A stretch of 50,400 nucleotides of DNA from an uncultured Opitutia bacterium (GTDB lineage Bacteria; Verrucomicrobiota; Verrucomicrobiia; Opitutales; Opitutaceae), in assembly GCA_903861185.1 (NCBI GenBank), contig CAIOTK010000347.1:1-50400 (forward strand), in the 5' to 3' direction. The notes under the pieces are model-generated. The model was not told the DNA's origin. It worked only from the letters and a program-made list of their open reading frames with translations, and made no database searches. The position numbers were made by a program, and so were the translations under genes. Below are positions 1-50,400 of this stretch, one piece after another (the stretch's first letter is position 1; each line of letters opens with the position of its first letter).

Positions 1-58
1 CAGCGAGGCGCTCGCGGAGGCCGCCGCCGCGACTAGCGGCGAGGCGATTCATATTTGA
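1..58 (+). CDS. Possible C-terminal end of an unidentified protein (cut by window edge)
   Basis: The second forward frame is open from the window edge to a TGA at 56-58 and would encode an Ala/Glu-rich tail ending SGEAIHI. The composition is compatible with a real C-terminus, but only 18 residues are visible and no family can be named. It would converge on ychF, whose stop lies at 183. The existence of the gene is inferred from the open frame alone. Confidence 0.3.
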   Translation, partial: SEALAEAAAATSGEAIHI

Positions 59-64
59 GCGCAG

Positions 65-182
65 GCCTTCGACGGGGCTCAGGCCAGGTGCCTCGACGGG
101 GCTCAGGCCAAGGGCCTTGAGGAGGCTCTTGCTGGGGGCCTTGACGAGTTCAGGCGGGGGCGTCGTCGCGGCTCAGGCCTGG
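65..182. repeat. Degenerate ~24-bp tandem repeat 3' of ychF
   Basis: An 18-bp unit TCGACGGGGCTCAGGCCA occurs exactly at 69-86 and 93-110. Diverged copies beginning GCCTTGA follow at 114 and 138, and a last partial copy (GCTCAGGCCTGG) ends at 182 against the ychF stop. The spacing is about 24 bp. The core resembles the REP-like intergenic word (CTTCGACxxGCTCAGG) seen in many bacterial genomes; that comparison is from memory. It may act as a REP element or transcription-end structure between convergent genes. Confidence 0.6.
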
Positions 183-1286
183 TCAGTTGTTGAACCGGAA
201 GAGTGCGACGTCGCCGTCTTGGAAGACGTATTCCTTCCCCTCCAGGCGGTACTTTCCCGCCTCGCGCGCCGCGGCGACGCTGCCGAGCGTCACCAAGTCT
301 TGGTACGAGACGACCTCGGCCTTGATGAAGCCCTGCTCAAAGTCTGTGTGGATCACGCCCGCGGCCTGCGGGGCTTTCCAGCCCTTCTTGATTGTCCAAG
401 CGCGGACTTCCTTTTCCCCCGCGGTGAAATAGGTCTGGAGCCCGAGCAGTTGGTAGGTCCCGCGGATCAGCGCGGAGACGCCCGAGTCCGCCACCCCGAG
501 ATCGCGCAGGAAGGCCCGCGCCTCCTCCGGCTCGAGATCGATGAGCTCGGACTCGATCTTCGCGCTGATCGGCACGTAGGCGGCGTCGTGGTGGGTGCGT
601 ACAAATTCCGCGACCTGTTGGACGAACGGGTTGCGCTCGGCGTCCGCGAGGTCGCCTTCGGCGACGTTGCACGCGAAGAGCACGGGCTTGGCGGTCAGCA
701 GCTGGAAGAGCTTCATCTGGACCTTCTCTTCCTCGGTCGCCGGCAGCAGGTTCGCGGTCCGGCCGGCGTTGAGGTGCGGCTCGAGTCGCTGCAGCAAGGC
801 CAGCTCGGCCTGGGCTTCCTTATCCCCGGACTTGGCCTTTTTCAGCGTCTTCTCGATCCGCTTCGTGACCGCGTCGAGGTCCGCGAGCACGAGCTCCGTG
901 GTGATGACCTCGATGTCTCGGATGGGCTGAATCCCGCCCATCGTGTGGACGATGTCCGGGTCCTCAAAGCAGCGCACAACCTGTACGATCGCGTCGACCT
1001 CGCGGATGTTGGCGAGGAACTGGTTGCCGAGGCCCTCGCCCTTGCTGGCGCCAGCGACCAGCCCGGCGATATCGACGAACTCGATCGCGGCGGGGACGAC
1101 GACGTTGGTGCGCGCGATCTTCTGTAGGGCGTAGGCGCGCTCGTCGGGCACGACCACGACGCCGACGTTCGGACTGATCGTGCAGAACGGGTAATTGGCG
1201 GCTTCGGCCTTCCGGGAGCGCGTTAGCGCGTTAAAGAGGGTGGATTTACCGACGTTAGGCAGACCGACGATGCCAGCTTTGAGCAT
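183..1286 (-). CDS. ychF: Redox-regulated ATPase/GTPase YchF (Obg family)
   Basis: This is a universally conserved P-loop NTPase of the Obg/HflX superfamily that binds ribosomes and prefers ATP. The 367 residues match the usual YchF length. Visible motifs are the P-loop GLPNVGKS near residues 7-14, the switch region [17 protein letters not shown], an NVAE motif in place of the canonical NKxD (the reason the family prefers ATP), and the C-terminal TGS-like domain with [16 protein letters not shown]. The start is the ATG at 1286, where homology begins. The frame stays open further upstream, but that extension overlaps rpsP antisense and looks non-coding. The gene is divergent from rpsP across 103 bp, and its leader is C-rich without a Shine-Dalgarno sequence. 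Confidence 0.97.
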
Positions 1287-1317
1287 AGGGGGGCGAGGGA
1301 GGGCGCGGAAGCGGGGC

Positions 1318-1346
1318 TTGACAAGCCGATTGTGGACCGGTGATCT
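1318..1346 (+). promoter_or_regulatory. Candidate sigma-70-type promoter for rpsP
   Basis: A perfect -35 hexamer TTGACA lies at 1318-1323, in the ychF-rpsP divergent gap and 67 nt before the rpsP start. The hexamer 17 bp downstream (TGATCT, 1341-1346) is a poor -10 match, so only the -35 half is convincing. Confidence 0.35.
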
Positions 1347-1389
1347 GGCCAGCTTTTCCAAGTTAGAACCGTTCCGCAATCTCCCAGAC

Positions 1390-1650
1390 ATGGCCCTTAA
1401 AATCCGTCTTACCAAGGTCGGCTCCGTCCACCAGCCGCTGTATCGTGTGGTCGTCGCCGAAGCGCGTTCCCGCCGTGATGGCGCCGCGGTCGAGAACCTT
1501 GGCACCTATACGCCGAAGTCCAAGGGCTCTCCGGTCAACCTTAACCTCGAGCGCGTCGACTACTGGCTGAGCAAGGGCGCCACGCCGACCGATACGATGC
1601 ACGCGATGATCAAGAAGGTCCGCCGTGCCACCGCGGCTGCCGCGAGCTGA
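1390..1650 (+). CDS. rpsP: 30S ribosomal protein S16
   Basis: This is a small-subunit ribosomal protein that binds the 5' domain of 16S rRNA and helps assembly. The 86-residue product begins MALKIRLTKVGS, followed by YRVVVAEARSRRDG and ENLGTYTP, the standard S16 blocks. It ends in an Ala-rich tail. The ATG at 1390 is where S16 homology begins; the upstream open frame is antisense to ychF. No purine-rich ribosome-binding site precedes it (the leader ends CTCCCAGAC). It heads the rpsP-trmD-rplS cluster. In most bacteria rimM sits directly after rpsP, and it is absent here. Confidence 0.98.
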   Translation: MALKIRLTKVGSVHQPLYRVVVAEARSRRDGAAVENLGTYTPKSKGSPVNLNLERVDYWLSKGATPTDTMHAMIKKVRRATAAAAS

Positions 1651-1673
1651 TTTCTCGAACGCATTTGGTTTTT

Positions 1674-1698
1674 CCGCCCGGGCCTCGTGCCCGGGCGG
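1674..1698 (+). terminator. Perfect 10-bp hairpin between rpsP and trmD (attenuator or terminator)
   Basis: The arms CCGCCCGGGC (1674-1683) and GCCCGGGCGG (1689-1698) pair perfectly around the loop CTCGT and are followed by TTTCGTTT. It lies 23 nt after the rpsP stop and 21 nt before the trmD ATG. It is therefore likely to make transcript levels of rpsP and trmD unequal, by partial termination or by protecting the rpsP mRNA 3' end. Confidence 0.65.
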
Positions 1699-1719
1699 TT
1701 TCGTTTCCAGCCCCCGCGC

Positions 1720-2394
1720 ATGCCGCTCTCGGTCGATGTCATCACCCTGTTCCCGCGGATGCTGGACGGGTTTCTCGCCGAGAGCATCCTCGGTAAGGGC
1801 ATCGCGGCGGGCAGTCTGGCGGTCCGGGTGCACGATTTGAGGAACTGGACCACGGATCGGCACCGGACGGCGGATGATCGGCCCTTCGGGGGCGGCGCCG
1901 GGATGGTGCTGAAACCCGAGCCGGTCTTCGCCGCGATGGAGCAACTGCAGACCCCGGGCTGCCGTCGGATTTACCTGTCTCCAGACGGCCGGCCGTTCTC
2001 GGCCGCGCTCGCGCAGGAGCTCGCGCGTGAGACGCACCTGATTTTCCTCAGTGGTCACTACGAAGGTATCGACCAGCGGATTCGCGACCGGGTAATCGAT
2101 CAGGAGATATCTATTGGGGACTACGTGCTCACCAACGGCACCCTTGCCGCCGCGGTCGTCATCGACGCCCTCGCGCGTTTCATCCCGGGCGTGCTGGGGC
2201 AGGAAAAGTCATTGACGCACGAATCCTTCACCAGCAGCTTGCTCGACTTTCCTCAATACACGCGTCCCGCCGAGTTCCGGGGCATGTCCGTTCCCGAAGT
2301 CCTCCTCTCCGGAAACCATGCCGAGATCGAACGCTGGCGGCACGCGCGTCAGGTGGAAAAAACCCGCCAAGTCCGACCCGATTTGCTCAAATAA
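1720..2394 (+). CDS. trmD: tRNA (guanine-N1)-methyltransferase TrmD, variant active site
   Basis: The enzyme methylates G37 of tRNAs with SAM and prevents +1 frameshifts. The 224 residues contain the SPOUT trefoil-knot blocks: DDRPFGGGAGMVLKP (53-66), SGHYEGIDQRI (111-121), SIGDYVL (131-137), RFIPGVLG (153-160) and PEVLLSGNHAEIERWR near 192-207. Two conserved positions differ from the E. coli/Haemophilus type. The usual SGGELP loop reads TNGTLA (138-143), and the aspartate of EDSF, proposed general base D169, is a glutamate (HESF, 167-170). The conserved arginine (R153) is kept. The start at 1720 (MPLSVDVITLF) fits the family; an upstream ATG-less extension would run through the hairpin. Confidence 0.95.
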   Translation: MPLSVDVITLFPRMLDGFLAESILGKGIAAGSLAVRVHDLRNWTTDRHRTADDRPFGGGAGMVLKPEPVFAAMEQLQTPGCRRIYLSPDGRPFSAALAQELARETHLIFLSGHYEGIDQRIRDRVIDQEISIGDYVLTNGTLAAAVVIDALARFIPGVLGQEKSLTHESFTSSLLDFPQYTRPAEFRGMSVPEVLLSGNHAEIERWRHARQVEKTRQVRPDLLK

Positions 2395-2403
2395 CCAACC
2401 GTT

Positions 2404-2832
2404 ATGAACCCGATCATCCAGGAAATCACCGCCCATCAGGTGAAGAAAGACGTCACGCCCTTCAAAGTTGGCGACGGCGTGCGCGTCCACACCAAGGTCC
2501 GTGAAGGCGACAAGGAGCGGGTCCAGATCTACGCTGGCATTGTGATCGCGCGTAAGGGCCACGGTATCCACGAGACGTTCACGGTGCGCCGCCTCAGCTA
2601 CGGCGAGGGCGTCGAGCGGGTGTTCCCGGTGAATTCACCGAACATCGAGAAGATCGAGGTGGAGCGCGAGTCCGAGGCGATGCGCGCGCGGCTTTACTAC
2701 CTGCGTGGTCGCACCGGCAAAGCCGCCGTCGCGATCAAGGAGAAGGATCGTGCCGCTGAGATCCACGCCAAGCACGAGGCGGAGAAGGCGGCCAAGGCGG
2801 CCGCTGCCGCCACGCCTAAGGCGGGGGCCTGA
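2404..2832 (+). CDS. rplS: 50S ribosomal protein L19
   Basis: L19 sits at the 30S-50S interface. The 142-residue product contains the family core: [20 protein letters not shown] (residues 20-39), [18 protein letters not shown], and the [13 protein letters not shown] block. It carries a longer than usual C-terminal Ala/Lys tail of about 30 residues after [11 protein letters not shown]. It lies only 9 nt after the trmD stop, so it is co-transcribed. Its leader (CAAATAACCAACCGTT) has no Shine-Dalgarno sequence. A strong terminator ends the unit. Confidence 0.98.
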
Positions 2833-2869
2833 GTTTACCGCCTCCGGGCGTAACGCTCGGCCGCTGACG

Positions 2870-2899
2870 AAACCGTCGCCCTCCAGCGACGGTTTTTTT
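2870..2899 (+). terminator. Intrinsic terminator after rplS
   Basis: The stem AAACCGTCGC (2870-2879) pairs with GCGACGGTTT (2886-2895) around a six-base loop and continues into an unbroken T-tract to 2899. It is a textbook Rho-independent terminator closing the rpsP-trmD-rplS unit. Confidence 0.9.
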
Positions 2900-2969
2900 G
2901 CGCCCCCGCGGCCCAACTTCAGGCTTCCCCGGGCGGGGCGCTGACTGTAGGCCTTGCGGGTTTTCCCTT

Positions 2970-4964
2970 ATGACGCTTCAGACCCTCCTCCTCGGCAAAG
3001 CCGCTAACCAGGCCCGCGGGCTCGCGATCGACGCGGTGCACGCCTGTTCCTCCGGGCATTTGGGTCTGCCGTTGGGGGCGGCGGAGATCGGGGCGGTCCT
3101 TTTTGGGCATGCGCTCGTGCACAACCCAGAGCGCCCCCGCTGGATCAATCGGGACCGTTTCGTCCTCTCGGCCGGCCACGGTTCGATGTTCCTCTATGCG
3201 TGGCTGCACCTGAGCGGGTATGACGTGCCCCTCGAGCAGGTGCGGCAGTTCCGTGTGCTGCACAGCACCACCCCTGGGCATCCGGAATTCCGCGAGACGC
3301 CCGGGGTCGAGTGCACCACGGGTCCGCTCGGCCAAGGCATCGGTAACGCGGTCGGGATGGCCCTCGCTGGGCAAATGGCCGCCGCTCGTCTGAACACTCC
3401 GGAGCACCCGATCCTCGATTATCGCGTGGTCTGCCTCGCGGGTGATGGCTGTATGCAAGAGGGCGTTGCGATGGAGGCGGTGGCCTTCGCGGGGCACCAG
3501 CGACTCGACAACCTCATCCTCATTTACGATGCCAACGCGGTCACGCTCGACGCGATGGCGGACAAGACCCAGAGCGAAGATACGGCGCTGCGTTTCAAGT
3601 CTTTGGGCTGGGACGTGCAGGCAGTCGATGGACACGCGATGCCCGACTTCCTCCGCGCTTTCAACCGGGCCCGCAAGGCGCGTTCCGGCCGCCCCCAGCT
3701 GATCATCGCCCGGACCGAAATTGGCCGCGGCATCCCGGAGGTCGCTGGTACGGCGAAGGGCCACGGTGAGGGCGGCGCGAAGTTCGCGGCCGCGGCGCGG
3801 GCTGGCCTCGGCCTGCCGGCGGAGGAGCACTTTCACGTTAGCGAGGACGTCCGCGCCTATTTCCAAGGCCATCGGGAGCGCCTGATCCGCGCCTGCAACA
3901 AGTGGTACCGGCAGTTCAAGGCTTGGCGCGAGGCCAACCCGGAACGGGCCGCGTTGCTGGACGGCGCGGCCCCCGAGAAGTGCCCCTCGGCCGAGGAGCT
4001 CCTGGCTGCGGTACCCGCCTTTGCCGCCGACGCCAAACTGGCCACGCGGGCGGCCGGCCGCGACGTCCTGCAGCCTTTGGCCGCGCGTCTGCCCCTGCTG
4101 ATCGGCGGGAGTGCTGACCTCTATGGCTCCACGCTGAATTACATCGCGGCCTCCACCGACTGCGAGCCGGGCAGTCGCGCCGGGCGCAACGTGCGCTTCG
4201 GCATCCGGGAGCATGCGATGGCTGCGATCGCCAACGGCATCGCCTACGACGGCCTGTTCCGCCCGAGCATCGCCACGTTCCTCGTTTTTGCGGACTACGC
4301 CCGGCCCGCGATGCGGTTGGCGGCCCTCGCACGGTTGCCGGTGGTCTACATTTACACGCACGATTCCATTGGGGTGGGGGAGGACGGCCCGACCCACCAA
4401 CCGGTGGAAACCATCGCCGGGCTCCGGGTGATTCCGGGCCTCGACCTCATCCGGCCCGCGGATCCGGAGGAGACCGCCGGGGCTTATGCCGCCGCGCTCT
4501 CTCGGGTTGACGGTCCCACGGTGCTGGCGCTGACACGCCAGGTCCTCCCTACGCTCGCGGCGATCCCCGCCGAGATTCGCCGGCAGGGCGCGCTGCGGGG
4601 CGCCTACGTAGCCGTCCGCGAGCAGGCGCCGCTCGAATGCATCCTGCTGGCCACTGGCAGCGAGGTGCAATTGGCCCTCGAGGCCGCGCGGATCTTGGGG
4701 CCGGGCACCCGGGTGGTTTCAATGCCGTGCACGCAGCGCTTTGACCGCCAGGCAGCAGATTATCGCGAGTCGGTGCTCCCCTCGGCCTGCCGCCGGCGGG
4801 TTGCAGTCGAGGCCGGCGTCACGGGCGGCTGGTATCGCTACGTCGGGCTCGACGGTCGTGTGGTGGGTATCGATCGGTTCGGCCTGAGCGCGCCGGCGCC
4901 GGTGGCCTTCCGCGAGCTCGGTCTGACCGTCGATGCTATCGTGGCCGCCGCGCGCGCAGGCTGA
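2970..4964 (+). CDS. tkt: Transketolase
   Basis: This thiamine-diphosphate enzyme of the non-oxidative pentose phosphate pathway moves two-carbon ketol units between sugar phosphates. The 664 residues are the normal length. Visible features are the substrate/TPP histidines SGH (H30) and AGHGSM (H70), the TPP/Mg motif GDGCMQEG (158-165) ending near YDAN, the catalytic glutamate in [13 protein letters not shown] (E414), and the pyrimidine domain [15 protein letters not shown]. The start is the ATG at 2970; upstream residues read through the rplS terminator and are not conserved. The leader (GGGTTTTCCCTT) is pyrimidine-rich with no Shine-Dalgarno. It is probably monocistronic, since the next gene starts 69 nt on. 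Confidence 0.97.
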
Positions 4965-5033
4965 GCCCGGCGGGCCCGAGATTGCAGGTTGCGTCCGGGC
5001 CAACCGCGGTCAGCCTCGGTCATTCTCTTTCCC

Positions 5034-6155
5034 ATGCTGAAGAAGTTTCTCCTCCTGCTCACGGCATTCGTGACGGTCACACTGGTGCTGGGCGCGGCCA
5101 AGGCGAACCAGATCAAGAAGCTGGCTGCGGCTCCGCGCACGATGCCCCCCGCCGGCGTCGCGGCGACGGCGGCCCGGAGTGAGGAATGGCGCTCGACCCT
5201 GCACGCGATCGGCACGCTGGCCCCGGTCGCAGGAATGACCATCGCCGCAGACGCCGACGGGATCGTGGTGCGGGTCGCCGCCGAGAACGGGGCGGCCGTG
5301 AGGGCCGGCGATCTCCTGGTTGAGCTGGACAGCTCGGTCGAGGTCGCGCAGCGGGAGTCGGCGCGGGCTCGGGCGGAACTCGCCCGCGTGAACATCACGC
5401 GGCAGGAGGAGCTCTGGCAGCGCAAGGCGATCGCGAAGGTCGAGTACGACACGGCGGTGGCCGCCCGCAAGCAGGCGGAGGCGGACGTGGCGGCTCTCGA
5501 CGCGGTGATCGCGAAGAAGCAGGTCCGGGCGCCCTTCGCGGGGCGGGCTGGGCTCCGCCTTGTCAATCCCGGGCAGTACGTGGGCCGCGGGGCGCCCCTA
5601 CTCCCGCTGCAGCAGCTAGACCCGATGTACGTTAATTTCAGTATTCCGCAGCGGCATCTGCCCGACCTCGCCCTCGGCCGCAAGGTGGCCCTGCGGGTCG
5701 ACGCCTTCCCGGAAGCTGCCTATGCGGGCGAGGTCACGGCGATCAACTCCACGGTGGACGCGGCCACGCGCAATATAACGGTGCAGGCCACGGTGGCCAA
5801 TCCGGGGGAGAAACTGCGGGCGGGGATGTTCGTGCGGGTCGAGGTTGAGTTGCCCGAGGCGATCCCGGTAATCGTGGTCCCGGCCACCGCAGTGGCTTAT
5901 GCCCCCTTTGGAAACTCCATTTTCATCGTGGAGAAGATGAAGGGCGCGGATGGGCAGGAGTACCTCGGGGTGAGGCAGCAGTTTGTTGAGGTCTCCTCCC
6001 ACCGCGGCGACCTAGTGGCGGTCAAAGGCGGCGTGAAGCCGGGCGAGCAGGTGGTGACCGCGGGCGTGTTCAAGCTCCGCAACGGCGCCCCGGTGCAGGT
6101 CAACAACGCGGGCCAACCGGCGGCCAGCGCCAACCCGCGTCCGACCAACTCCTGA
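5034..6155 (+). CDS. RND efflux periplasmic adaptor (membrane fusion protein, AcrA/MexA-like)
   Basis: This is a periplasmic adaptor that joins an inner-membrane RND pump to an outer-membrane channel. The 373 residues begin with an uncleaved or signal-type hydrophobic segment (MLKKFLLLLTAFVTVTLVLG). The barrel-sandwich/lipoyl half follows (DADGIVVRVAAENGAAVRAGD), then an alpha-hairpin rich in Ala/Arg/Glu (about 100-160), the second lipoyl half (VRAPFAGRAGLRLVNPGQYV), the beta-barrel (VNFSIPQRHL) and the membrane-proximal domain. There is no lipobox cysteine. The C-terminus is low-complexity. It is first in a three-gene efflux operon, 19 nt ahead of the pump gene. Confidence 0.93.
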   Translation: MLKKFLLLLTAFVTVTLVLGAAKANQIKKLAAAPRTMPPAGVAATAARSEEWRSTLHAIGTLAPVAGMTIAADADGIVVRVAAENGAAVRAGDLLVELDSSVEVAQRESARARAELARVNITRQEELWQRKAIAKVEYDTAVAARKQAEADVAALDAVIAKKQVRAPFAGRAGLRLVNPGQYVGRGAPLLPLQQLDPMYVNFSIPQRHLPDLALGRKVALRVDAFPEAAYAGEVTAINSTVDAATRNITVQATVANPGEKLRAGMFVRVEVELPEAIPVIVVPATAVAYAPFGNSIFIVEKMKGADGQEYLGVRQQFVEVSSHRGDLVAVKGGVKPGEQVVTAGVFKLRNGAPVQVNNAGQPAASANPRPTNS

Positions 6156-6174
6156 GGCCCGCGCCCGCCCGCCG

Positions 6175-9100
6175 ATGCAAGAGCGCAGCTTCACCGATCT
6201 GTTCGTCCGCAAGCCGGTGGTGGCCCTCGTGGTCAACATCACCCTGCTCGTGCTCGGGGTCGTCTCCTTTTACCAGCTGAATACGCGGCAGTACCCGCGG
6301 AGCGACAGTGCGGTGGTCAAGATCAGCACGGTCTACTTCGGCGCCAGCGCCGAGACGGTGCGCGGCTACATCACGACCCAACTTGAGCGGGTCGTCGCCA
6401 GCGCCGACGGCATCGACTACATCGAGTCGGAGAGCCGGGCGGGCTTCAGCTTAATCAGCGTCTACCTGCGGCTGAACTACGACACGAACGCCGCGCTGGC
6501 GCAGATCAGCTCGAAGATCGACCAGGTGCGCAGCGAGCTGCCCCCGGAGGCCGAGTCACCGACGATCAGCGTCGAGACCAGCGACAACCAGTTCGCGTCG
6601 ATGTACATCAGCTTTTACGGGGACCAGCTCGCGCCCAATCAGGTCACCGACTACCTCAACCGGATGGTCCAGCCGGCCCTTTCCTCGGTCAAGGGGGTGC
6701 AGCGGGCAGACATCTTGGGCGGACGGGTGTTCGCGATGCGGGTCTGGCTGAAGCCCGACGCCCTCGCAGCCCACGGGATCAGCCCGGCGGAGGTGCGGCA
6801 GGCGCTCGCCACCAACAACGCGCTGGCAGCGGTGGGCTCCACCAAGGGCACGATGCTCACGATGAGCCTAGTCGCGAACACGGATCTCCGCAGCGCGGCT
6901 GAGTTCCGCGAGCTCGTGGTGGCGCGTCGGGGCGATACTATCGTGCGGCTGTCCGATGTGGCCGAAGTGGTTCTTGGCGCCGAGACCTACGACGATGAAG
7001 TCCGCTTCGCCGGCGAGAGCGCCACGTTTATGGGGATTTGGGTGCTCCCCACTGAGAGCACGGTGGAGGTGGTCAAGCGGGTGAGGGCGCTACTGCCGAC
7101 GATCGAGCGCGACCTGCCGGGCGGACTCCGGATGCGCGTGGGCTACGATGCCACGAAGTATATCGACGACTCCCTCCGCGAGATCCTCCGTACCCTAGCC
7201 GAAACGCTCGTGATCGTCGCCTTGGTCATCTTCCTCTTCCTCGGCTCGCTCCGCTCGGTGATTATCCCGCTAGTGGCGATGCCGCTCTCCCTGCTCGGCG
7301 CCCTAACGATGATGCTGGCCTTTGGCTTCACCATCAACCTGCTCACCCTGCTCGCGGTGGTCCTCGCGGTCGGTATCGTGGTCGACGATGCCATTGTAGT
7401 GGTCGAGAACGTGGAGCGCCATATCCGCGCCGGTCAGACGCCCTTCGACGCCGCGCTGCTGGGGGCCCGCGAACTCGTCGGTCCCGTGATCTCGATGACG
7501 ATCACGCTGGCGGCGGTCTATGCCCCAATCGCGTTCCAAGGAGGGCTGACGGGGGCGCTCTTCCGCGAGTTCGCCCTAACCCTCGCCGGCGCGGTTGCCA
7601 TCTCCGGCTTCGTGGCCCTCACGCTTTCTCCGATGATGAGCGCCCAGCTGCTGCGCGGCGGCGCGCACGAGGAGCGGGGGCTGGTCGGCCTGTCCAACCG
7701 CCTGTTCGACCGGCTTAGGGATTCCTACGAGGGTGTCGTCGGCGCGATGCTCTCCCTACGCGCCGATCGGCGTCCGGCTTGGGTTCTCGCGGGCTGGTCC
7801 CTGATCGCCTGGCTGCCGCTGTGGCCCCTAGCCGTGGGCGTGGTGTGGCTCCTCTTCGGAGCCGATGGGGTGAAGGCGGCCGCGGTGCCCGCGGCACTCG
7901 GCCTGCTGGGGGCCAGTGTGCTCGGGGCCATTTTAGTCTTCGCCTTCGACCTAGCGCTAGGGCGGCGGTACCGCACGGTGCAGTTCGTGCTGGCCGGGTC
8001 ACTGCTGCTCACGGTTTTGCTCCTGCCCTTCTTCCAATTCGCGCAGAGCGAGCTCGCGCCGAAGGAAGACCAAGGTGTCGTCTTCAGCATTCTCGCCCCG
8101 TCGCCCACGGCCACGATCGAGCAGAACTCAATTTATGCCCGCGAGGTGCAGAAGATTTACCAGTCCGTGCCTGAGTACGATGCTTCGTTCCAGGTGACCT
8201 CCGCCAATTTCGGCATCTCCGGGATGATCCTGAAACCGTGGTCGGAGCGCCGCCGGACCTCGGTGGAGATCGGCGACTCCCTCCAGGCGCCCGCGGCGGC
8301 GGTGGCCGGGGTGAACGTGATCGTCAACACCCCGGATCCGCTTCCGGCTGGCGGGCAGCTCCCGATCGAGTTCGTGCTACGTTCAACCGCCAGCCACCGT
8401 GAGATGCTGGATGTCGCCCAGCAATTGGTGATCCACGCCAATACCCAAGACCCCGCCGCGGGCGGGCCGCCGGTCTTCTATTTTGCCGACAAGGACCTCA
8501 AGTTCGATCTGCCACAGGCCGAGATCGAGATCGACCGGGAGAAGGTCGCGGCGATGGGCCTCAGCCTAGTTGATGTCGCGCGCGACCTCGGCTCGATGTT
8601 AGGCGGCGGCTACGTCAACCGCTTCGTTAACGATGGCCGTAGCTATCGGGTCATCCCCCAAGTCGAGCGCGGCGAGCGGCTGAACGCGGAGCAGTTGCTG
8701 AATTACCACATCCGCGGGCCGCAGGGGCAGTTGATCTCGTTGGGCACGATTGCCTCTATCCGCGAGACGGTGCAGCCCCGCACCCTCAACCGCTTCCAGC
8801 AGCTCAACTCGGTCAAGATCACGGGGGTGGGACCGAGTATCGATGCGGCGCTGCGGAAGCTGGAGGCGAAGGCGGCCGAGATTCTACCGGCTGGCTACAC
8901 GATCGACTACGGCGGGCAGTCGCGCCAGCTGCGGACCGAGGGCAAGGCGCTGGGCAAGGCGGCGCTGCTCGCGGTGCTGCTCATCTTCTTGGTGCTCGCG
9001 GCGCAGTTCAACAGCTTCCGCGACCCCTTCATTATTCTGCTGGGCTCGGTGCCCCTAGCGATCGTCGCCGCGATGCTGCCGGTCTTCCTCGGCGTGAGCA

Positions 9101-9468
9101 CCCTCAATATCTACGTACAGATCGGCCTGATCACCCTCGTGGGTCTGATCGCGAAGAACGGAATCCTCATCGTCGAATTCGCCAATAGCCTCCAGCACGA
9201 AGGCGTCAGCAAGCTGGAGGCGATTCGCCGAGCCTCCGCCACGCGGCTCCGGCCCGTGCTGATGACGTCCGCCGCTACGGTGTTCGGCCACCTGATGCTG
9301 ATCTTCGTCACCGGCCCCGGCGCAGCCTCGCGTAACAGCATCGGCTGGGTGCTGGTGGTTGGGATGGCGGTCGGCACCGTTTTCACCCTCTTCGTGGTTC
9401 CCGCCTTCTACGCTTTGATCGCCCGCGAGCTCGCCCCTCGGCCGGCCACCTCCGTTCCCTCCGCATGA
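6175..9468 (+). CDS. RND multidrug efflux permease (AcrB/MexF-like) with an extra hydrophobic insertion
   Basis: This is a proton-driven inner-membrane pump. TM1 follows the N-terminal FTDLFVRKPV motif. The TM4 proton-relay aspartates are D404/D405 (GIVVDDAIVVVEN), and the TM10 lysine is K994 (GLIAKNGILIVEFAN). The porter-domain motifs are present in both halves. At 1097 residues it is about 50-60 longer than typical members. The TM4 aspartates sit near the AcrB positions (407/408), but the lysine is 54 beyond AcrB K940. The excess lies at about 535-600, where two hydrophobic stretches precede the ordinary TM7 (about 603-622, followed by SELAPKEDQG). Its stop overlaps the next gene by ATGA. 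Confidence 0.95.
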   Translation: MQERSFTDLFVRKPVVALVVNITLLVLGVVSFYQLNTRQYPRSDSAVVKISTVYFGASAETVRGYITTQLERVVASADGIDYIESESRAGFSLISVYLRLNYDTNAALAQISSKIDQVRSELPPEAESPTISVETSDNQFASMYISFYGDQLAPNQVTDYLNRMVQPALSSVKGVQRADILGGRVFAMRVWLKPDALAAHGISPAEVRQALATNNALAAVGSTKGTMLTMSLVANTDLRSAAEFRELVVARRGDTIVRLSDVAEVVLGAETYDDEVRFAGESATFMGIWVLPTESTVEVVKRVRALLPTIERDLPGGLRMRVGYDATKYIDDSLREILRTLAETLVIVALVIFLFLGSLRSVIIPLVAMPLSLLGALTMMLAFGFTINLLTLLAVVLAVGIVVDDAIVVVENVERHIRAGQTPFDAALLGARELVGPVISMTITLAAVYAPIAFQGGLTGALFREFALTLAGAVAISGFVALTLSPMMSAQLLRGGAHEERGLVGLSNRLFDRLRDSYEGVVGAMLSLRADRRPAWVLAGWSLIAWLPLWPLAVGVVWLLFGADGVKAAAVPAALGLLGASVLGAILVFAFDLALGRRYRTVQFVLAGSLLLTVLLLPFFQFAQSELAPKEDQGVVFSILAPSPTATIEQNSIYAREVQKIYQSVPEYDASFQVTSANFGISGMILKPWSERRRTSVEIGDSLQAPAAAVAGVNVIVNTPDPLPAGGQLPIEFVLRSTASHREMLDVAQQLVIHANTQDPAAGGPPVFYFADKDLKFDLPQAEIEIDREKVAAMGLSLVDVARDLGSMLGGGYVNRFVNDGRSYRVIPQVERGERLNAEQLLNYHIRGPQGQLISLGTIASIRETVQPRTLNRFQQLNSVKITGVGPSIDAALRKLEAKAAEILPAGYTIDYGGQSRQLRTEGKALGKAALLAVLLIFLVLAAQFNSFRDPFIILLGSVPLAIVAAMLPVFLGVSTLNIYVQIGLITLVGLIAKNGILIVEFANSLQHEGVSKLEAIRRASATRLRPVLMTSAATVFGHLMLIFVTGPGAASRNSIGWVLVVGMAVGTVFTLFVVPAFYALIARELAPRPATSVPSA

Positions 9469-10799
9469 CCTCGTTCCGCCTCCCGCTGTTCTGGGCACTG
9501 CGCCGCGCCGTGCCGGCCCTCGTCGCCGCGTCGGTCTGGGCGGCGCCGTCCCTGCCGCCGGGCCCGCTCGACCTAGCAGGCGCGTTGCGTTTCGCGCTCG
9601 ATCACAATCTCGCGATCCAACAGGCGCGGGAGCGGATCCGCCAACAGGACGGCGTGGTGCTTGAGGTCGGGGCGCGTCGCCTGCCCACGGTGGGGGCGTC
9701 GGCGCTCTATCAGCGCAACGACACCGATGTCTCCCAGAGCTTTCCTGCGTCCGAGCAGGCCTGGCAACTGAGTCTCACGGCCACGCAGGTGGTGTATTCC
9801 GCGGGCGCCGTTCCCGCCGCGGTGCAGGCGTCCAAGCTCACCCGCGACGCGGCTACGCTTGAGCTCCAAGCCGTGATCAACACGGCGCTGCTGCAGGTGC
9901 GCGCTGCGTTTCTCGAGGTCCTCCTGTCGCGGGAGCAGATCAAGGTGCAGGAGTCTAACTTGGAGCTCTTGCGCGAGCAGCTGCGCACGGTGTCCGATCG
10001 CTACCAGGCCGGGACGGTGTCGAGTTTCGAGAAGCTCCGGGCGGAGGTGGCCGTCGCCAACGCCCAGGTCCCCCTGATCACCGCACGCAATGGGCTCCGT
10101 CTCGCGGGCGAGAACCTGCGCCTCGCCCTCGGCCTAGTGGCCGCGCCGGGTACCCCTCGGCCGGAGCTTGAGGTCTCGGGCACCCTCACGTTTACGCCGC
10201 AGAGTTTCGACCGGGCCGCCGCTCTCGACGCCGCCCGCGCGCAGCGCCCCGACCTACAACGGCTCGCCAAGCTGGCCAGCGCGCGCGAGGAGGGCATCAC
10301 CACCGCCCGGGCAGGCCTCTATCCCAACGTTGCCGCCTTCGGGGGGTGGAGCCTGCGCAAGGGGCCAACTTCCCAGTTCGGCGATTCCAATCACGGCTGG
10401 CTCCTCGGGGTGCAATCGCAATGGGACATCTTTGACGGCCGCGCCACGCGGGGACGGGAAGCTCAAGCCCGCTCGGCGTTGAACCAGACCCGGCTGCTGC
10501 TCGCCGAGGCGGAGCTTTCGGTCGACGTGGAAGTCAGCCGCGCCCATTCGGGTTGGCAGCAGGCTTCCGAGTTAGCGGACGCCTCGGCGCGCGTGGTCGA
10601 GCAGGCTACCGAGGCAGTCCGCCTCGCCAACGCCCGATACGAGGCGGGTTCCGGCACGCAACTGGACGTGCTGTCTGCTCAGGTTGAGCTGACGACTGCC
10701 CGGACGAACCAGATCCAGGCCTTCTACCAATACAACGTCGCGGTGGCAGCGCTCCGGAAGGCGATCGGGCAGGCGGATGAGCTAATCGCGCGGCCTTGA
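9465..10799 (+). CDS. TolC-family outer membrane efflux channel
   Basis: This is the outer-membrane exit duct of the tripartite pump. The 444 residues start with a signal peptide (Arg-rich n-region, hydrophobic core, cleavage near VWAAPS). Two structural repeats of long amphipathic coils follow, e.g. ALDHNLAIQQARERIRQQDG, RYQAGTVSSFEKLRAEVAVA and the matching second-half RYEAGSGTQLDVLSAQVELT, as expected of TolC hairpins. The start codon overlaps the pump stop (ATGA at 9465-9468), so the two are translationally coupled. No lipobox cysteine is visible, unlike the OprM group. Confidence 0.93.
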   Translation: MTSFRLPLFWALRRAVPALVAASVWAAPSLPPGPLDLAGALRFALDHNLAIQQARERIRQQDGVVLEVGARRLPTVGASALYQRNDTDVSQSFPASEQAWQLSLTATQVVYSAGAVPAAVQASKLTRDAATLELQAVINTALLQVRAAFLEVLLSREQIKVQESNLELLREQLRTVSDRYQAGTVSSFEKLRAEVAVANAQVPLITARNGLRLAGENLRLALGLVAAPGTPRPELEVSGTLTFTPQSFDRAAALDAARAQRPDLQRLAKLASAREEGITTARAGLYPNVAAFGGWSLRKGPTSQFGDSNHGWLLGVQSQWDIFDGRATRGREAQARSALNQTRLLLAEAELSVDVEVSRAHSGWQQASELADASARVVEQATEAVRLANARYEAGSGTQLDVLSAQVELTTARTNQIQAFYQYNVAVAALRKAIGQADELIARP

Positions 10800-10884
10800 G
10801 CCGGGCTGGACGCCGCGCCGTCCTTCGGACAGGTTGGGTGGTGGGGAACCTCCGCCCTCTGTTGGTTGTCCCGCCTCCCGCTTG

Positions 10885-13737
10885 ATGAGCAACGCGCGTG
10901 TCTTCCTCCTCCTCTTCGCGGCGCTTGCGCTGGCGGCGGTCGGAGCCGGGCTCACGCCAGCGGTCCAGTCCGGGATCGGGCAACTCCTGCTGCGGCGATC
11001 CGTCGACCCGGCGGTCGAGCTCGAGTCAGCACGGTTCGATTGGGACGGTGCCCTGCGGGTGCGGGACCTTCGGCTGCGATCGCCGGGAGTGCAGCTAACC
11101 GTCGCCGACGCCGAGCTTCACGTGTGGCTGGGCAGCTTGTGGGGCGCCGGGAGGCCCCTGTTTCGAGAGGTCCAGTTGCGCGGTTGTGTGATCGAACCAC
11201 TGGCTGCGACCAGAATTGCGGAAACGTGGCGGGAGCAGTTGCGGGCATCGCTGGCGGCGACGCTCGTTTCCGCCCGGTTAGAAGCGGAGGGGGAAGTGCG
11301 GTTGCCCGGGGAGACCGGGAGGGTCGGATTCCGGGCGACCGGGTCGGGACAGGCCCCCGGCGGGGATCGAGCGTTGCGGGTGGAGTTCACGCTGCTTCCG
11401 GAGGGGACCTTCCTCCCGGTCGTTGAGGGCCGGTTAAGGATGGCACTTCCGGCCGGGGCGGCCGCGCCGCTGCGCGCCGAGTTGGAGGCCCGCGTTCGCG
11501 GGCAGGGCTGGCCGCCAGAGTTGACCGTGGCTGGGGAACTGACGGACGGGCAGACCGCGGGCGGTGGCGCGTGGATGCTCCGAGTCCGTGCGGCGGACCG
11601 GGAGGTCGCGCGGCTCAACGGGCGGTTACCCGAGGTCGGGGAGGAGTGGCGATTCCGGTGGTCGGCGGACTTTCGTGGGGAGGAGGTGGCGGGGCTTATC
11701 CCCGAGTCACGCTGGGCCGGCGAACGGATCGTGGGCGAGGGGGAAGTGCGCTGGTCGCCCGGCCCGGGGGTAGTCGCGGTGCAGGGGAAGGCCGAGGTGG
11801 AGCTGGGTGCCGCGGCGCGGGCTCATCCTGCGATCGCGCCTCTCGGTCTTACCGGCGGGGACGCGGAGTTTGAGTTCCGCGCCGGTACGCGGGTGTGGGC
11901 GTTCGAGAGGCTGGCCGTGCGCCTGCGAGCGGGCGGGGCAGCGCCCGTCCTGCGGCTCATCGCCCGCCAGCCCTGGGCGGTGGACTGGCGTGACTGGGCC
12001 TTTCAAGCGAGGGAGCCGGAAGCGGACCTGCTCGCTTTGGAAGTCTTGGACTTCAACCTGCCGCCGCTGCGCTGGGAGGAGCTCAGCGTGGACGGCGGGC
12101 TGGTACGGGGAAGTCTGATCGGCCGGGTGAGCGCCGGCGGTCTCGCGCTCCGGACAGACGGAAATCTGCAGGTCACCGGACTGTTTGTCGGGGCGGGGGA
12201 TAAGCGATGGGCCGAGGCTCTGGCCCTGACGCTGAAAGGGGGGCTCCGAGTCGCTTCCGAGGGCTGGAGCGCGGAGGTGGATGAGTTGCGGCTTAGTGGG
12301 AAGCAGGGCGAATTTGCCGTCCTCGAAGCCAAGGGGGGCCGCCTCACGGGTCAGCGGGAAACCTGGAAGATGGCGGGAAGGGGGCGCGTAGAACTTGCGC
12401 CAGCGGCCGCCAGTTTCACCGCGGGCCGTGGGTTCGGCCTTTCGGATGGGATCCTTGAGTTGGATGCGGGTGCGACGGGCGGGGCGGTGACCTCGCTCCA
12501 TGCGCACGTGCGGGCCTCCGGCCTGCGGGCGACGACCGAGCTGCCCGATCTGCGGCTCGACGCGCGGATCGACCGGGAATCCTCGGGGCGGTTGAAATTC
12601 CACGTGCCACTTGAGACCGGATCCGGTCCGAGCCTCTCCCGGGTGCTGCTCGCGGGCGCGATGGAACCTGCCGATCGCGGGGGCGGACGTATCGAGCTCG
12701 CAGTCACGGGTCCCCGGCTCGACCTCTCGGCGCTGGGTCGAGTCGGGGCGCTGTTCGCCGGCGAGGATTCCGTTACGGGGAATGCGGTGCCGTGGGCCGG
12801 CTGGTCGGGCAGCCTGATGGCCCGGATTGACGAGCTGGTGGCCGGCGAGGGCGCATTCTGGCGGAATACGCGGGCGCGGTTCCGGTTCGAGGAGTCGCTC
12901 CTGCAGGCAGATGAGCTGGAGTCGGTCCTTGCCGGCGGCGCGAGCCTGCGGGCAAGCGGAACCCTTCGCCACCTACCCAGTGAAGGTGGATCCTACAGTC
13001 TCCAATCGGCGTTGGTGTTGCGCGATTGGAACCCTGGAGAAACGGAGGGCGGGCCCGGCTGGTTTTCCGGCAAACTAGACTTCGCGGGTTCCCTGCGTTC
13101 TCGCGCTCGGGATCTGGCGGCTTTGTGGGCGGCGCTGGAGGGGGAGGTGCATCTGGTCTCGCGCGGCGGCACGCTGCGGGTGTTTCCGGTCAACCTGCCT
13201 CCCGTGCCGGCGGGGTCCGGCCGGGTGGCCGAGATCCTCGCGGCGGCGGGCGGTGCGCTGGAGTCCCTGGGGGTACGCCGCGATCCGCCGTTGTCTCGCG
13301 GCCGGGCGGTGGCGGAGCTTTCGGCCGCCCTCCATCCGCTCGCGTTCGACCAACTCAGCGTGGTCGCCGCACGGGACGCCGCGGGGCACCTCAGCCTGCG
13401 TCACCTCGTGGTGCTCACTCCGGAACTGCGGCTGACGGGCGGTGGCAATCTCCTGCGGCGCCCGGGGAGCGACTTCCTCGAGGGATCCCTTGCGCTCGAG
13501 CTGCAGTTACGAGCGCGGGGGCGGCCGGCTGATTTGCTGCGAGGCTTGGGGGCGCTCGACGAAGTGCCCGACGAATGGGGCTATGCCGCGGCGGGGCTAC
13601 CCCTGCGGGTGCGCGGTACCCTGGCGCGGCCGGACGCCAGCGATCTCAGCGTGCGCCTCGCCGCTTTGGCCCTAGAGCGCAATCCGGTTTCCGAGCGCGC
13701 GGCCGACTGGTTTAACCGGATCCGTCGGGCAAAATGA
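10885..13737 (+). CDS. Large AsmA/YdbH-like envelope protein
   Basis: The 950-residue product has one N-terminal membrane anchor (about 5-27: VFLLLFAALALAAVGAGLTP). A very long periplasmic region of repetitive beta strands rich in Gly, Arg, Leu and Val follows. The C-terminal end (AAAGLPLRVRGTLARPDASD) matches the closing pattern of AsmA-like/YdbH proteins. That family forms beta-taco bridges implicated in moving phospholipids between membranes. Assignment is by architecture and tail motif, not by a recognised catalytic residue. The ATG at 10885 is chosen because the anchor follows at once. It lies 85 nt after the TolC gene and 25 nt before the ATPase gene; whether it belongs with either is unknown. 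Confidence 0.7.
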   Translation: MSNARVFLLLFAALALAAVGAGLTPAVQSGIGQLLLRRSVDPAVELESARFDWDGALRVRDLRLRSPGVQLTVADAELHVWLGSLWGAGRPLFREVQLRGCVIEPLAATRIAETWREQLRASLAATLVSARLEAEGEVRLPGETGRVGFRATGSGQAPGGDRALRVEFTLLPEGTFLPVVEGRLRMALPAGAAAPLRAELEARVRGQGWPPELTVAGELTDGQTAGGGAWMLRVRAADREVARLNGRLPEVGEEWRFRWSADFRGEEVAGLIPESRWAGERIVGEGEVRWSPGPGVVAVQGKAEVELGAAARAHPAIAPLGLTGGDAEFEFRAGTRVWAFERLAVRLRAGGAAPVLRLIARQPWAVDWRDWAFQAREPEADLLALEVLDFNLPPLRWEELSVDGGLVRGSLIGRVSAGGLALRTDGNLQVTGLFVGAGDKRWAEALALTLKGGLRVASEGWSAEVDELRLSGKQGEFAVLEAKGGRLTGQRETWKMAGRGRVELAPAAASFTAGRGFGLSDGILELDAGATGGAVTSLHAHVRASGLRATTELPDLRLDARIDRESSGRLKFHVPLETGSGPSLSRVLLAGAMEPADRGGGRIELAVTGPRLDLSALGRVGALFAGEDSVTGNAVPWAGWSGSLMARIDELVAGEGAFWRNTRARFRFEESLLQADELESVLAGGASLRASGTLRHLPSEGGSYSLQSALVLRDWNPGETEGGPGWFSGKLDFAGSLRSRARDLAALWAALEGEVHLVSRGGTLRVFPVNLPPVPAGSGRVAEILAAAGGALESLGVRRDPPLSRGRAVAELSAALHPLAFDQLSVVAARDAAGHLSLRHLVVLTPELRLTGGGNLLRRPGSDFLEGSLALELQLRARGRPADLLRGLGALDEVPDEWGYAAAGLPLRVRGTLARPDASDLSVRLAALALERNPVSERAADWFNRIRRAK

Positions 13738-13762
13738 CCGGGACGTTGCCAAGCGGGTAACG

Positions 13763-14767
13763 TTGCCCAAACTGCCGCGTGTGATCGCGTCCATCGCCTT
13801 TCATCGCTTCAAGGCCCTGCGGCAGACGCGCATCGAGTTACAGCCCTTCAACCTGATCATCGGTCCCAACGGCAGCGGAAAGACGAGTCTCATCGAGTCG
13901 ATTCTGACCCTACGGCGTTTGGCGGTGTTGCCGTTAGCTGGGGCCGAATCGGTGCAGCGGGGCGAGGGGCCGGAGATCCGCTTCGGGTTTGCGGCCCCGC
14001 ACGCGGGGATCAGCGCGATCCTAGGCTGCGCGGGGGAGGGCCAATGCGATTTTCTGCGGGTGGAGCCGGCGGGGACGCCTGCGTGGCCCGCGCTCCGCGC
14101 CGGGCTGGCGACCGTCCGGGGCTATGCGCTCGAGCACGAAGCGATGACGCGCCCTTGTCCCCCGGGCGACGGAGCGGAACTGACGGCGGACGGAGCCAAC
14201 CTTGCGGCCGTGCTAGTGCAGCTTAGAGAGCGCACGCCGGCAGTGTATGCGGCCCTCCAAGCGGAACTCCTCCGCCTGTTGCCGGAGTTTTCTGCGCTGG
14301 AAGCCGGTCCGGGCCCGAGCGGTGGGCTCACCTTCGGCCTGCGATTGGCGGAGGGTGGCGAATTGCTCGGCGCGGAGGAGTTGTCCCAAGGTACGCTTTA
14401 TGTCGTCGCGCTGCTCGCGCTTGCCTTTGACCCGACCCCGCCGCGCATCCTGTGTCTAGAGGAGGTGGACCGCGGCGTGCATCCCCGGATGTTCCGCGAG
14501 GTGCGCGATGTGCTCTATCGGCTCAGCTATCCGCCGGCGGATGCGGGCCGCGCGGGGGTGCAGGTGATCGCGACGACCCACTCCCCATATTTCATCGATC
14601 TGTTCCGGGATCATCCGGAGGAGGTGATCATCTCGCAGAAGACCGGCCGCGCGGCCATTTTAGAACGACTGGCGGACCGCCCCGACCTCCCCGAGTTGCT
14701 GCGAGAGGGATCGCTCGGCGAGATGTGGTACAGCGGAATCCTCGGCGGGGTGCCGGAGGAGCGATGA
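13763..14767 (+). CDS. RecF/OLD-like AAA (ABC-type) ATPase of a two-gene ATPase-TOPRIM pair
   Basis: The 334 residues form one ABC-type ATPase head without a long coiled coil. The N-terminal strand IASIAFHRFKAL precedes Walker A GPNGSGKT (34-41). The signature-like ELSQGT is at 206-211, Walker B ILCLEEVD at 229-236 with D-loop HP (240-241), and the switch histidine is in TTHSPYF (H273). This layout is typical of AAA_21/AAA_15 ATPases paired with nuclease or TOPRIM partners. No ATG lies near the homology start; TTG at 13763 or GTG at 13781 (before IASIAF) must be used. It overlaps the next gene by ATGA. A role in defence or DNA repair is inferred from architecture and pairing. Confidence 0.85.
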   Translation: MPKLPRVIASIAFHRFKALRQTRIELQPFNLIIGPNGSGKTSLIESILTLRRLAVLPLAGAESVQRGEGPEIRFGFAAPHAGISAILGCAGEGQCDFLRVEPAGTPAWPALRAGLATVRGYALEHEAMTRPCPPGDGAELTADGANLAAVLVQLRERTPAVYAALQAELLRLLPEFSALEAGPGPSGGLTFGLRLAEGGELLGAEELSQGTLYVVALLALAFDPTPPRILCLEEVDRGVHPRMFREVRDVLYRLSYPPADAGRAGVQVIATTHSPYFIDLFRDHPEEVIISQKTGRAAILERLADRPDLPELLREGSLGEMWYSGILGGVPEER

Positions 14768-15438
14768 ACGTCGCCCTGTTGAGCGAGTCCCCGGCGGACG
14801 AGGCGGCGTTACGGGAACTGGTCACGGGGGTGCTGCGGGTGCGCCCTCGCTTCATCGCTCCCGGATTCCGGGCGCGCGGCTGGCCCAACGTCGCCCAACT
14901 GCTGCCGGCGGTGATCCGCCACCTTCATTTTAACACCGATGCGGACGCGCTCGTCGTGACGGTGGACGCGGACGATTCGGTGGTGCATGGGGCGGCGCAT
15001 GAGCGCCCGGGTTACTTCCATCCGCATTGCCGAATGTGCCAGCTGAGGGCAGTACACCGGCAGACGACTAAGAAGCTGCCGCCGGCGCGGGGCCGAGAAC
15101 GCCTGCTGCGGGCCGTGGGAGTGGCGGTGCCGGCAATCGAGGCGTGGTACCTGTGCGGCCGGGATCCGGCGGTCACCGAGGCGGCGTGGGTCGAGGGCAA
15201 CGCACGGGGTGCTCGCCCCTACAGCCGGGCCGAGCTAAAGCTGCGGGTCTACGCGACGGAGCGGCCGAGTCTCGCGCACGAGATCGACTGTGCCCTGCGG
15301 GAAGTGGAACGGCACCGGGCGGATTCCCGCCGGCTGGAACACGAGTTTCCCGGGTTCGCGGCGCTGGCGGCTGATCTCCGCGCGGCGCGCGACCGCCCGC
15401 CGAACTTAGTGTCCGCGGCCGGTTCGAGCCCGGCGTGA
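14764..15438 (+). CDS. TOPRIM/DUF4276-like partner of the upstream ATPase
   Basis: The 224-residue protein is coupled to the ATPase gene by an ATGA overlap. It shows a TOPRIM-like layout: an acidic residue after strand 1 (LLSESPADE, E8), a D-x-D-D cluster ending a hydrophobic strand (ALVVTVDADDS, D68/D70/D71), and VPAIEAWYL (E126), which resembles the conserved EAW-L block of DUF4276/DUF4435-type proteins. A compact HPHCRMC motif (86-92) between these could bind metal. TOPRIM partners of ABC-type ATPases include OLD nucleases and PARIS AriB; this protein is shorter than AriB. The family call is by motif only, and nuclease activity is unproven. Confidence 0.6.
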   Translation: MNVALLSESPADEAALRELVTGVLRVRPRFIAPGFRARGWPNVAQLLPAVIRHLHFNTDADALVVTVDADDSVVHGAAHERPGYFHPHCRMCQLRAVHRQTTKKLPPARGRERLLRAVGVAVPAIEAWYLCGRDPAVTEAAWVEGNARGARPYSRAELKLRVYATERPSLAHEIDCALREVERHRADSRRLEHEFPGFAALAADLRAARDRPPNLVSAAGSSPA

Positions 15439-15507
15439 GAAAAGGCTTCCCAGTCGCGAAGCTTTCCCCAACAAGCCCCGCAGCCCCATCCGCTTCGTCG
15501 CCCGCCG

Positions 15508-17733
15508 ATGTTCCGCCGTCGATCCTTCCTGCCGCTGTACCTTGAATTGTTCGCGCACCTCGTGGCGCGGCTGCTTTACCGGGTCCGGACCTCCGGGTTG
15601 GAAAACTTCCCCGCCCGAGGAGGGGTCCTGCTGATCGCCAACCACCTCTCCTATGTCGACGTGGTGGTGCTGCAGCTCGCCTGCCCGCGGCCGATCCGGT
15701 TCGTCGCGCACCACTGGCTGCGGCGCAACGGGTTCCTGAACTGGTGCTTCGAGCGCTCCGGCAGCATCGGCATCTCCGCCGCCCAGCCGCGCTCGGGAAT
15801 GCAGGGTGCCGTCGAGGCGCTCCGGCGGGGTGAGGTGGTCTGCATTTGTCCGGAGGGGCACATCTCCCGGACTGGGCAGTTAATGCGGTTGCATCGTGGT
15901 TTCGAGGTCATTGCCGCGCGGGCGGGCGTATCTGTGGTCGCGGCAGCGGTCGACGGCCTCTGGGGATCGATCTTCTCCTTCGCCGGCAATAAGTGCCTGT
16001 GGAAATCGCCCCGCCTCCTACCGACGCCCGTCCACGTGGCATTCGGTCGTCCGCAGCCTGCGGCTCAGGCTGGGGTGGAGTGGGCGCGGCGCGAACTTCT
16101 CGATCTGGGCGAACGTGCGTTTCAAGAGCGGCCGACGCTCCGGCGGCACTTGGGCCGCGAGTCGGTCCGTGCCCTCACGAAGCAGCCGGGACGGATTCTG
16201 GTCATTGACCGCACAGCCGACCGCCGAGCCCTCTCCAGCGCCCAGATCTTCGCCGCTGCCGCCCTCCTCTCGCGGCGCCTCCGGGCGCGGGTCCCCGGCC
16301 GGCGGGTCGGCATCGTCCTGCCGCCCGGTGCCGGCGGCTTCATCGCCAACCTCGCGGTGGTAATGGCCGGCAAGGTACCGGTGAACCTCAACTTCACCGC
16401 GGGGCGCGACGCGGTCCTCGCGAGCCTGCGTATCGCCGGGATCGAGACGGTGCTGTCCGCGAAGGCGATGCAGGAGAAAGTGCCCGCGTTCCCGTGGCCG
16501 GCGGGAACGCTCGACCTCCGGGCCGAGATCGAGGCTGCAGGCGGGCGTCGCGCGATGCTGCCGTGGCTGCTCGCCGCGTGGCTGTTACCAAACCAGGTCT
16601 GCGCCAACCTGCTCGGCCTGCCGCGGATCGGCGACCGCGAGGAGGCCGGCCTGCTCTTCACCAGCGGCAGTTCGGGCGAGCCCAAGGGCGTTGTGCTCAC
16701 GCACCGCAACCTCCTCGCTAACTGCGACCAGATCTCTTCGCTCTCGATTCTCCCCGCGAGGTCCTCGGTGCTCGGCTGCCTCCCGATCTTCCACAGCTTC
16801 GGCTTCACCGTCACCCTCTGGTACCCGATCCTCCGCGGCAGCCGCGTGATCACGGTGCCAAGCCCGCTCGACACCCGGCGGATCATCGACGCGATCGCGG
16901 CCGAGCAGGTGCAGGTGATGGTCGGGGCGCCCACCTTTATCCGCCCGATTCTGAAGAAAGCGCAGCCGGCAGAATTGCGCTCCCTCGACCTTGTCGTCAC
17001 CGGGGCCGAGCGGCTGCCGGATGACCTCCAGGCCGATTTCCTGCGGCAGTACCACATCGATATCCAGCAGGGTTACGGTCTCACCGAGACCTCCCCGGCC
17101 ACGAACATAACCCAGCCGGACCCCCCGATCGTTTTTTCCACCAACGAGCCGCAGGCGGGGAAACGCGCGGGCTCGGTGGGCCGCCTCCTGCCCGGTCTTA
17201 CCGCTCGCATCGTTGATCCCGAGACGATGGAGGAGCGCCCCGAGACTTCGACGGGCTTGATCCTTTTGCGTGGCGCCAACGTTTTCGAGGGCTACCTCGA
17301 CGATCCCGGCAAGACCCGGCAGGCGTTTTGCCGCGGTTGGTTCGTCACCGGTGACCTCGGACGTTTTGACGAGGATGGCTTTCTTTACATCGAGGGTCGG
17401 CTGTCGCGCTTCTCTAAGATTGCCGGCGAAATGGTGCCCCACGGTACGGTGGAGATGCGCATCGTGGAAGCCTTCGGCTGGGATCAGTCAGAGCAACCGG
17501 TGGTGTACGTCACCGGCATCCCGGACCAGGCGAAGGGCGAGGCGCTCGTCTTGCTGACCACCCAAGCGGTGACGCCGGAGCAGCTGCGCGCGCGGCTGGC
17601 CGAGCGGGGGCTACCGAATCTCTGGGTGCCCAAGATCGTTCACCGCGTGGAGCGGATCCCGATGCTCGGGACCGGCAAGACCGACCTCAAGCAGTGCCGC
17701 GAGCTCGCGCTGCACGCCGTCAAGGTGGGCTAG
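15508..17733 (+). CDS. aas: Bifunctional acyltransferase / acyl-ACP synthetase (Aas-like)
   Basis: The 741 residues fuse a PlsC-type acyltransferase to an AMP-forming acyl-ligase. The acyltransferase shows NHLSYVD (H46, D51: the HX4D catalytic pair) and CPEGHISRTG (114-123). The ligase shows the AMP/ATP loop LFTSGSSGEPKGV (383-395), the YGLTETSPA motif, and GWFVTGDLGRFDEDGFLYIEGR. In E. coli, Aas reacylates lysophosphatidylethanolamine using fatty acids activated on ACP at the inner membrane. No LplT transporter gene is adjacent, unlike in E. coli. The last 14 nt overlap the convergent DTW gene. The start ATG at 15508 gives the expected short amphipathic lead to the acyltransferase. Confidence 0.9.
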   Translation: MFRRRSFLPLYLELFAHLVARLLYRVRTSGLENFPARGGVLLIANHLSYVDVVVLQLACPRPIRFVAHHWLRRNGFLNWCFERSGSIGISAAQPRSGMQGAVEALRRGEVVCICPEGHISRTGQLMRLHRGFEVIAARAGVSVVAAAVDGLWGSIFSFAGNKCLWKSPRLLPTPVHVAFGRPQPAAQAGVEWARRELLDLGERAFQERPTLRRHLGRESVRALTKQPGRILVIDRTADRRALSSAQIFAAAALLSRRLRARVPGRRVGIVLPPGAGGFIANLAVVMAGKVPVNLNFTAGRDAVLASLRIAGIETVLSAKAMQEKVPAFPWPAGTLDLRAEIEAAGGRRAMLPWLLAAWLLPNQVCANLLGLPRIGDREEAGLLFTSGSSGEPKGVVLTHRNLLANCDQISSLSILPARSSVLGCLPIFHSFGFTVTLWYPILRGSRVITVPSPLDTRRIIDAIAAEQVQVMVGAPTFIRPILKKAQPAELRSLDLVVTGAERLPDDLQADFLRQYHIDIQQGYGLTETSPATNITQPDPPIVFSTNEPQAGKRAGSVGRLLPGLTARIVDPETMEERPETSTGLILLRGANVFEGYLDDPGKTRQAFCRGWFVTGDLGRFDEDGFLYIEGRLSRFSKIAGEMVPHGTVEMRIVEAFGWDQSEQPVVYVTGIPDQAKGEALVLLTTQAVTPEQLRARLAERGLPNLWVPKIVHRVERIPMLGTGKTDLKQCRELALHAVKVG

Positions 17734-18505
17734 ACTCCGCCGCGCGCAGACTTCCGGAGGTTTCGCCGGAGGGTAGATCGAAGAGTTTCCGCCGGCGTCG
17801 GCCGCTCGCGCCCGTGTTGGGGCGACGTTCGGCCGGCGTCTTGTACGGACGGTGGCGGTAGCCGACGCGTCCGGGGTCGGCGGCGCACTGGAGCTGGAAG
17901 GCCTGCAAACGATCGAACACCGCGGGCAATTGGGTCGGCAGCGGGTAATCATCGAGGCCGGCCGCGGAGAGCGCCGTGAGCAGTTCGTGCGTCGCCTCCA
18001 AGGTCGAGAGGCAGGCCGGATGCGGCTGTTGTTTGATCACGTAGCGGCTGGGCGCGGCGGGCGTGAACATCAGTCGGGGCAGTGCCTGCAGCACGGGGCT
18101 CAGGCGGAGCATTTTCCGGCCCAGAGCCCAGGTGGCGTCGAGAATGAACACCACGAGGGTGCGCGTGGTGAGGCTGGTGCGCAGTTCAGCGAGCGCTGGC
18201 GTGCCGGTTGCGGCCGCGGTCGACAGGTTGAGCGCGTTCGCGCCGGGAAACAGGAGCACCGGGTGCAACGCCGGATCGTTGAGCAGCGCGCGCAGCTCCG
18301 GATCCTCCTCGAAACCTACTCCGGTTAGGATTCGGCTGTGCGGGAGGCACAGGTGGGTTAAGCGGCCGGTCGCCGCCTTCTCCCGCTTGTATTCCTTCGG
18401 GTGCATCAGGAACACGAATCGGGTGCGGGTGGCCATTGGCACCAGCGAAGGGCACCAGCAGAGGGGCCGGGGCCAGAAGCAGCGGTAGCAGGTCTCCCGG
18501 CTCAT
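17720..18505 (-). CDS. DTW-domain protein, tRNA-uridine aminocarboxypropyltransferase type
   Basis: The family (TapT/TuaA in E. coli) installs 3-amino-3-carboxypropyl groups on tRNA uridines (acp3U) with SAM. The 261-residue product shows the N-terminal zinc-like cluster CYRCFWPRPLCWC (C6, C9, C16, C18), LMHPKEYKREKAATGRL, and the name-giving DxTW in FILDATWALGRK. A basic, Arg-rich C-terminal tail follows HRPYKTP. The start is 14 nt downstream of the upstream kinase stop, so the two are probably co-transcribed. Its 3' end overlaps the convergent aas gene by 14 nt. Confidence 0.88.
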   Translation of the reverse strand: MSRETCYRCFWPRPLCWCPSLVPMATRTRFVFLMHPKEYKREKAATGRLTHLCLPHSRILTGVGFEEDPELRALLNDPALHPVLLFPGANALNLSTAAATGTPALAELRTSLTTRTLVVFILDATWALGRKMLRLSPVLQALPRLMFTPAAPSRYVIKQQPHPACLSTLEATHELLTALSAAGLDDYPLPTQLPAVFDRLQAFQLQCAADPGRVGYRHRPYKTPAERRPNTGASGRRRRKLFDLPSGETSGSLRAAESSPP

Positions 18506-18519
18506 CGGGGCGGCGCGGT

Positions 18520-19617
18520 TCAGCGCACCACCCGGGCGCCGCCGCCGCCGATCTGCTTCTCTACCTCACGCCGCGTGGCCATCGAGGTGTCCCCGGGCGT
18601 CGTGGAGGCGAGGGCGCCGTGGGCCGCTCCGTAGTCGACCGCCTTTTGCGCGTCATTGAACTCGAGGAAACCAAACTGCAGGCCCGAGGCGAAGCTGTCG
18701 CCGCCGCCGACCCGGTCGAGGATCTCGAGCTCCGGATAGGACCGGCTCGCGTGGAACTTCCCGTCGTGCCAAAGAAGCGCGGACCAGTCGTTGCGCGTCG
18801 CGGTGATCACGCGCCGGAGGGTGGTTGCGGCGACCTTGAAGTTGGGGAACTCGCGCACCGCGGTCACGATCATCTCTTGGAAGGCCTCGGTCTCGATCCG
18901 GGAGAGCCCGTGGTCTGCTCCGCGGACCTCGAAGCCCAGCGAGGCGGTAAAGTCCTCCTCGTTGCCGATCATCACGTCCACGTGCCTCGCGATCTCGCGG
19001 TTGACCTCTTGGGCCTTTTTTAGGCCGCCGATGGTCTTCCACAGGGACGGGCGGTAGTTGAGATCGTAGCTGACGATCACCCCGTGGCGCTTGGCGGCCT
19101 GGACCGCCTCGATGGCGAGGGCGGCTGTCGAAGCGGACAGCGCGGCGAAGATGCCCCCGGTGTGGAACCAGCGGGTGCCGAGCTGCCCGAAGATACGGTC
19201 CCAGTCGAAGTCCCCCGGCTTGAGCTGCGACGCCGCGGTGTTGCCGCGGTCGGAGTTGCCCACGGCCCCGCGGATGCCGAAGCCGCGCTCGGTGAAGTTC
19301 AGACCGTTGCGCACGGTCCGGCCGATGCCGTCGTCCTCGCGCCAGCGGATGAAATCGGTCGCCACGCCCCCTTGTAGAATGCAGTCCTCGACGAGGTGCC
19401 CCACCTCGTTGTCCACGAAGGCGGTGCAAACCGCGGTGCGGAGGCCGAAGCACTTCCGGAGGCCGCGCGAGGTGTTGTACTCGCCGCCGCCCTCCCAGAC
19501 CTTGAACTCGCGGGCGGTGCGGATGCGCCCCTCGCCGGGATCGAGGCGCAGCATCACTTCGCCGAGGGAGATTTGGTCGAAGGCCGTGGAACCGGCCGGC
19601 TTGAGGGGAAGGCTCAT
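18520..19617 (-). CDS. PfkB-family sugar kinase, KDG-kinase-like (paralogue A)
   Basis: The 365-residue kinase of the ribokinase/PfkB fold shows an N-terminal GGGEYNTSRGL substrate segment, SYDLNYRPSLW, a NEED motif (MIGNEEDFTASLG) and the ATP/catalytic block DRVGGGDSFASG with catalytic base D307. The sequence style fits 2-keto-3-deoxygluconate kinase of hexuronate/pectin breakdown, but no other pathway gene is nearby, so the substrate is inferred. It is clearly paralogous to the kinase at 21408: both carry QLKPGDF, RWFHxGGIFAALS, and near-identical C-terminal motifs (PGDTxMAT). It probably forms an operon with the DTW gene. Confidence 0.88.
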   Translation of the reverse strand: MSLPLKPAGSTAFDQISLGEVMLRLDPGEGRIRTAREFKVWEGGGEYNTSRGLRKCFGLRTAVCTAFVDNEVGHLVEDCILQGGVATDFIRWREDDGIGRTVRNGLNFTERGFGIRGAVGNSDRGNTAASQLKPGDFDWDRIFGQLGTRWFHTGGIFAALSASTAALAIEAVQAAKRHGVIVSYDLNYRPSLWKTIGGLKKAQEVNREIARHVDVMIGNEEDFTASLGFEVRGADHGLSRIETEAFQEMIVTAVREFPNFKVAATTLRRVITATRNDWSALLWHDGKFHASRSYPELEILDRVGGGDSFASGLQFGFLEFNDAQKAVDYGAAHGALASTTPGDTSMATRREVEKQIGGGGARVVR

Positions 19618-19658
19618 ATCGGTGAATCCGGGAGGCTAGGGAGCGGGGCGGGCGGCGG

Positions 19659-20999
19659 TCAACCTGCGGCGCGTACTCGGCGGGCGCGGGCTGGTCCGGC
19701 GGAGGGCAGGGAGATGAGAAACTCGGCTCCCACCCCGCCCGCGGGCCCCAGCCGAATGGTGCCGCCGTGAGCGGTGATAATCGCGTACGCGGTGGAAAGC
19801 CCGAGGCCGGTCCCGCCGCGCTCGGCTTTGGTCGTGAAGAAGGGTTCGAAGATCTGCTCGCGCAGGGCCGGCGGGATGCCCGGTCCGTTGTCCGTGACGC
19901 GCAACGACGTCCGCGCGCCGGCGCCCTTGGGGTCCGCCCCCGCCGTGGCGGGGTCTGGACCGACCTCCAGTCGCACCCGGCCGCCATTGGGCATCGCGTC
20001 GCGCGCGTTGATTACGAGGTTGAGTAGTACCTGCTCGCATTGCACGGGATCGATCCGGACGCGGGGCGCCGCGGTGCGGCGGAGTTCCAGGCGGACGTGG
20101 CTGCCCGCCGCCTGACGCAGGAGGGGCAGCGCGCTCGCGACCATCTCGCCTAGGTCCAGCTCCTGCGCCTGCCCGCCGCCGGGGCGGCTGAAGTCGAGCA
20201 GCCGGCGGGTCAGCCCGCGTCCCTGATCCAGGGCGTGGCGGAGGATCCGGCCGTAGCGGTCGTTCCCCGCCGTTGCGGGTCCCGCGGCGTCTCCCTGGAG
20301 TGCCTCGACCGCGCCCCCGACCACGCTGAGGACATTGTTGAAGTCGTGGGCCACACCGCCGGCCATCCGCCCCATGGCCTCCATCCGCTGCATGTGGCGT
20401 AACTGGGCGTCGTGTTCTTCGCGCAGCAAGGCGGCGCCCCAAGCCTGCGCGGCGATGCGAAGCACGGAGATCTCGAAGCCGTCCCAAGGCTCGCGAGGGG
20501 AGCACGCGTCGAAGCCGATCATACCGTGGATGCGGGTGCCGGCGAAGACGGGCTGCACCAGCAGGGAAAGGATCTGCTGCGCCTCAAGGATCGGTCGTTC
20601 CGAAACGGGGAACTCCGCGATTTCGCCCACGATCGGCTCACCCCGCAGGAGCATCTCCTGCCAGCGGCCAAAGCCGGCATCGATCATATCCAGCCCCTGC
20701 AGGTCGGGGTTGTCGATCTGCGGGGAGATGTGGGGCGCAGTCCATTCGTACCGTTGCGTGACCAAGTGGCGGCCGTCGGCCTTTCGCTGGAAATCGAAGA
20801 GGTAAGCCCGGCTGACGCCGCTCGCCTCACCCAGTAGCCGCAGCACCGGCGCGGCGAAATCGCGCGCCGGCAGGGTTCCTGCCATCAGGCCGACCGCGGT
20901 GGCTACGGCGGCGACCACGGCCTCGCGCCGGTCGCGGGGGGGCGTGGTGGCGGGGACAGCGCCCGGGGGCGGGGAGGGGGGGGCACCGGCGACGGGCAT
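19659..20999 (-). CDS. GAF-domain histidine kinase (NtrB-type core)
   Basis: The 446 residues have no transmembrane segment and no signal peptide, so the sensor is cytoplasmic. A GAF-like domain covers about 40-190 (SGVSRAYLFDFQRKADG, IHGMIGFDACSPREPWDGFE). The dimerisation/phosphoacceptor box is GRMAGGVAHDFNNVLS (H218). The HATPase domain has the N-box NLVINARDAMP, G1 DNGPGIP, F-box FEPFFTT and G2 GGTGLGLSTAY. No receiver domain or response regulator gene is adjacent, so it is an orphan. I prefer the ATG at 20999. An alternative GTG at 21113 would add 38 low-complexity residues and overlap the divergent small ORF. Confidence 0.9.
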   Translation of the reverse strand: MPVAGAPPSPPPGAVPATTPPRDRREAVVAAVATAVGLMAGTLPARDFAAPVLRLLGEASGVSRAYLFDFQRKADGRHLVTQRYEWTAPHISPQIDNPDLQGLDMIDAGFGRWQEMLLRGEPIVGEIAEFPVSERPILEAQQILSLLVQPVFAGTRIHGMIGFDACSPREPWDGFEISVLRIAAQAWGAALLREEHDAQLRHMQRMEAMGRMAGGVAHDFNNVLSVVGGAVEALQGDAAGPATAGNDRYGRILRHALDQGRGLTRRLLDFSRPGGGQAQELDLGEMVASALPLLRQAAGSHVRLELRRTAAPRVRIDPVQCEQVLLNLVINARDAMPNGGRVRLEVGPDPATAGADPKGAGARTSLRVTDNGPGIPPALREQIFEPFFTTKAERGGTGLGLSTAYAIITAHGGTIRLGPAGGVGAEFLISLPSAGPARARRVRAAG

Positions 21000-21063
21000 C
21001 CCTGAAGGTTGCTCCACCGGAGACTGGGGCGCAAGTTCGGGCAAGGCTGGGTCGGCGGATGTC

Positions 21064-21075
21064 CCACCCGGGTGG
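21064..21075. promoter_or_regulatory. 12-bp palindrome CCACCCGGGTGG, candidate operator
   Basis: A perfect 12-bp palindrome lies 64-76 bp upstream of the histidine-kinase ATG and 12 bp before the small plus-strand ORF. It is nested in a wider pair of arms, GTCCCAC (21061-21067) and GTGGGAC (21080-21086). The position suits a regulator binding site, but no regulator is identified. Confidence 0.4.
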
Positions 21076-21087
21076 TAAAGTGGGACG

Positions 21088-21288
21088 ATGAACACCCAAC
21101 CCTCCCGCCGCACAGGTTTCGGCCTCTGGGATTCCCAGCGTCAAGTGGCCCGCCGCCGGCAGCTGCTCCGCGTTGAGGCGGAGGAAGCTCCGGCCGATCC
21201 CGAGGAGGAACCTGAGCTGCCGTTGCCGGAGCCGGATGGCTGGCCCCCGGCGACGTGGCGGCGGGAGGAGCGGCCGTTGGCCGCCTGA
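21088..21288 (+). CDS. Small hypothetical protein, 66 aa
   Basis: The short ORF begins MNTQPSRRTGFGLWDSQRQV. It has a basic N-terminal third and then a strongly acidic, Pro-rich stretch (EAEEAPADPEEEPELPLPEP). Most third codon positions are G or C, as in real genes of this window, and it sits in the 408-bp gap between two confident genes. I recognise no family. No Shine-Dalgarno precedes it, but few genes here have one. It might be a spurious high-GC frame. Confidence 0.45.
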   Translation: MNTQPSRRTGFGLWDSQRQVARRRQLLRVEAEEAPADPEEEPELPLPEPDGWPPATWRREERPLAA

Positions 21289-21407
21289 ACGCTCGGGTCT
21301 GCTCTTGACCAAACGGGTTCGCGGCGGCGAGCCTCGCCAGCCAGTCCAGTCTCGGGCGCGCAGGAGTCATCCGGCGGGCCCCTAGCTCACTTCCTCTACG
21401 CAGCACC

Positions 21408-22490
21408 ATGAACCACGGTCTCAACCTTCGTCCCGCCGGCGCCATCGACTTTTTGTCTCTCGGCGCCCTGATTCACCGCCTTGATCCGGGCATTATCCCG
21501 TTCCGGAAGGCGAACCACTGCGACATCCACGTGAGTGGCGGTGAGTTCAACGTCGCGGCCAACCTAGCCGATTGTTTCCGACTGAATACTGGCATCGCCT
21601 CGGCGATGGTCGATTACCCCATCGGGGATCTGATCGCGGAGCGGGTGCGGGCGATGGGGGTGCGGCCGTTCTACAAGCGTTTCAAGCACGATGGCGTCCG
21701 CGGACCGAACATGGCGACGGTGTACAGCGATCGTGGTCAGGGCGTGCGCGCTCCGGTCGTGTTCTACAACCGCAGCAACGAGGCGGCGGCGCAGCTCAAG
21801 CCGGGCGATTTCAACTGGGACGAGATCTTCGGGTCCGGCGTGCGCTGGTTCCACAGCGGTGGCATCTTTGCGGCTCTCTCTGAGTCCACCGGCGAGCTGA
21901 TCGTCGAGGCGATGCAGGCCGCCAAGGCGGCCGGGGCCGTGACCTCCTTTGATCTCAACTACCGCGCGAAGCTCTGGGACATCTGGGGCGGCCAGTCCAA
22001 GGCTCTCGATGTGCTGGGCCGCATCGTCCGGAACGTAGACGTGCTGGTCGGCAACGAGGAGGACCTGCAGAAGGGCCTTGGCATTGAGGGGCAGGACGTG
22101 GAGTCGAAGTCCAAGCTCGATCCCTCCGCGTTCTTCGCGCTCATCGAAAAGGCCGTGCGCAAGTTCCCCAACGTGAAGGCGGTCGCCACCACGCTGCGGG
22201 AAGTGCACTCGACGAACCGCCACACCTGGGGCGCGGTCGCCTGGATGAACGGCAAGACCTACCAGTCCCCGACCTGCGAGCTCGACGTGGTTGACCGCGT
22301 GGGCGGCGGCGACGGCTATGCCGCGGGCTTCATCTACGGGCTTTTGTCTGGGGCCTCGGAGCAGGAGGCGGTGAACCTAGGCTGGTCCCACGGTGCGCTG
22401 CTGACCACCTTCCCGGGCGACACCACGATGGCGACGGTCGAGCAGGTGCAGGCCTTCGCCAAGGGCGGCTCTGCGCGCATCCAACGCTGA
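21408..22490 (+). CDS. PfkB-family sugar kinase, KDG-kinase-like (paralogue B)
   Basis: This is a 360-residue ribokinase-fold kinase and close relative of the gene at 18520. It shares QLKPGDFNWDEIF, RWFHSGGIFAALS, SFDLNYRAKLWD and VGNEEDLQKGLG. The catalytic block is DRVGGGDGYAAG with base D302, where a glycine follows the aspartate instead of the serine in paralogue A. Other substrate-pocket segments differ (HVSGGEFNVAANLAD versus WEGGGEYNTSRGLRK), so the two may use different sugars or be differently regulated. The leader CTTCCTCTACGCAGCACC lacks a Shine-Dalgarno. A strong terminator follows. Confidence 0.88.
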   Translation: MNHGLNLRPAGAIDFLSLGALIHRLDPGIIPFRKANHCDIHVSGGEFNVAANLADCFRLNTGIASAMVDYPIGDLIAERVRAMGVRPFYKRFKHDGVRGPNMATVYSDRGQGVRAPVVFYNRSNEAAAQLKPGDFNWDEIFGSGVRWFHSGGIFAALSESTGELIVEAMQAAKAAGAVTSFDLNYRAKLWDIWGGQSKALDVLGRIVRNVDVLVGNEEDLQKGLGIEGQDVESKSKLDPSAFFALIEKAVRKFPNVKAVATTLREVHSTNRHTWGAVAWMNGKTYQSPTCELDVVDRVGGGDGYAAGFIYGLLSGASEQEAVNLGWSHGALLTTFPGDTTMATVEQVQAFAKGGSARIQR

Positions 22491-22523
22491 GTTGACCGCC
22501 GCCAGCCGGCACGCAACCTCCCC

Positions 22524-22552
22524 GGGCGGCCCGTTCACGGCCGCCCTTTTTT
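22524..22552 (+). terminator. Intrinsic terminator abutting the next start codon
   Basis: The arms GGGCGGCC (22524-22531) and GGCCGCCC (22539-22546) flank a seven-base loop and lead into six T (22547-22552). The ATG of the LarA-like gene begins at the very next base. It ends the paralogue B transcript and leaves no room for a ribosome-binding site before the next gene. Confidence 0.85.
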
Positions 22553-23827
22553 ATGCTCTACTTTGCCCGTGGCTCCGCGACCGACCGACTCACCGCTGAA
22601 GACCTCCGCGCCGGCGTGCGTGCCGCGCTCGACCGCCTGGGGCCGCGCCGCCGCGTGCTGGCCGTCCCGCCCGACTTCACCCGGTTCCACTCCCAGGCCG
22701 GGCCGCTGACCTGCCTCGTCCACGAATACTACGGCGACCGCCTCACGGATGTGCTGCCCGCGCTGGGCACGCATTCGCCGATGACGCCGGAGCAGTTGCA
22801 CGAGATGTTCCCGACCGTGCCGGCCGACCGCTTCCGGGTGCACAACTGGCGCACCGGCATCACCACGGTGGGCACGGTGCCGGCGGAGTTCGTCCGGACG
22901 GTCTCCGAGGGCGCGGTGGATTTTCCGTGGCCGGCGCAGGTCGCCAACCTCATCGCCGAGGGCGGGCATGACCTCATCCTATCGATCGGCCAGGTGGTGC
23001 CGCACGAGGTCATCGGCATGGCCAACTACAACAAGAATATCTTTGTGGGCACGGGCGGGGTGGAGGGGATCAACAAGAGCCACTTTGTCGGCGCCGCCTA
23101 CGGGATGGAGCGGATGATGGGCCGGGCGGACACGCCGGTCCGGCGAATCCTCAATTACGCTGGCCAACACTTCACGGCGCATCTGCCGATCGTCTACATC
23201 CACACCGTGGTGGCCCGGGGGGCGGGCGGGGCGCTGGAGGTTCGTGGGCTGTTTATCGGAGATGACGCGGAGGTCTTTAACCGCGCGGCGGCGCTGTCCC
23301 TGGAGGTGAACTTCGAGATGCTGGAAGCCCCGCTCGAGAAGGTGGTGGTTCATCTCGATCCGGCCGAATTCAAGAGCACTTGGCTCGGCAACAAGGCCGT
23401 CTACCGGACGCGGATGGCCATGGCGGACGGCGGTGAACTCGTCATCCTCGCCCCCGGTCTGCGGGAGTTCGGCGAGGACCACGAGATCGACCGGCTGATT
23501 CGGAAGTACGGGTACCGGGGTACGCCGACCACCCTCGCGGCCACTCGGGCCAACCCGGAACTGCAGCAGAATTTGAGTGCTGCCGCCCACCTCATCCACG
23601 GCTCCAGCGAGGGCCGCTTCGGGATTACCTACTGCCCGGGCCACCTGTCCCGCGCCGAGATCGAGGGCGTTGGGTTCAAATGGGCGGACCTCGCTGAGAC
23701 CACCCGGCGCTACGACCCCGCGCGGCTCCGCGACGGCTGGAACACGCTGCCCGACGGCGAGCGCATCTTCTACATCTCCAACCCTGCCCTCGGCCTGTGG
23801 GCCTACCGGGGTCGGTTCAGCGCCTGA
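22553..23827 (+). CDS. LarA-family nickel-pincer racemase/epimerase (DUF2088)
   Basis: LarA enzymes interconvert 2-hydroxyacid stereoisomers (lactate is the type substrate) using a nickel-pincer nucleotide. The 424 residues show PDFTRFHS (the DxTR motif, 40-47) and GTHSPMT (H74, matching LarA H108). H151, K161 and H177 have exactly the spacing of LarA H174, K184 and H200, the nickel ligands and the pincer-bearing lysine. Cofactor genes larB, larC and larE are not in the window. The start ATG directly follows the upstream terminator T-run. No usable in-frame start follows before the conserved N-terminus. It pairs with the FAD oxidase 10 nt downstream. The exact substrate is uncertain, as the family is diverse. 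Confidence 0.85.
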   Translation: MLYFARGSATDRLTAEDLRAGVRAALDRLGPRRRVLAVPPDFTRFHSQAGPLTCLVHEYYGDRLTDVLPALGTHSPMTPEQLHEMFPTVPADRFRVHNWRTGITTVGTVPAEFVRTVSEGAVDFPWPAQVANLIAEGGHDLILSIGQVVPHEVIGMANYNKNIFVGTGGVEGINKSHFVGAAYGMERMMGRADTPVRRILNYAGQHFTAHLPIVYIHTVVARGAGGALEVRGLFIGDDAEVFNRAAALSLEVNFEMLEAPLEKVVVHLDPAEFKSTWLGNKAVYRTRMAMADGGELVILAPGLREFGEDHEIDRLIRKYGYRGTPTTLAATRANPELQQNLSAAAHLIHGSSEGRFGITYCPGHLSRAEIEGVGFKWADLAETTRRYDPARLRDGWNTLPDGERIFYISNPALGLWAYRGRFSA

Positions 23828-23837
23828 GCGGGTCGCG

Positions 23838-25274
23838 ATGAAGCGCTTTCCCGCCGCCACCGCCGCGCTGCGGCGCCGCCTTGGGGCGCGCGTGGTCCGG
23901 ATCGACGAGGCCGAGTTGGCCGAGGCCGGCATGGACGGATCGAAACTCTCCTTTCGTCCGGAGGCGCGCATCCGCGTGCGCCGCGAGGCCGACGTCGGTG
24001 TGGTCCTTGCTCTCGCGAACCGGTACCGGGTTCCGGTGACGACCCGGGGCCGCGGTACGACCCTCACGGGCTCGGCCGTGCCCATTCACGGGGGCTGGGT
24101 CCTCGATCTGCTGGGCCTTGACGCCATCCGCATCGACGCGGAGGCGGGGATGGCGCACGTGCAGGCCGGCGCCAACGTGGCCGCGCTGCAGCGGGCCGCG
24201 GATGACGTCGGTTGGTTTTATCCGCCCGACCCCTCCTCGCGGGAGTACTGCACCATCGGCGGCAACATCGCCTGCAACGCGGGCGGGATGCACGGGGGCA
24301 AGCACGGTGTCACCCGCGACTTCGTGATCTCTCTGCGCGGCTACCTGCCCACCGGCGAGGCGGTGGAATGGGGCACCCCGACCAAGAAGTTCTCGGCCGG
24401 CTTTAACCTGCGCGACCTCTGGATCGGCGCGGAGGGGATGCTCGGGGTCGTGACCGGCGCGGTGCTGAAGCTCCTCCCACGGCCGGCGGAGCGCTGGACT
24501 TTGCTGACTTCCTTCCGCGACGAGGCGGCGGCGCTGCGGGCGGCGCTGGCCCTGTTTCGCGCCCGGTTGCAGCCGACGATCTGCGAGTTCCTCGACCGGG
24601 ACAGCGTGCGCTGCGCGGAGCGCGCCACCGGTCGACCGGTGTTTCCCGGGCAGCCCGGCCGCGCCGTGATTCTACTGGAGTTCGCCGGCTCGCGCGGCGA
24701 ACTGCGGGAGCAGCGGCCCTTGGTCCGGGCGTGGGCGGAGGCGCACGCGCAGGCCCATCGGGCGGCTCGTTCCCGCGCGGAGGCGGAGGAACTTTGGGCG
24801 GTCCGCCGCAAATGCTCCGGCGCGATGTTCGAGCTGGGCGATGCGAAGCTGAACGAGGACGTCGTCGTGCCGATGCGGAGCTACCTCGCGCTCGCGCGCT
24901 TTTTGGTGCGGCTCCGGCGGGAGTCGGGCCTCGCGATCCCGACCTTCGGCCACCTCGCGGACGGCAACCTGCACGTGAACATTATGTATCATCAGGCCGT
25001 GGCGCGGGAACGGCGGGCCGCCGAACGCGCGGTCCGGCGGCTGATGACGGAGGTCGTCGCCCTCGGGGGGGCGATCTCCGGCGAGCACGGGATCGGGTTG
25101 GCCAAGACGCCCTTCCTGCGGATCCAGCATTCGCCGGCGCAGATCCGGGCGATGCAGGCGGTGAAGCGTGCGCTCGATCCAGCGGGGATCCTCAATCCGG
25201 GCAAGATGTTCTCCGTCTTCGAGGTTTGGAAACACCCGCGGGCTGCGGTGCGTTTCCCTTGGGATCACAAGTAA
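23838..25274 (+). CDS. GlcD-type FAD-linked oxidase (D-lactate dehydrogenase or glycolate oxidase)
   Basis: The family oxidises 2-hydroxyacids such as D-lactate or glycolate to ketoacids. In the 478 residues the PCMH FAD-binding domain is visible: RGRGTTLTGSAVP, then PPDPSSREYCTIGGNIACNAGG, and GAEGMLGVVTGAVLKL. The C-terminal oxidase domain has GHLADGNLHVN and SGEHGIGLAK (G415-H417 region), with the typical ending LDPAGILNPGKM. It has no Fe-S (GlcF-like) C-terminal fusion and no GlcE or GlcF gene beside it. It starts 10 nt after the LarA-like gene. Together they suggest use of both lactate stereoisomers, which is inference from context. Confidence 0.9.
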   Translation: MKRFPAATAALRRRLGARVVRIDEAELAEAGMDGSKLSFRPEARIRVRREADVGVVLALANRYRVPVTTRGRGTTLTGSAVPIHGGWVLDLLGLDAIRIDAEAGMAHVQAGANVAALQRAADDVGWFYPPDPSSREYCTIGGNIACNAGGMHGGKHGVTRDFVISLRGYLPTGEAVEWGTPTKKFSAGFNLRDLWIGAEGMLGVVTGAVLKLLPRPAERWTLLTSFRDEAAALRAALALFRARLQPTICEFLDRDSVRCAERATGRPVFPGQPGRAVILLEFAGSRGELREQRPLVRAWAEAHAQAHRAARSRAEAEELWAVRRKCSGAMFELGDAKLNEDVVVPMRSYLALARFLVRLRRESGLAIPTFGHLADGNLHVNIMYHQAVARERRAAERAVRRLMTEVVALGGAISGEHGIGLAKTPFLRIQHSPAQIRAMQAVKRALDPAGILNPGKMFSVFEVWKHPRAAVRFPWDHK

Positions 25275-25289
25275 GCCGCGAGGCGGGGC

Positions 25290-25829
25290 TCAGCCGCCTT
25301 TTTCGCCGGCGCAGTACCAGTGCCAGGGCTCGTAACCGATGCCCCACGGGTTGCCGCGCGGGTAGGAGAGCCGGAAGCCGGCCTGCGGCGCGTGCCGTTC
25401 CAGCCAGCGGAACGCGGGCGTGTCGGCGAAATTCTCCTCGAGGTCCGTGTGACCCGGGCAGCCGATGTCGATGGCCCGTCCCGAGTGGTGTTCACTGAAA
25501 CCGGGCGCCGCGATCAGCCGCAGGATGTCCTCCAGTGCCGAGCCGGCCGCCTGTTTGCGCCGGATGATATCGGCCTGCCGGGCGATCGAACGGAATCCGG
25601 AGACCGGCAGCAACGTAATCCCATCCAATGCCGCGCTCGCCTCCATGCGCCGCCAAGCCGCGGCGGCCACGGGCAGCAGGCGGACCGGCGGGTCTACGTC
25701 CCCCTGGTCCACGCGGAGGAGTTGCTCCTCGGGCGCCTCACTGTGAAACGCCAAGCCGCGGAGGCTGGCGTAATCCGCGGGGATGCCCAGTTCGCGGTGC
25801 AGGGCGGCGATTGCGGGGGGCAGTTCCAC
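25290..25829 (-). CDS. M15B (VanY-like) D-alanyl-D-alanine carboxypeptidase
   Basis: This zinc peptidase family trims peptidoglycan stem peptides. The 179 residues contain SGFRS (77-81), the SxHxxGxAxD zinc motif SEHHSGRAID (112-121; ligands H114 and D121), and EPWHW (167-171) with catalytic Glu167 and ligand His170. No signal peptide is evident, which is unusual for an enzyme acting in the periplasm. Either the start is wrong or it acts inside on recycled peptides. The start is GTG at 25829, only 3 nt beyond the trxB stop, so translation is probably coupled to trxB. Confidence 0.88.
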   Translation of the reverse strand: MELPPAIAALHRELGIPADYASLRGLAFHSEAPEEQLLRVDQGDVDPPVRLLPVAAAAWRRMEASAALDGITLLPVSGFRSIARQADIIRRKQAAGSALEDILRLIAAPGFSEHHSGRAIDIGCPGHTDLEENFADTPAFRWLERHAPQAGFRLSYPRGNPWGIGYEPWHWYCAGEKGG

Positions 25830-25832
25830 GGC

Positions 25833-26780
25833 TCAGTCGCCGTGCCCGGCGAGCCAGCGCTCGGCCTCGATCGCGGCCGCGCAACCCATGCCCGCGGCGG
25901 TGATCGCTTGCCGGTAGACGTGGTCGGCGCAGTCGCCCGCGACGTACACGCCAGGGATGTGGGTGCGGACCGCGGAGCCCGCGGCGGGCTTGAAGTAGCC
26001 CTGTTCGTCGACCTCCAGCGGCGGCGCGAAGGGCCCCGTGTTCGGCAGGTGGCCGATTGCGACAAAGATCCCCTTCACCGCCAGAACCTGCTCGGCCCCG
26101 CTCTTGACGTTGCGCACGCGGAGCCCGCTGACCGCTCCTTCCGCGACCCCCTCGACCGACACGGGCAGGCTGTCCCACACGCAGGTGATCTTCTCGTGGC
26201 GCGTCACCCGGTCGGCCATAATCTTGGAGGCGCGCAGCGCGTCCCGGCGGTGAACGAGGTACACGCGGGAAGCGAAGCGGGTGAGGAAGAGGGCCTCCTC
26301 GGCAGCACTGTCGCCGCCGCCGATTACGGCGACGTCCATCTTCCGGTAGAACGCACCGTCGCACGTCGCACAGGTGGTCACGCCCTTACCACCGTAAAGT
26401 TCCTTCTCGCCGGGGATCCCGGTCATTCGCGGCGAGGCGCCGGTGGCGATGATCACGGCCCGGGCTAGAATCACGCGGTCGCCGGCATAGAGCTTGCGCG
26501 GCTGGCAGGTGAAATCGACGCGCTCGACGAGCGCCTGCTCGAAGCGGGTGCCGAAGCGGGTGGCCTGCTCGCGCAGGTTTTGCATCAGCTGGAACCCGTC
26601 GACGCCGTGAGGAAAGCCCGGGAAGTTCTCCACCTCGCTGGTGGTCGTGAGCTGTCCACCCGGCAGGGGGCCTTCGAGCACGAGCGGGGACAGGTTGGCA
26701 CGGCCGGTGTACACGGCGGCCGTCAGGCCGGCGCAGCCGGTGCCGATGATGACGACGTTTTCGACGGAGGGGGCGGTCAT
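25833..26780 (-). CDS. trxB: Thioredoxin-disulfide reductase
   Basis: This FAD/NADPH flavoenzyme keeps thioredoxin reduced in the cytoplasm. The 315 residues have the FAD motif GTGCAG (13-18; the more usual form is GSGPAG), [15 protein letters not shown], the redox-active CATC (C137-C140), the NADPH motif [10 protein letters not shown], and the closing [23 protein letters not shown]. The ATG at 26780 is preceded by a long C/T tract rather than a Shine-Dalgarno. It is divergent from the MFS gene and leads an operon with the M15B peptidase. Confidence 0.96.
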
Positions 26781-26951
26781 ACGGTCTTCGAAGAGAGGGG
26801 AAGGGGAGGGGGCGGCGCAATCCCGGAGATCAATCCCCGTGTGGGCTGCCGGCGGCGCTTGCAATTTTCGCGCCGGGCCGGAGCCTAGCGCGGCGTCCGG
26901 CTCTCGGCGGGCGCGTTTCACTTCCCACCGCCCATCCGCCCCGCCCCCCGT
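26781..26951. promoter_or_regulatory. Divergent intergenic region, trxB / MFS transporter
   Basis: This 171-bp gap must hold two divergent promoters. Both start codons are preceded by pyrimidine-rich tracts in the transcribed sense: CCCTCCCCTTCCCCTCTCTT for trxB and a C-run for the MFS gene. I see no clear -35/-10 pair. Confidence 0.4.
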
Positions 26952-28469
26952 ATGAAGCCCCCTGTCGATTCCAACCGCGCCAAGTATATGACCCTGATCG
27001 CCGCCTTCCTTGGGTGGATGTTCGACGGGTTTGAGATGGGCCTGTTTCCGCTGATCGGTCAGCCGGCCCTGAAGGATCTGCTCGGGCCCAACGCCCCCGC
27101 GGGTGACACGGCGGCCTGGTTCGGCGCGATCATTGCGGTGTTCCTCGTGGGCGCCGCCAGCGGTGGGGTGCTCTTCGGCTGGCTGGGCGACAAGATCGGT
27201 CGCGTGCGGGCGATGTCGCTCAGCATCTTCACCTACGCGGTCTTCACCGGCCTCTGCGGGTTCGCCACGGAGGCTTGGCACATCGCTGCGCTCCGGTTCA
27301 TCGCTTCCCTCGGGATGGGCGGCGAGTGGTCGCTCGGGGTTGCACTCGTCAATGAGGTCTGGCCCGGTAAGTCCCGGGCGCTGATCGCGGGGCTGATTGG
27401 CGCGGCCGCAAACGTCGGCTTCCTGATGGTGGCGCTGCTCAGCATGGGCTTGGTGGGCTTCATTGGAGGCGTCGAGGTGATGCTGCGCGGGATCGGGCTC
27501 TCGGAGGCCGCGACTCAGAGTCTACTGGCCAACTCGGCGTGGCGCTTCCTGATGATCAGCGGTGCCTTCCCCGCGCTGCTGATCTTCTTTATCCGGCTGT
27601 TCGTCGGGGAGTCCGAGAAGTGGGTTGAGGAAAACGCTAAGGGCTCGACCTCGCACTGGAGCAAATCGGACCTGCTCGGGGTCTTGGTCGCGTGTGTGGC
27701 CGCCTTGGTCATCATCGGCGTCTGGTCCCCGGCCCTGTCGAAGCTGCATTGGACCTGGGCCACGCTGATCACGATCATCGGCTTGGCGATCGCGATGTGG
27801 GGTTACCTGTTCCCGGTGAAGCAGTACCTCGCGCGCGCGGTGGCGGCGGGCGGGCTGCAGGCGGGCACCCAGTCCGAGGTGGTTCGCAGCATGCTCTTCG
27901 GCGCGGTCCTCGCGGGCGTCGCCCTGCTGGGCACCTGGGGCTCCATCCAGTGGGCGCCACGCTGGGCGGCCGAGCTGATGCCGGACACGGCCACGGTGAA
28001 GCATTTTGCCAAGGAGAAGACCCAGCTGGCGACCTCGCTGGGTGCGATCGTGGCGACGATCATCGCCGCGGTGGCCGCGGGCCGTTTCGGCCGGCGGATT
28101 ACCTACGCCGTGCTCTGCGCCGGCTCAATCGCGTCGGCGCTCTATTTCTATCTCGGCAACGCCGCCTTTGGCACCGGCTTCCTCGTCGCCGCGTTTCTGG
28201 CCGGTGGCATCACGGCCTCGTTCTACGGCTTCTTCCCGCTCTATTTTCCGGAGCTGTTCCCAACGGCCGTGCGCGCCACTGGGCAAGGTTTCGCGTTCAA
28301 TTTCGGGCGCATCGTCGCCGCCATCGGTGGCCTCCAGACTGCCACGTTAATCAAGGCTTTCGACGGCAGCTTCGCCAAGACCGGCTCCACGCTCGCGGCG
28401 ATCTACCTCGTCGGGATGATCGCGATCTGGTGGGGGCCCGAGACCAAGGACCGTGAACTGCCCGAATAA
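26952..28469 (+). CDS. MFS transporter (sugar/organic-acid symporter type)
   Basis: The 505-residue inner-membrane carrier has about 12 predicted helices. MFS signatures include [16 protein letters not shown] after TM2 (the A-motif), [24 protein letters not shown] around TM4-5, and [23 protein letters not shown] in the second half, as in SHS/AAHS-like symporters. The N-terminal [10 protein letters not shown] resembles carriers for acids such as lactate, sialate or aromatic acids. Given the LarA/GlcD genes nearby, a 2-hydroxyacid substrate is possible but unproven. A hydrophilic insertion of about 20 residues follows TM6 (residues 215-240). Confidence 0.85.
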
Positions 28470-28493
28470 CCCGCGCGGCGGCCCCGCCCGCTG

Positions 28494-30485
28494 ATGTCCA
28501 CCGGCCAGCCCGCCGCCCCCGTCCCGGCCGTCGCCAAGGATCCCGTCTGGGATTCCCGGCGCTGGCTGCCCACTACCCGCGACGAGGCGGTGGCTCGCGG
28601 CTGGGACGAGCTCGATGTGGTGTTGGTCTCGGGCGACGCTTACGTCGACCACCCCGCGTTCGGCACCGCCGTCATCGGCCGGCTCATCGAGCGCGAGGGG
28701 CTGCGCATCGCCATCATTTCTCAGCCGAACTGGCGCGATGATCTCCGCGACTTCCGCAAGTTCGGGGCGCCTCGGCTCTTCTTCGGCGTCACTTCCGGGT
28801 GCATGGACTCGATGGTGAACCGCTACACTGCGGCGAAGAAGCTGCGTAGCCAGGACGCCTACACCCCGGGCGGCGAGCACGGCTTCCGACCCGACTATGC
28901 GGCCACGGTCTACTCGCGCCTCCTCAAGCAGCTCTACCCCGACGTCCCCGTCCTGCTCGGCGGCATCGAGGCCAGCCTGCGGCGGGTCACGCACTACGAC
29001 TATTGGTCGGATACGCTGAAACCGGGGATCCTCGCCGAGAGTGGCGCCGATATGCTGGTGTATGGGATGGGAGAGCTGCCTCTCCTCGAGATCCTCCGCC
29101 TCCTCAAGCAGGGCGTCCCTTTCTCCTCCTTGCGGACCATCGCGCAGACGGCGGTGCTACTGCCGCCCCACGCCCCGGTGCCGAAGAACCAGCACTGGGA
29201 AGACTTCACCCTCCACAGTCACGAGGAGTGCTCGCGGGACCGCGCGCTCTACGCGCGCAACTTCAAGGACATTGAGACCGAGTCGAATCGGGTGAAGGCG
29301 CGGCGGTTGCTGCAGCCGACCGGCGACCGGCTCCTGGTAGTCAATCCGCCGTTCCCGACGATGTCCGAGCGGCAGATCGACTCGAGCTTCGACCTGCCGT
29401 ACACGCGGCTGCCGCACCCGAAGTACCGCAAGCGGGGACCGATTCCCGCCTACGAGATGATCAAGCACTCGATCAATATGCACCGCGGGTGCTTTGGCGG
29501 GTGCAGCTTTTGTACGATCTCGGCGCACCAGGGCAAGTTCGTCGCCAGCCGGAGCAAGGCGAGCATCCTGCGCGAGGTGGAGGCCATCAAGCAGATGCCG
29601 GACTTCCGGGGCACGATTTCGGACCTCGGCGGCCCCTCCGGCAATATGTACAAGATGAAGGGCCGCGAGCAGTGGATCTGCGACGAGTGCGTCCGTCCCA
29701 GCTGCATCTGGCCCGACGTGTGCCGGAATCTAGACACGGATCACACCGCCCTGCTCGATGTCTATAAAGCGGTGCGCGAGACCCCCGGCGTGAACCACGC
29801 CTTCGTCACCAGCGGTCTCCGCTACGACCTCTTCCTGCACAAGCACGCCAAGGGTCAGGAGAAGGAGAGTCACGAGCGCTACGTCGATACGCTGGTGGAG
29901 CACCACGTGTCCGGTCGCCTCAAGGTCGCGCCCGAGCACACCTCGGACGCGGTGCTGCGCGTGATGCGGAAGCCCTCGTTTAAGTACTTCCGGCGTTTCA
30001 AGGAGAAGTTCGACTCCGCCAAGAGCCGCCTCGGCCGGGACAATCTTCAGATCATCCCCTATTTTATCAGCTCCCATCCCGGCTCGCGCCCCGAGGACAT
30101 GGCCCAGCTGGCGGTGGAGACCAAGGAGCTGGGCTTCAAGCTGGAGCAGGTGCAGGATTTTACGCCGACCCCAATGACCGTCGCGACTGAGATCTACGCG
30201 ACCGGGGTGCACCCGTACGACCAGAAGCCGGTCTGCGTGGCCCGCTCCCCAGAGGAAAAGCAGGAGCAGCGCAGCTTCTTCTTCTGGTACAAGCCGGAGA
30301 TGAAGTCCGCCCTGCGCTCCACCCTCCGCCGCCTCGGGATGGGCGACACCGCGGCCCGGTTGTTGGGGGACGGGTCCGCCAAGGATCGGATGCTGGCCGA
30401 GGACGCTATGTCCTGCGGCGGCCTGCCCTCGCCCCCGCCGCCGCCCGCGCGTCGGACTTGGTTCCGGCGTCGGGATCGCGGTTGA
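28494..30485 (+). CDS. ygiQ: YgiQ-family radical SAM protein
   Basis: The 663-residue protein belongs to the UPF0313/YgiQ radical SAM family, whose reaction is still unclear. The Fe-S cluster motif CFGGCSFC (C333, C337, C340) lies in the signature MHRGCFGGCSFCTISAHQGK. Other family blocks are visible: DVVLVSGDAYVDHPAFG near the N-terminus, GGIEASLRRVTHYDYWSD, a Cys-rich segment CDECVRPSCIWPDVC (possible second metal site), KVAPEHTSDAVLRVMRKP, and LEQVQDFTPTPMT. The C-terminus is low-complexity and basic. It starts 24 nt after the MFS gene, so it is probably co-transcribed, and it converges on the helicase gene. Confidence 0.94.
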   Translation: MSTGQPAAPVPAVAKDPVWDSRRWLPTTRDEAVARGWDELDVVLVSGDAYVDHPAFGTAVIGRLIEREGLRIAIISQPNWRDDLRDFRKFGAPRLFFGVTSGCMDSMVNRYTAAKKLRSQDAYTPGGEHGFRPDYAATVYSRLLKQLYPDVPVLLGGIEASLRRVTHYDYWSDTLKPGILAESGADMLVYGMGELPLLEILRLLKQGVPFSSLRTIAQTAVLLPPHAPVPKNQHWEDFTLHSHEECSRDRALYARNFKDIETESNRVKARRLLQPTGDRLLVVNPPFPTMSERQIDSSFDLPYTRLPHPKYRKRGPIPAYEMIKHSINMHRGCFGGCSFCTISAHQGKFVASRSKASILREVEAIKQMPDFRGTISDLGGPSGNMYKMKGREQWICDECVRPSCIWPDVCRNLDTDHTALLDVYKAVRETPGVNHAFVTSGLRYDLFLHKHAKGQEKESHERYVDTLVEHHVSGRLKVAPEHTSDAVLRVMRKPSFKYFRRFKEKFDSAKSRLGRDNLQIIPYFISSHPGSRPEDMAQLAVETKELGFKLEQVQDFTPTPMTVATEIYATGVHPYDQKPVCVARSPEEKQEQRSFFFWYKPEMKSALRSTLRRLGMGDTAARLLGDGSAKDRMLAEDAMSCGGLPSPPPPPARRTWFRRRDRG

Positions 30486-30507
30486 AGCGCGCGCCGGCCT
30501 CCGCGCG

Positions 30508-32505
30508 TTACCAGCCGAGGCTGCGCCGCGGGCGCAGGGGCTGGTAGAGGTCAGGCGGTAGTTCTTCGAGAAAGCGGCTCGGGCTCTGTAACATCGCGGG
30601 ACCGCCCTTGGTGTTGAGCTTCGGGAAGCAGAGGTAGAGCTCGTCGCGCGCGCGGGTGACCGCCACGTAGAAAAGTCGACGCTCCTCCTCGACGTCGCCC
30701 GCTTCGATCGCACGCCGCAGCGGGAAGCTGCCCTCGGCGAGGCCGATCAGAAAGACCGCGGCGTATTCGAGGCCCTTGGCTTGGTGGACGGTGGTGAGGC
30801 GCAGGGCGTCCTCCGTCGGATCGGTGGACCGGTCGCCCGTCTCGCTCCCTAGGAGCATCACCTGAGCCAATAGTTCGTGCATATCCTCGTGCCGGCTGGC
30901 GAAGCCGACTAGTGAGCGCAGGTCGTCCAGCCGAGACTCGTAGTTGGCGTAGGCGCCCTTGAGGTAATCGCCGTACCAGCCGTCGAGGGCGATCTCGACG
31001 GCGTTGTGGGGCTTGAGGGTGCGCATCACGTCCCGCACCTGCCGCAGCGAAGCGGTAAACTTGGGCCACTCCTCGCGGGCGTCCCGGGGCACGCGGGAGG
31101 CCACGTCGTCGGTCGCGAGGGCGTCCACGAAGTCCTGCTGCATCAGCCGTGCGTGGTCGAGGGCGGCGGCGTGAAGCTTTTGGGCGTTCTTGTCGCCGAC
31201 CTTGGGGAGCAGCACCGCGATGCGGCCCCAGGCCGCGGTATCGGCCGGGTTGAAAACGAAGCGGAGGAGCGCGACCAAGTCCCGGACGTGGGCCTGCTCG
31301 AAGAAGCGGACGCCGCTGGTGATCTGGTAGGGGATTTGCAGTCGCGCCAGTTCCAGCTGGATGTCGAGGGCCTGGAAGTGCGCCCGGTAGAGGATCGCGA
31401 CGTCCCGCAGGGAGCAGCCCTCGTCAACCAAGCCGCGGATCCGCTGGACGATGAATTGAGCCTGTTCGCGGCCGTCCATCGTCTGGACGTAGTAGGGCTT
31501 TTCCGAGTTGGCCCGGTGAGGGCGGAGTTCTTTCTCGAACGCGCGGCCGCGGGGCTGTGCGAGGAGCACACCGTTGGCGAGGGCGAGGATCTGCGGGGTG
31601 GAGCGGTAGTTGGTCTCGATGCGGTGGATCACCGTTCCAGGATGTCGGTCCGGGAAGGTCAGGATATTCTCCACGTTCGCGCCGCGCCACGTATAGATGC
31701 ACTGGGCGTCGTCCCCGACCGCCATTACCCGGTGGTGTGAGCCGATCAGGTCCACGATCTGCGACTGGAGCACGTTGGTGTCCTGGTATTCGTCGACGAG
31801 GACGTGGCGGAAGCGGTGGGCAAAGTACTCGCGGGTCTCCGGCGAGCGACGGAGCAGGTCGAGCCAGAGCTCGAGCAGGTCGTCGTAGTCGAGTTGGCAG
31901 CCCGTGCGTTTCCGCTCCGCATAGGCGCGGGCGAATTCCGGCAGGCGGTCGATGATCTCCTCGTGCTGGGGGAAGAACCGCCGCACCGTGTCCGCGAGCG
32001 GGAGCTGCGTGTTGCGGGCCATCGAGAGAATGGCGTGCAAGGGGCCCGGCTTGGGGTGCGTCTTGTCCTTGAAGAACCCCTTGTCGAGCGCGTCCACCGC
32101 GTCGCGCAGCACGCCCTCCGACTCCTCGGCGTCGAGGATGGTGAAGCTGCGGGGCAGGCCGATGGTCTCCCCGTGCAACCGCAGAGTACGGTGGCCGATG
32201 CTGTGGAAGGTACCGCCCCAGAACCGACCGGGCTCGACGCCGGTGAGCTCGTGCACTCGGTGCAACATCTCCTTGGCGGCCTTGTTGGTGAACGTCAGCA
32301 GGAGGATCTCGCCGGGGCGCACCCCTTGGGAGAGCAGGTAGGCGACCCGGTAGGTGAGGGTGCGGGTCTTCCCCGAGCCGGCCCCCGCGAGCACGAGGAG
32401 GGGGCCCGGCTCGGCCGTGACGGCGTGGAACTGTTCGTCGTTCAGTTCGGCGCGGAAGTCGATGGGCGGGAAGGCCGGAAGTTCGGGATCGGACGGGAAG
32501 GCCAT
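30508..32505 (-). CDS. UvrD/Rep-family superfamily 1A DNA helicase
   Basis: This 3'-5' DNA helicase acts in repair or replication restart. The 665 residues carry motif I GAGSGKT (41-47), Ia FTNKAAKEM, II VDEYQDTN, III GDDAQCIYTWRGA, IV NYRST, V TVHQAKGLEY and VI YVAVTRARDEL. The length is like Rep, shorter than PcrA/UvrD, and no C-terminal tudor-like extension is present, so a Rep-type role is plausible. The start ATG at 32505 gives MAFPSD; a TTG further up (32529) is less likely. It is divergent from the DUF4139 gene and converges with ygiQ. Confidence 0.94.
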   Translation of the reverse strand: MAFPSDPELPAFPPIDFRAELNDEQFHAVTAEPGPLLVLAGAGSGKTRTLTYRVAYLLSQGVRPGEILLLTFTNKAAKEMLHRVHELTGVEPGRFWGGTFHSIGHRTLRLHGETIGLPRSFTILDAEESEGVLRDAVDALDKGFFKDKTHPKPGPLHAILSMARNTQLPLADTVRRFFPQHEEIIDRLPEFARAYAERKRTGCQLDYDDLLELWLDLLRRSPETREYFAHRFRHVLVDEYQDTNVLQSQIVDLIGSHHRVMAVGDDAQCIYTWRGANVENILTFPDRHPGTVIHRIETNYRSTPQILALANGVLLAQPRGRAFEKELRPHRANSEKPYYVQTMDGREQAQFIVQRIRGLVDEGCSLRDVAILYRAHFQALDIQLELARLQIPYQITSGVRFFEQAHVRDLVALLRFVFNPADTAAWGRIAVLLPKVGDKNAQKLHAAALDHARLMQQDFVDALATDDVASRVPRDAREEWPKFTASLRQVRDVMRTLKPHNAVEIALDGWYGDYLKGAYANYESRLDDLRSLVGFASRHEDMHELLAQVMLLGSETGDRSTDPTEDALRLTTVHQAKGLEYAAVFLIGLAEGSFPLRRAIEAGDVEEERRLFYVAVTRARDELYLCFPKLNTKGGPAMLQSPSRFLEELPPDLYQPLRPRRSLGW

Positions 32506-32533
32506 GCGGAGCGGCCGCCAAGGGCGCAAAATC

Positions 32534-32564
32534 CCCGGGCGGGCGCAAGGGTTTCCCGCCCGGG
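32534..32564. promoter_or_regulatory. 10-bp inverted repeat in the helicase/DUF4139 divergent gap
   Basis: The arms CCCGGGCGGG (32534-32543) and CCCGCCCGGG (32555-32564) pair perfectly around an 11-base loop. Its core equals that of the rpsP-trmD hairpin. It lies 29 bp upstream of the helicase start and 45 bp upstream of the DUF4139 start. It could be a leader structure or an operator; there is no T-run for termination. Confidence 0.5.
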
Positions 32565-32609
32565 CACTCTCCGCTCGCCCCGGCGCGGGCGCGCGCGCAG
32601 ACTCAGAGG

Positions 32610-34031
32610 ATGAAGACCGCCCTCATTTTCCTCGGGCTTGTCCCCGGCTTGGCCGCCGCTCCCGCCCTGACCCTTTACCACCAAGGCTTTGCCGTGGTCC
32701 GTGAGCGCGTGCCCCTGCGCCTTGCGGCGGGCGAGACGGACGCCGCTTTCGCCGGCGTTACCGCGCAGGTTGAGCCGGACTCGGTGGTGTTGCGCGACCC
32801 GGCCGGGAAGGTCGACTTTCGGGTGCTGGAGCAGAGCTATCGCGCTGACGTCGTGTCGCAGGCGCTGCTCCTCACGCTCCACGAGGGGCGCGAGCTTGAT
32901 TTCTTGGTGCGGGACCGCGACGCGCGCGAGCACACGGTGCGGGGCAAGGTCATCCGCGGCGGGCACCAGCCCGGGGGCGAACCAGTGGCACCGATTATCG
33001 AGGTCGAGGGAAAAGTGCGCTTCTCCCTCCCAGGGGAGCCCCTGTTTCCCGCGCTGGGCGGTGACGGAGTCCTGCGCCCGACGCTCTCCTGGCGGCTCGC
33101 CTCGCCGGCGGCGGCAGATCTCGAGGCCGAACTAGGCTACGTCACCGGCGGGCTGGGGTGGCAGGCGGCCTACAATCTAGTCGCCTCGGAGCAGGGGGAC
33201 CTGCTCGACCTCGTGGGCTGGGTCACGCTCTCGAACCAGAGCGGGCAGACCTTCGCAGGCGCGACGATCAAGTTGATGGCGGGCGACGTGGCCCGCGTCG
33301 CTCCCCGCCCGTCGCGGATGAACCGCGGTCGCGAAGCGGTGATGCTCGCGATGGCGGCGGACGGCGCCGTCACGGAGAAGGCGTTTGACGAGTTCCGCCT
33401 CTACGCCCTGCCGCGCCCGGTGACGCTGCGCGATCGCGAGACGAAGCAGGTGGAGTTCCTGCGCGCGACGGCGGTCCGGGCCCCCGTGCTCTACGTCTTT
33501 GACGGGGCGCCCGGGATGCAGTTCAGCGGCGGGGCCAACCGCGATCCGGGCTTCGGCAGCCAAGGTTCGGCGAAGGTTGCCGTGTTCCGGGAATTCCGGA
33601 ACTCCGAGGAGAACCGGCTCGGTGTACCGCTGCCTAAGGGCCGGCTAAGGTTCTACCGGCAGGACGCAGCGGACGGCCGCCTTGAGTTCACCGGGGAGAA
33701 CGAGCTCGACCACACCCCGCGCAACGAGCTCGTGCGGGTGCGCACCGGCGACGCTTTCGACCTCTTGGGCGAGCGGATCCGCACGCAGTACAACGGGAAC
33801 AACCGTCAGGAGTTTGCCGAGGAAGAATTCGAGATTCGCCTGCGGAACCGGAAGACTAGCGCCGTCACGATCCGCGTCGTCGAGCGGCTCTACCGCGGTG
33901 GCAACTGGCGCCTCACGCAGCACTCCGCCCCGTTCACTCGTCGCGACGCGCAGACGATCGACTTTGACGTAGCTGTGCCCCCGGACGGCGAGACGGTGGT
34001 GACCTATCGCGTCCGCTACGACTGGCGTTGA
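32610..34031 (+). CDS. Secreted DUF4139 protein
   Basis: The 473-residue product has a signal peptide (MKTALIFLGLVPGLAAAPA). The DUF4139-type core is recognised by the segment GYVTGGLGWQAAYNLV followed by GWVTLSNQSGQTFAGATIKLMAGDV (about 170-225), and by the closing VAVPPDGETVVTYRVRYDW. Such proteins are mainly beta-sandwich and periplasmic or secreted; their function is not known, though some are called mucoidy inhibitors. It is convergent with rnr and divergent from the helicase, so it is monocistronic. Confidence 0.85.
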   Translation: MKTALIFLGLVPGLAAAPALTLYHQGFAVVRERVPLRLAAGETDAAFAGVTAQVEPDSVVLRDPAGKVDFRVLEQSYRADVVSQALLLTLHEGRELDFLVRDRDAREHTVRGKVIRGGHQPGGEPVAPIIEVEGKVRFSLPGEPLFPALGGDGVLRPTLSWRLASPAAADLEAELGYVTGGLGWQAAYNLVASEQGDLLDLVGWVTLSNQSGQTFAGATIKLMAGDVARVAPRPSRMNRGREAVMLAMAADGAVTEKAFDEFRLYALPRPVTLRDRETKQVEFLRATAVRAPVLYVFDGAPGMQFSGGANRDPGFGSQGSAKVAVFREFRNSEENRLGVPLPKGRLRFYRQDAADGRLEFTGENELDHTPRNELVRVRTGDAFDLLGERIRTQYNGNNRQEFAEEEFEIRLRNRKTSAVTIRVVERLYRGGNWRLTQHSAPFTRRDAQTIDFDVAVPPDGETVVTYRVRYDWR

Positions 34032-34045
34032 GGGTGCAGGCCGCC

Positions 34046-36469
34046 TCAGCCAGCCGGCGCGAAGTCGACTTGGCGGCGGTAGCGGTCCACCTTCGCGACG
34101 ATAACCTCAAGCCGGTCGTTGAGCCCGAGCCGGCGGCGGTGGCGGCGACCGATCAGCGCGTCGCCCGAGGGGGTGGGCGCGTAGCGGTCGTCGCGCAGGG
34201 CCTCCAACGGCAGGAAGCCGAAGGCGAGGGACTCGGTCAGCTCGATGAATAGGCCCTGGGGCCGCACGTCGGTGATAACCGCCGTAAAGCGGGTTGGAGG
34301 GCTGAGCTCTAGTTGGCGCGAGAAGAATTCCATCAGCTTCACCTTTACGCTGTCGCGCTCAGCTTCGGCGCTATTGATCTCGGTGTGGCTCAGGTGCTCC
34401 GCGAGGCGTTCGACCCCGGGAAGGTCGTAGCGGGTGGCGCGGGCGGCTCCGCCTTGGCCGGTGGTCAGGTGGCGTTCCAGCACTCGGTGCACCACGAGGT
34501 CGGCATACCTGCGGATGGGAGAGGTGAAGTGGGTGTAATCCCGCTTGTGCAGCCCGTAGTGGCCGTCGGGCGAGTGTCGATAGGCGGCCTTCCGGAGGCT
34601 GCGGAGGAGCTGGGTCCGTAAGGTATGTCCTTGCGCGTGATGCGCGAGGATTGCGAGAACGCGGCCGAGCTCAGACCGCTCCGTAAGGTCGCCCGCCGGG
34701 ATGCCGTGGTCGGCCAAGGTCGCGCGCAGCTCACTGAGCCGAGCCGGCTCGGGATCGTCGTGCACCCGGTAGAGCGAGGGTAGCTTGAGCTGGCGGGTGA
34801 GGCGGGCGACGGCCTCGTTCGCCGCGAGCATAAACTCTTCGATCAATTGGTGGCTCTCGTCGTGCTCTACCCGCTCGAGCCGGTCCGCGTAGCCCTCGGG
34901 ATCCAGCAGGATCTTGGTCTCCGGCATATCCAGATCGAGGCTGCCGTGGGCCATCCGGTCCGCGCGCAGCCGGCGCGCGAATCCCCATAGCCTCCGGATC
35001 CAGCCCTGCAGATCGCGCAACTCCGCCTCCGTGAGCTCGCGCAGGGCCCGGCCGGTCGAGCCGGTCTGGTGTTTGGGCGGGAGCGGAAGTTCACGGATGC
35101 GCGCGAGATCGTCCTCTTGCAGGAAGGCAAGCGCCTGGCGGTAGGTGAGGCGCTTCCGGCTCCGGATGACTGTGCGCGCCGGCTCGCTGCCGCGGAGGCG
35201 ACCGCCGGCGTCGAAATCCAGGAGCACTGCCTGGCAGAGGCGGTCCTCACCTTCGACGAGAGAGCAGAGTCCGTTGGAAATGGGTTCTGGCAGCATCGGT
35301 ACGACGGTGCCGACTAAGTACGTCGAATTGCCCCGGCGCTGGGCCTCGCGGTCGAGCGCGCTGCCCGGCTGAACGTAGTGGGATACGTCCGCGATGTGGA
35401 CGCCCACCCGCCAGCCACCGCCGGGGAGCTCCTCGAGCGAGAGGGCGTCGTCGAAGTCCTTGGCGTCGTCCGGGTCGATGGTGAACACGGGCCGTTCCCG
35501 ATAATCCAGCCGACCGCGGGTGTCGCGCGCGGGGACCTTGACGGGCAGGGCCGCGGCCTCGCGTAGAGCGTCCTCGGGGAAGCGCGGTTCGAGCTCGTAG
35601 GTCAGCAGGATCGCGCGCAATTCGGCGTCGGGCTCGTGCGTGCGACCGAGGCGCGCGGTGACCACGCCCGGCGGGGGCAGGGTGGCGTCCGTCCAAGCGC
35701 CGCGGCGCACGGCGACCTTGTCTCCCGCGCGGGGCGCCGACTCGAGGCCCGCGCGGGCCGGGTCCGGCACGGTGATCTCGCGGGTGAAACGGGGGTCGTC
35801 GGGCGCGACCATCCAGCCGCCCCGGAGTCGGCGGAGTTCCCCGACCACTACGTCGCGGTCGCGCTCGAGCACGTGGGTGACGCGGCCGACGCGCTCGCCG
35901 GGCCGGCGGCCCTGCCGGCCGGGATGAATCCGCACCACCACGCGGTCTCCGGGCAACGCGACGCCGGAGTCCCCGGGGGGAATCTGCACCGCGGGTACCG
36001 GGTCCGAACCCGGCGGCAGCTCCGGGACGGCGAAGCCAGAGCCCCCGGTGCGGAACTGGATGCGCGCGATGAGCTCGCCGGGCCGCAAGCGCGGCGCGGC
36101 CGGTTTCTCCTCACGCACGGGCGGGGCGGGCCGTTCCTCGGCAGGTACGGGCGTGCGGCCGGGGCGGGGAAGGGGCAGCGGCGCCTCCGGGGGCGGCATG
36201 GCGGGACCGCGGCGGCGCGGCGTGAATACGGGCCGTGGCGCGGAGGACGCGGGCGCGGACTCCCGGGGGGCGCCGGCAGGCGCGGCGGGCAGGAGGCGGC
36301 CGTCTCGCGAGCGGCGGAGTTCCCCGGCGCGCACCAGCGCGTTGATCGCACCTTCCAACTGAGCGGGGCGGACCGCGGGTCGGCCGAGCAGGCGGCTAAG
36401 CTGGGCCGGTCGGGCCGGCGCGAAACCGGCGGAACGGACCAAGTCGAGCAGACGTTCGCGGAGGGTCAT
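34046..36469 (-). CDS. rnr: Ribonuclease R (RNB-family 3'-5' exoribonuclease)
   Basis: It degrades structured RNA in mRNA and rRNA turnover. The 807 residues comprise an N-terminal winged-helix-like segment (LLDLVRSAGFAPARP to about 60), a Pro/Arg-rich linker (about 70-130), cold-shock domains, the RNB domain with the metal-binding aspartates in IDPDDAKDFDDA (about 330-341) and HKRDYTHFTSPIRRYADLVVH, then an S1 domain ending VDRYRRQVDFAP. The C-terminal Lys-rich tail of E. coli RNase R is missing. The start ATG at 36469 (MTLRERLL) fits the family. It is divergent from glgA. Confidence 0.93.
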   Translation of the reverse strand: MTLRERLLDLVRSAGFAPARPAQLSRLLGRPAVRPAQLEGAINALVRAGELRRSRDGRLLPAAPAGAPRESAPASSAPRPVFTPRRRGPAMPPPEAPLPLPRPGRTPVPAEERPAPPVREEKPAAPRLRPGELIARIQFRTGGSGFAVPELPPGSDPVPAVQIPPGDSGVALPGDRVVVRIHPGRQGRRPGERVGRVTHVLERDRDVVVGELRRLRGGWMVAPDDPRFTREITVPDPARAGLESAPRAGDKVAVRRGAWTDATLPPPGVVTARLGRTHEPDAELRAILLTYELEPRFPEDALREAAALPVKVPARDTRGRLDYRERPVFTIDPDDAKDFDDALSLEELPGGGWRVGVHIADVSHYVQPGSALDREAQRRGNSTYLVGTVVPMLPEPISNGLCSLVEGEDRLCQAVLLDFDAGGRLRGSEPARTVIRSRKRLTYRQALAFLQEDDLARIRELPLPPKHQTGSTGRALRELTEAELRDLQGWIRRLWGFARRLRADRMAHGSLDLDMPETKILLDPEGYADRLERVEHDESHQLIEEFMLAANEAVARLTRQLKLPSLYRVHDDPEPARLSELRATLADHGIPAGDLTERSELGRVLAILAHHAQGHTLRTQLLRSLRKAAYRHSPDGHYGLHKRDYTHFTSPIRRYADLVVHRVLERHLTTGQGGAARATRYDLPGVERLAEHLSHTEINSAEAERDSVKVKLMEFFSRQLELSPPTRFTAVITDVRPQGLFIELTESLAFGFLPLEALRDDRYAPTPSGDALIGRRHRRRLGLNDRLEVIVAKVDRYRRQVDFAPAG

Positions 36470-36548
36470 AAGTGCGGGGAATCCTGGCCGGACCTCGGGC
36501 CGTGCTTTGGGATTGGCGGCAGGCAACGGGGCTTCTACCCCTCAAGCG

Positions 36549-37991
36549 ATGAAAATCGTCCACGTGGCGAGCGAGCTGTTCCCGTACGTCAAGACCGGCG
36601 GCCTCGCGGATGCGGTGGGCGCATTGGCCGGGGAGCTGGCCCGGCAGGGCCACCAAGTTTCCGTTTTCCTGCCCGGCTACCGCGCGGCCGTGGAGCACGC
36701 CGCCGCCGCTGGGGCCGAGCGCATCCTGCGGCTCAAGGTCGAGCTCGGGCAGGACTACCTCGCGGGCGATGTCCGCGTCTTCTCCCCGCAGCCCAACCTC
36801 CGGATCCACCTCATCTGCCGCGAGGAGTTCTTCGACCGCCGCGGCGCTTACGGCAATGGGGAGCGGGACTTCGAGGATAATGCCGACCGCTTCATTTTTT
36901 TCTGCAAGGCGGTCGTCGATACCCTGCGGCTCGGCGACTTCGGGGCTGACATCGTCCACGCCCACGACTGGCAGGCCGCGCTGGTTCCGCTGCTGCTGCG
37001 CGAGGCGGAGCGCCGCCACGGCCTCACGCTCGCGCTGAAGACCGTCTTCACGGTGCACAATATCGCCTACCAAGGGCTGTTCCCTTCCCGGGTTTTCGGC
37101 CGCACCAACCTACCGGAAGAACTCAACCAGATGGACGGGTTCGAGTACTATTCTCAGGTTAACCTCCTCAAGGGCGGTATCTTGTTCTCGGATCGCGTGA
37201 CCACCGTGAGCCCCCGTTACGCCCGTGAGATCCAGACGCCGGAGTTTGGCTGCGGCCTCGACGGCGTGGTGCAGACCCGCGCCGAGGATCTCGTCGGCCT
37301 GCTCAATGGCATCGACACTGCGGTTTGGAACCCAGCTACCGACTCGCTGCTGCCGGCGCGCTACTCTGCCGGAGACCTCGCGGGTAAGGCCAAATGCCGC
37401 GCGGAACTGCTGCGGCGGTGCGGCCTCGAGGCCGGTCCCCGCGTGCCCCTCTTCGGAGTGGTGGCCCGCCTCACTGCCCAGAAGGGCATCGACGCGATCC
37501 TCGCCAACCGTGAATTCTTCCTCGCCCACGACGTGCGCCTGATCGTGCTCGGGACGGGCGACCGCCGGCTCGAGGAGGAACTGCGAGAGCTGGCCCGCGA
37601 ACACCCGCGCCGGGTATTCCTCTCAGCGGCGCTCGATGAGGGGATGAGCCACCTGATCGAGGCGGGCTGCGATTTTTTCCTGATGCCGTCCGCGTTCGAG
37701 CCCTGCGGCCTCAATCAGATGTATTCCCAAATCTACGGCACGGTGCCGGTGGTGACCCGGGTCGGCGGCTTGGCGGACACGGTCAGCGACGCGGACCAGG
37801 ATCCCGCGGCGGGCACGGGTCTCGTTTGCGAACCCAACCCCGCCAGCCTGCTCGACGCCTTGCATCGGGCCCTTGCCCTGTTCGCCGACTCGCCGCGTAT
37901 CGTCGCCGTCCGCGAGCGCGGAATGCGGCGTGACTTCAGCTGGCGCACCGCCGTCGCCGCCTACGAGCGGCTCTACCAGGACGCCTTGTGA
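36549..37991 (+). CDS. glgA: Glycogen synthase (ADP-glucose type, GT5)
   Basis: It elongates alpha-1,4-glucan from ADP-glucose for glycogen storage. The 480 residues match bacterial GlgA. The N-terminal KTGGLADAVGAL (K15, the ADP-glucose-binding motif) and HAHDWQAALVPLLL are present, as are TVHNIAYQG, the GT-B C-domain GLLNGIDTAVWNP and VARLTAQKGID, and the catalytic FEPCGLNQMYSQIYGTVPVVTRVGGLADTV. The start is the ATG at 36549 (MKIVHVASE). No glgB or glgC is adjacent. The leader TTCTACCCCTCAAGCG has no Shine-Dalgarno. Confidence 0.96.
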   Translation: MKIVHVASELFPYVKTGGLADAVGALAGELARQGHQVSVFLPGYRAAVEHAAAAGAERILRLKVELGQDYLAGDVRVFSPQPNLRIHLICREEFFDRRGAYGNGERDFEDNADRFIFFCKAVVDTLRLGDFGADIVHAHDWQAALVPLLLREAERRHGLTLALKTVFTVHNIAYQGLFPSRVFGRTNLPEELNQMDGFEYYSQVNLLKGGILFSDRVTTVSPRYAREIQTPEFGCGLDGVVQTRAEDLVGLLNGIDTAVWNPATDSLLPARYSAGDLAGKAKCRAELLRRCGLEAGPRVPLFGVVARLTAQKGIDAILANREFFLAHDVRLIVLGTGDRRLEEELRELAREHPRRVFLSAALDEGMSHLIEAGCDFFLMPSAFEPCGLNQMYSQIYGTVPVVTRVGGLADTVSDADQDPAAGTGLVCEPNPASLLDALHRALALFADSPRIVAVRERGMRRDFSWRTAVAAYERLYQDAL

Positions 37992-38055
37992 ACTCGGTTG
38001 CGTGGCGCCGGCGTCCCCGGGGGGACCTCGCCCGTAGCAGGGAGCGTCCCACCTC

Positions 38056-39540
38056 GTGAGCGCCACTCCTTCCTCGATCCTCTGGTTTCGCCAAGACCTG
38101 CGTCTGCAGGACAACCCGGCCTTGCACGCCGCCCTCGAGCGGGGCGGCCCGGTGCTCCCCATCTATATTCAGGATGACGCGGGCGAAGGGGCGTGGCCGG
38201 CGGGAGGGGCCGCGCGCTGGTGGCTCCATCACGCGCTGGCGGCACTCGATGAGTCCCTGCGCGCCCGGGGCTCTCGGCTGCTGTGTTTCCGGGGTGATGC
38301 CGGGCAGGTCCTCGCGACGTTGGCGGCCCGCACTGGTGCGCGGGCCGTGTTTTGGAATCGGCGATACGAGCCGGCCGTGATTGCGCGCGACACCCGGCTG
38401 AAGGCGGAGCTGACCGGCGCGGGCCTTGAGGTGCGGAGCACGAACGCCGCGCTCCTCCACGAGCCGCACACCATCGCCAACAAGCAGGGTCGGCCCTTCC
38501 AAGTTTTCACTCCTTTTTGGCGCCATTGCCTGACGCTCCCGGTGGACGGGCCCCTGACCCTGCCGGCAGGACGCCCGGTGCCCGCCCCGACGGTCTGGCC
38601 GACGACGCTCACGGTCGGGGAACTCGGCTTGCTGCCGCGCATCCGGTGGGACGGGGGCTTGGCCGAGGCGTGGACCCCGGGGGAAACCGGTGCAGCGCGG
38701 CGCCTGCGCCAGTTCATCGATGGCGCGATGTCCGCCTACGCCGACCGGCGCAATCTCCCGTACGAGGACGGCACCTCAATGCTCTCGCCGTGGCTTCATA
38801 CCGGGGAGCTCTCGCCCCGGCAAATTTGGCGCGCGGTCGAGGACGTGGGTCGGCCCGCGGGCCTGTTCCCTCCGGGCAACGGGGCCCGCGTCTTCCTCAG
38901 CGAGGTCGGCTGGCGCGAGTTCGCCCACCACCTTCTCTTTCACTTTCCGCATACGCCAGAACGGCCGTTGCGGGAGGACTTCGAACGTTTCCCGTGGGCC
39001 GAGGATCCGGGGGAGGCCCGCCTTGAGGCGTGGCGCCGGGGCCGCACCGGTTACCCCATCGTGGACGCCGGGATGCGCCAGCTGTGGCACACCGGTTGGA
39101 TGCACAACCGCGTCCGGATGATCGCCGCCTCCTTCCTCGTAAAACACCTGCGCCTCAACTGGACCGCGGGCGCCGCTTGGTTCTGGGACACGCTGGTGGA
39201 CGCCGACCTCGCGAGCAACACGCTCGGCTGGCAGTGGACCGCCGGCTGCGGGGCGGATGCCGCACCGTATTTCCGCGTCTTTGCCCCTGTGCTCCAAGGG
39301 CAGAAGTTCGATCCCGAGGGCACGTATGTCCGCCGCTGGGTACCCGAGCTGGCGCGGGTGCCCGCTGCCTGTATCCACGCGCCGTGGGAGGCGCCGGTCG
39401 AGGCACTGGCGCGTGCCGGGGTCTCCCTCGGACCCGAGGGCAACTATCCCCGGCCGATCGTCGACCACGCCCAGGCGCGCCAGGCGGCGCTCGACGCTTT
39501 TCGGGCCCTGCGGGGCGGCGAGGTCGTGGTGCGCGAATGA
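38056..39540 (+). CDS. phr: Class I cryptochrome/photolyase family DNA photolyase (CPD type likely)
   Basis: The enzyme uses blue light and FADH- to split pyrimidine dimers. The 494 residues have the antenna-binding N-domain (SILWFRQDLRLQDNPALHAA) and the FAD-binding C-domain: TSMLSPWLHTGELSPRQIW, GRTGYPIVDAGMRQLWHTGW, MHNRVRMIAASFLVKHL, and DADLASNTLGWQWTAGCGADAAPYFR. The start is GTG at 38056, just upstream of the conserved SILWFRQDLR block; a possible purine tract AGGGAG lies about 12 nt before it. It overlaps the next gene by ATGA, forming a photorepair operon. Confidence 0.94.
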   Translation: MSATPSSILWFRQDLRLQDNPALHAALERGGPVLPIYIQDDAGEGAWPAGGAARWWLHHALAALDESLRARGSRLLCFRGDAGQVLATLAARTGARAVFWNRRYEPAVIARDTRLKAELTGAGLEVRSTNAALLHEPHTIANKQGRPFQVFTPFWRHCLTLPVDGPLTLPAGRPVPAPTVWPTTLTVGELGLLPRIRWDGGLAEAWTPGETGAARRLRQFIDGAMSAYADRRNLPYEDGTSMLSPWLHTGELSPRQIWRAVEDVGRPAGLFPPGNGARVFLSEVGWREFAHHLLFHFPHTPERPLREDFERFPWAEDPGEARLEAWRRGRTGYPIVDAGMRQLWHTGWMHNRVRMIAASFLVKHLRLNWTAGAAWFWDTLVDADLASNTLGWQWTAGCGADAAPYFRVFAPVLQGQKFDPEGTYVRRWVPELARVPAACIHAPWEAPVEALARAGVSLGPEGNYPRPIVDHAQARQAALDAFRALRGGEVVVRE

Positions 39541-41192
39541 GCCTCCGGCGCGAGCGCGCCCCCGCGGCCCCAGTCGAGCGCCTAGTGCTTGTCCTCGGCG
39601 ACCAGCTCAATGCGGACGCGTCCGCGCTGGCCGGCGCAGACCGCGGGCGCGACGTGCTCTGGATGGCCGAAGTGGAGGAGGAATCCCGGCACGTCTGGAG
39701 CTCCCGACCACGGACTGCCCTCTTCCTCGCGGCGATGCGCCATTTTCGCGACGCGCGCCGGGCGGAGGGCTGGCGGGTAGAGTACGTGGCGCTCGACGAG
39801 CCGGCGAATACCCAGAGCCTAGCGGGCGAATTGCGGCGTGCGGTCGATCGGCTGCAGCCGCGCCAATTGGTGATGACCGCGGCGGGCGACTACCGCGTGG
39901 CCCAGGCGCTGGCAGCCGTGGCCGCCGACGCCCGGGTGCCGCTGGAGGTGCGCGAGGACGGGCATTTCCTCTGCTCGACGGCGGAATTCGCGGCCCACGC
40001 GGAGGGACGGAAGCAGCTGCGGCTCGAGTTTTTCTACCGGGAACTGCGCCGCCGCCACAGGATCCTCCTCGACGACGCGGGGGAGCCGCTGGGGGGGCAA
40101 TGGAACTTCGACCACGACAACCGCGGTAGCTTCGGCCGCGAAGGTCCGCCACCCGATCTTCCGGCGCCCCGCCGCTTCGCGCCTGACGCCGTCACCCGCG
40201 AGGTGTTGGCGCTAGTCACCGCGCGCTTTCCGGACCACCCGGGCGACCTCGCGGCGTTCGACTGGCCGGTGACTCCGGCTGACGCCCGCCTGGCGCTTGA
40301 CGATTTTGTTGCGCATCGGCTGCCGCAGTTCGGGCGTTTCCAGGACGCGATCTGGCTCGGAGAGCCGTGGCTGTATCACTCGCGCCTCGCCGCGGCGATG
40401 AACCTGAAGTTGCTCGATCCGCGCACCGTCATCGCCGCCGCGGAGGCCGCGCACCGCGAGGGCCGGGTCGACTTGGCCTCCACCGAGGGCTTCATCCGGC
40501 AAATCCTCGGCTGGCGTGAATACGTGCGCGGCATCTATTGGCGCGAAATGCCGGGCTACCTCGAGCGTAACGAACTCGGCGCGAAGGAGGCCCTACCCAA
40601 GTTTTACTGGACCGGCGCGACCGAGATGGCGTGCCTGCGGGATGCGCTCGGCCAGACGCTGCGCCTAGGTTACGCGCACCACATCCAACGCCTAATGGTC
40701 ACCGGGCTCTACGCGTTGTTGCTGGGTGTCCGTCCGCGTTCCGTCCACGAGTGGTATCTCGCGGTCTACGTCGACGCGGTCGAGTGGGTCGAGGCGCCGA
40801 ACACGATCGGGATGTCGCAGTATGCCGATGGCGGGCTAATGGCCTCGAAACCCTACGTGGCCACCGGGAAGTACATTCAGCGGATGAGTAACGCCTGCGC
40901 CGGCTGCCGCTTCCGGCCCGACGAGTCGACGGGAGAATCCGCCTGCCCGTTTACGACGCTGTACTGGGACTTTCTGTTGCGCCACGAGGCGCTGCTGCGG
41001 GGGAACCAGCGGATGGCGCTCCAGGTGAAGAACCTCGCGCGCCTTTCGCCCGCGCAGCGCGAGGCGGTGCGCCAGCGAGCGGAGGTCATTCGGAGCGGCG
41101 GGGGCGAACCGCCTCGAGCGGATCAAGTGGAACTCCGCCTCGGGGAGGTTGCGGCACCGGTCCGCCGAGCCAATAGATCTTCCACCAAGTGA
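39537..41192 (+). CDS. Fe-S bacterial cryptochrome/photolyase (PhrB-like, probable (6-4) type)
   Basis: The FeS-BCP family carries FAD, a lumazine antenna and a [4Fe-4S] cluster; Agrobacterium PhrB repairs (6-4) photoproducts. In this 551-residue protein the cluster cysteines are C366, C454, C457 and C470. Each is exactly 16 beyond PhrB C350, C438, C441 and C454, so the spacing is fully conserved. Other blocks are LVLVLGDQLN at the N-terminus (DUF523/FeS-BCP style), GQWNFDHDNR, GFIRQILGWREYVRGIYW, and TIGMSQYADGGLMASKPY. The start overlaps the photolyase stop and its own stop overlaps the next start, so the three genes are tightly coupled. Confidence 0.94.
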   Translation: MSLRRERAPAAPVERLVLVLGDQLNADASALAGADRGRDVLWMAEVEEESRHVWSSRPRTALFLAAMRHFRDARRAEGWRVEYVALDEPANTQSLAGELRRAVDRLQPRQLVMTAAGDYRVAQALAAVAADARVPLEVREDGHFLCSTAEFAAHAEGRKQLRLEFFYRELRRRHRILLDDAGEPLGGQWNFDHDNRGSFGREGPPPDLPAPRRFAPDAVTREVLALVTARFPDHPGDLAAFDWPVTPADARLALDDFVAHRLPQFGRFQDAIWLGEPWLYHSRLAAAMNLKLLDPRTVIAAAEAAHREGRVDLASTEGFIRQILGWREYVRGIYWREMPGYLERNELGAKEALPKFYWTGATEMACLRDALGQTLRLGYAHHIQRLMVTGLYALLLGVRPRSVHEWYLAVYVDAVEWVEAPNTIGMSQYADGGLMASKPYVATGKYIQRMSNACAGCRFRPDESTGESACPFTTLYWDFLLRHEALLRGNQRMALQVKNLARLSPAQREAVRQRAEVIRSGGGEPPRADQVELRLGEVAAPVRRANRSSTK

Positions 41193-42115
41193 TGAACACC
41201 ACACGACGTGTCCTGCTCGCCGGAGCCTCAGGCCTGCTGGGGCGGGCGCTCGCCCACCGGCTCAACGCGGAGGGATGGGACGTGCGCCGCCTGGTCCGTC
41301 GCCCCGTCGCCGCCCCGGGTGAGTTCACGTGGGATCCGGCCTGCGGCGAGGTGCCGCCCGCGGCCCTCGCGGGCGTGTCGGCGGTGATCAACCTCGCCGG
41401 GGAAAATATCGCCGCGGGTCGCTGGACGGCAGCGCGTCGTCGCTTGTTGCGCTCAAGTCGGATCGACCCGACCCGCGCCCTCGCGCGCGCGATCGCGGCG
41501 ATGCCGCAGCCGCCGGAGGTCTTTGCCTGCGCTTCGGCCGTCGGCTTCTACGGTGATCGCGGCAACTCGATCTTGGGCGAGGACGCTCCCCGCGGCGACG
41601 GCTTCCTCGCGGAGTTGACCGCCGATTGGGAGCAGGCGGGAGCAGAAGTTACCGCGGTGGGCGTACGTTGGGCCGCACTGCGCCTCGGGGTCGTGCTCAG
41701 CCCCGAGGGCGGAGCCTTGGCTCGGCTCCTGCCCGTTTTCCGCCTCGGTCTCGGCGGGCGTCTCGCCGCCGGGCGACAGTGGATGAGCTGGATCTCGCGG
41801 GAAGATGCCGCCGCGGCGTTCGTCCACGTGCTCGCCACGCCAGCCTGCCGCGGACCGCTCAACGTCTGTTCTCCCGGGCCGGTGACCAATGCGGATTTCA
41901 CGCGGGTCCTCGGCTTCGTGCTGCGTCGACCGGTGGTGTTTCCGGTCCCGGCCCTGGCGTTGCGGCTGGTCTTTGGCCGGATGGCGGAGGAGACCCTCCT
42001 CGCCAGTACCCGCGCCGTCCCCCGCGCGCTGGCGGCGACGGGGTTCCGATTCGGTCAACCGGGGCTTGAGGCGGCGCTGCGCCAGGAGCTCGGGCGACCT
42101 AGAGCCGGCTCTTGA
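41192..42115 (+). CDS. TIGR01777-family NAD(P)-dependent epimerase-like protein
   Basis: This is an extended-SDR protein of the YfcH/TIGR01777 group; its substrate is unknown. In the 307 residues the Rossmann motif GASGLLGRAL lies near the N-terminus, followed by VINLAGENIAAGRW, SAVGFYGDRGNSILGED (with the SDR tyrosine), WAALRLGVVLSPEGGAL, and a C-terminal DUF1731-like part (GRMAEETLLASTRAVPRAL). The ATG at 41192 overlaps the previous stop (TGATG); a GTG directly before it is also possible. Its place behind two photolyase genes suggests a light-induced regulon, as seen for photolyase/FeS-BCP/epimerase sets elsewhere (from memory). The last 17 nt overlap the convergent gene. Confidence 0.9.
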   Translation: MNTTRRVLLAGASGLLGRALAHRLNAEGWDVRRLVRRPVAAPGEFTWDPACGEVPPAALAGVSAVINLAGENIAAGRWTAARRRLLRSSRIDPTRALARAIAAMPQPPEVFACASAVGFYGDRGNSILGEDAPRGDGFLAELTADWEQAGAEVTAVGVRWAALRLGVVLSPEGGALARLLPVFRLGLGGRLAAGRQWMSWISREDAAAAFVHVLATPACRGPLNVCSPGPVTNADFTRVLGFVLRRPVVFPVPALALRLVFGRMAEETLLASTRAVPRALAATGFRFGQPGLEAALRQELGRPRAGS

Positions 42116-45100
42116 GGAAGGCCACTAGGTCGGCGAGCTCCTGCGGCGTGAGGACGACGTCCATCCCCGGAGGCATCGCCGAGACGGCGCCCGGCTGCAG
42201 GTCGGTCACTTGGGCGCGGGCCAGCCGCAGCTCGCTGTCCGGGCCGGTGGCCAGCACCAGTTCGTCAGCGGACTCCAGTTTTAGGATTCCCGAGTGGCTC
42301 TCGCCCGAGCGGGTCGTGGCGACGACGGTCTCGTAGCCGCGGACGATGGCGGCGCTGGGATACATCACGGCCTCGAGCAACTCGCGCTCACTGCGAATTT
42401 TGCCGATCGCGGTGAGATCGGGCCCGAGGAGGCCACCGCCGTACCCGATCTTGTGGCAGAGGACGCAGGCGGTGCGCGGGCTGTTAAAGACTGCCTGTCC
42501 ACGGCGGATGTCGCCTTGGGCTAGGCCCGCCGCGACGGCGTCGACCCGAGCGTTCTGGCGCGCAGTGTCGGCTTCTAGACTAGAGAGCAGCGCGTCGACC
42601 TCCGGCCGGATCTCGGCCGGATACTTGGCCAGCACCGGTCGTAACTGGCCCGGTCGGAGGCTCGCGCGGGCGGGGGAGGCGCCGAGGCCAGCCAGTAGGC
42701 GGCGGCCGAGTTCGTTCCCCGGGCTGCGCTCGAAGGCGGGGAGCAGGCGCGGGATCTCCATCGCTCCCGCGGTGGCCATCGCGTCCGCGAGCCGCAACTG
42801 TTGCGCGGGCGTGAGGCGAGCGCGGGCCAGCGCATCGGCGGCGGCTTGACGCTCTGCGAGCGGGTATTTTGAGGCGAGATGCGTGAGGAGGAAATCGAGG
42901 ATCGCCGGCTCGAGCGCTCCGGCGTGGGCGGCCGTGGCGGCGAGGGCTTCCAGCCGCAACGCGGCCGCCAGGCGTGGATTAGCGCCGACGCGGTTGAGTG
43001 CGGCGATCAGGCCCGCGTGACCGCCCTTCGGCAGGCGCTGCGCGCGTGCCGCTTGTACGAGGGTGGGCAGTTCCGCGTCCGTCGCCTGCGGGATGCTTCG
43101 GGCGAGCGCATCGAGCCAGCTGGCGGGCGCCTCCCGCAGTGAAGCGCGGACGAGGATTTCTGCCGCGAGGCTACGGCCGGCGGGCGGCGCATCACTCAAG
43201 GCGCGCGCGAGGGCTTGCTGCACCGCGGGGGAAGAGGCGAGGGAGGTTAGCTGGGTCTGCAACGTCGTCCGCTCCCCTGCGTCGGTCGGGGGGGACTGCA
43301 GGCGTTCGCCGAAGAAAGCGGCGAGCGCTTCCCCCCAAGCGGGCCGTTGGGCGATGATCCAACCGGCCGTCTGCGGCAGCGGCGTCGGTCCGGAACGCAG
43401 CCACGGCAGGACGTCGCCGGGCTGCAGCTGGCTCTCGGCCAGTTGGTCGGAGGCGACGAGGGCCGCGCGTAACGCCGCTGGTGGGGCCGCGGTCTTCAGG
43501 AAGGAGAGCAAGGGTCCGGCCTGGCCCAGCTCGATCAGCGCGTGGATGATCGTGTGGTCGAGTGTGCGGGCCGCGGACTCCGCGGGAGAGCCGGCGGCGG
43601 CGACGGTGGCCGCGGGTAGCCTCCCCGCCGCGGCGAGCAGAGGAGCTACGGCCTCACTGCGACCGGTCCGACCGAGGGCTTCGGCGGCGGCTCGCACCAC
43701 GGCTGCATCCGGGTGCTGCAGCAGTGGCAAAACGGACTCGAGCCCCGCGGCGTCCCGCCAGAGGCTGACGCTGTGCAGGGCGACGCGGAGGACGCGGGCA
43801 TCGGTGTCGCGTAGGAACTCCCGCGTCGCCGTTCGCGCCGCCTGGCCCTCGATCCGGGCGAGGGTCCACAAGGCGTTAACCCGAACCCGGGCCTCGCGTT
43901 CCGTGGTGGCCGCGGCGAGCAGGGCTGGCACGCCGGCCTCACCGAGGCGGCCGAGGCGCGCCTGCGCCTGTTCCACGACGTCAGGCCGCGCGTCGGCCAG
44001 CAGGCGGGCGAGGCCGGTCGTATCAAGCCGCGCCCAAGGAATTTGGCGCCCGCGGGGATCGGCGGCAGGTTTCGCGTCTGCCCGGCGGATGCGGTAAATG
44101 CCCCCGAGGACGTCCGGCTTGGCGAGTTGTGAGGTCGGGCAACAGATCTTGTACCACCCGCCGGTGTCGACGACGAGCACGCTACCGTCCGCATCCTCCA
44201 GCACGTCGGTGGGGCGGAAGTCGGGCTGGTCCGAGGTGAGGAAGTCGGTGTCGCGGGTCCGGAAGGTGGCGCCATCCGGGACCAGTTCGTGGCGGACCAC
44301 CTTGCGGAGGTTAAAGTAGCAGACGAGGAGGTTGCCGTCGAAGGTCGCGCCAAGGGTGTTGCCCCGCAGGGTGGCCGAGCCGCAGGGGGCGGCGGCGCCC
44401 ATATGGGTCATAATGGGCATCAGTTCGCCCGTCCGGGGATGGCCGGCGGAAGCGGCGTTCTCCTTGCCGTAAACCCCGCCGTGGAGGGCGTGGATCAAAC
44501 CGTCGCGCTTTCCCGCCGCGGGCAGCTGAAAGAACGTGCCGGACAGGAAGCGCTCTCCGGCGGGGCCGAAGGTCACGCCGACCGGGTTGTCCATCCCTCC
44601 GGTCATTACGGGCTCGAAACCGCGACCGTCGGGGCGCGCCCGGTAGATGTGAGCGGCGCGCGTCACGAACGGCCGGCCGTTCCCGAGGGTGTGGCGTTGT
44701 TCCGCGAAGGCGCCCTTGGTCCAGTAAAACCAGCCATCGGGCCCGAGGTACGGGCCGTGCACATCGTTGGCGCAGCCCGTCAGCGTGCCGCCGTCCCACC
44801 AGACCTCGCGGCGTTCAGCGACGCCGTCGCCGTCCGCGTCGGTGAACTTCCAGATATGCGGCGGCGCGGCCACGTACAGGGAACCCTCGTGGAATAGCGC
44901 GCCTTGGGGAAACATCACGCGGTCCGCGTACACCGTGCTGCCCTCGAAGCGCCCGTCGCCGTCGGCGTCCACGAGGCGCACGATCCGGTGCGGCTTCTCC
45001 TCCAGTTGCTTTTGCGCGCGCTCACTCAGCCCCGAGGAGTCCGTCGCGTAGAGGGCGCCGGTGGGATCAAAGGCGAGGGAGATGGGGCGGTTCACCACCG

Positions 45101-45260
45101 GGGGCCCGGCGACGAGCTCCACCGTGAAGCCGACAGGAACCGTCAGGGTCTGGCCGCCGATGGTGAAGGAGGTGGTTTCCGGGGCAGCGGTGAGGCTGGC
45201 CGCGGTTGCAAGGAAGGCGGCGAACCGGCGCGGGAAGAAGAACGGCGGAAAGAGACGCAC
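42099..45260 (-). CDS. PVC-type membrane-bound dehydrogenase-like protein: beta-propeller, HEAT repeats, cytochrome c
   Basis: This architecture is characteristic of Verrucomicrobia and Planctomycetes. The 1053 residues begin with a signal peptide (MRLFPPFFFPRRFAAFLATA). A beta-propeller follows (NRPISLAFDPTGALYATD, DADGDGRFEGSTVYAD, GMDNPVGVTFGPAG, to about 400), then a long Ala/Leu-rich HEAT-like solenoid (about 420-900), and a C-terminal cytochrome c domain with CVLCH (932-936), GGLLGPDLTAIG, and Met ligand candidates in AMPPGMD. It probably oxidises an unknown sugar-type substrate in the periplasm. The GTG at 45260 is chosen because it starts a good signal peptide; a TTG at 45347 would extend it by 29 unlikely residues. 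Confidence 0.9.
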   Translation of the reverse strand: MRLFPPFFFPRRFAAFLATAASLTAAPETTSFTIGGQTLTVPVGFTVELVAGPPVVNRPISLAFDPTGALYATDSSGLSERAQKQLEEKPHRIVRLVDADGDGRFEGSTVYADRVMFPQGALFHEGSLYVAAPPHIWKFTDADGDGVAERREVWWDGGTLTGCANDVHGPYLGPDGWFYWTKGAFAEQRHTLGNGRPFVTRAAHIYRARPDGRGFEPVMTGGMDNPVGVTFGPAGERFLSGTFFQLPAAGKRDGLIHALHGGVYGKENAASAGHPRTGELMPIMTHMGAAAPCGSATLRGNTLGATFDGNLLVCYFNLRKVVRHELVPDGATFRTRDTDFLTSDQPDFRPTDVLEDADGSVLVVDTGGWYKICCPTSQLAKPDVLGGIYRIRRADAKPAADPRGRQIPWARLDTTGLARLLADARPDVVEQAQARLGRLGEAGVPALLAAATTEREARVRVNALWTLARIEGQAARTATREFLRDTDARVLRVALHSVSLWRDAAGLESVLPLLQHPDAAVVRAAAEALGRTGRSEAVAPLLAAAGRLPAATVAAAGSPAESAARTLDHTIIHALIELGQAGPLLSFLKTAAPPAALRAALVASDQLAESQLQPGDVLPWLRSGPTPLPQTAGWIIAQRPAWGEALAAFFGERLQSPPTDAGERTTLQTQLTSLASSPAVQQALARALSDAPPAGRSLAAEILVRASLREAPASWLDALARSIPQATDAELPTLVQAARAQRLPKGGHAGLIAALNRVGANPRLAAALRLEALAATAAHAGALEPAILDFLLTHLASKYPLAERQAAADALARARLTPAQQLRLADAMATAGAMEIPRLLPAFERSPGNELGRRLLAGLGASPARASLRPGQLRPVLAKYPAEIRPEVDALLSSLEADTARQNARVDAVAAGLAQGDIRRGQAVFNSPRTACVLCHKIGYGGGLLGPDLTAIGKIRSERELLEAVMYPSAAIVRGYETVVATTRSGESHSGILKLESADELVLATGPDSELRLARAQVTDLQPGAVSAMPPGMDVVLTPQELADLVAFLKSRL

Positions 45261-45391
45261 GGTTCGAATGCACGGCGGCGGCGGGGGTGAGGCAACGGCA
45301 AAGCGGCTCCCGCGGTGGCTTGCGCGGCACGTGGCTTGACCCCACAAACGCTTACTTCTCCGCCGGTCCCCCGGCCTATTGACCCTATCCC

Positions 45392-45853
45392 ATGACCCCG
45401 GAAGCCAACCTCGCCCGCCTCGGGCTCCTCCTTCCTCCTGCTCCGCGCCCCGTGGCCGTGTACCGGCCGCTCGTGGTCGCGCAGGGCCTCGCCTACGTGT
45501 CCGGGCACGGCCCGGTGCTCCCGAACGGTTCGCTGATCCGGGGGCGGTTGGGCGTCGACCTCGACCTCGCGCAGGGTCGCGGTGCGGCGCGGCAGTGCGC
45601 GCTGGCCATATTGGCGACCCTTCGGGCCGAGCTCGGTTCGCTCGACCGAGTGGCGCGGCTGGTCAAGGTGCTCGGTATGGTGAACTCGGGCCCTTCCTTC
45701 CTCGAGCACCCGCAGGTTATCAATGGCTGCAGCGAGCTCTTCGCGGAAGTCTTCGGTCCCGAGCACGGCATCGGGGCGCGGAGCGCCGTTGGGCTGGGCC
45801 CGCTCCCTGGGGATATCGCGGTCGAGGTGGAGGCTATTTTCGAGCTCCGATGA
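45392..45853 (+). CDS. RidA/YjgF-family protein
   Basis: RidA proteins hydrolyse reactive enamine/imine intermediates such as 2-aminoacrylate made by PLP dehydratases. This 153-residue protein belongs to the UK114-like subgroup with a longer N-terminus. Visible blocks are LAYVSGHGPVLPNG, GRGAARQCALAILATLRAELG, VKVLGMVNSGPSF, and ARSAVGLGPLPGDIAVEVEAIFEL, the last carrying the R and E of the usual active-site region. Its stop overlaps the start of the PLP enzyme gene (ATGA at 45850-45853), which supports a direct metabolic link. Confidence 0.88.
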   Translation: MTPEANLARLGLLLPPAPRPVAVYRPLVVAQGLAYVSGHGPVLPNGSLIRGRLGVDLDLAQGRGAARQCALAILATLRAELGSLDRVARLVKVLGMVNSGPSFLEHPQVINGCSELFAEVFGPEHGIGARSAVGLGPLPGDIAVEVEAIFELR

Positions 45854-46965
45854 GTGCGGACGCTGTTTGGCTGCGGCTGGCGGACGAGGCCGCGCTGGCG
45901 ACACCCGCGCTGGTGCTGTTCCCCGAGCGAATCGAGGAGAACCTGCGGCGGATGATCGCGCTGGCGGGCGATCCGGCGCGCCTCCGCCCGCACGTAAAGA
46001 CGCACAAGCTCCCGGCGCTGGTCGCCCTGCAGGTGCGACTGGGGATCACGCGCTGCAAGTGCGCCACCATTGCGGAGGCGGAGATGGCCGCCGGCGCCGG
46101 GGCTGCGGAGGTCACCTTGGCCGCCCAGCCTACGGGCCCGAATACCACGCGGTTAGTGGAACTTGCCCGCGCCTTTCCCGCCGTCCGTTTCTCTACGGTG
46201 GTCGACGATGCCTCCGCCCTCGCTGGCCTAACGGCCGCGGTGGCCGGCGGACGCGCTTCACTGGAGGTCTTGGTGGACCTAGACGTTGGAATGGCCCGCA
46301 CCGGGATTGTTCCCGGTCCGGCGGCCCTGGAGCTCTACGCGGCGATTGCGGCCGCGTCGGGACTACGCCCCGGCGGTCTGCACGCTTACGACGGCCACCT
46401 CCGGCAGCGCTCCCTCGAGGAACGCATCGCCGCGGCCGCCCCGGCGGTCGCCCGGGTCGATGCCCTCCGCGCTGAGCTGATCGCGCGGGGCTTTCCCGTG
46501 CCGCGAGTGGTCTGGGGCGGGACGCCCACCTTTCCCGTCCACGCGCGGCGGGCAGGGATTGAACTGAGCCCGGGGACGTGCGTGCTCTGGGACGCCGGCT
46601 ACCGCGACGGGCTGCCGGATCTTGATTTTCTGCCGGCGGCGGCGCTGTTGACGCGCGTGATCAGCCGGCCCGGGACCGGGCGGCTCTGCCTCGATCTCGG
46701 CCACAAGGCGGTCGCCAGCGAGATGCCGCACCCGCGCGTCGTTTTCCCGGAATTGCCGGACGCGCGCGTGGTCACGCACAGCGAGGAGCACCTGGTGGTA
46801 GAGACGGTGCGTGCGGCGGACTTTCCCGTGGGCACGGTGCTGCACGGAATTCCTTGGCACATTTGCCCGACGGTGGCGCTGCACGACCGCGCACTAGTGG
46901 CGCGCGGGGGTCGGGTCGTGGAGAGCTGGCCTGTGCTGGCGCGGGCCCGGCGGCTGAACTTTTGA
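45850..46965 (+). CDS. PLP-dependent D-serine dehydratase / D-threonine aldolase-like enzyme
   Basis: This fold-type III PLP enzyme, related to alanine racemase, has 371 residues. The PLP lysine is in RPHVKTHK (K50), a motif shared by DSD1 and D-threonine aldolases. The metal site reads WHICPTV (H337, C339), matching the His-Cys zinc pair of eukaryotic D-serine dehydratase; D-threonine aldolase of the Alcaligenes type has His-Asp instead. The segment VLVDLDVGMARTGI is also typical. D-serine dehydration yields 2-aminoacrylate, the substrate of RidA, and the coupled ridA gene upstream therefore favours dehydratase activity. Whether it prefers serine or threonine is inferred, not seen. Confidence 0.87.
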   Translation: MSADAVWLRLADEAALATPALVLFPERIEENLRRMIALAGDPARLRPHVKTHKLPALVALQVRLGITRCKCATIAEAEMAAGAGAAEVTLAAQPTGPNTTRLVELARAFPAVRFSTVVDDASALAGLTAAVAGGRASLEVLVDLDVGMARTGIVPGPAALELYAAIAAASGLRPGGLHAYDGHLRQRSLEERIAAAAPAVARVDALRAELIARGFPVPRVVWGGTPTFPVHARRAGIELSPGTCVLWDAGYRDGLPDLDFLPAAALLTRVISRPGTGRLCLDLGHKAVASEMPHPRVVFPELPDARVVTHSEEHLVVETVRAADFPVGTVLHGIPWHICPTVALHDRALVARGGRVVESWPVLARARRLNF

Positions 46966-46978
46966 ACGGCTGCGCCCC

Positions 46979-47881
46979 TTAAGTCCGCCACGCCAGCTCG
47001 CGGGTCTGGGCTTGGCGAGGATCGCGGGCCCGCAACTCGAGGCGCAAGCCGCCTGGGAGTACGGTCGCCTCCACCCAGCCGCTCGGCTGATCCGCGGCGA
47101 ATGGGTAAGCGACGGCGGGAAGGTTCACCAGATGGATACCGCTCTCGTCGCGGTCGATCTGCCAACGGTGCGAGTGTCCGTAAAAATGGGCCTGCACGTG
47201 GCGCCGCGGCCGGAGCACCGCCAGCAACGCTGCGGTGTCGGTCAGGCCGTTCCGATTGCCGCCGGTATTCGGGTTGTGATGCACCATCACGAGGGCGGGC
47301 CGGTCGGCGTGTGCATCGAGAGCCCGGCCGAGCCACGCCAACTGTTCTTCCCCCAGGACGCCGGGGGTGACGTTGGTGCGGTCGAGGGAATCGAGGACGA
47401 ACCAGTTGGCGCGCTCCCCGCGGATCACGGCGGCTTGCCGTTCGCCTGCGGCGGCCTCGTGGCGTCGTTCCCCGGGTAGTCCGGCCCAGCAACGCGCCCG
47501 GTGGTCGTGGTTTCCGAGCGCGAGGGTGATCGGGATGCCGGCGCCGCGCACGGGTAGGAGCAACTCGTTGAGGATCGCGTAGTCTCCCTCCTCGCCGGTG
47601 TTTAGCGCGAGGTCGCCATCGACGAACAGACCGGCGGGCCGGCGCGGCCGGGCCAACACGTCCCGGATGACGTCCGTCAGGTGCTCCGTGAGATTCACGC
47701 CGCGGGCGACCCGGGCACGGTCGGCTGCAATATGGGTGTCTGACAGCAGGGCCCAGGTGTGCGGGTCGGCTGGCGTGGCGGCGGCGGCGAACGTCCGGCG
47801 GGTGAGGGCGGCGCCGAGTGCGGCGGCGGCGGCGTGCGCCAGAAAGGCGCGTCGGCTGAGGGGGGCTTGCTGGAGGGGCAT
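46979..47881 (-). CDS. Tat-exported calcineurin-like metallophosphoesterase
   Basis: The 300 residues begin with a Tat signal (SRRAFLAHAAAAALGAAL, residues 9-26) for export in folded form. The metallophosphoesterase motifs appear in order: LLSDTH (D48, H50), VDGDLAL, ALGNHDHR, MVHHNP and FYGHSHRW. These are the ligands of the dinuclear metal centre. The substrate is unknown; relatives hydrolyse cyclic nucleotides or phosphodiesters. The ATG at 47881 follows a terminator hairpin by only a few bases and has no Shine-Dalgarno. It converges with the D-serine dehydratase-like gene. Confidence 0.9.
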   Translation of the reverse strand: MPLQQAPLSRRAFLAHAAAAALGAALTRRTFAAAATPADPHTWALLSDTHIAADRARVARGVNLTEHLTDVIRDVLARPRRPAGLFVDGDLALNTGEEGDYAILNELLLPVRGAGIPITLALGNHDHRARCWAGLPGERRHEAAAGERQAAVIRGERANWFVLDSLDRTNVTPGVLGEEQLAWLGRALDAHADRPALVMVHHNPNTGGNRNGLTDTAALLAVLRPRRHVQAHFYGHSHRWQIDRDESGIHLVNLPAVAYPFAADQPSGWVEATVLPGGLRLELRARDPRQAQTRELAWRT

Positions 47882-47886
47882 AAGGA

Positions 47887-47911
47887 AAACCCCGCCCGGG
47901 GGCGGGCGGGG
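47887..47911 (-). terminator. Intrinsic terminator between PDZ gene and metallophosphoesterase gene
   Basis: On the minus strand an 8-bp GC stem (CCCCGCCC with GGGCGGGG, arms 47904-47911 and 47890-47897) with a six-base loop is followed by TTTT. It ends the PDZ transcript 50 nt after that gene and stops 5 nt short of the next ATG. Confidence 0.75.
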
Positions 47912-47960
47912 TCACGTCAGCGGGAAGGGCCGGGTGGGGCAATCCCGTTCCGCGGACGCT

Positions 47961-48629
47961 TCAGCCTGGGCCGGAGCCGGGCGCAGGCAAGGGGGTGGGA
48001 CCTCCCTCCCGCGGTGGCAGGGGCCGGGCGCCCGGTCCGCGGCGTAGGCCGGGTCCCGGGCCGGGTCCCGCCTCCGGGTTGGGCTCGCCCTCCGGCCGGC
48101 CGAAGCGGTGCGGCATCGCGCCTCCGTAGGGGCGACGCGCGGGTTCCTCGCGGGCCCCGAGCTTCACCTTGAGCGTCTCCTTCTTTCCGGCGCGGAAGAC
48201 AGTCAGCGCGATCTCCGTGCCCTCCGCCCGCTGGCGGACTAGCGCAGAAAACTGCTGCGGATTAATGAGCACCTGGTCCTCGAGATGCGTCAGCACGTCG
48301 TGCGGGCGCAGGACGCGGTGCGCGGGACCGTTGGGATCGACCTGGAGGACAACCAATCCGGACTCGCGCGGCAATCCGAGCTGCGCCGCGAGGACCGCGG
48401 GGGCGGGCGCGACAGCGGCGCCGAGGAAGGACACGCGTTCACGCTCGGGGCCGGGTGGCAGGCCGGGTCGTGGGCCGGGCTGGGGGCCCCGCGGACCAGG
48501 TCCGCGCCGGAACTCGGATCCGGGCCGCGATTCGGGTCCGGGAGCACCGGGCGAGGCGCCGGGGTCCGCGGCGGGGGACCAGGGCGCGAGGAGGACGAAC
48601 AACGGGAGGAGACGAAGGAATGAGTGCAT
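47961..48629 (-). CDS. Secreted PDZ-domain protein with Pro/Gly-rich flanks
   Basis: The 222 residues begin with a signal peptide (MHSFLRLLPLFVLLAPWSPAA). A Pro/Gly/Arg-rich segment of about 45 residues follows, and then one PDZ domain (about 66-160): FLGAAVAPAPAVLAAQLGLP, GLVVLQVDPNGPAHR, LRPHDVLTHLEDQVLINPQQF and LTVFRAGKKETLKVKL. A second Pro/Gly-rich tail closes the protein. No protease domain is attached, so it is probably a periplasmic binding or scaffold protein rather than a HtrA protease. The flanks are repetitive GPGP-type sequence at the DNA level too. The genes on either side have their own signals. Confidence 0.8.
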   Translation of the reverse strand: MHSFLRLLPLFVLLAPWSPAADPGASPGAPGPESRPGSEFRRGPGPRGPQPGPRPGLPPGPERERVSFLGAAVAPAPAVLAAQLGLPRESGLVVLQVDPNGPAHRVLRPHDVLTHLEDQVLINPQQFSALVRQRAEGTEIALTVFRAGKKETLKVKLGAREEPARRPYGGAMPHRFGRPEGEPNPEAGPGPGPGLRRGPGARPLPPREGGPTPLPAPGSGPG

Positions 48630-48758
48630 AGGGATTACGGAGTTTTGTGCGGGCGCGGCGTTACCTCGTTGGACGCAGGGTCCGGGGAAAGGTTAACGGC
48701 GCCCGGTGCCGCAATGAAGCCCGCGGCGGCCGCGGCGCAAACCGTCAGGGGAGTCGGT

Positions 48759-50144
48759 TCAGGCGAGCAGCCCGCGCATCGCCTCGCGCAGGGTGCCGTC
48801 GATTCCGGGGGCGGCGAAGGCGTAGTCGACCTCGTAGCCGCCGCCCGCGTGCTCCCCGGACGTCGGGAGGTACCACGGGCCGCAGTCCCCGTAGGCTGCG
48901 ACCGCGACCGGCCGGCCCGCGAGGGTCTGGGCACCCAGCTGGTACGCGACGAACGGTTCCGCGGGCAGGTGCAGCGCGGCGAAGCCGTTGAGGTGCAACG
49001 CGCTGAGTGCGAAAGGCTGGCGGCGCGTGCAGCGCTCGAGGAACGCGAGCTTAAAGGCGGGACGCATCCGGAACACCGGCGCCTCCCGTCGCGGGGCGAG
49101 TAGTTCCCGCAGGGCGGCGTGGGCCAGCTCCGGATTGGGCTCGGCGAAAACCTCCCGCGTCCGCCAGTCGAGGGTCCCCAGCGGTTCCGGGCGCAATGCC
49201 GCGCCCGCCGCGACGAGCGCAGCGTGGACCCGGTCGGTCAGGCGCCGCCGCGCGGCGGGGGAGCCGTCGTTGTAGCGGCCGGCGGCGATATCCCCGGCGC
49301 AGCCGGTGAAATAGAGGTGCCGGCAATTTGGCTCCGCGAGCTGGAGGCGGCGCCGCGCGAGCCCGCAGAAGTCTGCGCTCACCCGGCCGTCGCCGTAATA
49401 GCTCATCGGGTGGGTGGCGTAGGTGTGGCAGGCCGCCAGTTTCCGCTGGCCAGAGTAGTACGCGATGGTCCGTAGCAACGGGTCGATCTCGCCCTCGGGC
49501 AGCGCGAGCAGGCGAGGGTCACGGCAGGAGCTACCCCGCATCGCGGTGATGCGTCCGTCGGGCCCGCGCGCCACGCGGCGGTTCGCTGCCACTTCCCGCA
49601 CCGGCGTGGAGGCGAAGGCGACGTGCGTCACCGGCTCCGCCCGTGGCAGCGCCGCCCGCAGCGCGTCCTGGGCGCGGGCGAGCACGGCGGCCACGAAGGC
49701 CGGATCGTGCGAGCGGGGCAGGTCCGGCTGCGTGTCCAGCAGGCGCTGGGCCGCCGCGCAGACGAGCGGGGCATTGTGCTGGTGCACGGTGTGGAGGGCG
49801 ACCCGGTCCGGGGTGGTGCCGGCGGCGGCTGCCAGCCCCGTGCGCCAGGCGAGGTGACTTTCGTTGAGCAGCCCGGTCCAATCGAGGGTGCAGAGCACGA
49901 TCGGCGCGCCGGCGCCGACTAAGACGATCCCGAGCCCCTCCAAGGGGTCGTCCACCGCTTCCACCGGCCGGATCCATCCGCCGCAGCAGGCGTGACCGGG
50001 CGGCGGCGTGGCGTCGAACTGGAAGCTGGCCAGGTGTAGCCCGCCGGTGCCGCGGGGATCGCGCGTGGCCGCGCCCGCGGTGAAGCGCGAGAGCAGAGCG
50101 GCGGCGGCGGTGTCACGCAGGAAACGGCGGCGGGGGAGTGTCAT
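48759..50144 (-). CDS. Tat-exported neutral/alkaline ceramidase-like hydrolase
   Basis: The 461 residues begin with a Tat signal (LPRRRFLRDTAAAALLSRF). The body follows the neutral ceramidase N-terminal pattern: FDATPPPGH near the start, PVEAVDDPLEGLGIVL, LCTLDWTGLLNESH, HTVHQHNAPL (candidate metal histidines), THPMSYYGDGRVSADFCGLARRRL, and FTGCAGDIAAGRYND. In Verrucomicrobia and Planctomycetes such genes are many and their substrates are mostly unknown. The ATG at 50144 is chosen to give the Tat signal. The gap to the upstream TonB receptor gene is 13 nt, so the two share an operon. Confidence 0.8.
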   Translation of the reverse strand: MTLPRRRFLRDTAAAALLSRFTAGAATRDPRGTGGLHLASFQFDATPPPGHACCGGWIRPVEAVDDPLEGLGIVLVGAGAPIVLCTLDWTGLLNESHLAWRTGLAAAAGTTPDRVALHTVHQHNAPLVCAAAQRLLDTQPDLPRSHDPAFVAAVLARAQDALRAALPRAEPVTHVAFASTPVREVAANRRVARGPDGRITAMRGSSCRDPRLLALPEGEIDPLLRTIAYYSGQRKLAACHTYATHPMSYYGDGRVSADFCGLARRRLQLAEPNCRHLYFTGCAGDIAAGRYNDGSPAARRRLTDRVHAALVAAGAALRPEPLGTLDWRTREVFAEPNPELAHAALRELLAPRREAPVFRMRPAFKLAFLERCTRRQPFALSALHLNGFAALHLPAEPFVAYQLGAQTLAGRPVAVAAYGDCGPWYLPTSGEHAGGGYEVDYAFAAPGIDGTLREAMRGLLA

Positions 50145-50157
50145 CGGCGGATCCAGT

Positions 50158-50400
50158 TCAGAACGAGCCCTTGAGCCCAACGGAGAAGTAGACCCCGAAG
50201 TGCCGGTGCTGGCGCGGCCGCGCGTAGTCCGGCGTAGCCGCGCCGTACTTCGTGCCGGTGAGGTATGCGTTGAACAGGTTGCGCAGGTTGGCGTTGAGGG
50301 AGAGGCGGCGGCTCAGCTGGTAGTCCGCGCCCAAATCGAGCGTGGTGCGCGCCGCCGTGTAGTTGTAGGCGTCGGGGGCGAAGGCCGGCTGGGCCGCGAG
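50158..50400 (-). CDS. TonB-dependent receptor, C-terminal 80 residues (cut by window edge)
   Basis: The reverse frame is open from the window edge to a TGA at 50158. The segment reads as alternating beta strands typical of a TonB-dependent outer-membrane barrel end: LDLGADYQLSRRLSLNANLR, the hallmark NLFNAYLTGTKYG, then PRQHRHFGVYFSVGLKGSF ending in the terminal phenylalanine needed for barrel assembly. The substrate cannot be read from this part. It is co-oriented with the ceramidase-like gene 13 nt downstream. Confidence 0.85.
   Translation of the reverse strand, partial: LAAQPAFAPDAYNYTAARTTLDLGADYQLSRRLSLNANLRNLFNAYLTGTKYGAATPDYARPRQHRHFGVYFSVGLKGSF

Follow-up and report, generated by a model that had tools for sequence, protein, structure and literature searches.

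A coupled ABC ATPase and likely TOPRIM-type partner resident in the Opitutaceae, with possible ancestry in a defence cassette

The window analysed here, a stretch of 50,400 nucleotides from an uncultured Opitutia bacterium of the family Opitutaceae, carries on its forward strand a gene for a RecF/OLD/PtuA-type ABC ATPase (13763..14767) followed by a gene for a putative nuclease that is likely of TOPRIM type and resembles HEC-01B and DUF4276 proteins (14764..15438, 224 aa; hereafter the partner), and the two open reading frames are joined by an ATGA overlap. Two coupled genes with a set of named motifs had been described in an earlier note made from the sequence alone, and we recovered both reading frames and every one of the motifs. 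The note had also remarked on the lack of an ATG start in the ATPase, which holds in the window, where the frame opens at TTG 13763 to give 334 aa. Many family ATPases start at a GTG equivalent to window codon 7 (13781), which would give 328 aa, and one related locus (L003) has ATG where the window has TTG. Across 119 family ATPase reading frames the starts were GTG in 87, TTG in 20 and ATG in 12, these being position-based choices picked by nearness to the window start. Using our own Nei-Gojobori script to compare the window with four close relatives (L002, L003, L004 and L006), we obtained dN/dS values of 0.066-0.093 for the ATPase and 0.053-0.114 for the partner, indicating that these are real genes under purifying selection, and the pair is not a chance arrangement of open reading frames.

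All of the immediate neighbours lie on the same strand. Upstream lies a gene for an outer-membrane efflux protein at 9465-10799, followed by a 967-aa gene (10834-13737) which has no Pfam match at 1e-4 and is AsmA-like by reading only, and downstream, outside the system, is an acyltransferase/AMP-ligase gene (15508..17733; AMP-binding 4.2e-64, Acyltransferase 5e-23). In the same four comparisons dN/dS was 0.050-0.067 for the acyltransferase gene. The 967-aa gene evolves faster than its neighbours, at 0.218-0.277.

The ATPase contains GPNGSGKTS at residues 34-42, LSQGT at 207-211, CLEEVDRG from residue 231 and TTHSP at 271-275, with Glu in place of the expected Walker B Asp in 95/96 family sequences and the His of TTHSP kept in 89/95. 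It matched AAA_21 in Pfam (E 3.9e-26), the PADLOC models for HEC-01A (2.1e-38), AriA (1.2e-25) and Old (4.4e-13), and the NCBIfam MAD3 model at E 1.2e-28 but with 100.5 bits, far under the 420-bit cut-off. Relatives by sequence in the PDB include an OLD-family protein (4.7e-9), retron ATPases/PtuA and Rad50, and an AF2 model built on a 57-row alignment (pLDDT 91.8, pTM 0.91) retrieved PtuA complexes and the heads of SMC and Rad50 with Foldseek, the best match being to a PtuA complex (E 3.2e-13). By its Walker A, signature and Walker B motifs, His loop and fold the protein is therefore an OLD/PtuA/Rad50-type ABC ATPase (RecF/OLD/AAA_21 type).

No Pfam or NCBIfam model was matched by the window partner, and when seven Pfam families were compared with 61 members of the partner family each was matched by at most 1/61, with 0/61 for DUF4276 (PF14103) and no match among the same 61 for RloB (PF13707). 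PF14103 does match in 23/141 genomes of the class, none of them from Opitutaceae, and the PDB held no sequence relative of the partner at E <= 10. Among the PADLOC models, the HEC-01B model PDLC04202 gave E 0.0073 against the window partner, as judged by E-value, and was matched by 35/61 members at E <= 10 (best 1.6e-5), while mad4 was matched by 7/61.

Profiles were then compared using hhalign, with relative sets drawn from class and phylum genomes by choosing rows by eye and with E-values that refer to a single comparison. A combined set of nine HEC-01B-type and five divergent DUF4276-like proteins aligned to the partner with a probability of 92.3, E 5.5e-7 and a score of 50, against a maximum of 18.5 over 100 column shuffles. 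Taken alone the HEC-01B proteins scored 31.3 (shuffle maximum 23.9) and the divergent DUF4276 proteins 43.9 (shuffle maximum 21.7), and enlarging the set with canonical and plasmid proteins gave a probability of 88.0 and E 3.1e-6. The canonical DUF4276 proteins (16.4; 17/100 shuffles equally good) and RloB (20.4; 1/100 shuffles equally good) were not convincing on their own, and with no Pfam match and profile scores that do not stand clear of the shuffles we do not assign the partner to either family. As a negative control, the ATPase profile aligned to the partner profile with E 0.98. Profile comparison thus points to a remote relationship of the partner with HEC-01B and divergent DUF4276-like proteins. 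The earlier note had proposed a DUF4276-like partner to be searched with profiles; the Pfam family itself went unmatched, and the similarity found is the remote one to HEC-01B/DUF4276-like proteins.

In this alignment E8, D68xD70 and IEAW of the partner face corresponding residues of the HEC-01B/DUF4276-like relatives. Conservation within the family is strict, with E8, D12, E13, D68, D70, H75, H79, H86, C89, C92, E126 and W128 invariant in 96/96 distinct partner proteins and D71 kept in 95/96. An AF2 model of the partner (61 rows; pLDDT 91.0, pTM 0.87) begins with strand 2-6, helix 10-24, strand 29-31, helix 43-57 and strand 62-68 and continues with a short helix 77-80, helix 90-103 and strand 115-121, so that E8 comes after strand 1, with D68/D70 where strand 3 ends. 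TOPRIM domains have a Glu after strand 1 and a DxD after strand 3, and given the modelled order of strands and helices E8 and D68/D70 are placed as the fold requires. Despite this fitting residue order Foldseek found nothing for the partner model in the PDB at E <= 0.001, where a 305-residue chain of an AriA-AriB complex, which we take to be AriB, ranked 49th with E 0.28. Viral models (BFVD) likewise gave no match at E <= 0.001, the best being an RloB-like protein (E 3.4e-3, probability 0.99, TM 0.40). The TOPRIM assignment is for this reason likely but not proven: the E8 and D68/D70 residues pointed out in the earlier note are conserved and stand in the order of a TOPRIM site, and a significant match to a solved structure did not emerge.

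The weak matches of the partner, scattered over Rossmann-like and other folds, would also suit a protein that is not a nuclease and serves the ATPase as a Rossmann-like subunit for regulation or nucleic-acid binding. We regard this as improbable, given acidic residues that are invariant in all of the distinct proteins and stand in TOPRIM order, and given the HEC-01B/DUF4276-like profile match.

A further feature of the partner is a His/Cys cluster at residues 75-92 (14986..15039, forward strand), formed by H75, H79, H86, C89 and C92, which is a possible zinc site as judged from its residues. The cluster was not seen in a set of 38 relatives (9 HEC-01B, 11 DUF4276-like, 6 plasmid partners and 12 RloB) scanned for the single motif [CH]xxC, an isolated match occurring in 5/38.

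The partner is present in 163/252 Opitutaceae genomes and 37/49 genera, including 26/27 genomes of the window's own genus, and in 108/165 of those genomes with at least 90% completeness and at most 5% contamination; it had no match in 89/252 genomes and in 57/165 of the more complete ones. A single match was found in 161/163 genomes and two in G287 and G374. The ATPase was found at E <= 0.001 in 174/252 genomes, 12 of which were set aside as weak (E 8e-4 to 4e-26), and a tally made by hand from the two match listings gives 161/252 genomes with both genes, two with the partner only (G293 and G310) and one with the ATPase only (G309). At order level 15/177 genomes matched the partner, 14 from Opitutaceae and one through a 32%-identity match with internal stops, and at phylum level the 22/288 genomes matching the 61-row partner profile were all Opitutaceae. 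No relatives of the partner were found in viral contigs, plasmids or phages. The pair also occurs at one locus (L070) that groups with Opitutaceae-type rows although its bin bears the title Akkermansia muciniphila, and this bin is probably mislabelled.

Searching genome contigs with the window partner gave 108 relatives; locus counts use the best 80, a sample weighted towards near relatives. Of the 72 loci with room for it, 70 have the ATPase upstream of the partner. The acyltransferase/AMP-ligase gene lies downstream in 58/64 loci with at least 3.5 kb, at distances of 20 to 5,867 bases and in three cases on the opposite strand, and the loci in which it was not found are L011, L017, L026, L032, L066 and L081. 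For the 967-aa gene, a homologue is upstream in 26/59 loci, 14 of which have it no more than 220 bases from the ATPase. At E <= 0.001 no PADLOC model was matched by five neighbours in the window or by ten neighbours taken from L017, L038, L040, L081 and L233. Distance matrices over 62 common rows correlate between ATPase and partner (r 0.56), ATPase and acyltransferase (0.70) and partner and acyltransferase (0.62), each value exceeding 1,000 permutations, and because the genes are linked these correlations are no independent test of co-inheritance. Compared by eye, trees built from the pair and from the acyltransferase gene have many clades in common, with many forks weak.

The earlier note had named a patchy distribution tied to defence islands as support for its reading. 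This was not what we found, with a partner seen in one family only (but for the 32%-identity match with internal stops), the same downstream gene at most loci, no PADLOC-positive gene among 15 neighbours and no viral, phage or plasmid copy. Horizontal spread beside defence or mobile genes was not seen, and presence within the Opitutaceae is uneven. The note's alternative of a core lineage system agrees better with the residence of the pair and falls short in that the pair is not universal, being found in 161 of the 252 genomes and leaving clean empty sites elsewhere.

These sites were seen among 12 pair-less genomes, a non-random sample picked from the absentees in which the acyltransferase gene was located. 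Five of the 12 (L218, L219, L220, L225 and L229) have a clean empty site, in which a gene of the 967-aa type is followed by the acyltransferase reading frame after a gap of roughly 50-185 bases at most. In L226 the site spans about 600 bases with no reading frame passing the filter, L221 is a short contig with another large reading frame, and L224 and L228 have different upstream genes. Chondroitinase B-like genes occupy the site in L222 (2297-5869) and L223 (4310-7870) and a phytase-like gene in L227 (6832-8295), so that the gap before the acyltransferase gene tolerates insertions. We considered a defence hotspot at this position and rejected it, since the genes identified in absentee sites are of these chondroitinase B-like and phytase-like kinds. 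On a 79-row acyltransferase tree the presence and absence of the pair requires 8 changes, 7 of them forced by well-supported branches, in which losses and same-site transfers cannot be fully told apart. The partner-less family genomes together with the clean empty sites indicate that the pair is dispensable. A link to RecBCD was also considered and dropped: RecC (PF04257) occurs in 34/252 Opitutaceae genomes, 22 without the pair and 12 with it, and as those 22 belong to only five genera and RecC is also missing from 67/89 partner-less genomes nothing was inferred from it.

Relatives of the ATPase do occur on plasmids, where tblastn identified 36 records with full-length similarity and 22-25% identity among the 15 matches listed. 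In 4/6 of the regions opened an annotated DUF4276 protein lies directly downstream of the plasmid ATPase, and two of the DUF4276-linked cassettes, both from Aeromonas, sit between DNA methyltransferase and helicase genes; in the regions L237 and L241 the neighbours of the ATPase look unrelated. A profile of six plasmid ATPases aligned to the Opitutaceae ATPase with a probability of 100 and E 7.1e-44. The six plasmid downstream proteins, two of which look unrelated, scored 16.9 against the partner profile with shuffles reaching 22.9. The link to plasmid ATPase and DUF4276 cassettes is thus firm for the ATPase and remote for the partner, and the cassettes differ from our locus in being plasmid-borne with canonical DUF4276 partners that have no significant profile match to ours.

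A number of known systems resemble the pair in part. The HECs are Hma-embedded candidate defence systems, several of them antiviral and with HEC-06 among those named, as described in PMC12988326. Our ATPase and the best-matching partner member resemble HEC-01A and HEC-01B, whereas the window partner is very divergent, carries the His/Cys cluster, has no PADLOC match among its five neighbours and follows a vertical pattern. In PARIS, according to PMC12409363, a hexamer of AriA sequesters AriB, a tRNase, until triggered. PARIS shares with our pair the split of ABC ATPase and TOPRIM nuclease as well as the AriA match. The nine PADLOC families matched by any of the 61 partner members include no model named AriB, for which reason we do not place the pair in PARIS; nor was a mobile context seen. 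The OLD family, whose classes are described in PMC10568477, likewise combines ABC ATPase with TOPRIM according to that paper and to PMC12796447, and TOPRIM-linked OLD ATPases are described in PMC12839542. The OLD nucleases Gabija GajA, the retron Eco8 effector and Cran1 share this composition with our pair, whose ATPase matches the Old model, but are fused proteins, and with ATPase and partner as separate reading frames in the window and other loci membership of OLD classes 1-3 was rejected. MADS is similar through the MAD3 model and the mad4 matches and differs in the shortfall of the ATPase below the MAD3 cut-off, and RloB is similar as the best viral structure match and differs in a profile match no better than the best of 100 shuffles.

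The PADLOC matches to HEC-01A, AriA and weakly HEC-01B and the plasmid relatives of the ATPase could suggest a classical mobile anti-phage system such as PARIS or HEC-01 that sits in the chromosome by chance. This we consider quite unlikely, because no AriB-named model matched, the searches of plasmids, phages and viral contigs gave no partner, none of the 11/240 genomes matching PDLC04202 is from Opitutaceae, and the downstream neighbour is conserved with tree clades broadly shared.

Our preferred reading, to which we give a probability of about 0.6, is an ATPase-gated nuclease of defence-cassette ancestry that is now resident and mostly vertically inherited in one family. It builds on the observed ATPase identity, conservation, coupling, distribution and empty sites, and the coupling of an ABC ATPase to a TOPRIM/DUF4276-like partner first suggested in the earlier note is supported by the models, the structure match and hhalign. 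Homology and conservation make an ATPase-gated TOPRIM-type nuclease the likely molecular function. In such a split ATPase-nuclease module the ABC ATPase would probably dimerise or oligomerise on ATP, sense a trigger and hold or release the small partner, whose two-metal site of TOPRIM type (E8/E13, D68, D70) would cut nucleic acid. The His/Cys cluster between DxD and IEAW, as a possible zinc site, may help the partner to grip its substrate or the ATPase. The pair would descend from an ATPase and DUF4276/HEC-01B-type cassette, found elsewhere on plasmids and sometimes between methyltransferase and helicase genes, that in the Opitutaceae has settled as a resident locus of the chromosome, nearly always in single copy, passed on mostly by vertical descent and lost repeatedly.

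As to its role, a resident nuclease triggered by stress or by invaders, at roughly even odds, is slightly preferred to genome maintenance. The latter, a lineage nuclease acting like Cran1 on replication or repair intermediates and not on invaders, is a serious if less probable option: the site is conserved, dN/dS of the pair is close to that of the neighbouring acyltransferase gene, none of the 15 neighbours matched PADLOC, and the archaeal OLD protein Cran1 is a documented non-defence and apparently essential case (PMC12796447). Against it is the dispensability of the pair, whose partner gene was not found in about a third of the genomes, the more complete ones included, and which leaves clean empty sites. 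A more specific and only tentative extension of our preferred reading is that the Opitutaceae domesticated a mobile defence cassette of the ATPase-TOPRIM kind, that a newly acquired zinc-binding element altered its substrate, and that it now acts as a chromosomal guard or maintenance nuclease in residence; if true, bacteria would have a parallel to archaeal Cran1.

We make no claim of first description, as relatives of the pair may already be described by Krishnan et al. 2020, cited on ABC-ATPase conflict systems in PMC12839542. In the open-access literature searched no mention was found of DUF4276, of DUF4276 with an ATPase or of Opitutaceae with Toprim, nor anything related to MAD3/MAD4, and the retrieved sections of PMC10853773 and PMC12839542 do not mention DUF4276. 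The setting of the pair is unusual in being resident, clade-restricted, mostly vertical and dispensable. Pairs of ATPase and TOPRIM protein generally come to light by way of defence islands, an approach that overlooks settled, vertically inherited examples, and the Opitutaceae pair could show whether such modules turn to housekeeping or stay immune, its natural presence and absence and intact empty sites allowing a direct comparison of relatives with and without it. Two loci, L038 (4208-4837) and L040 (5054-5674), have a partner with no adjoining ATPase, which may act alone or be decaying.
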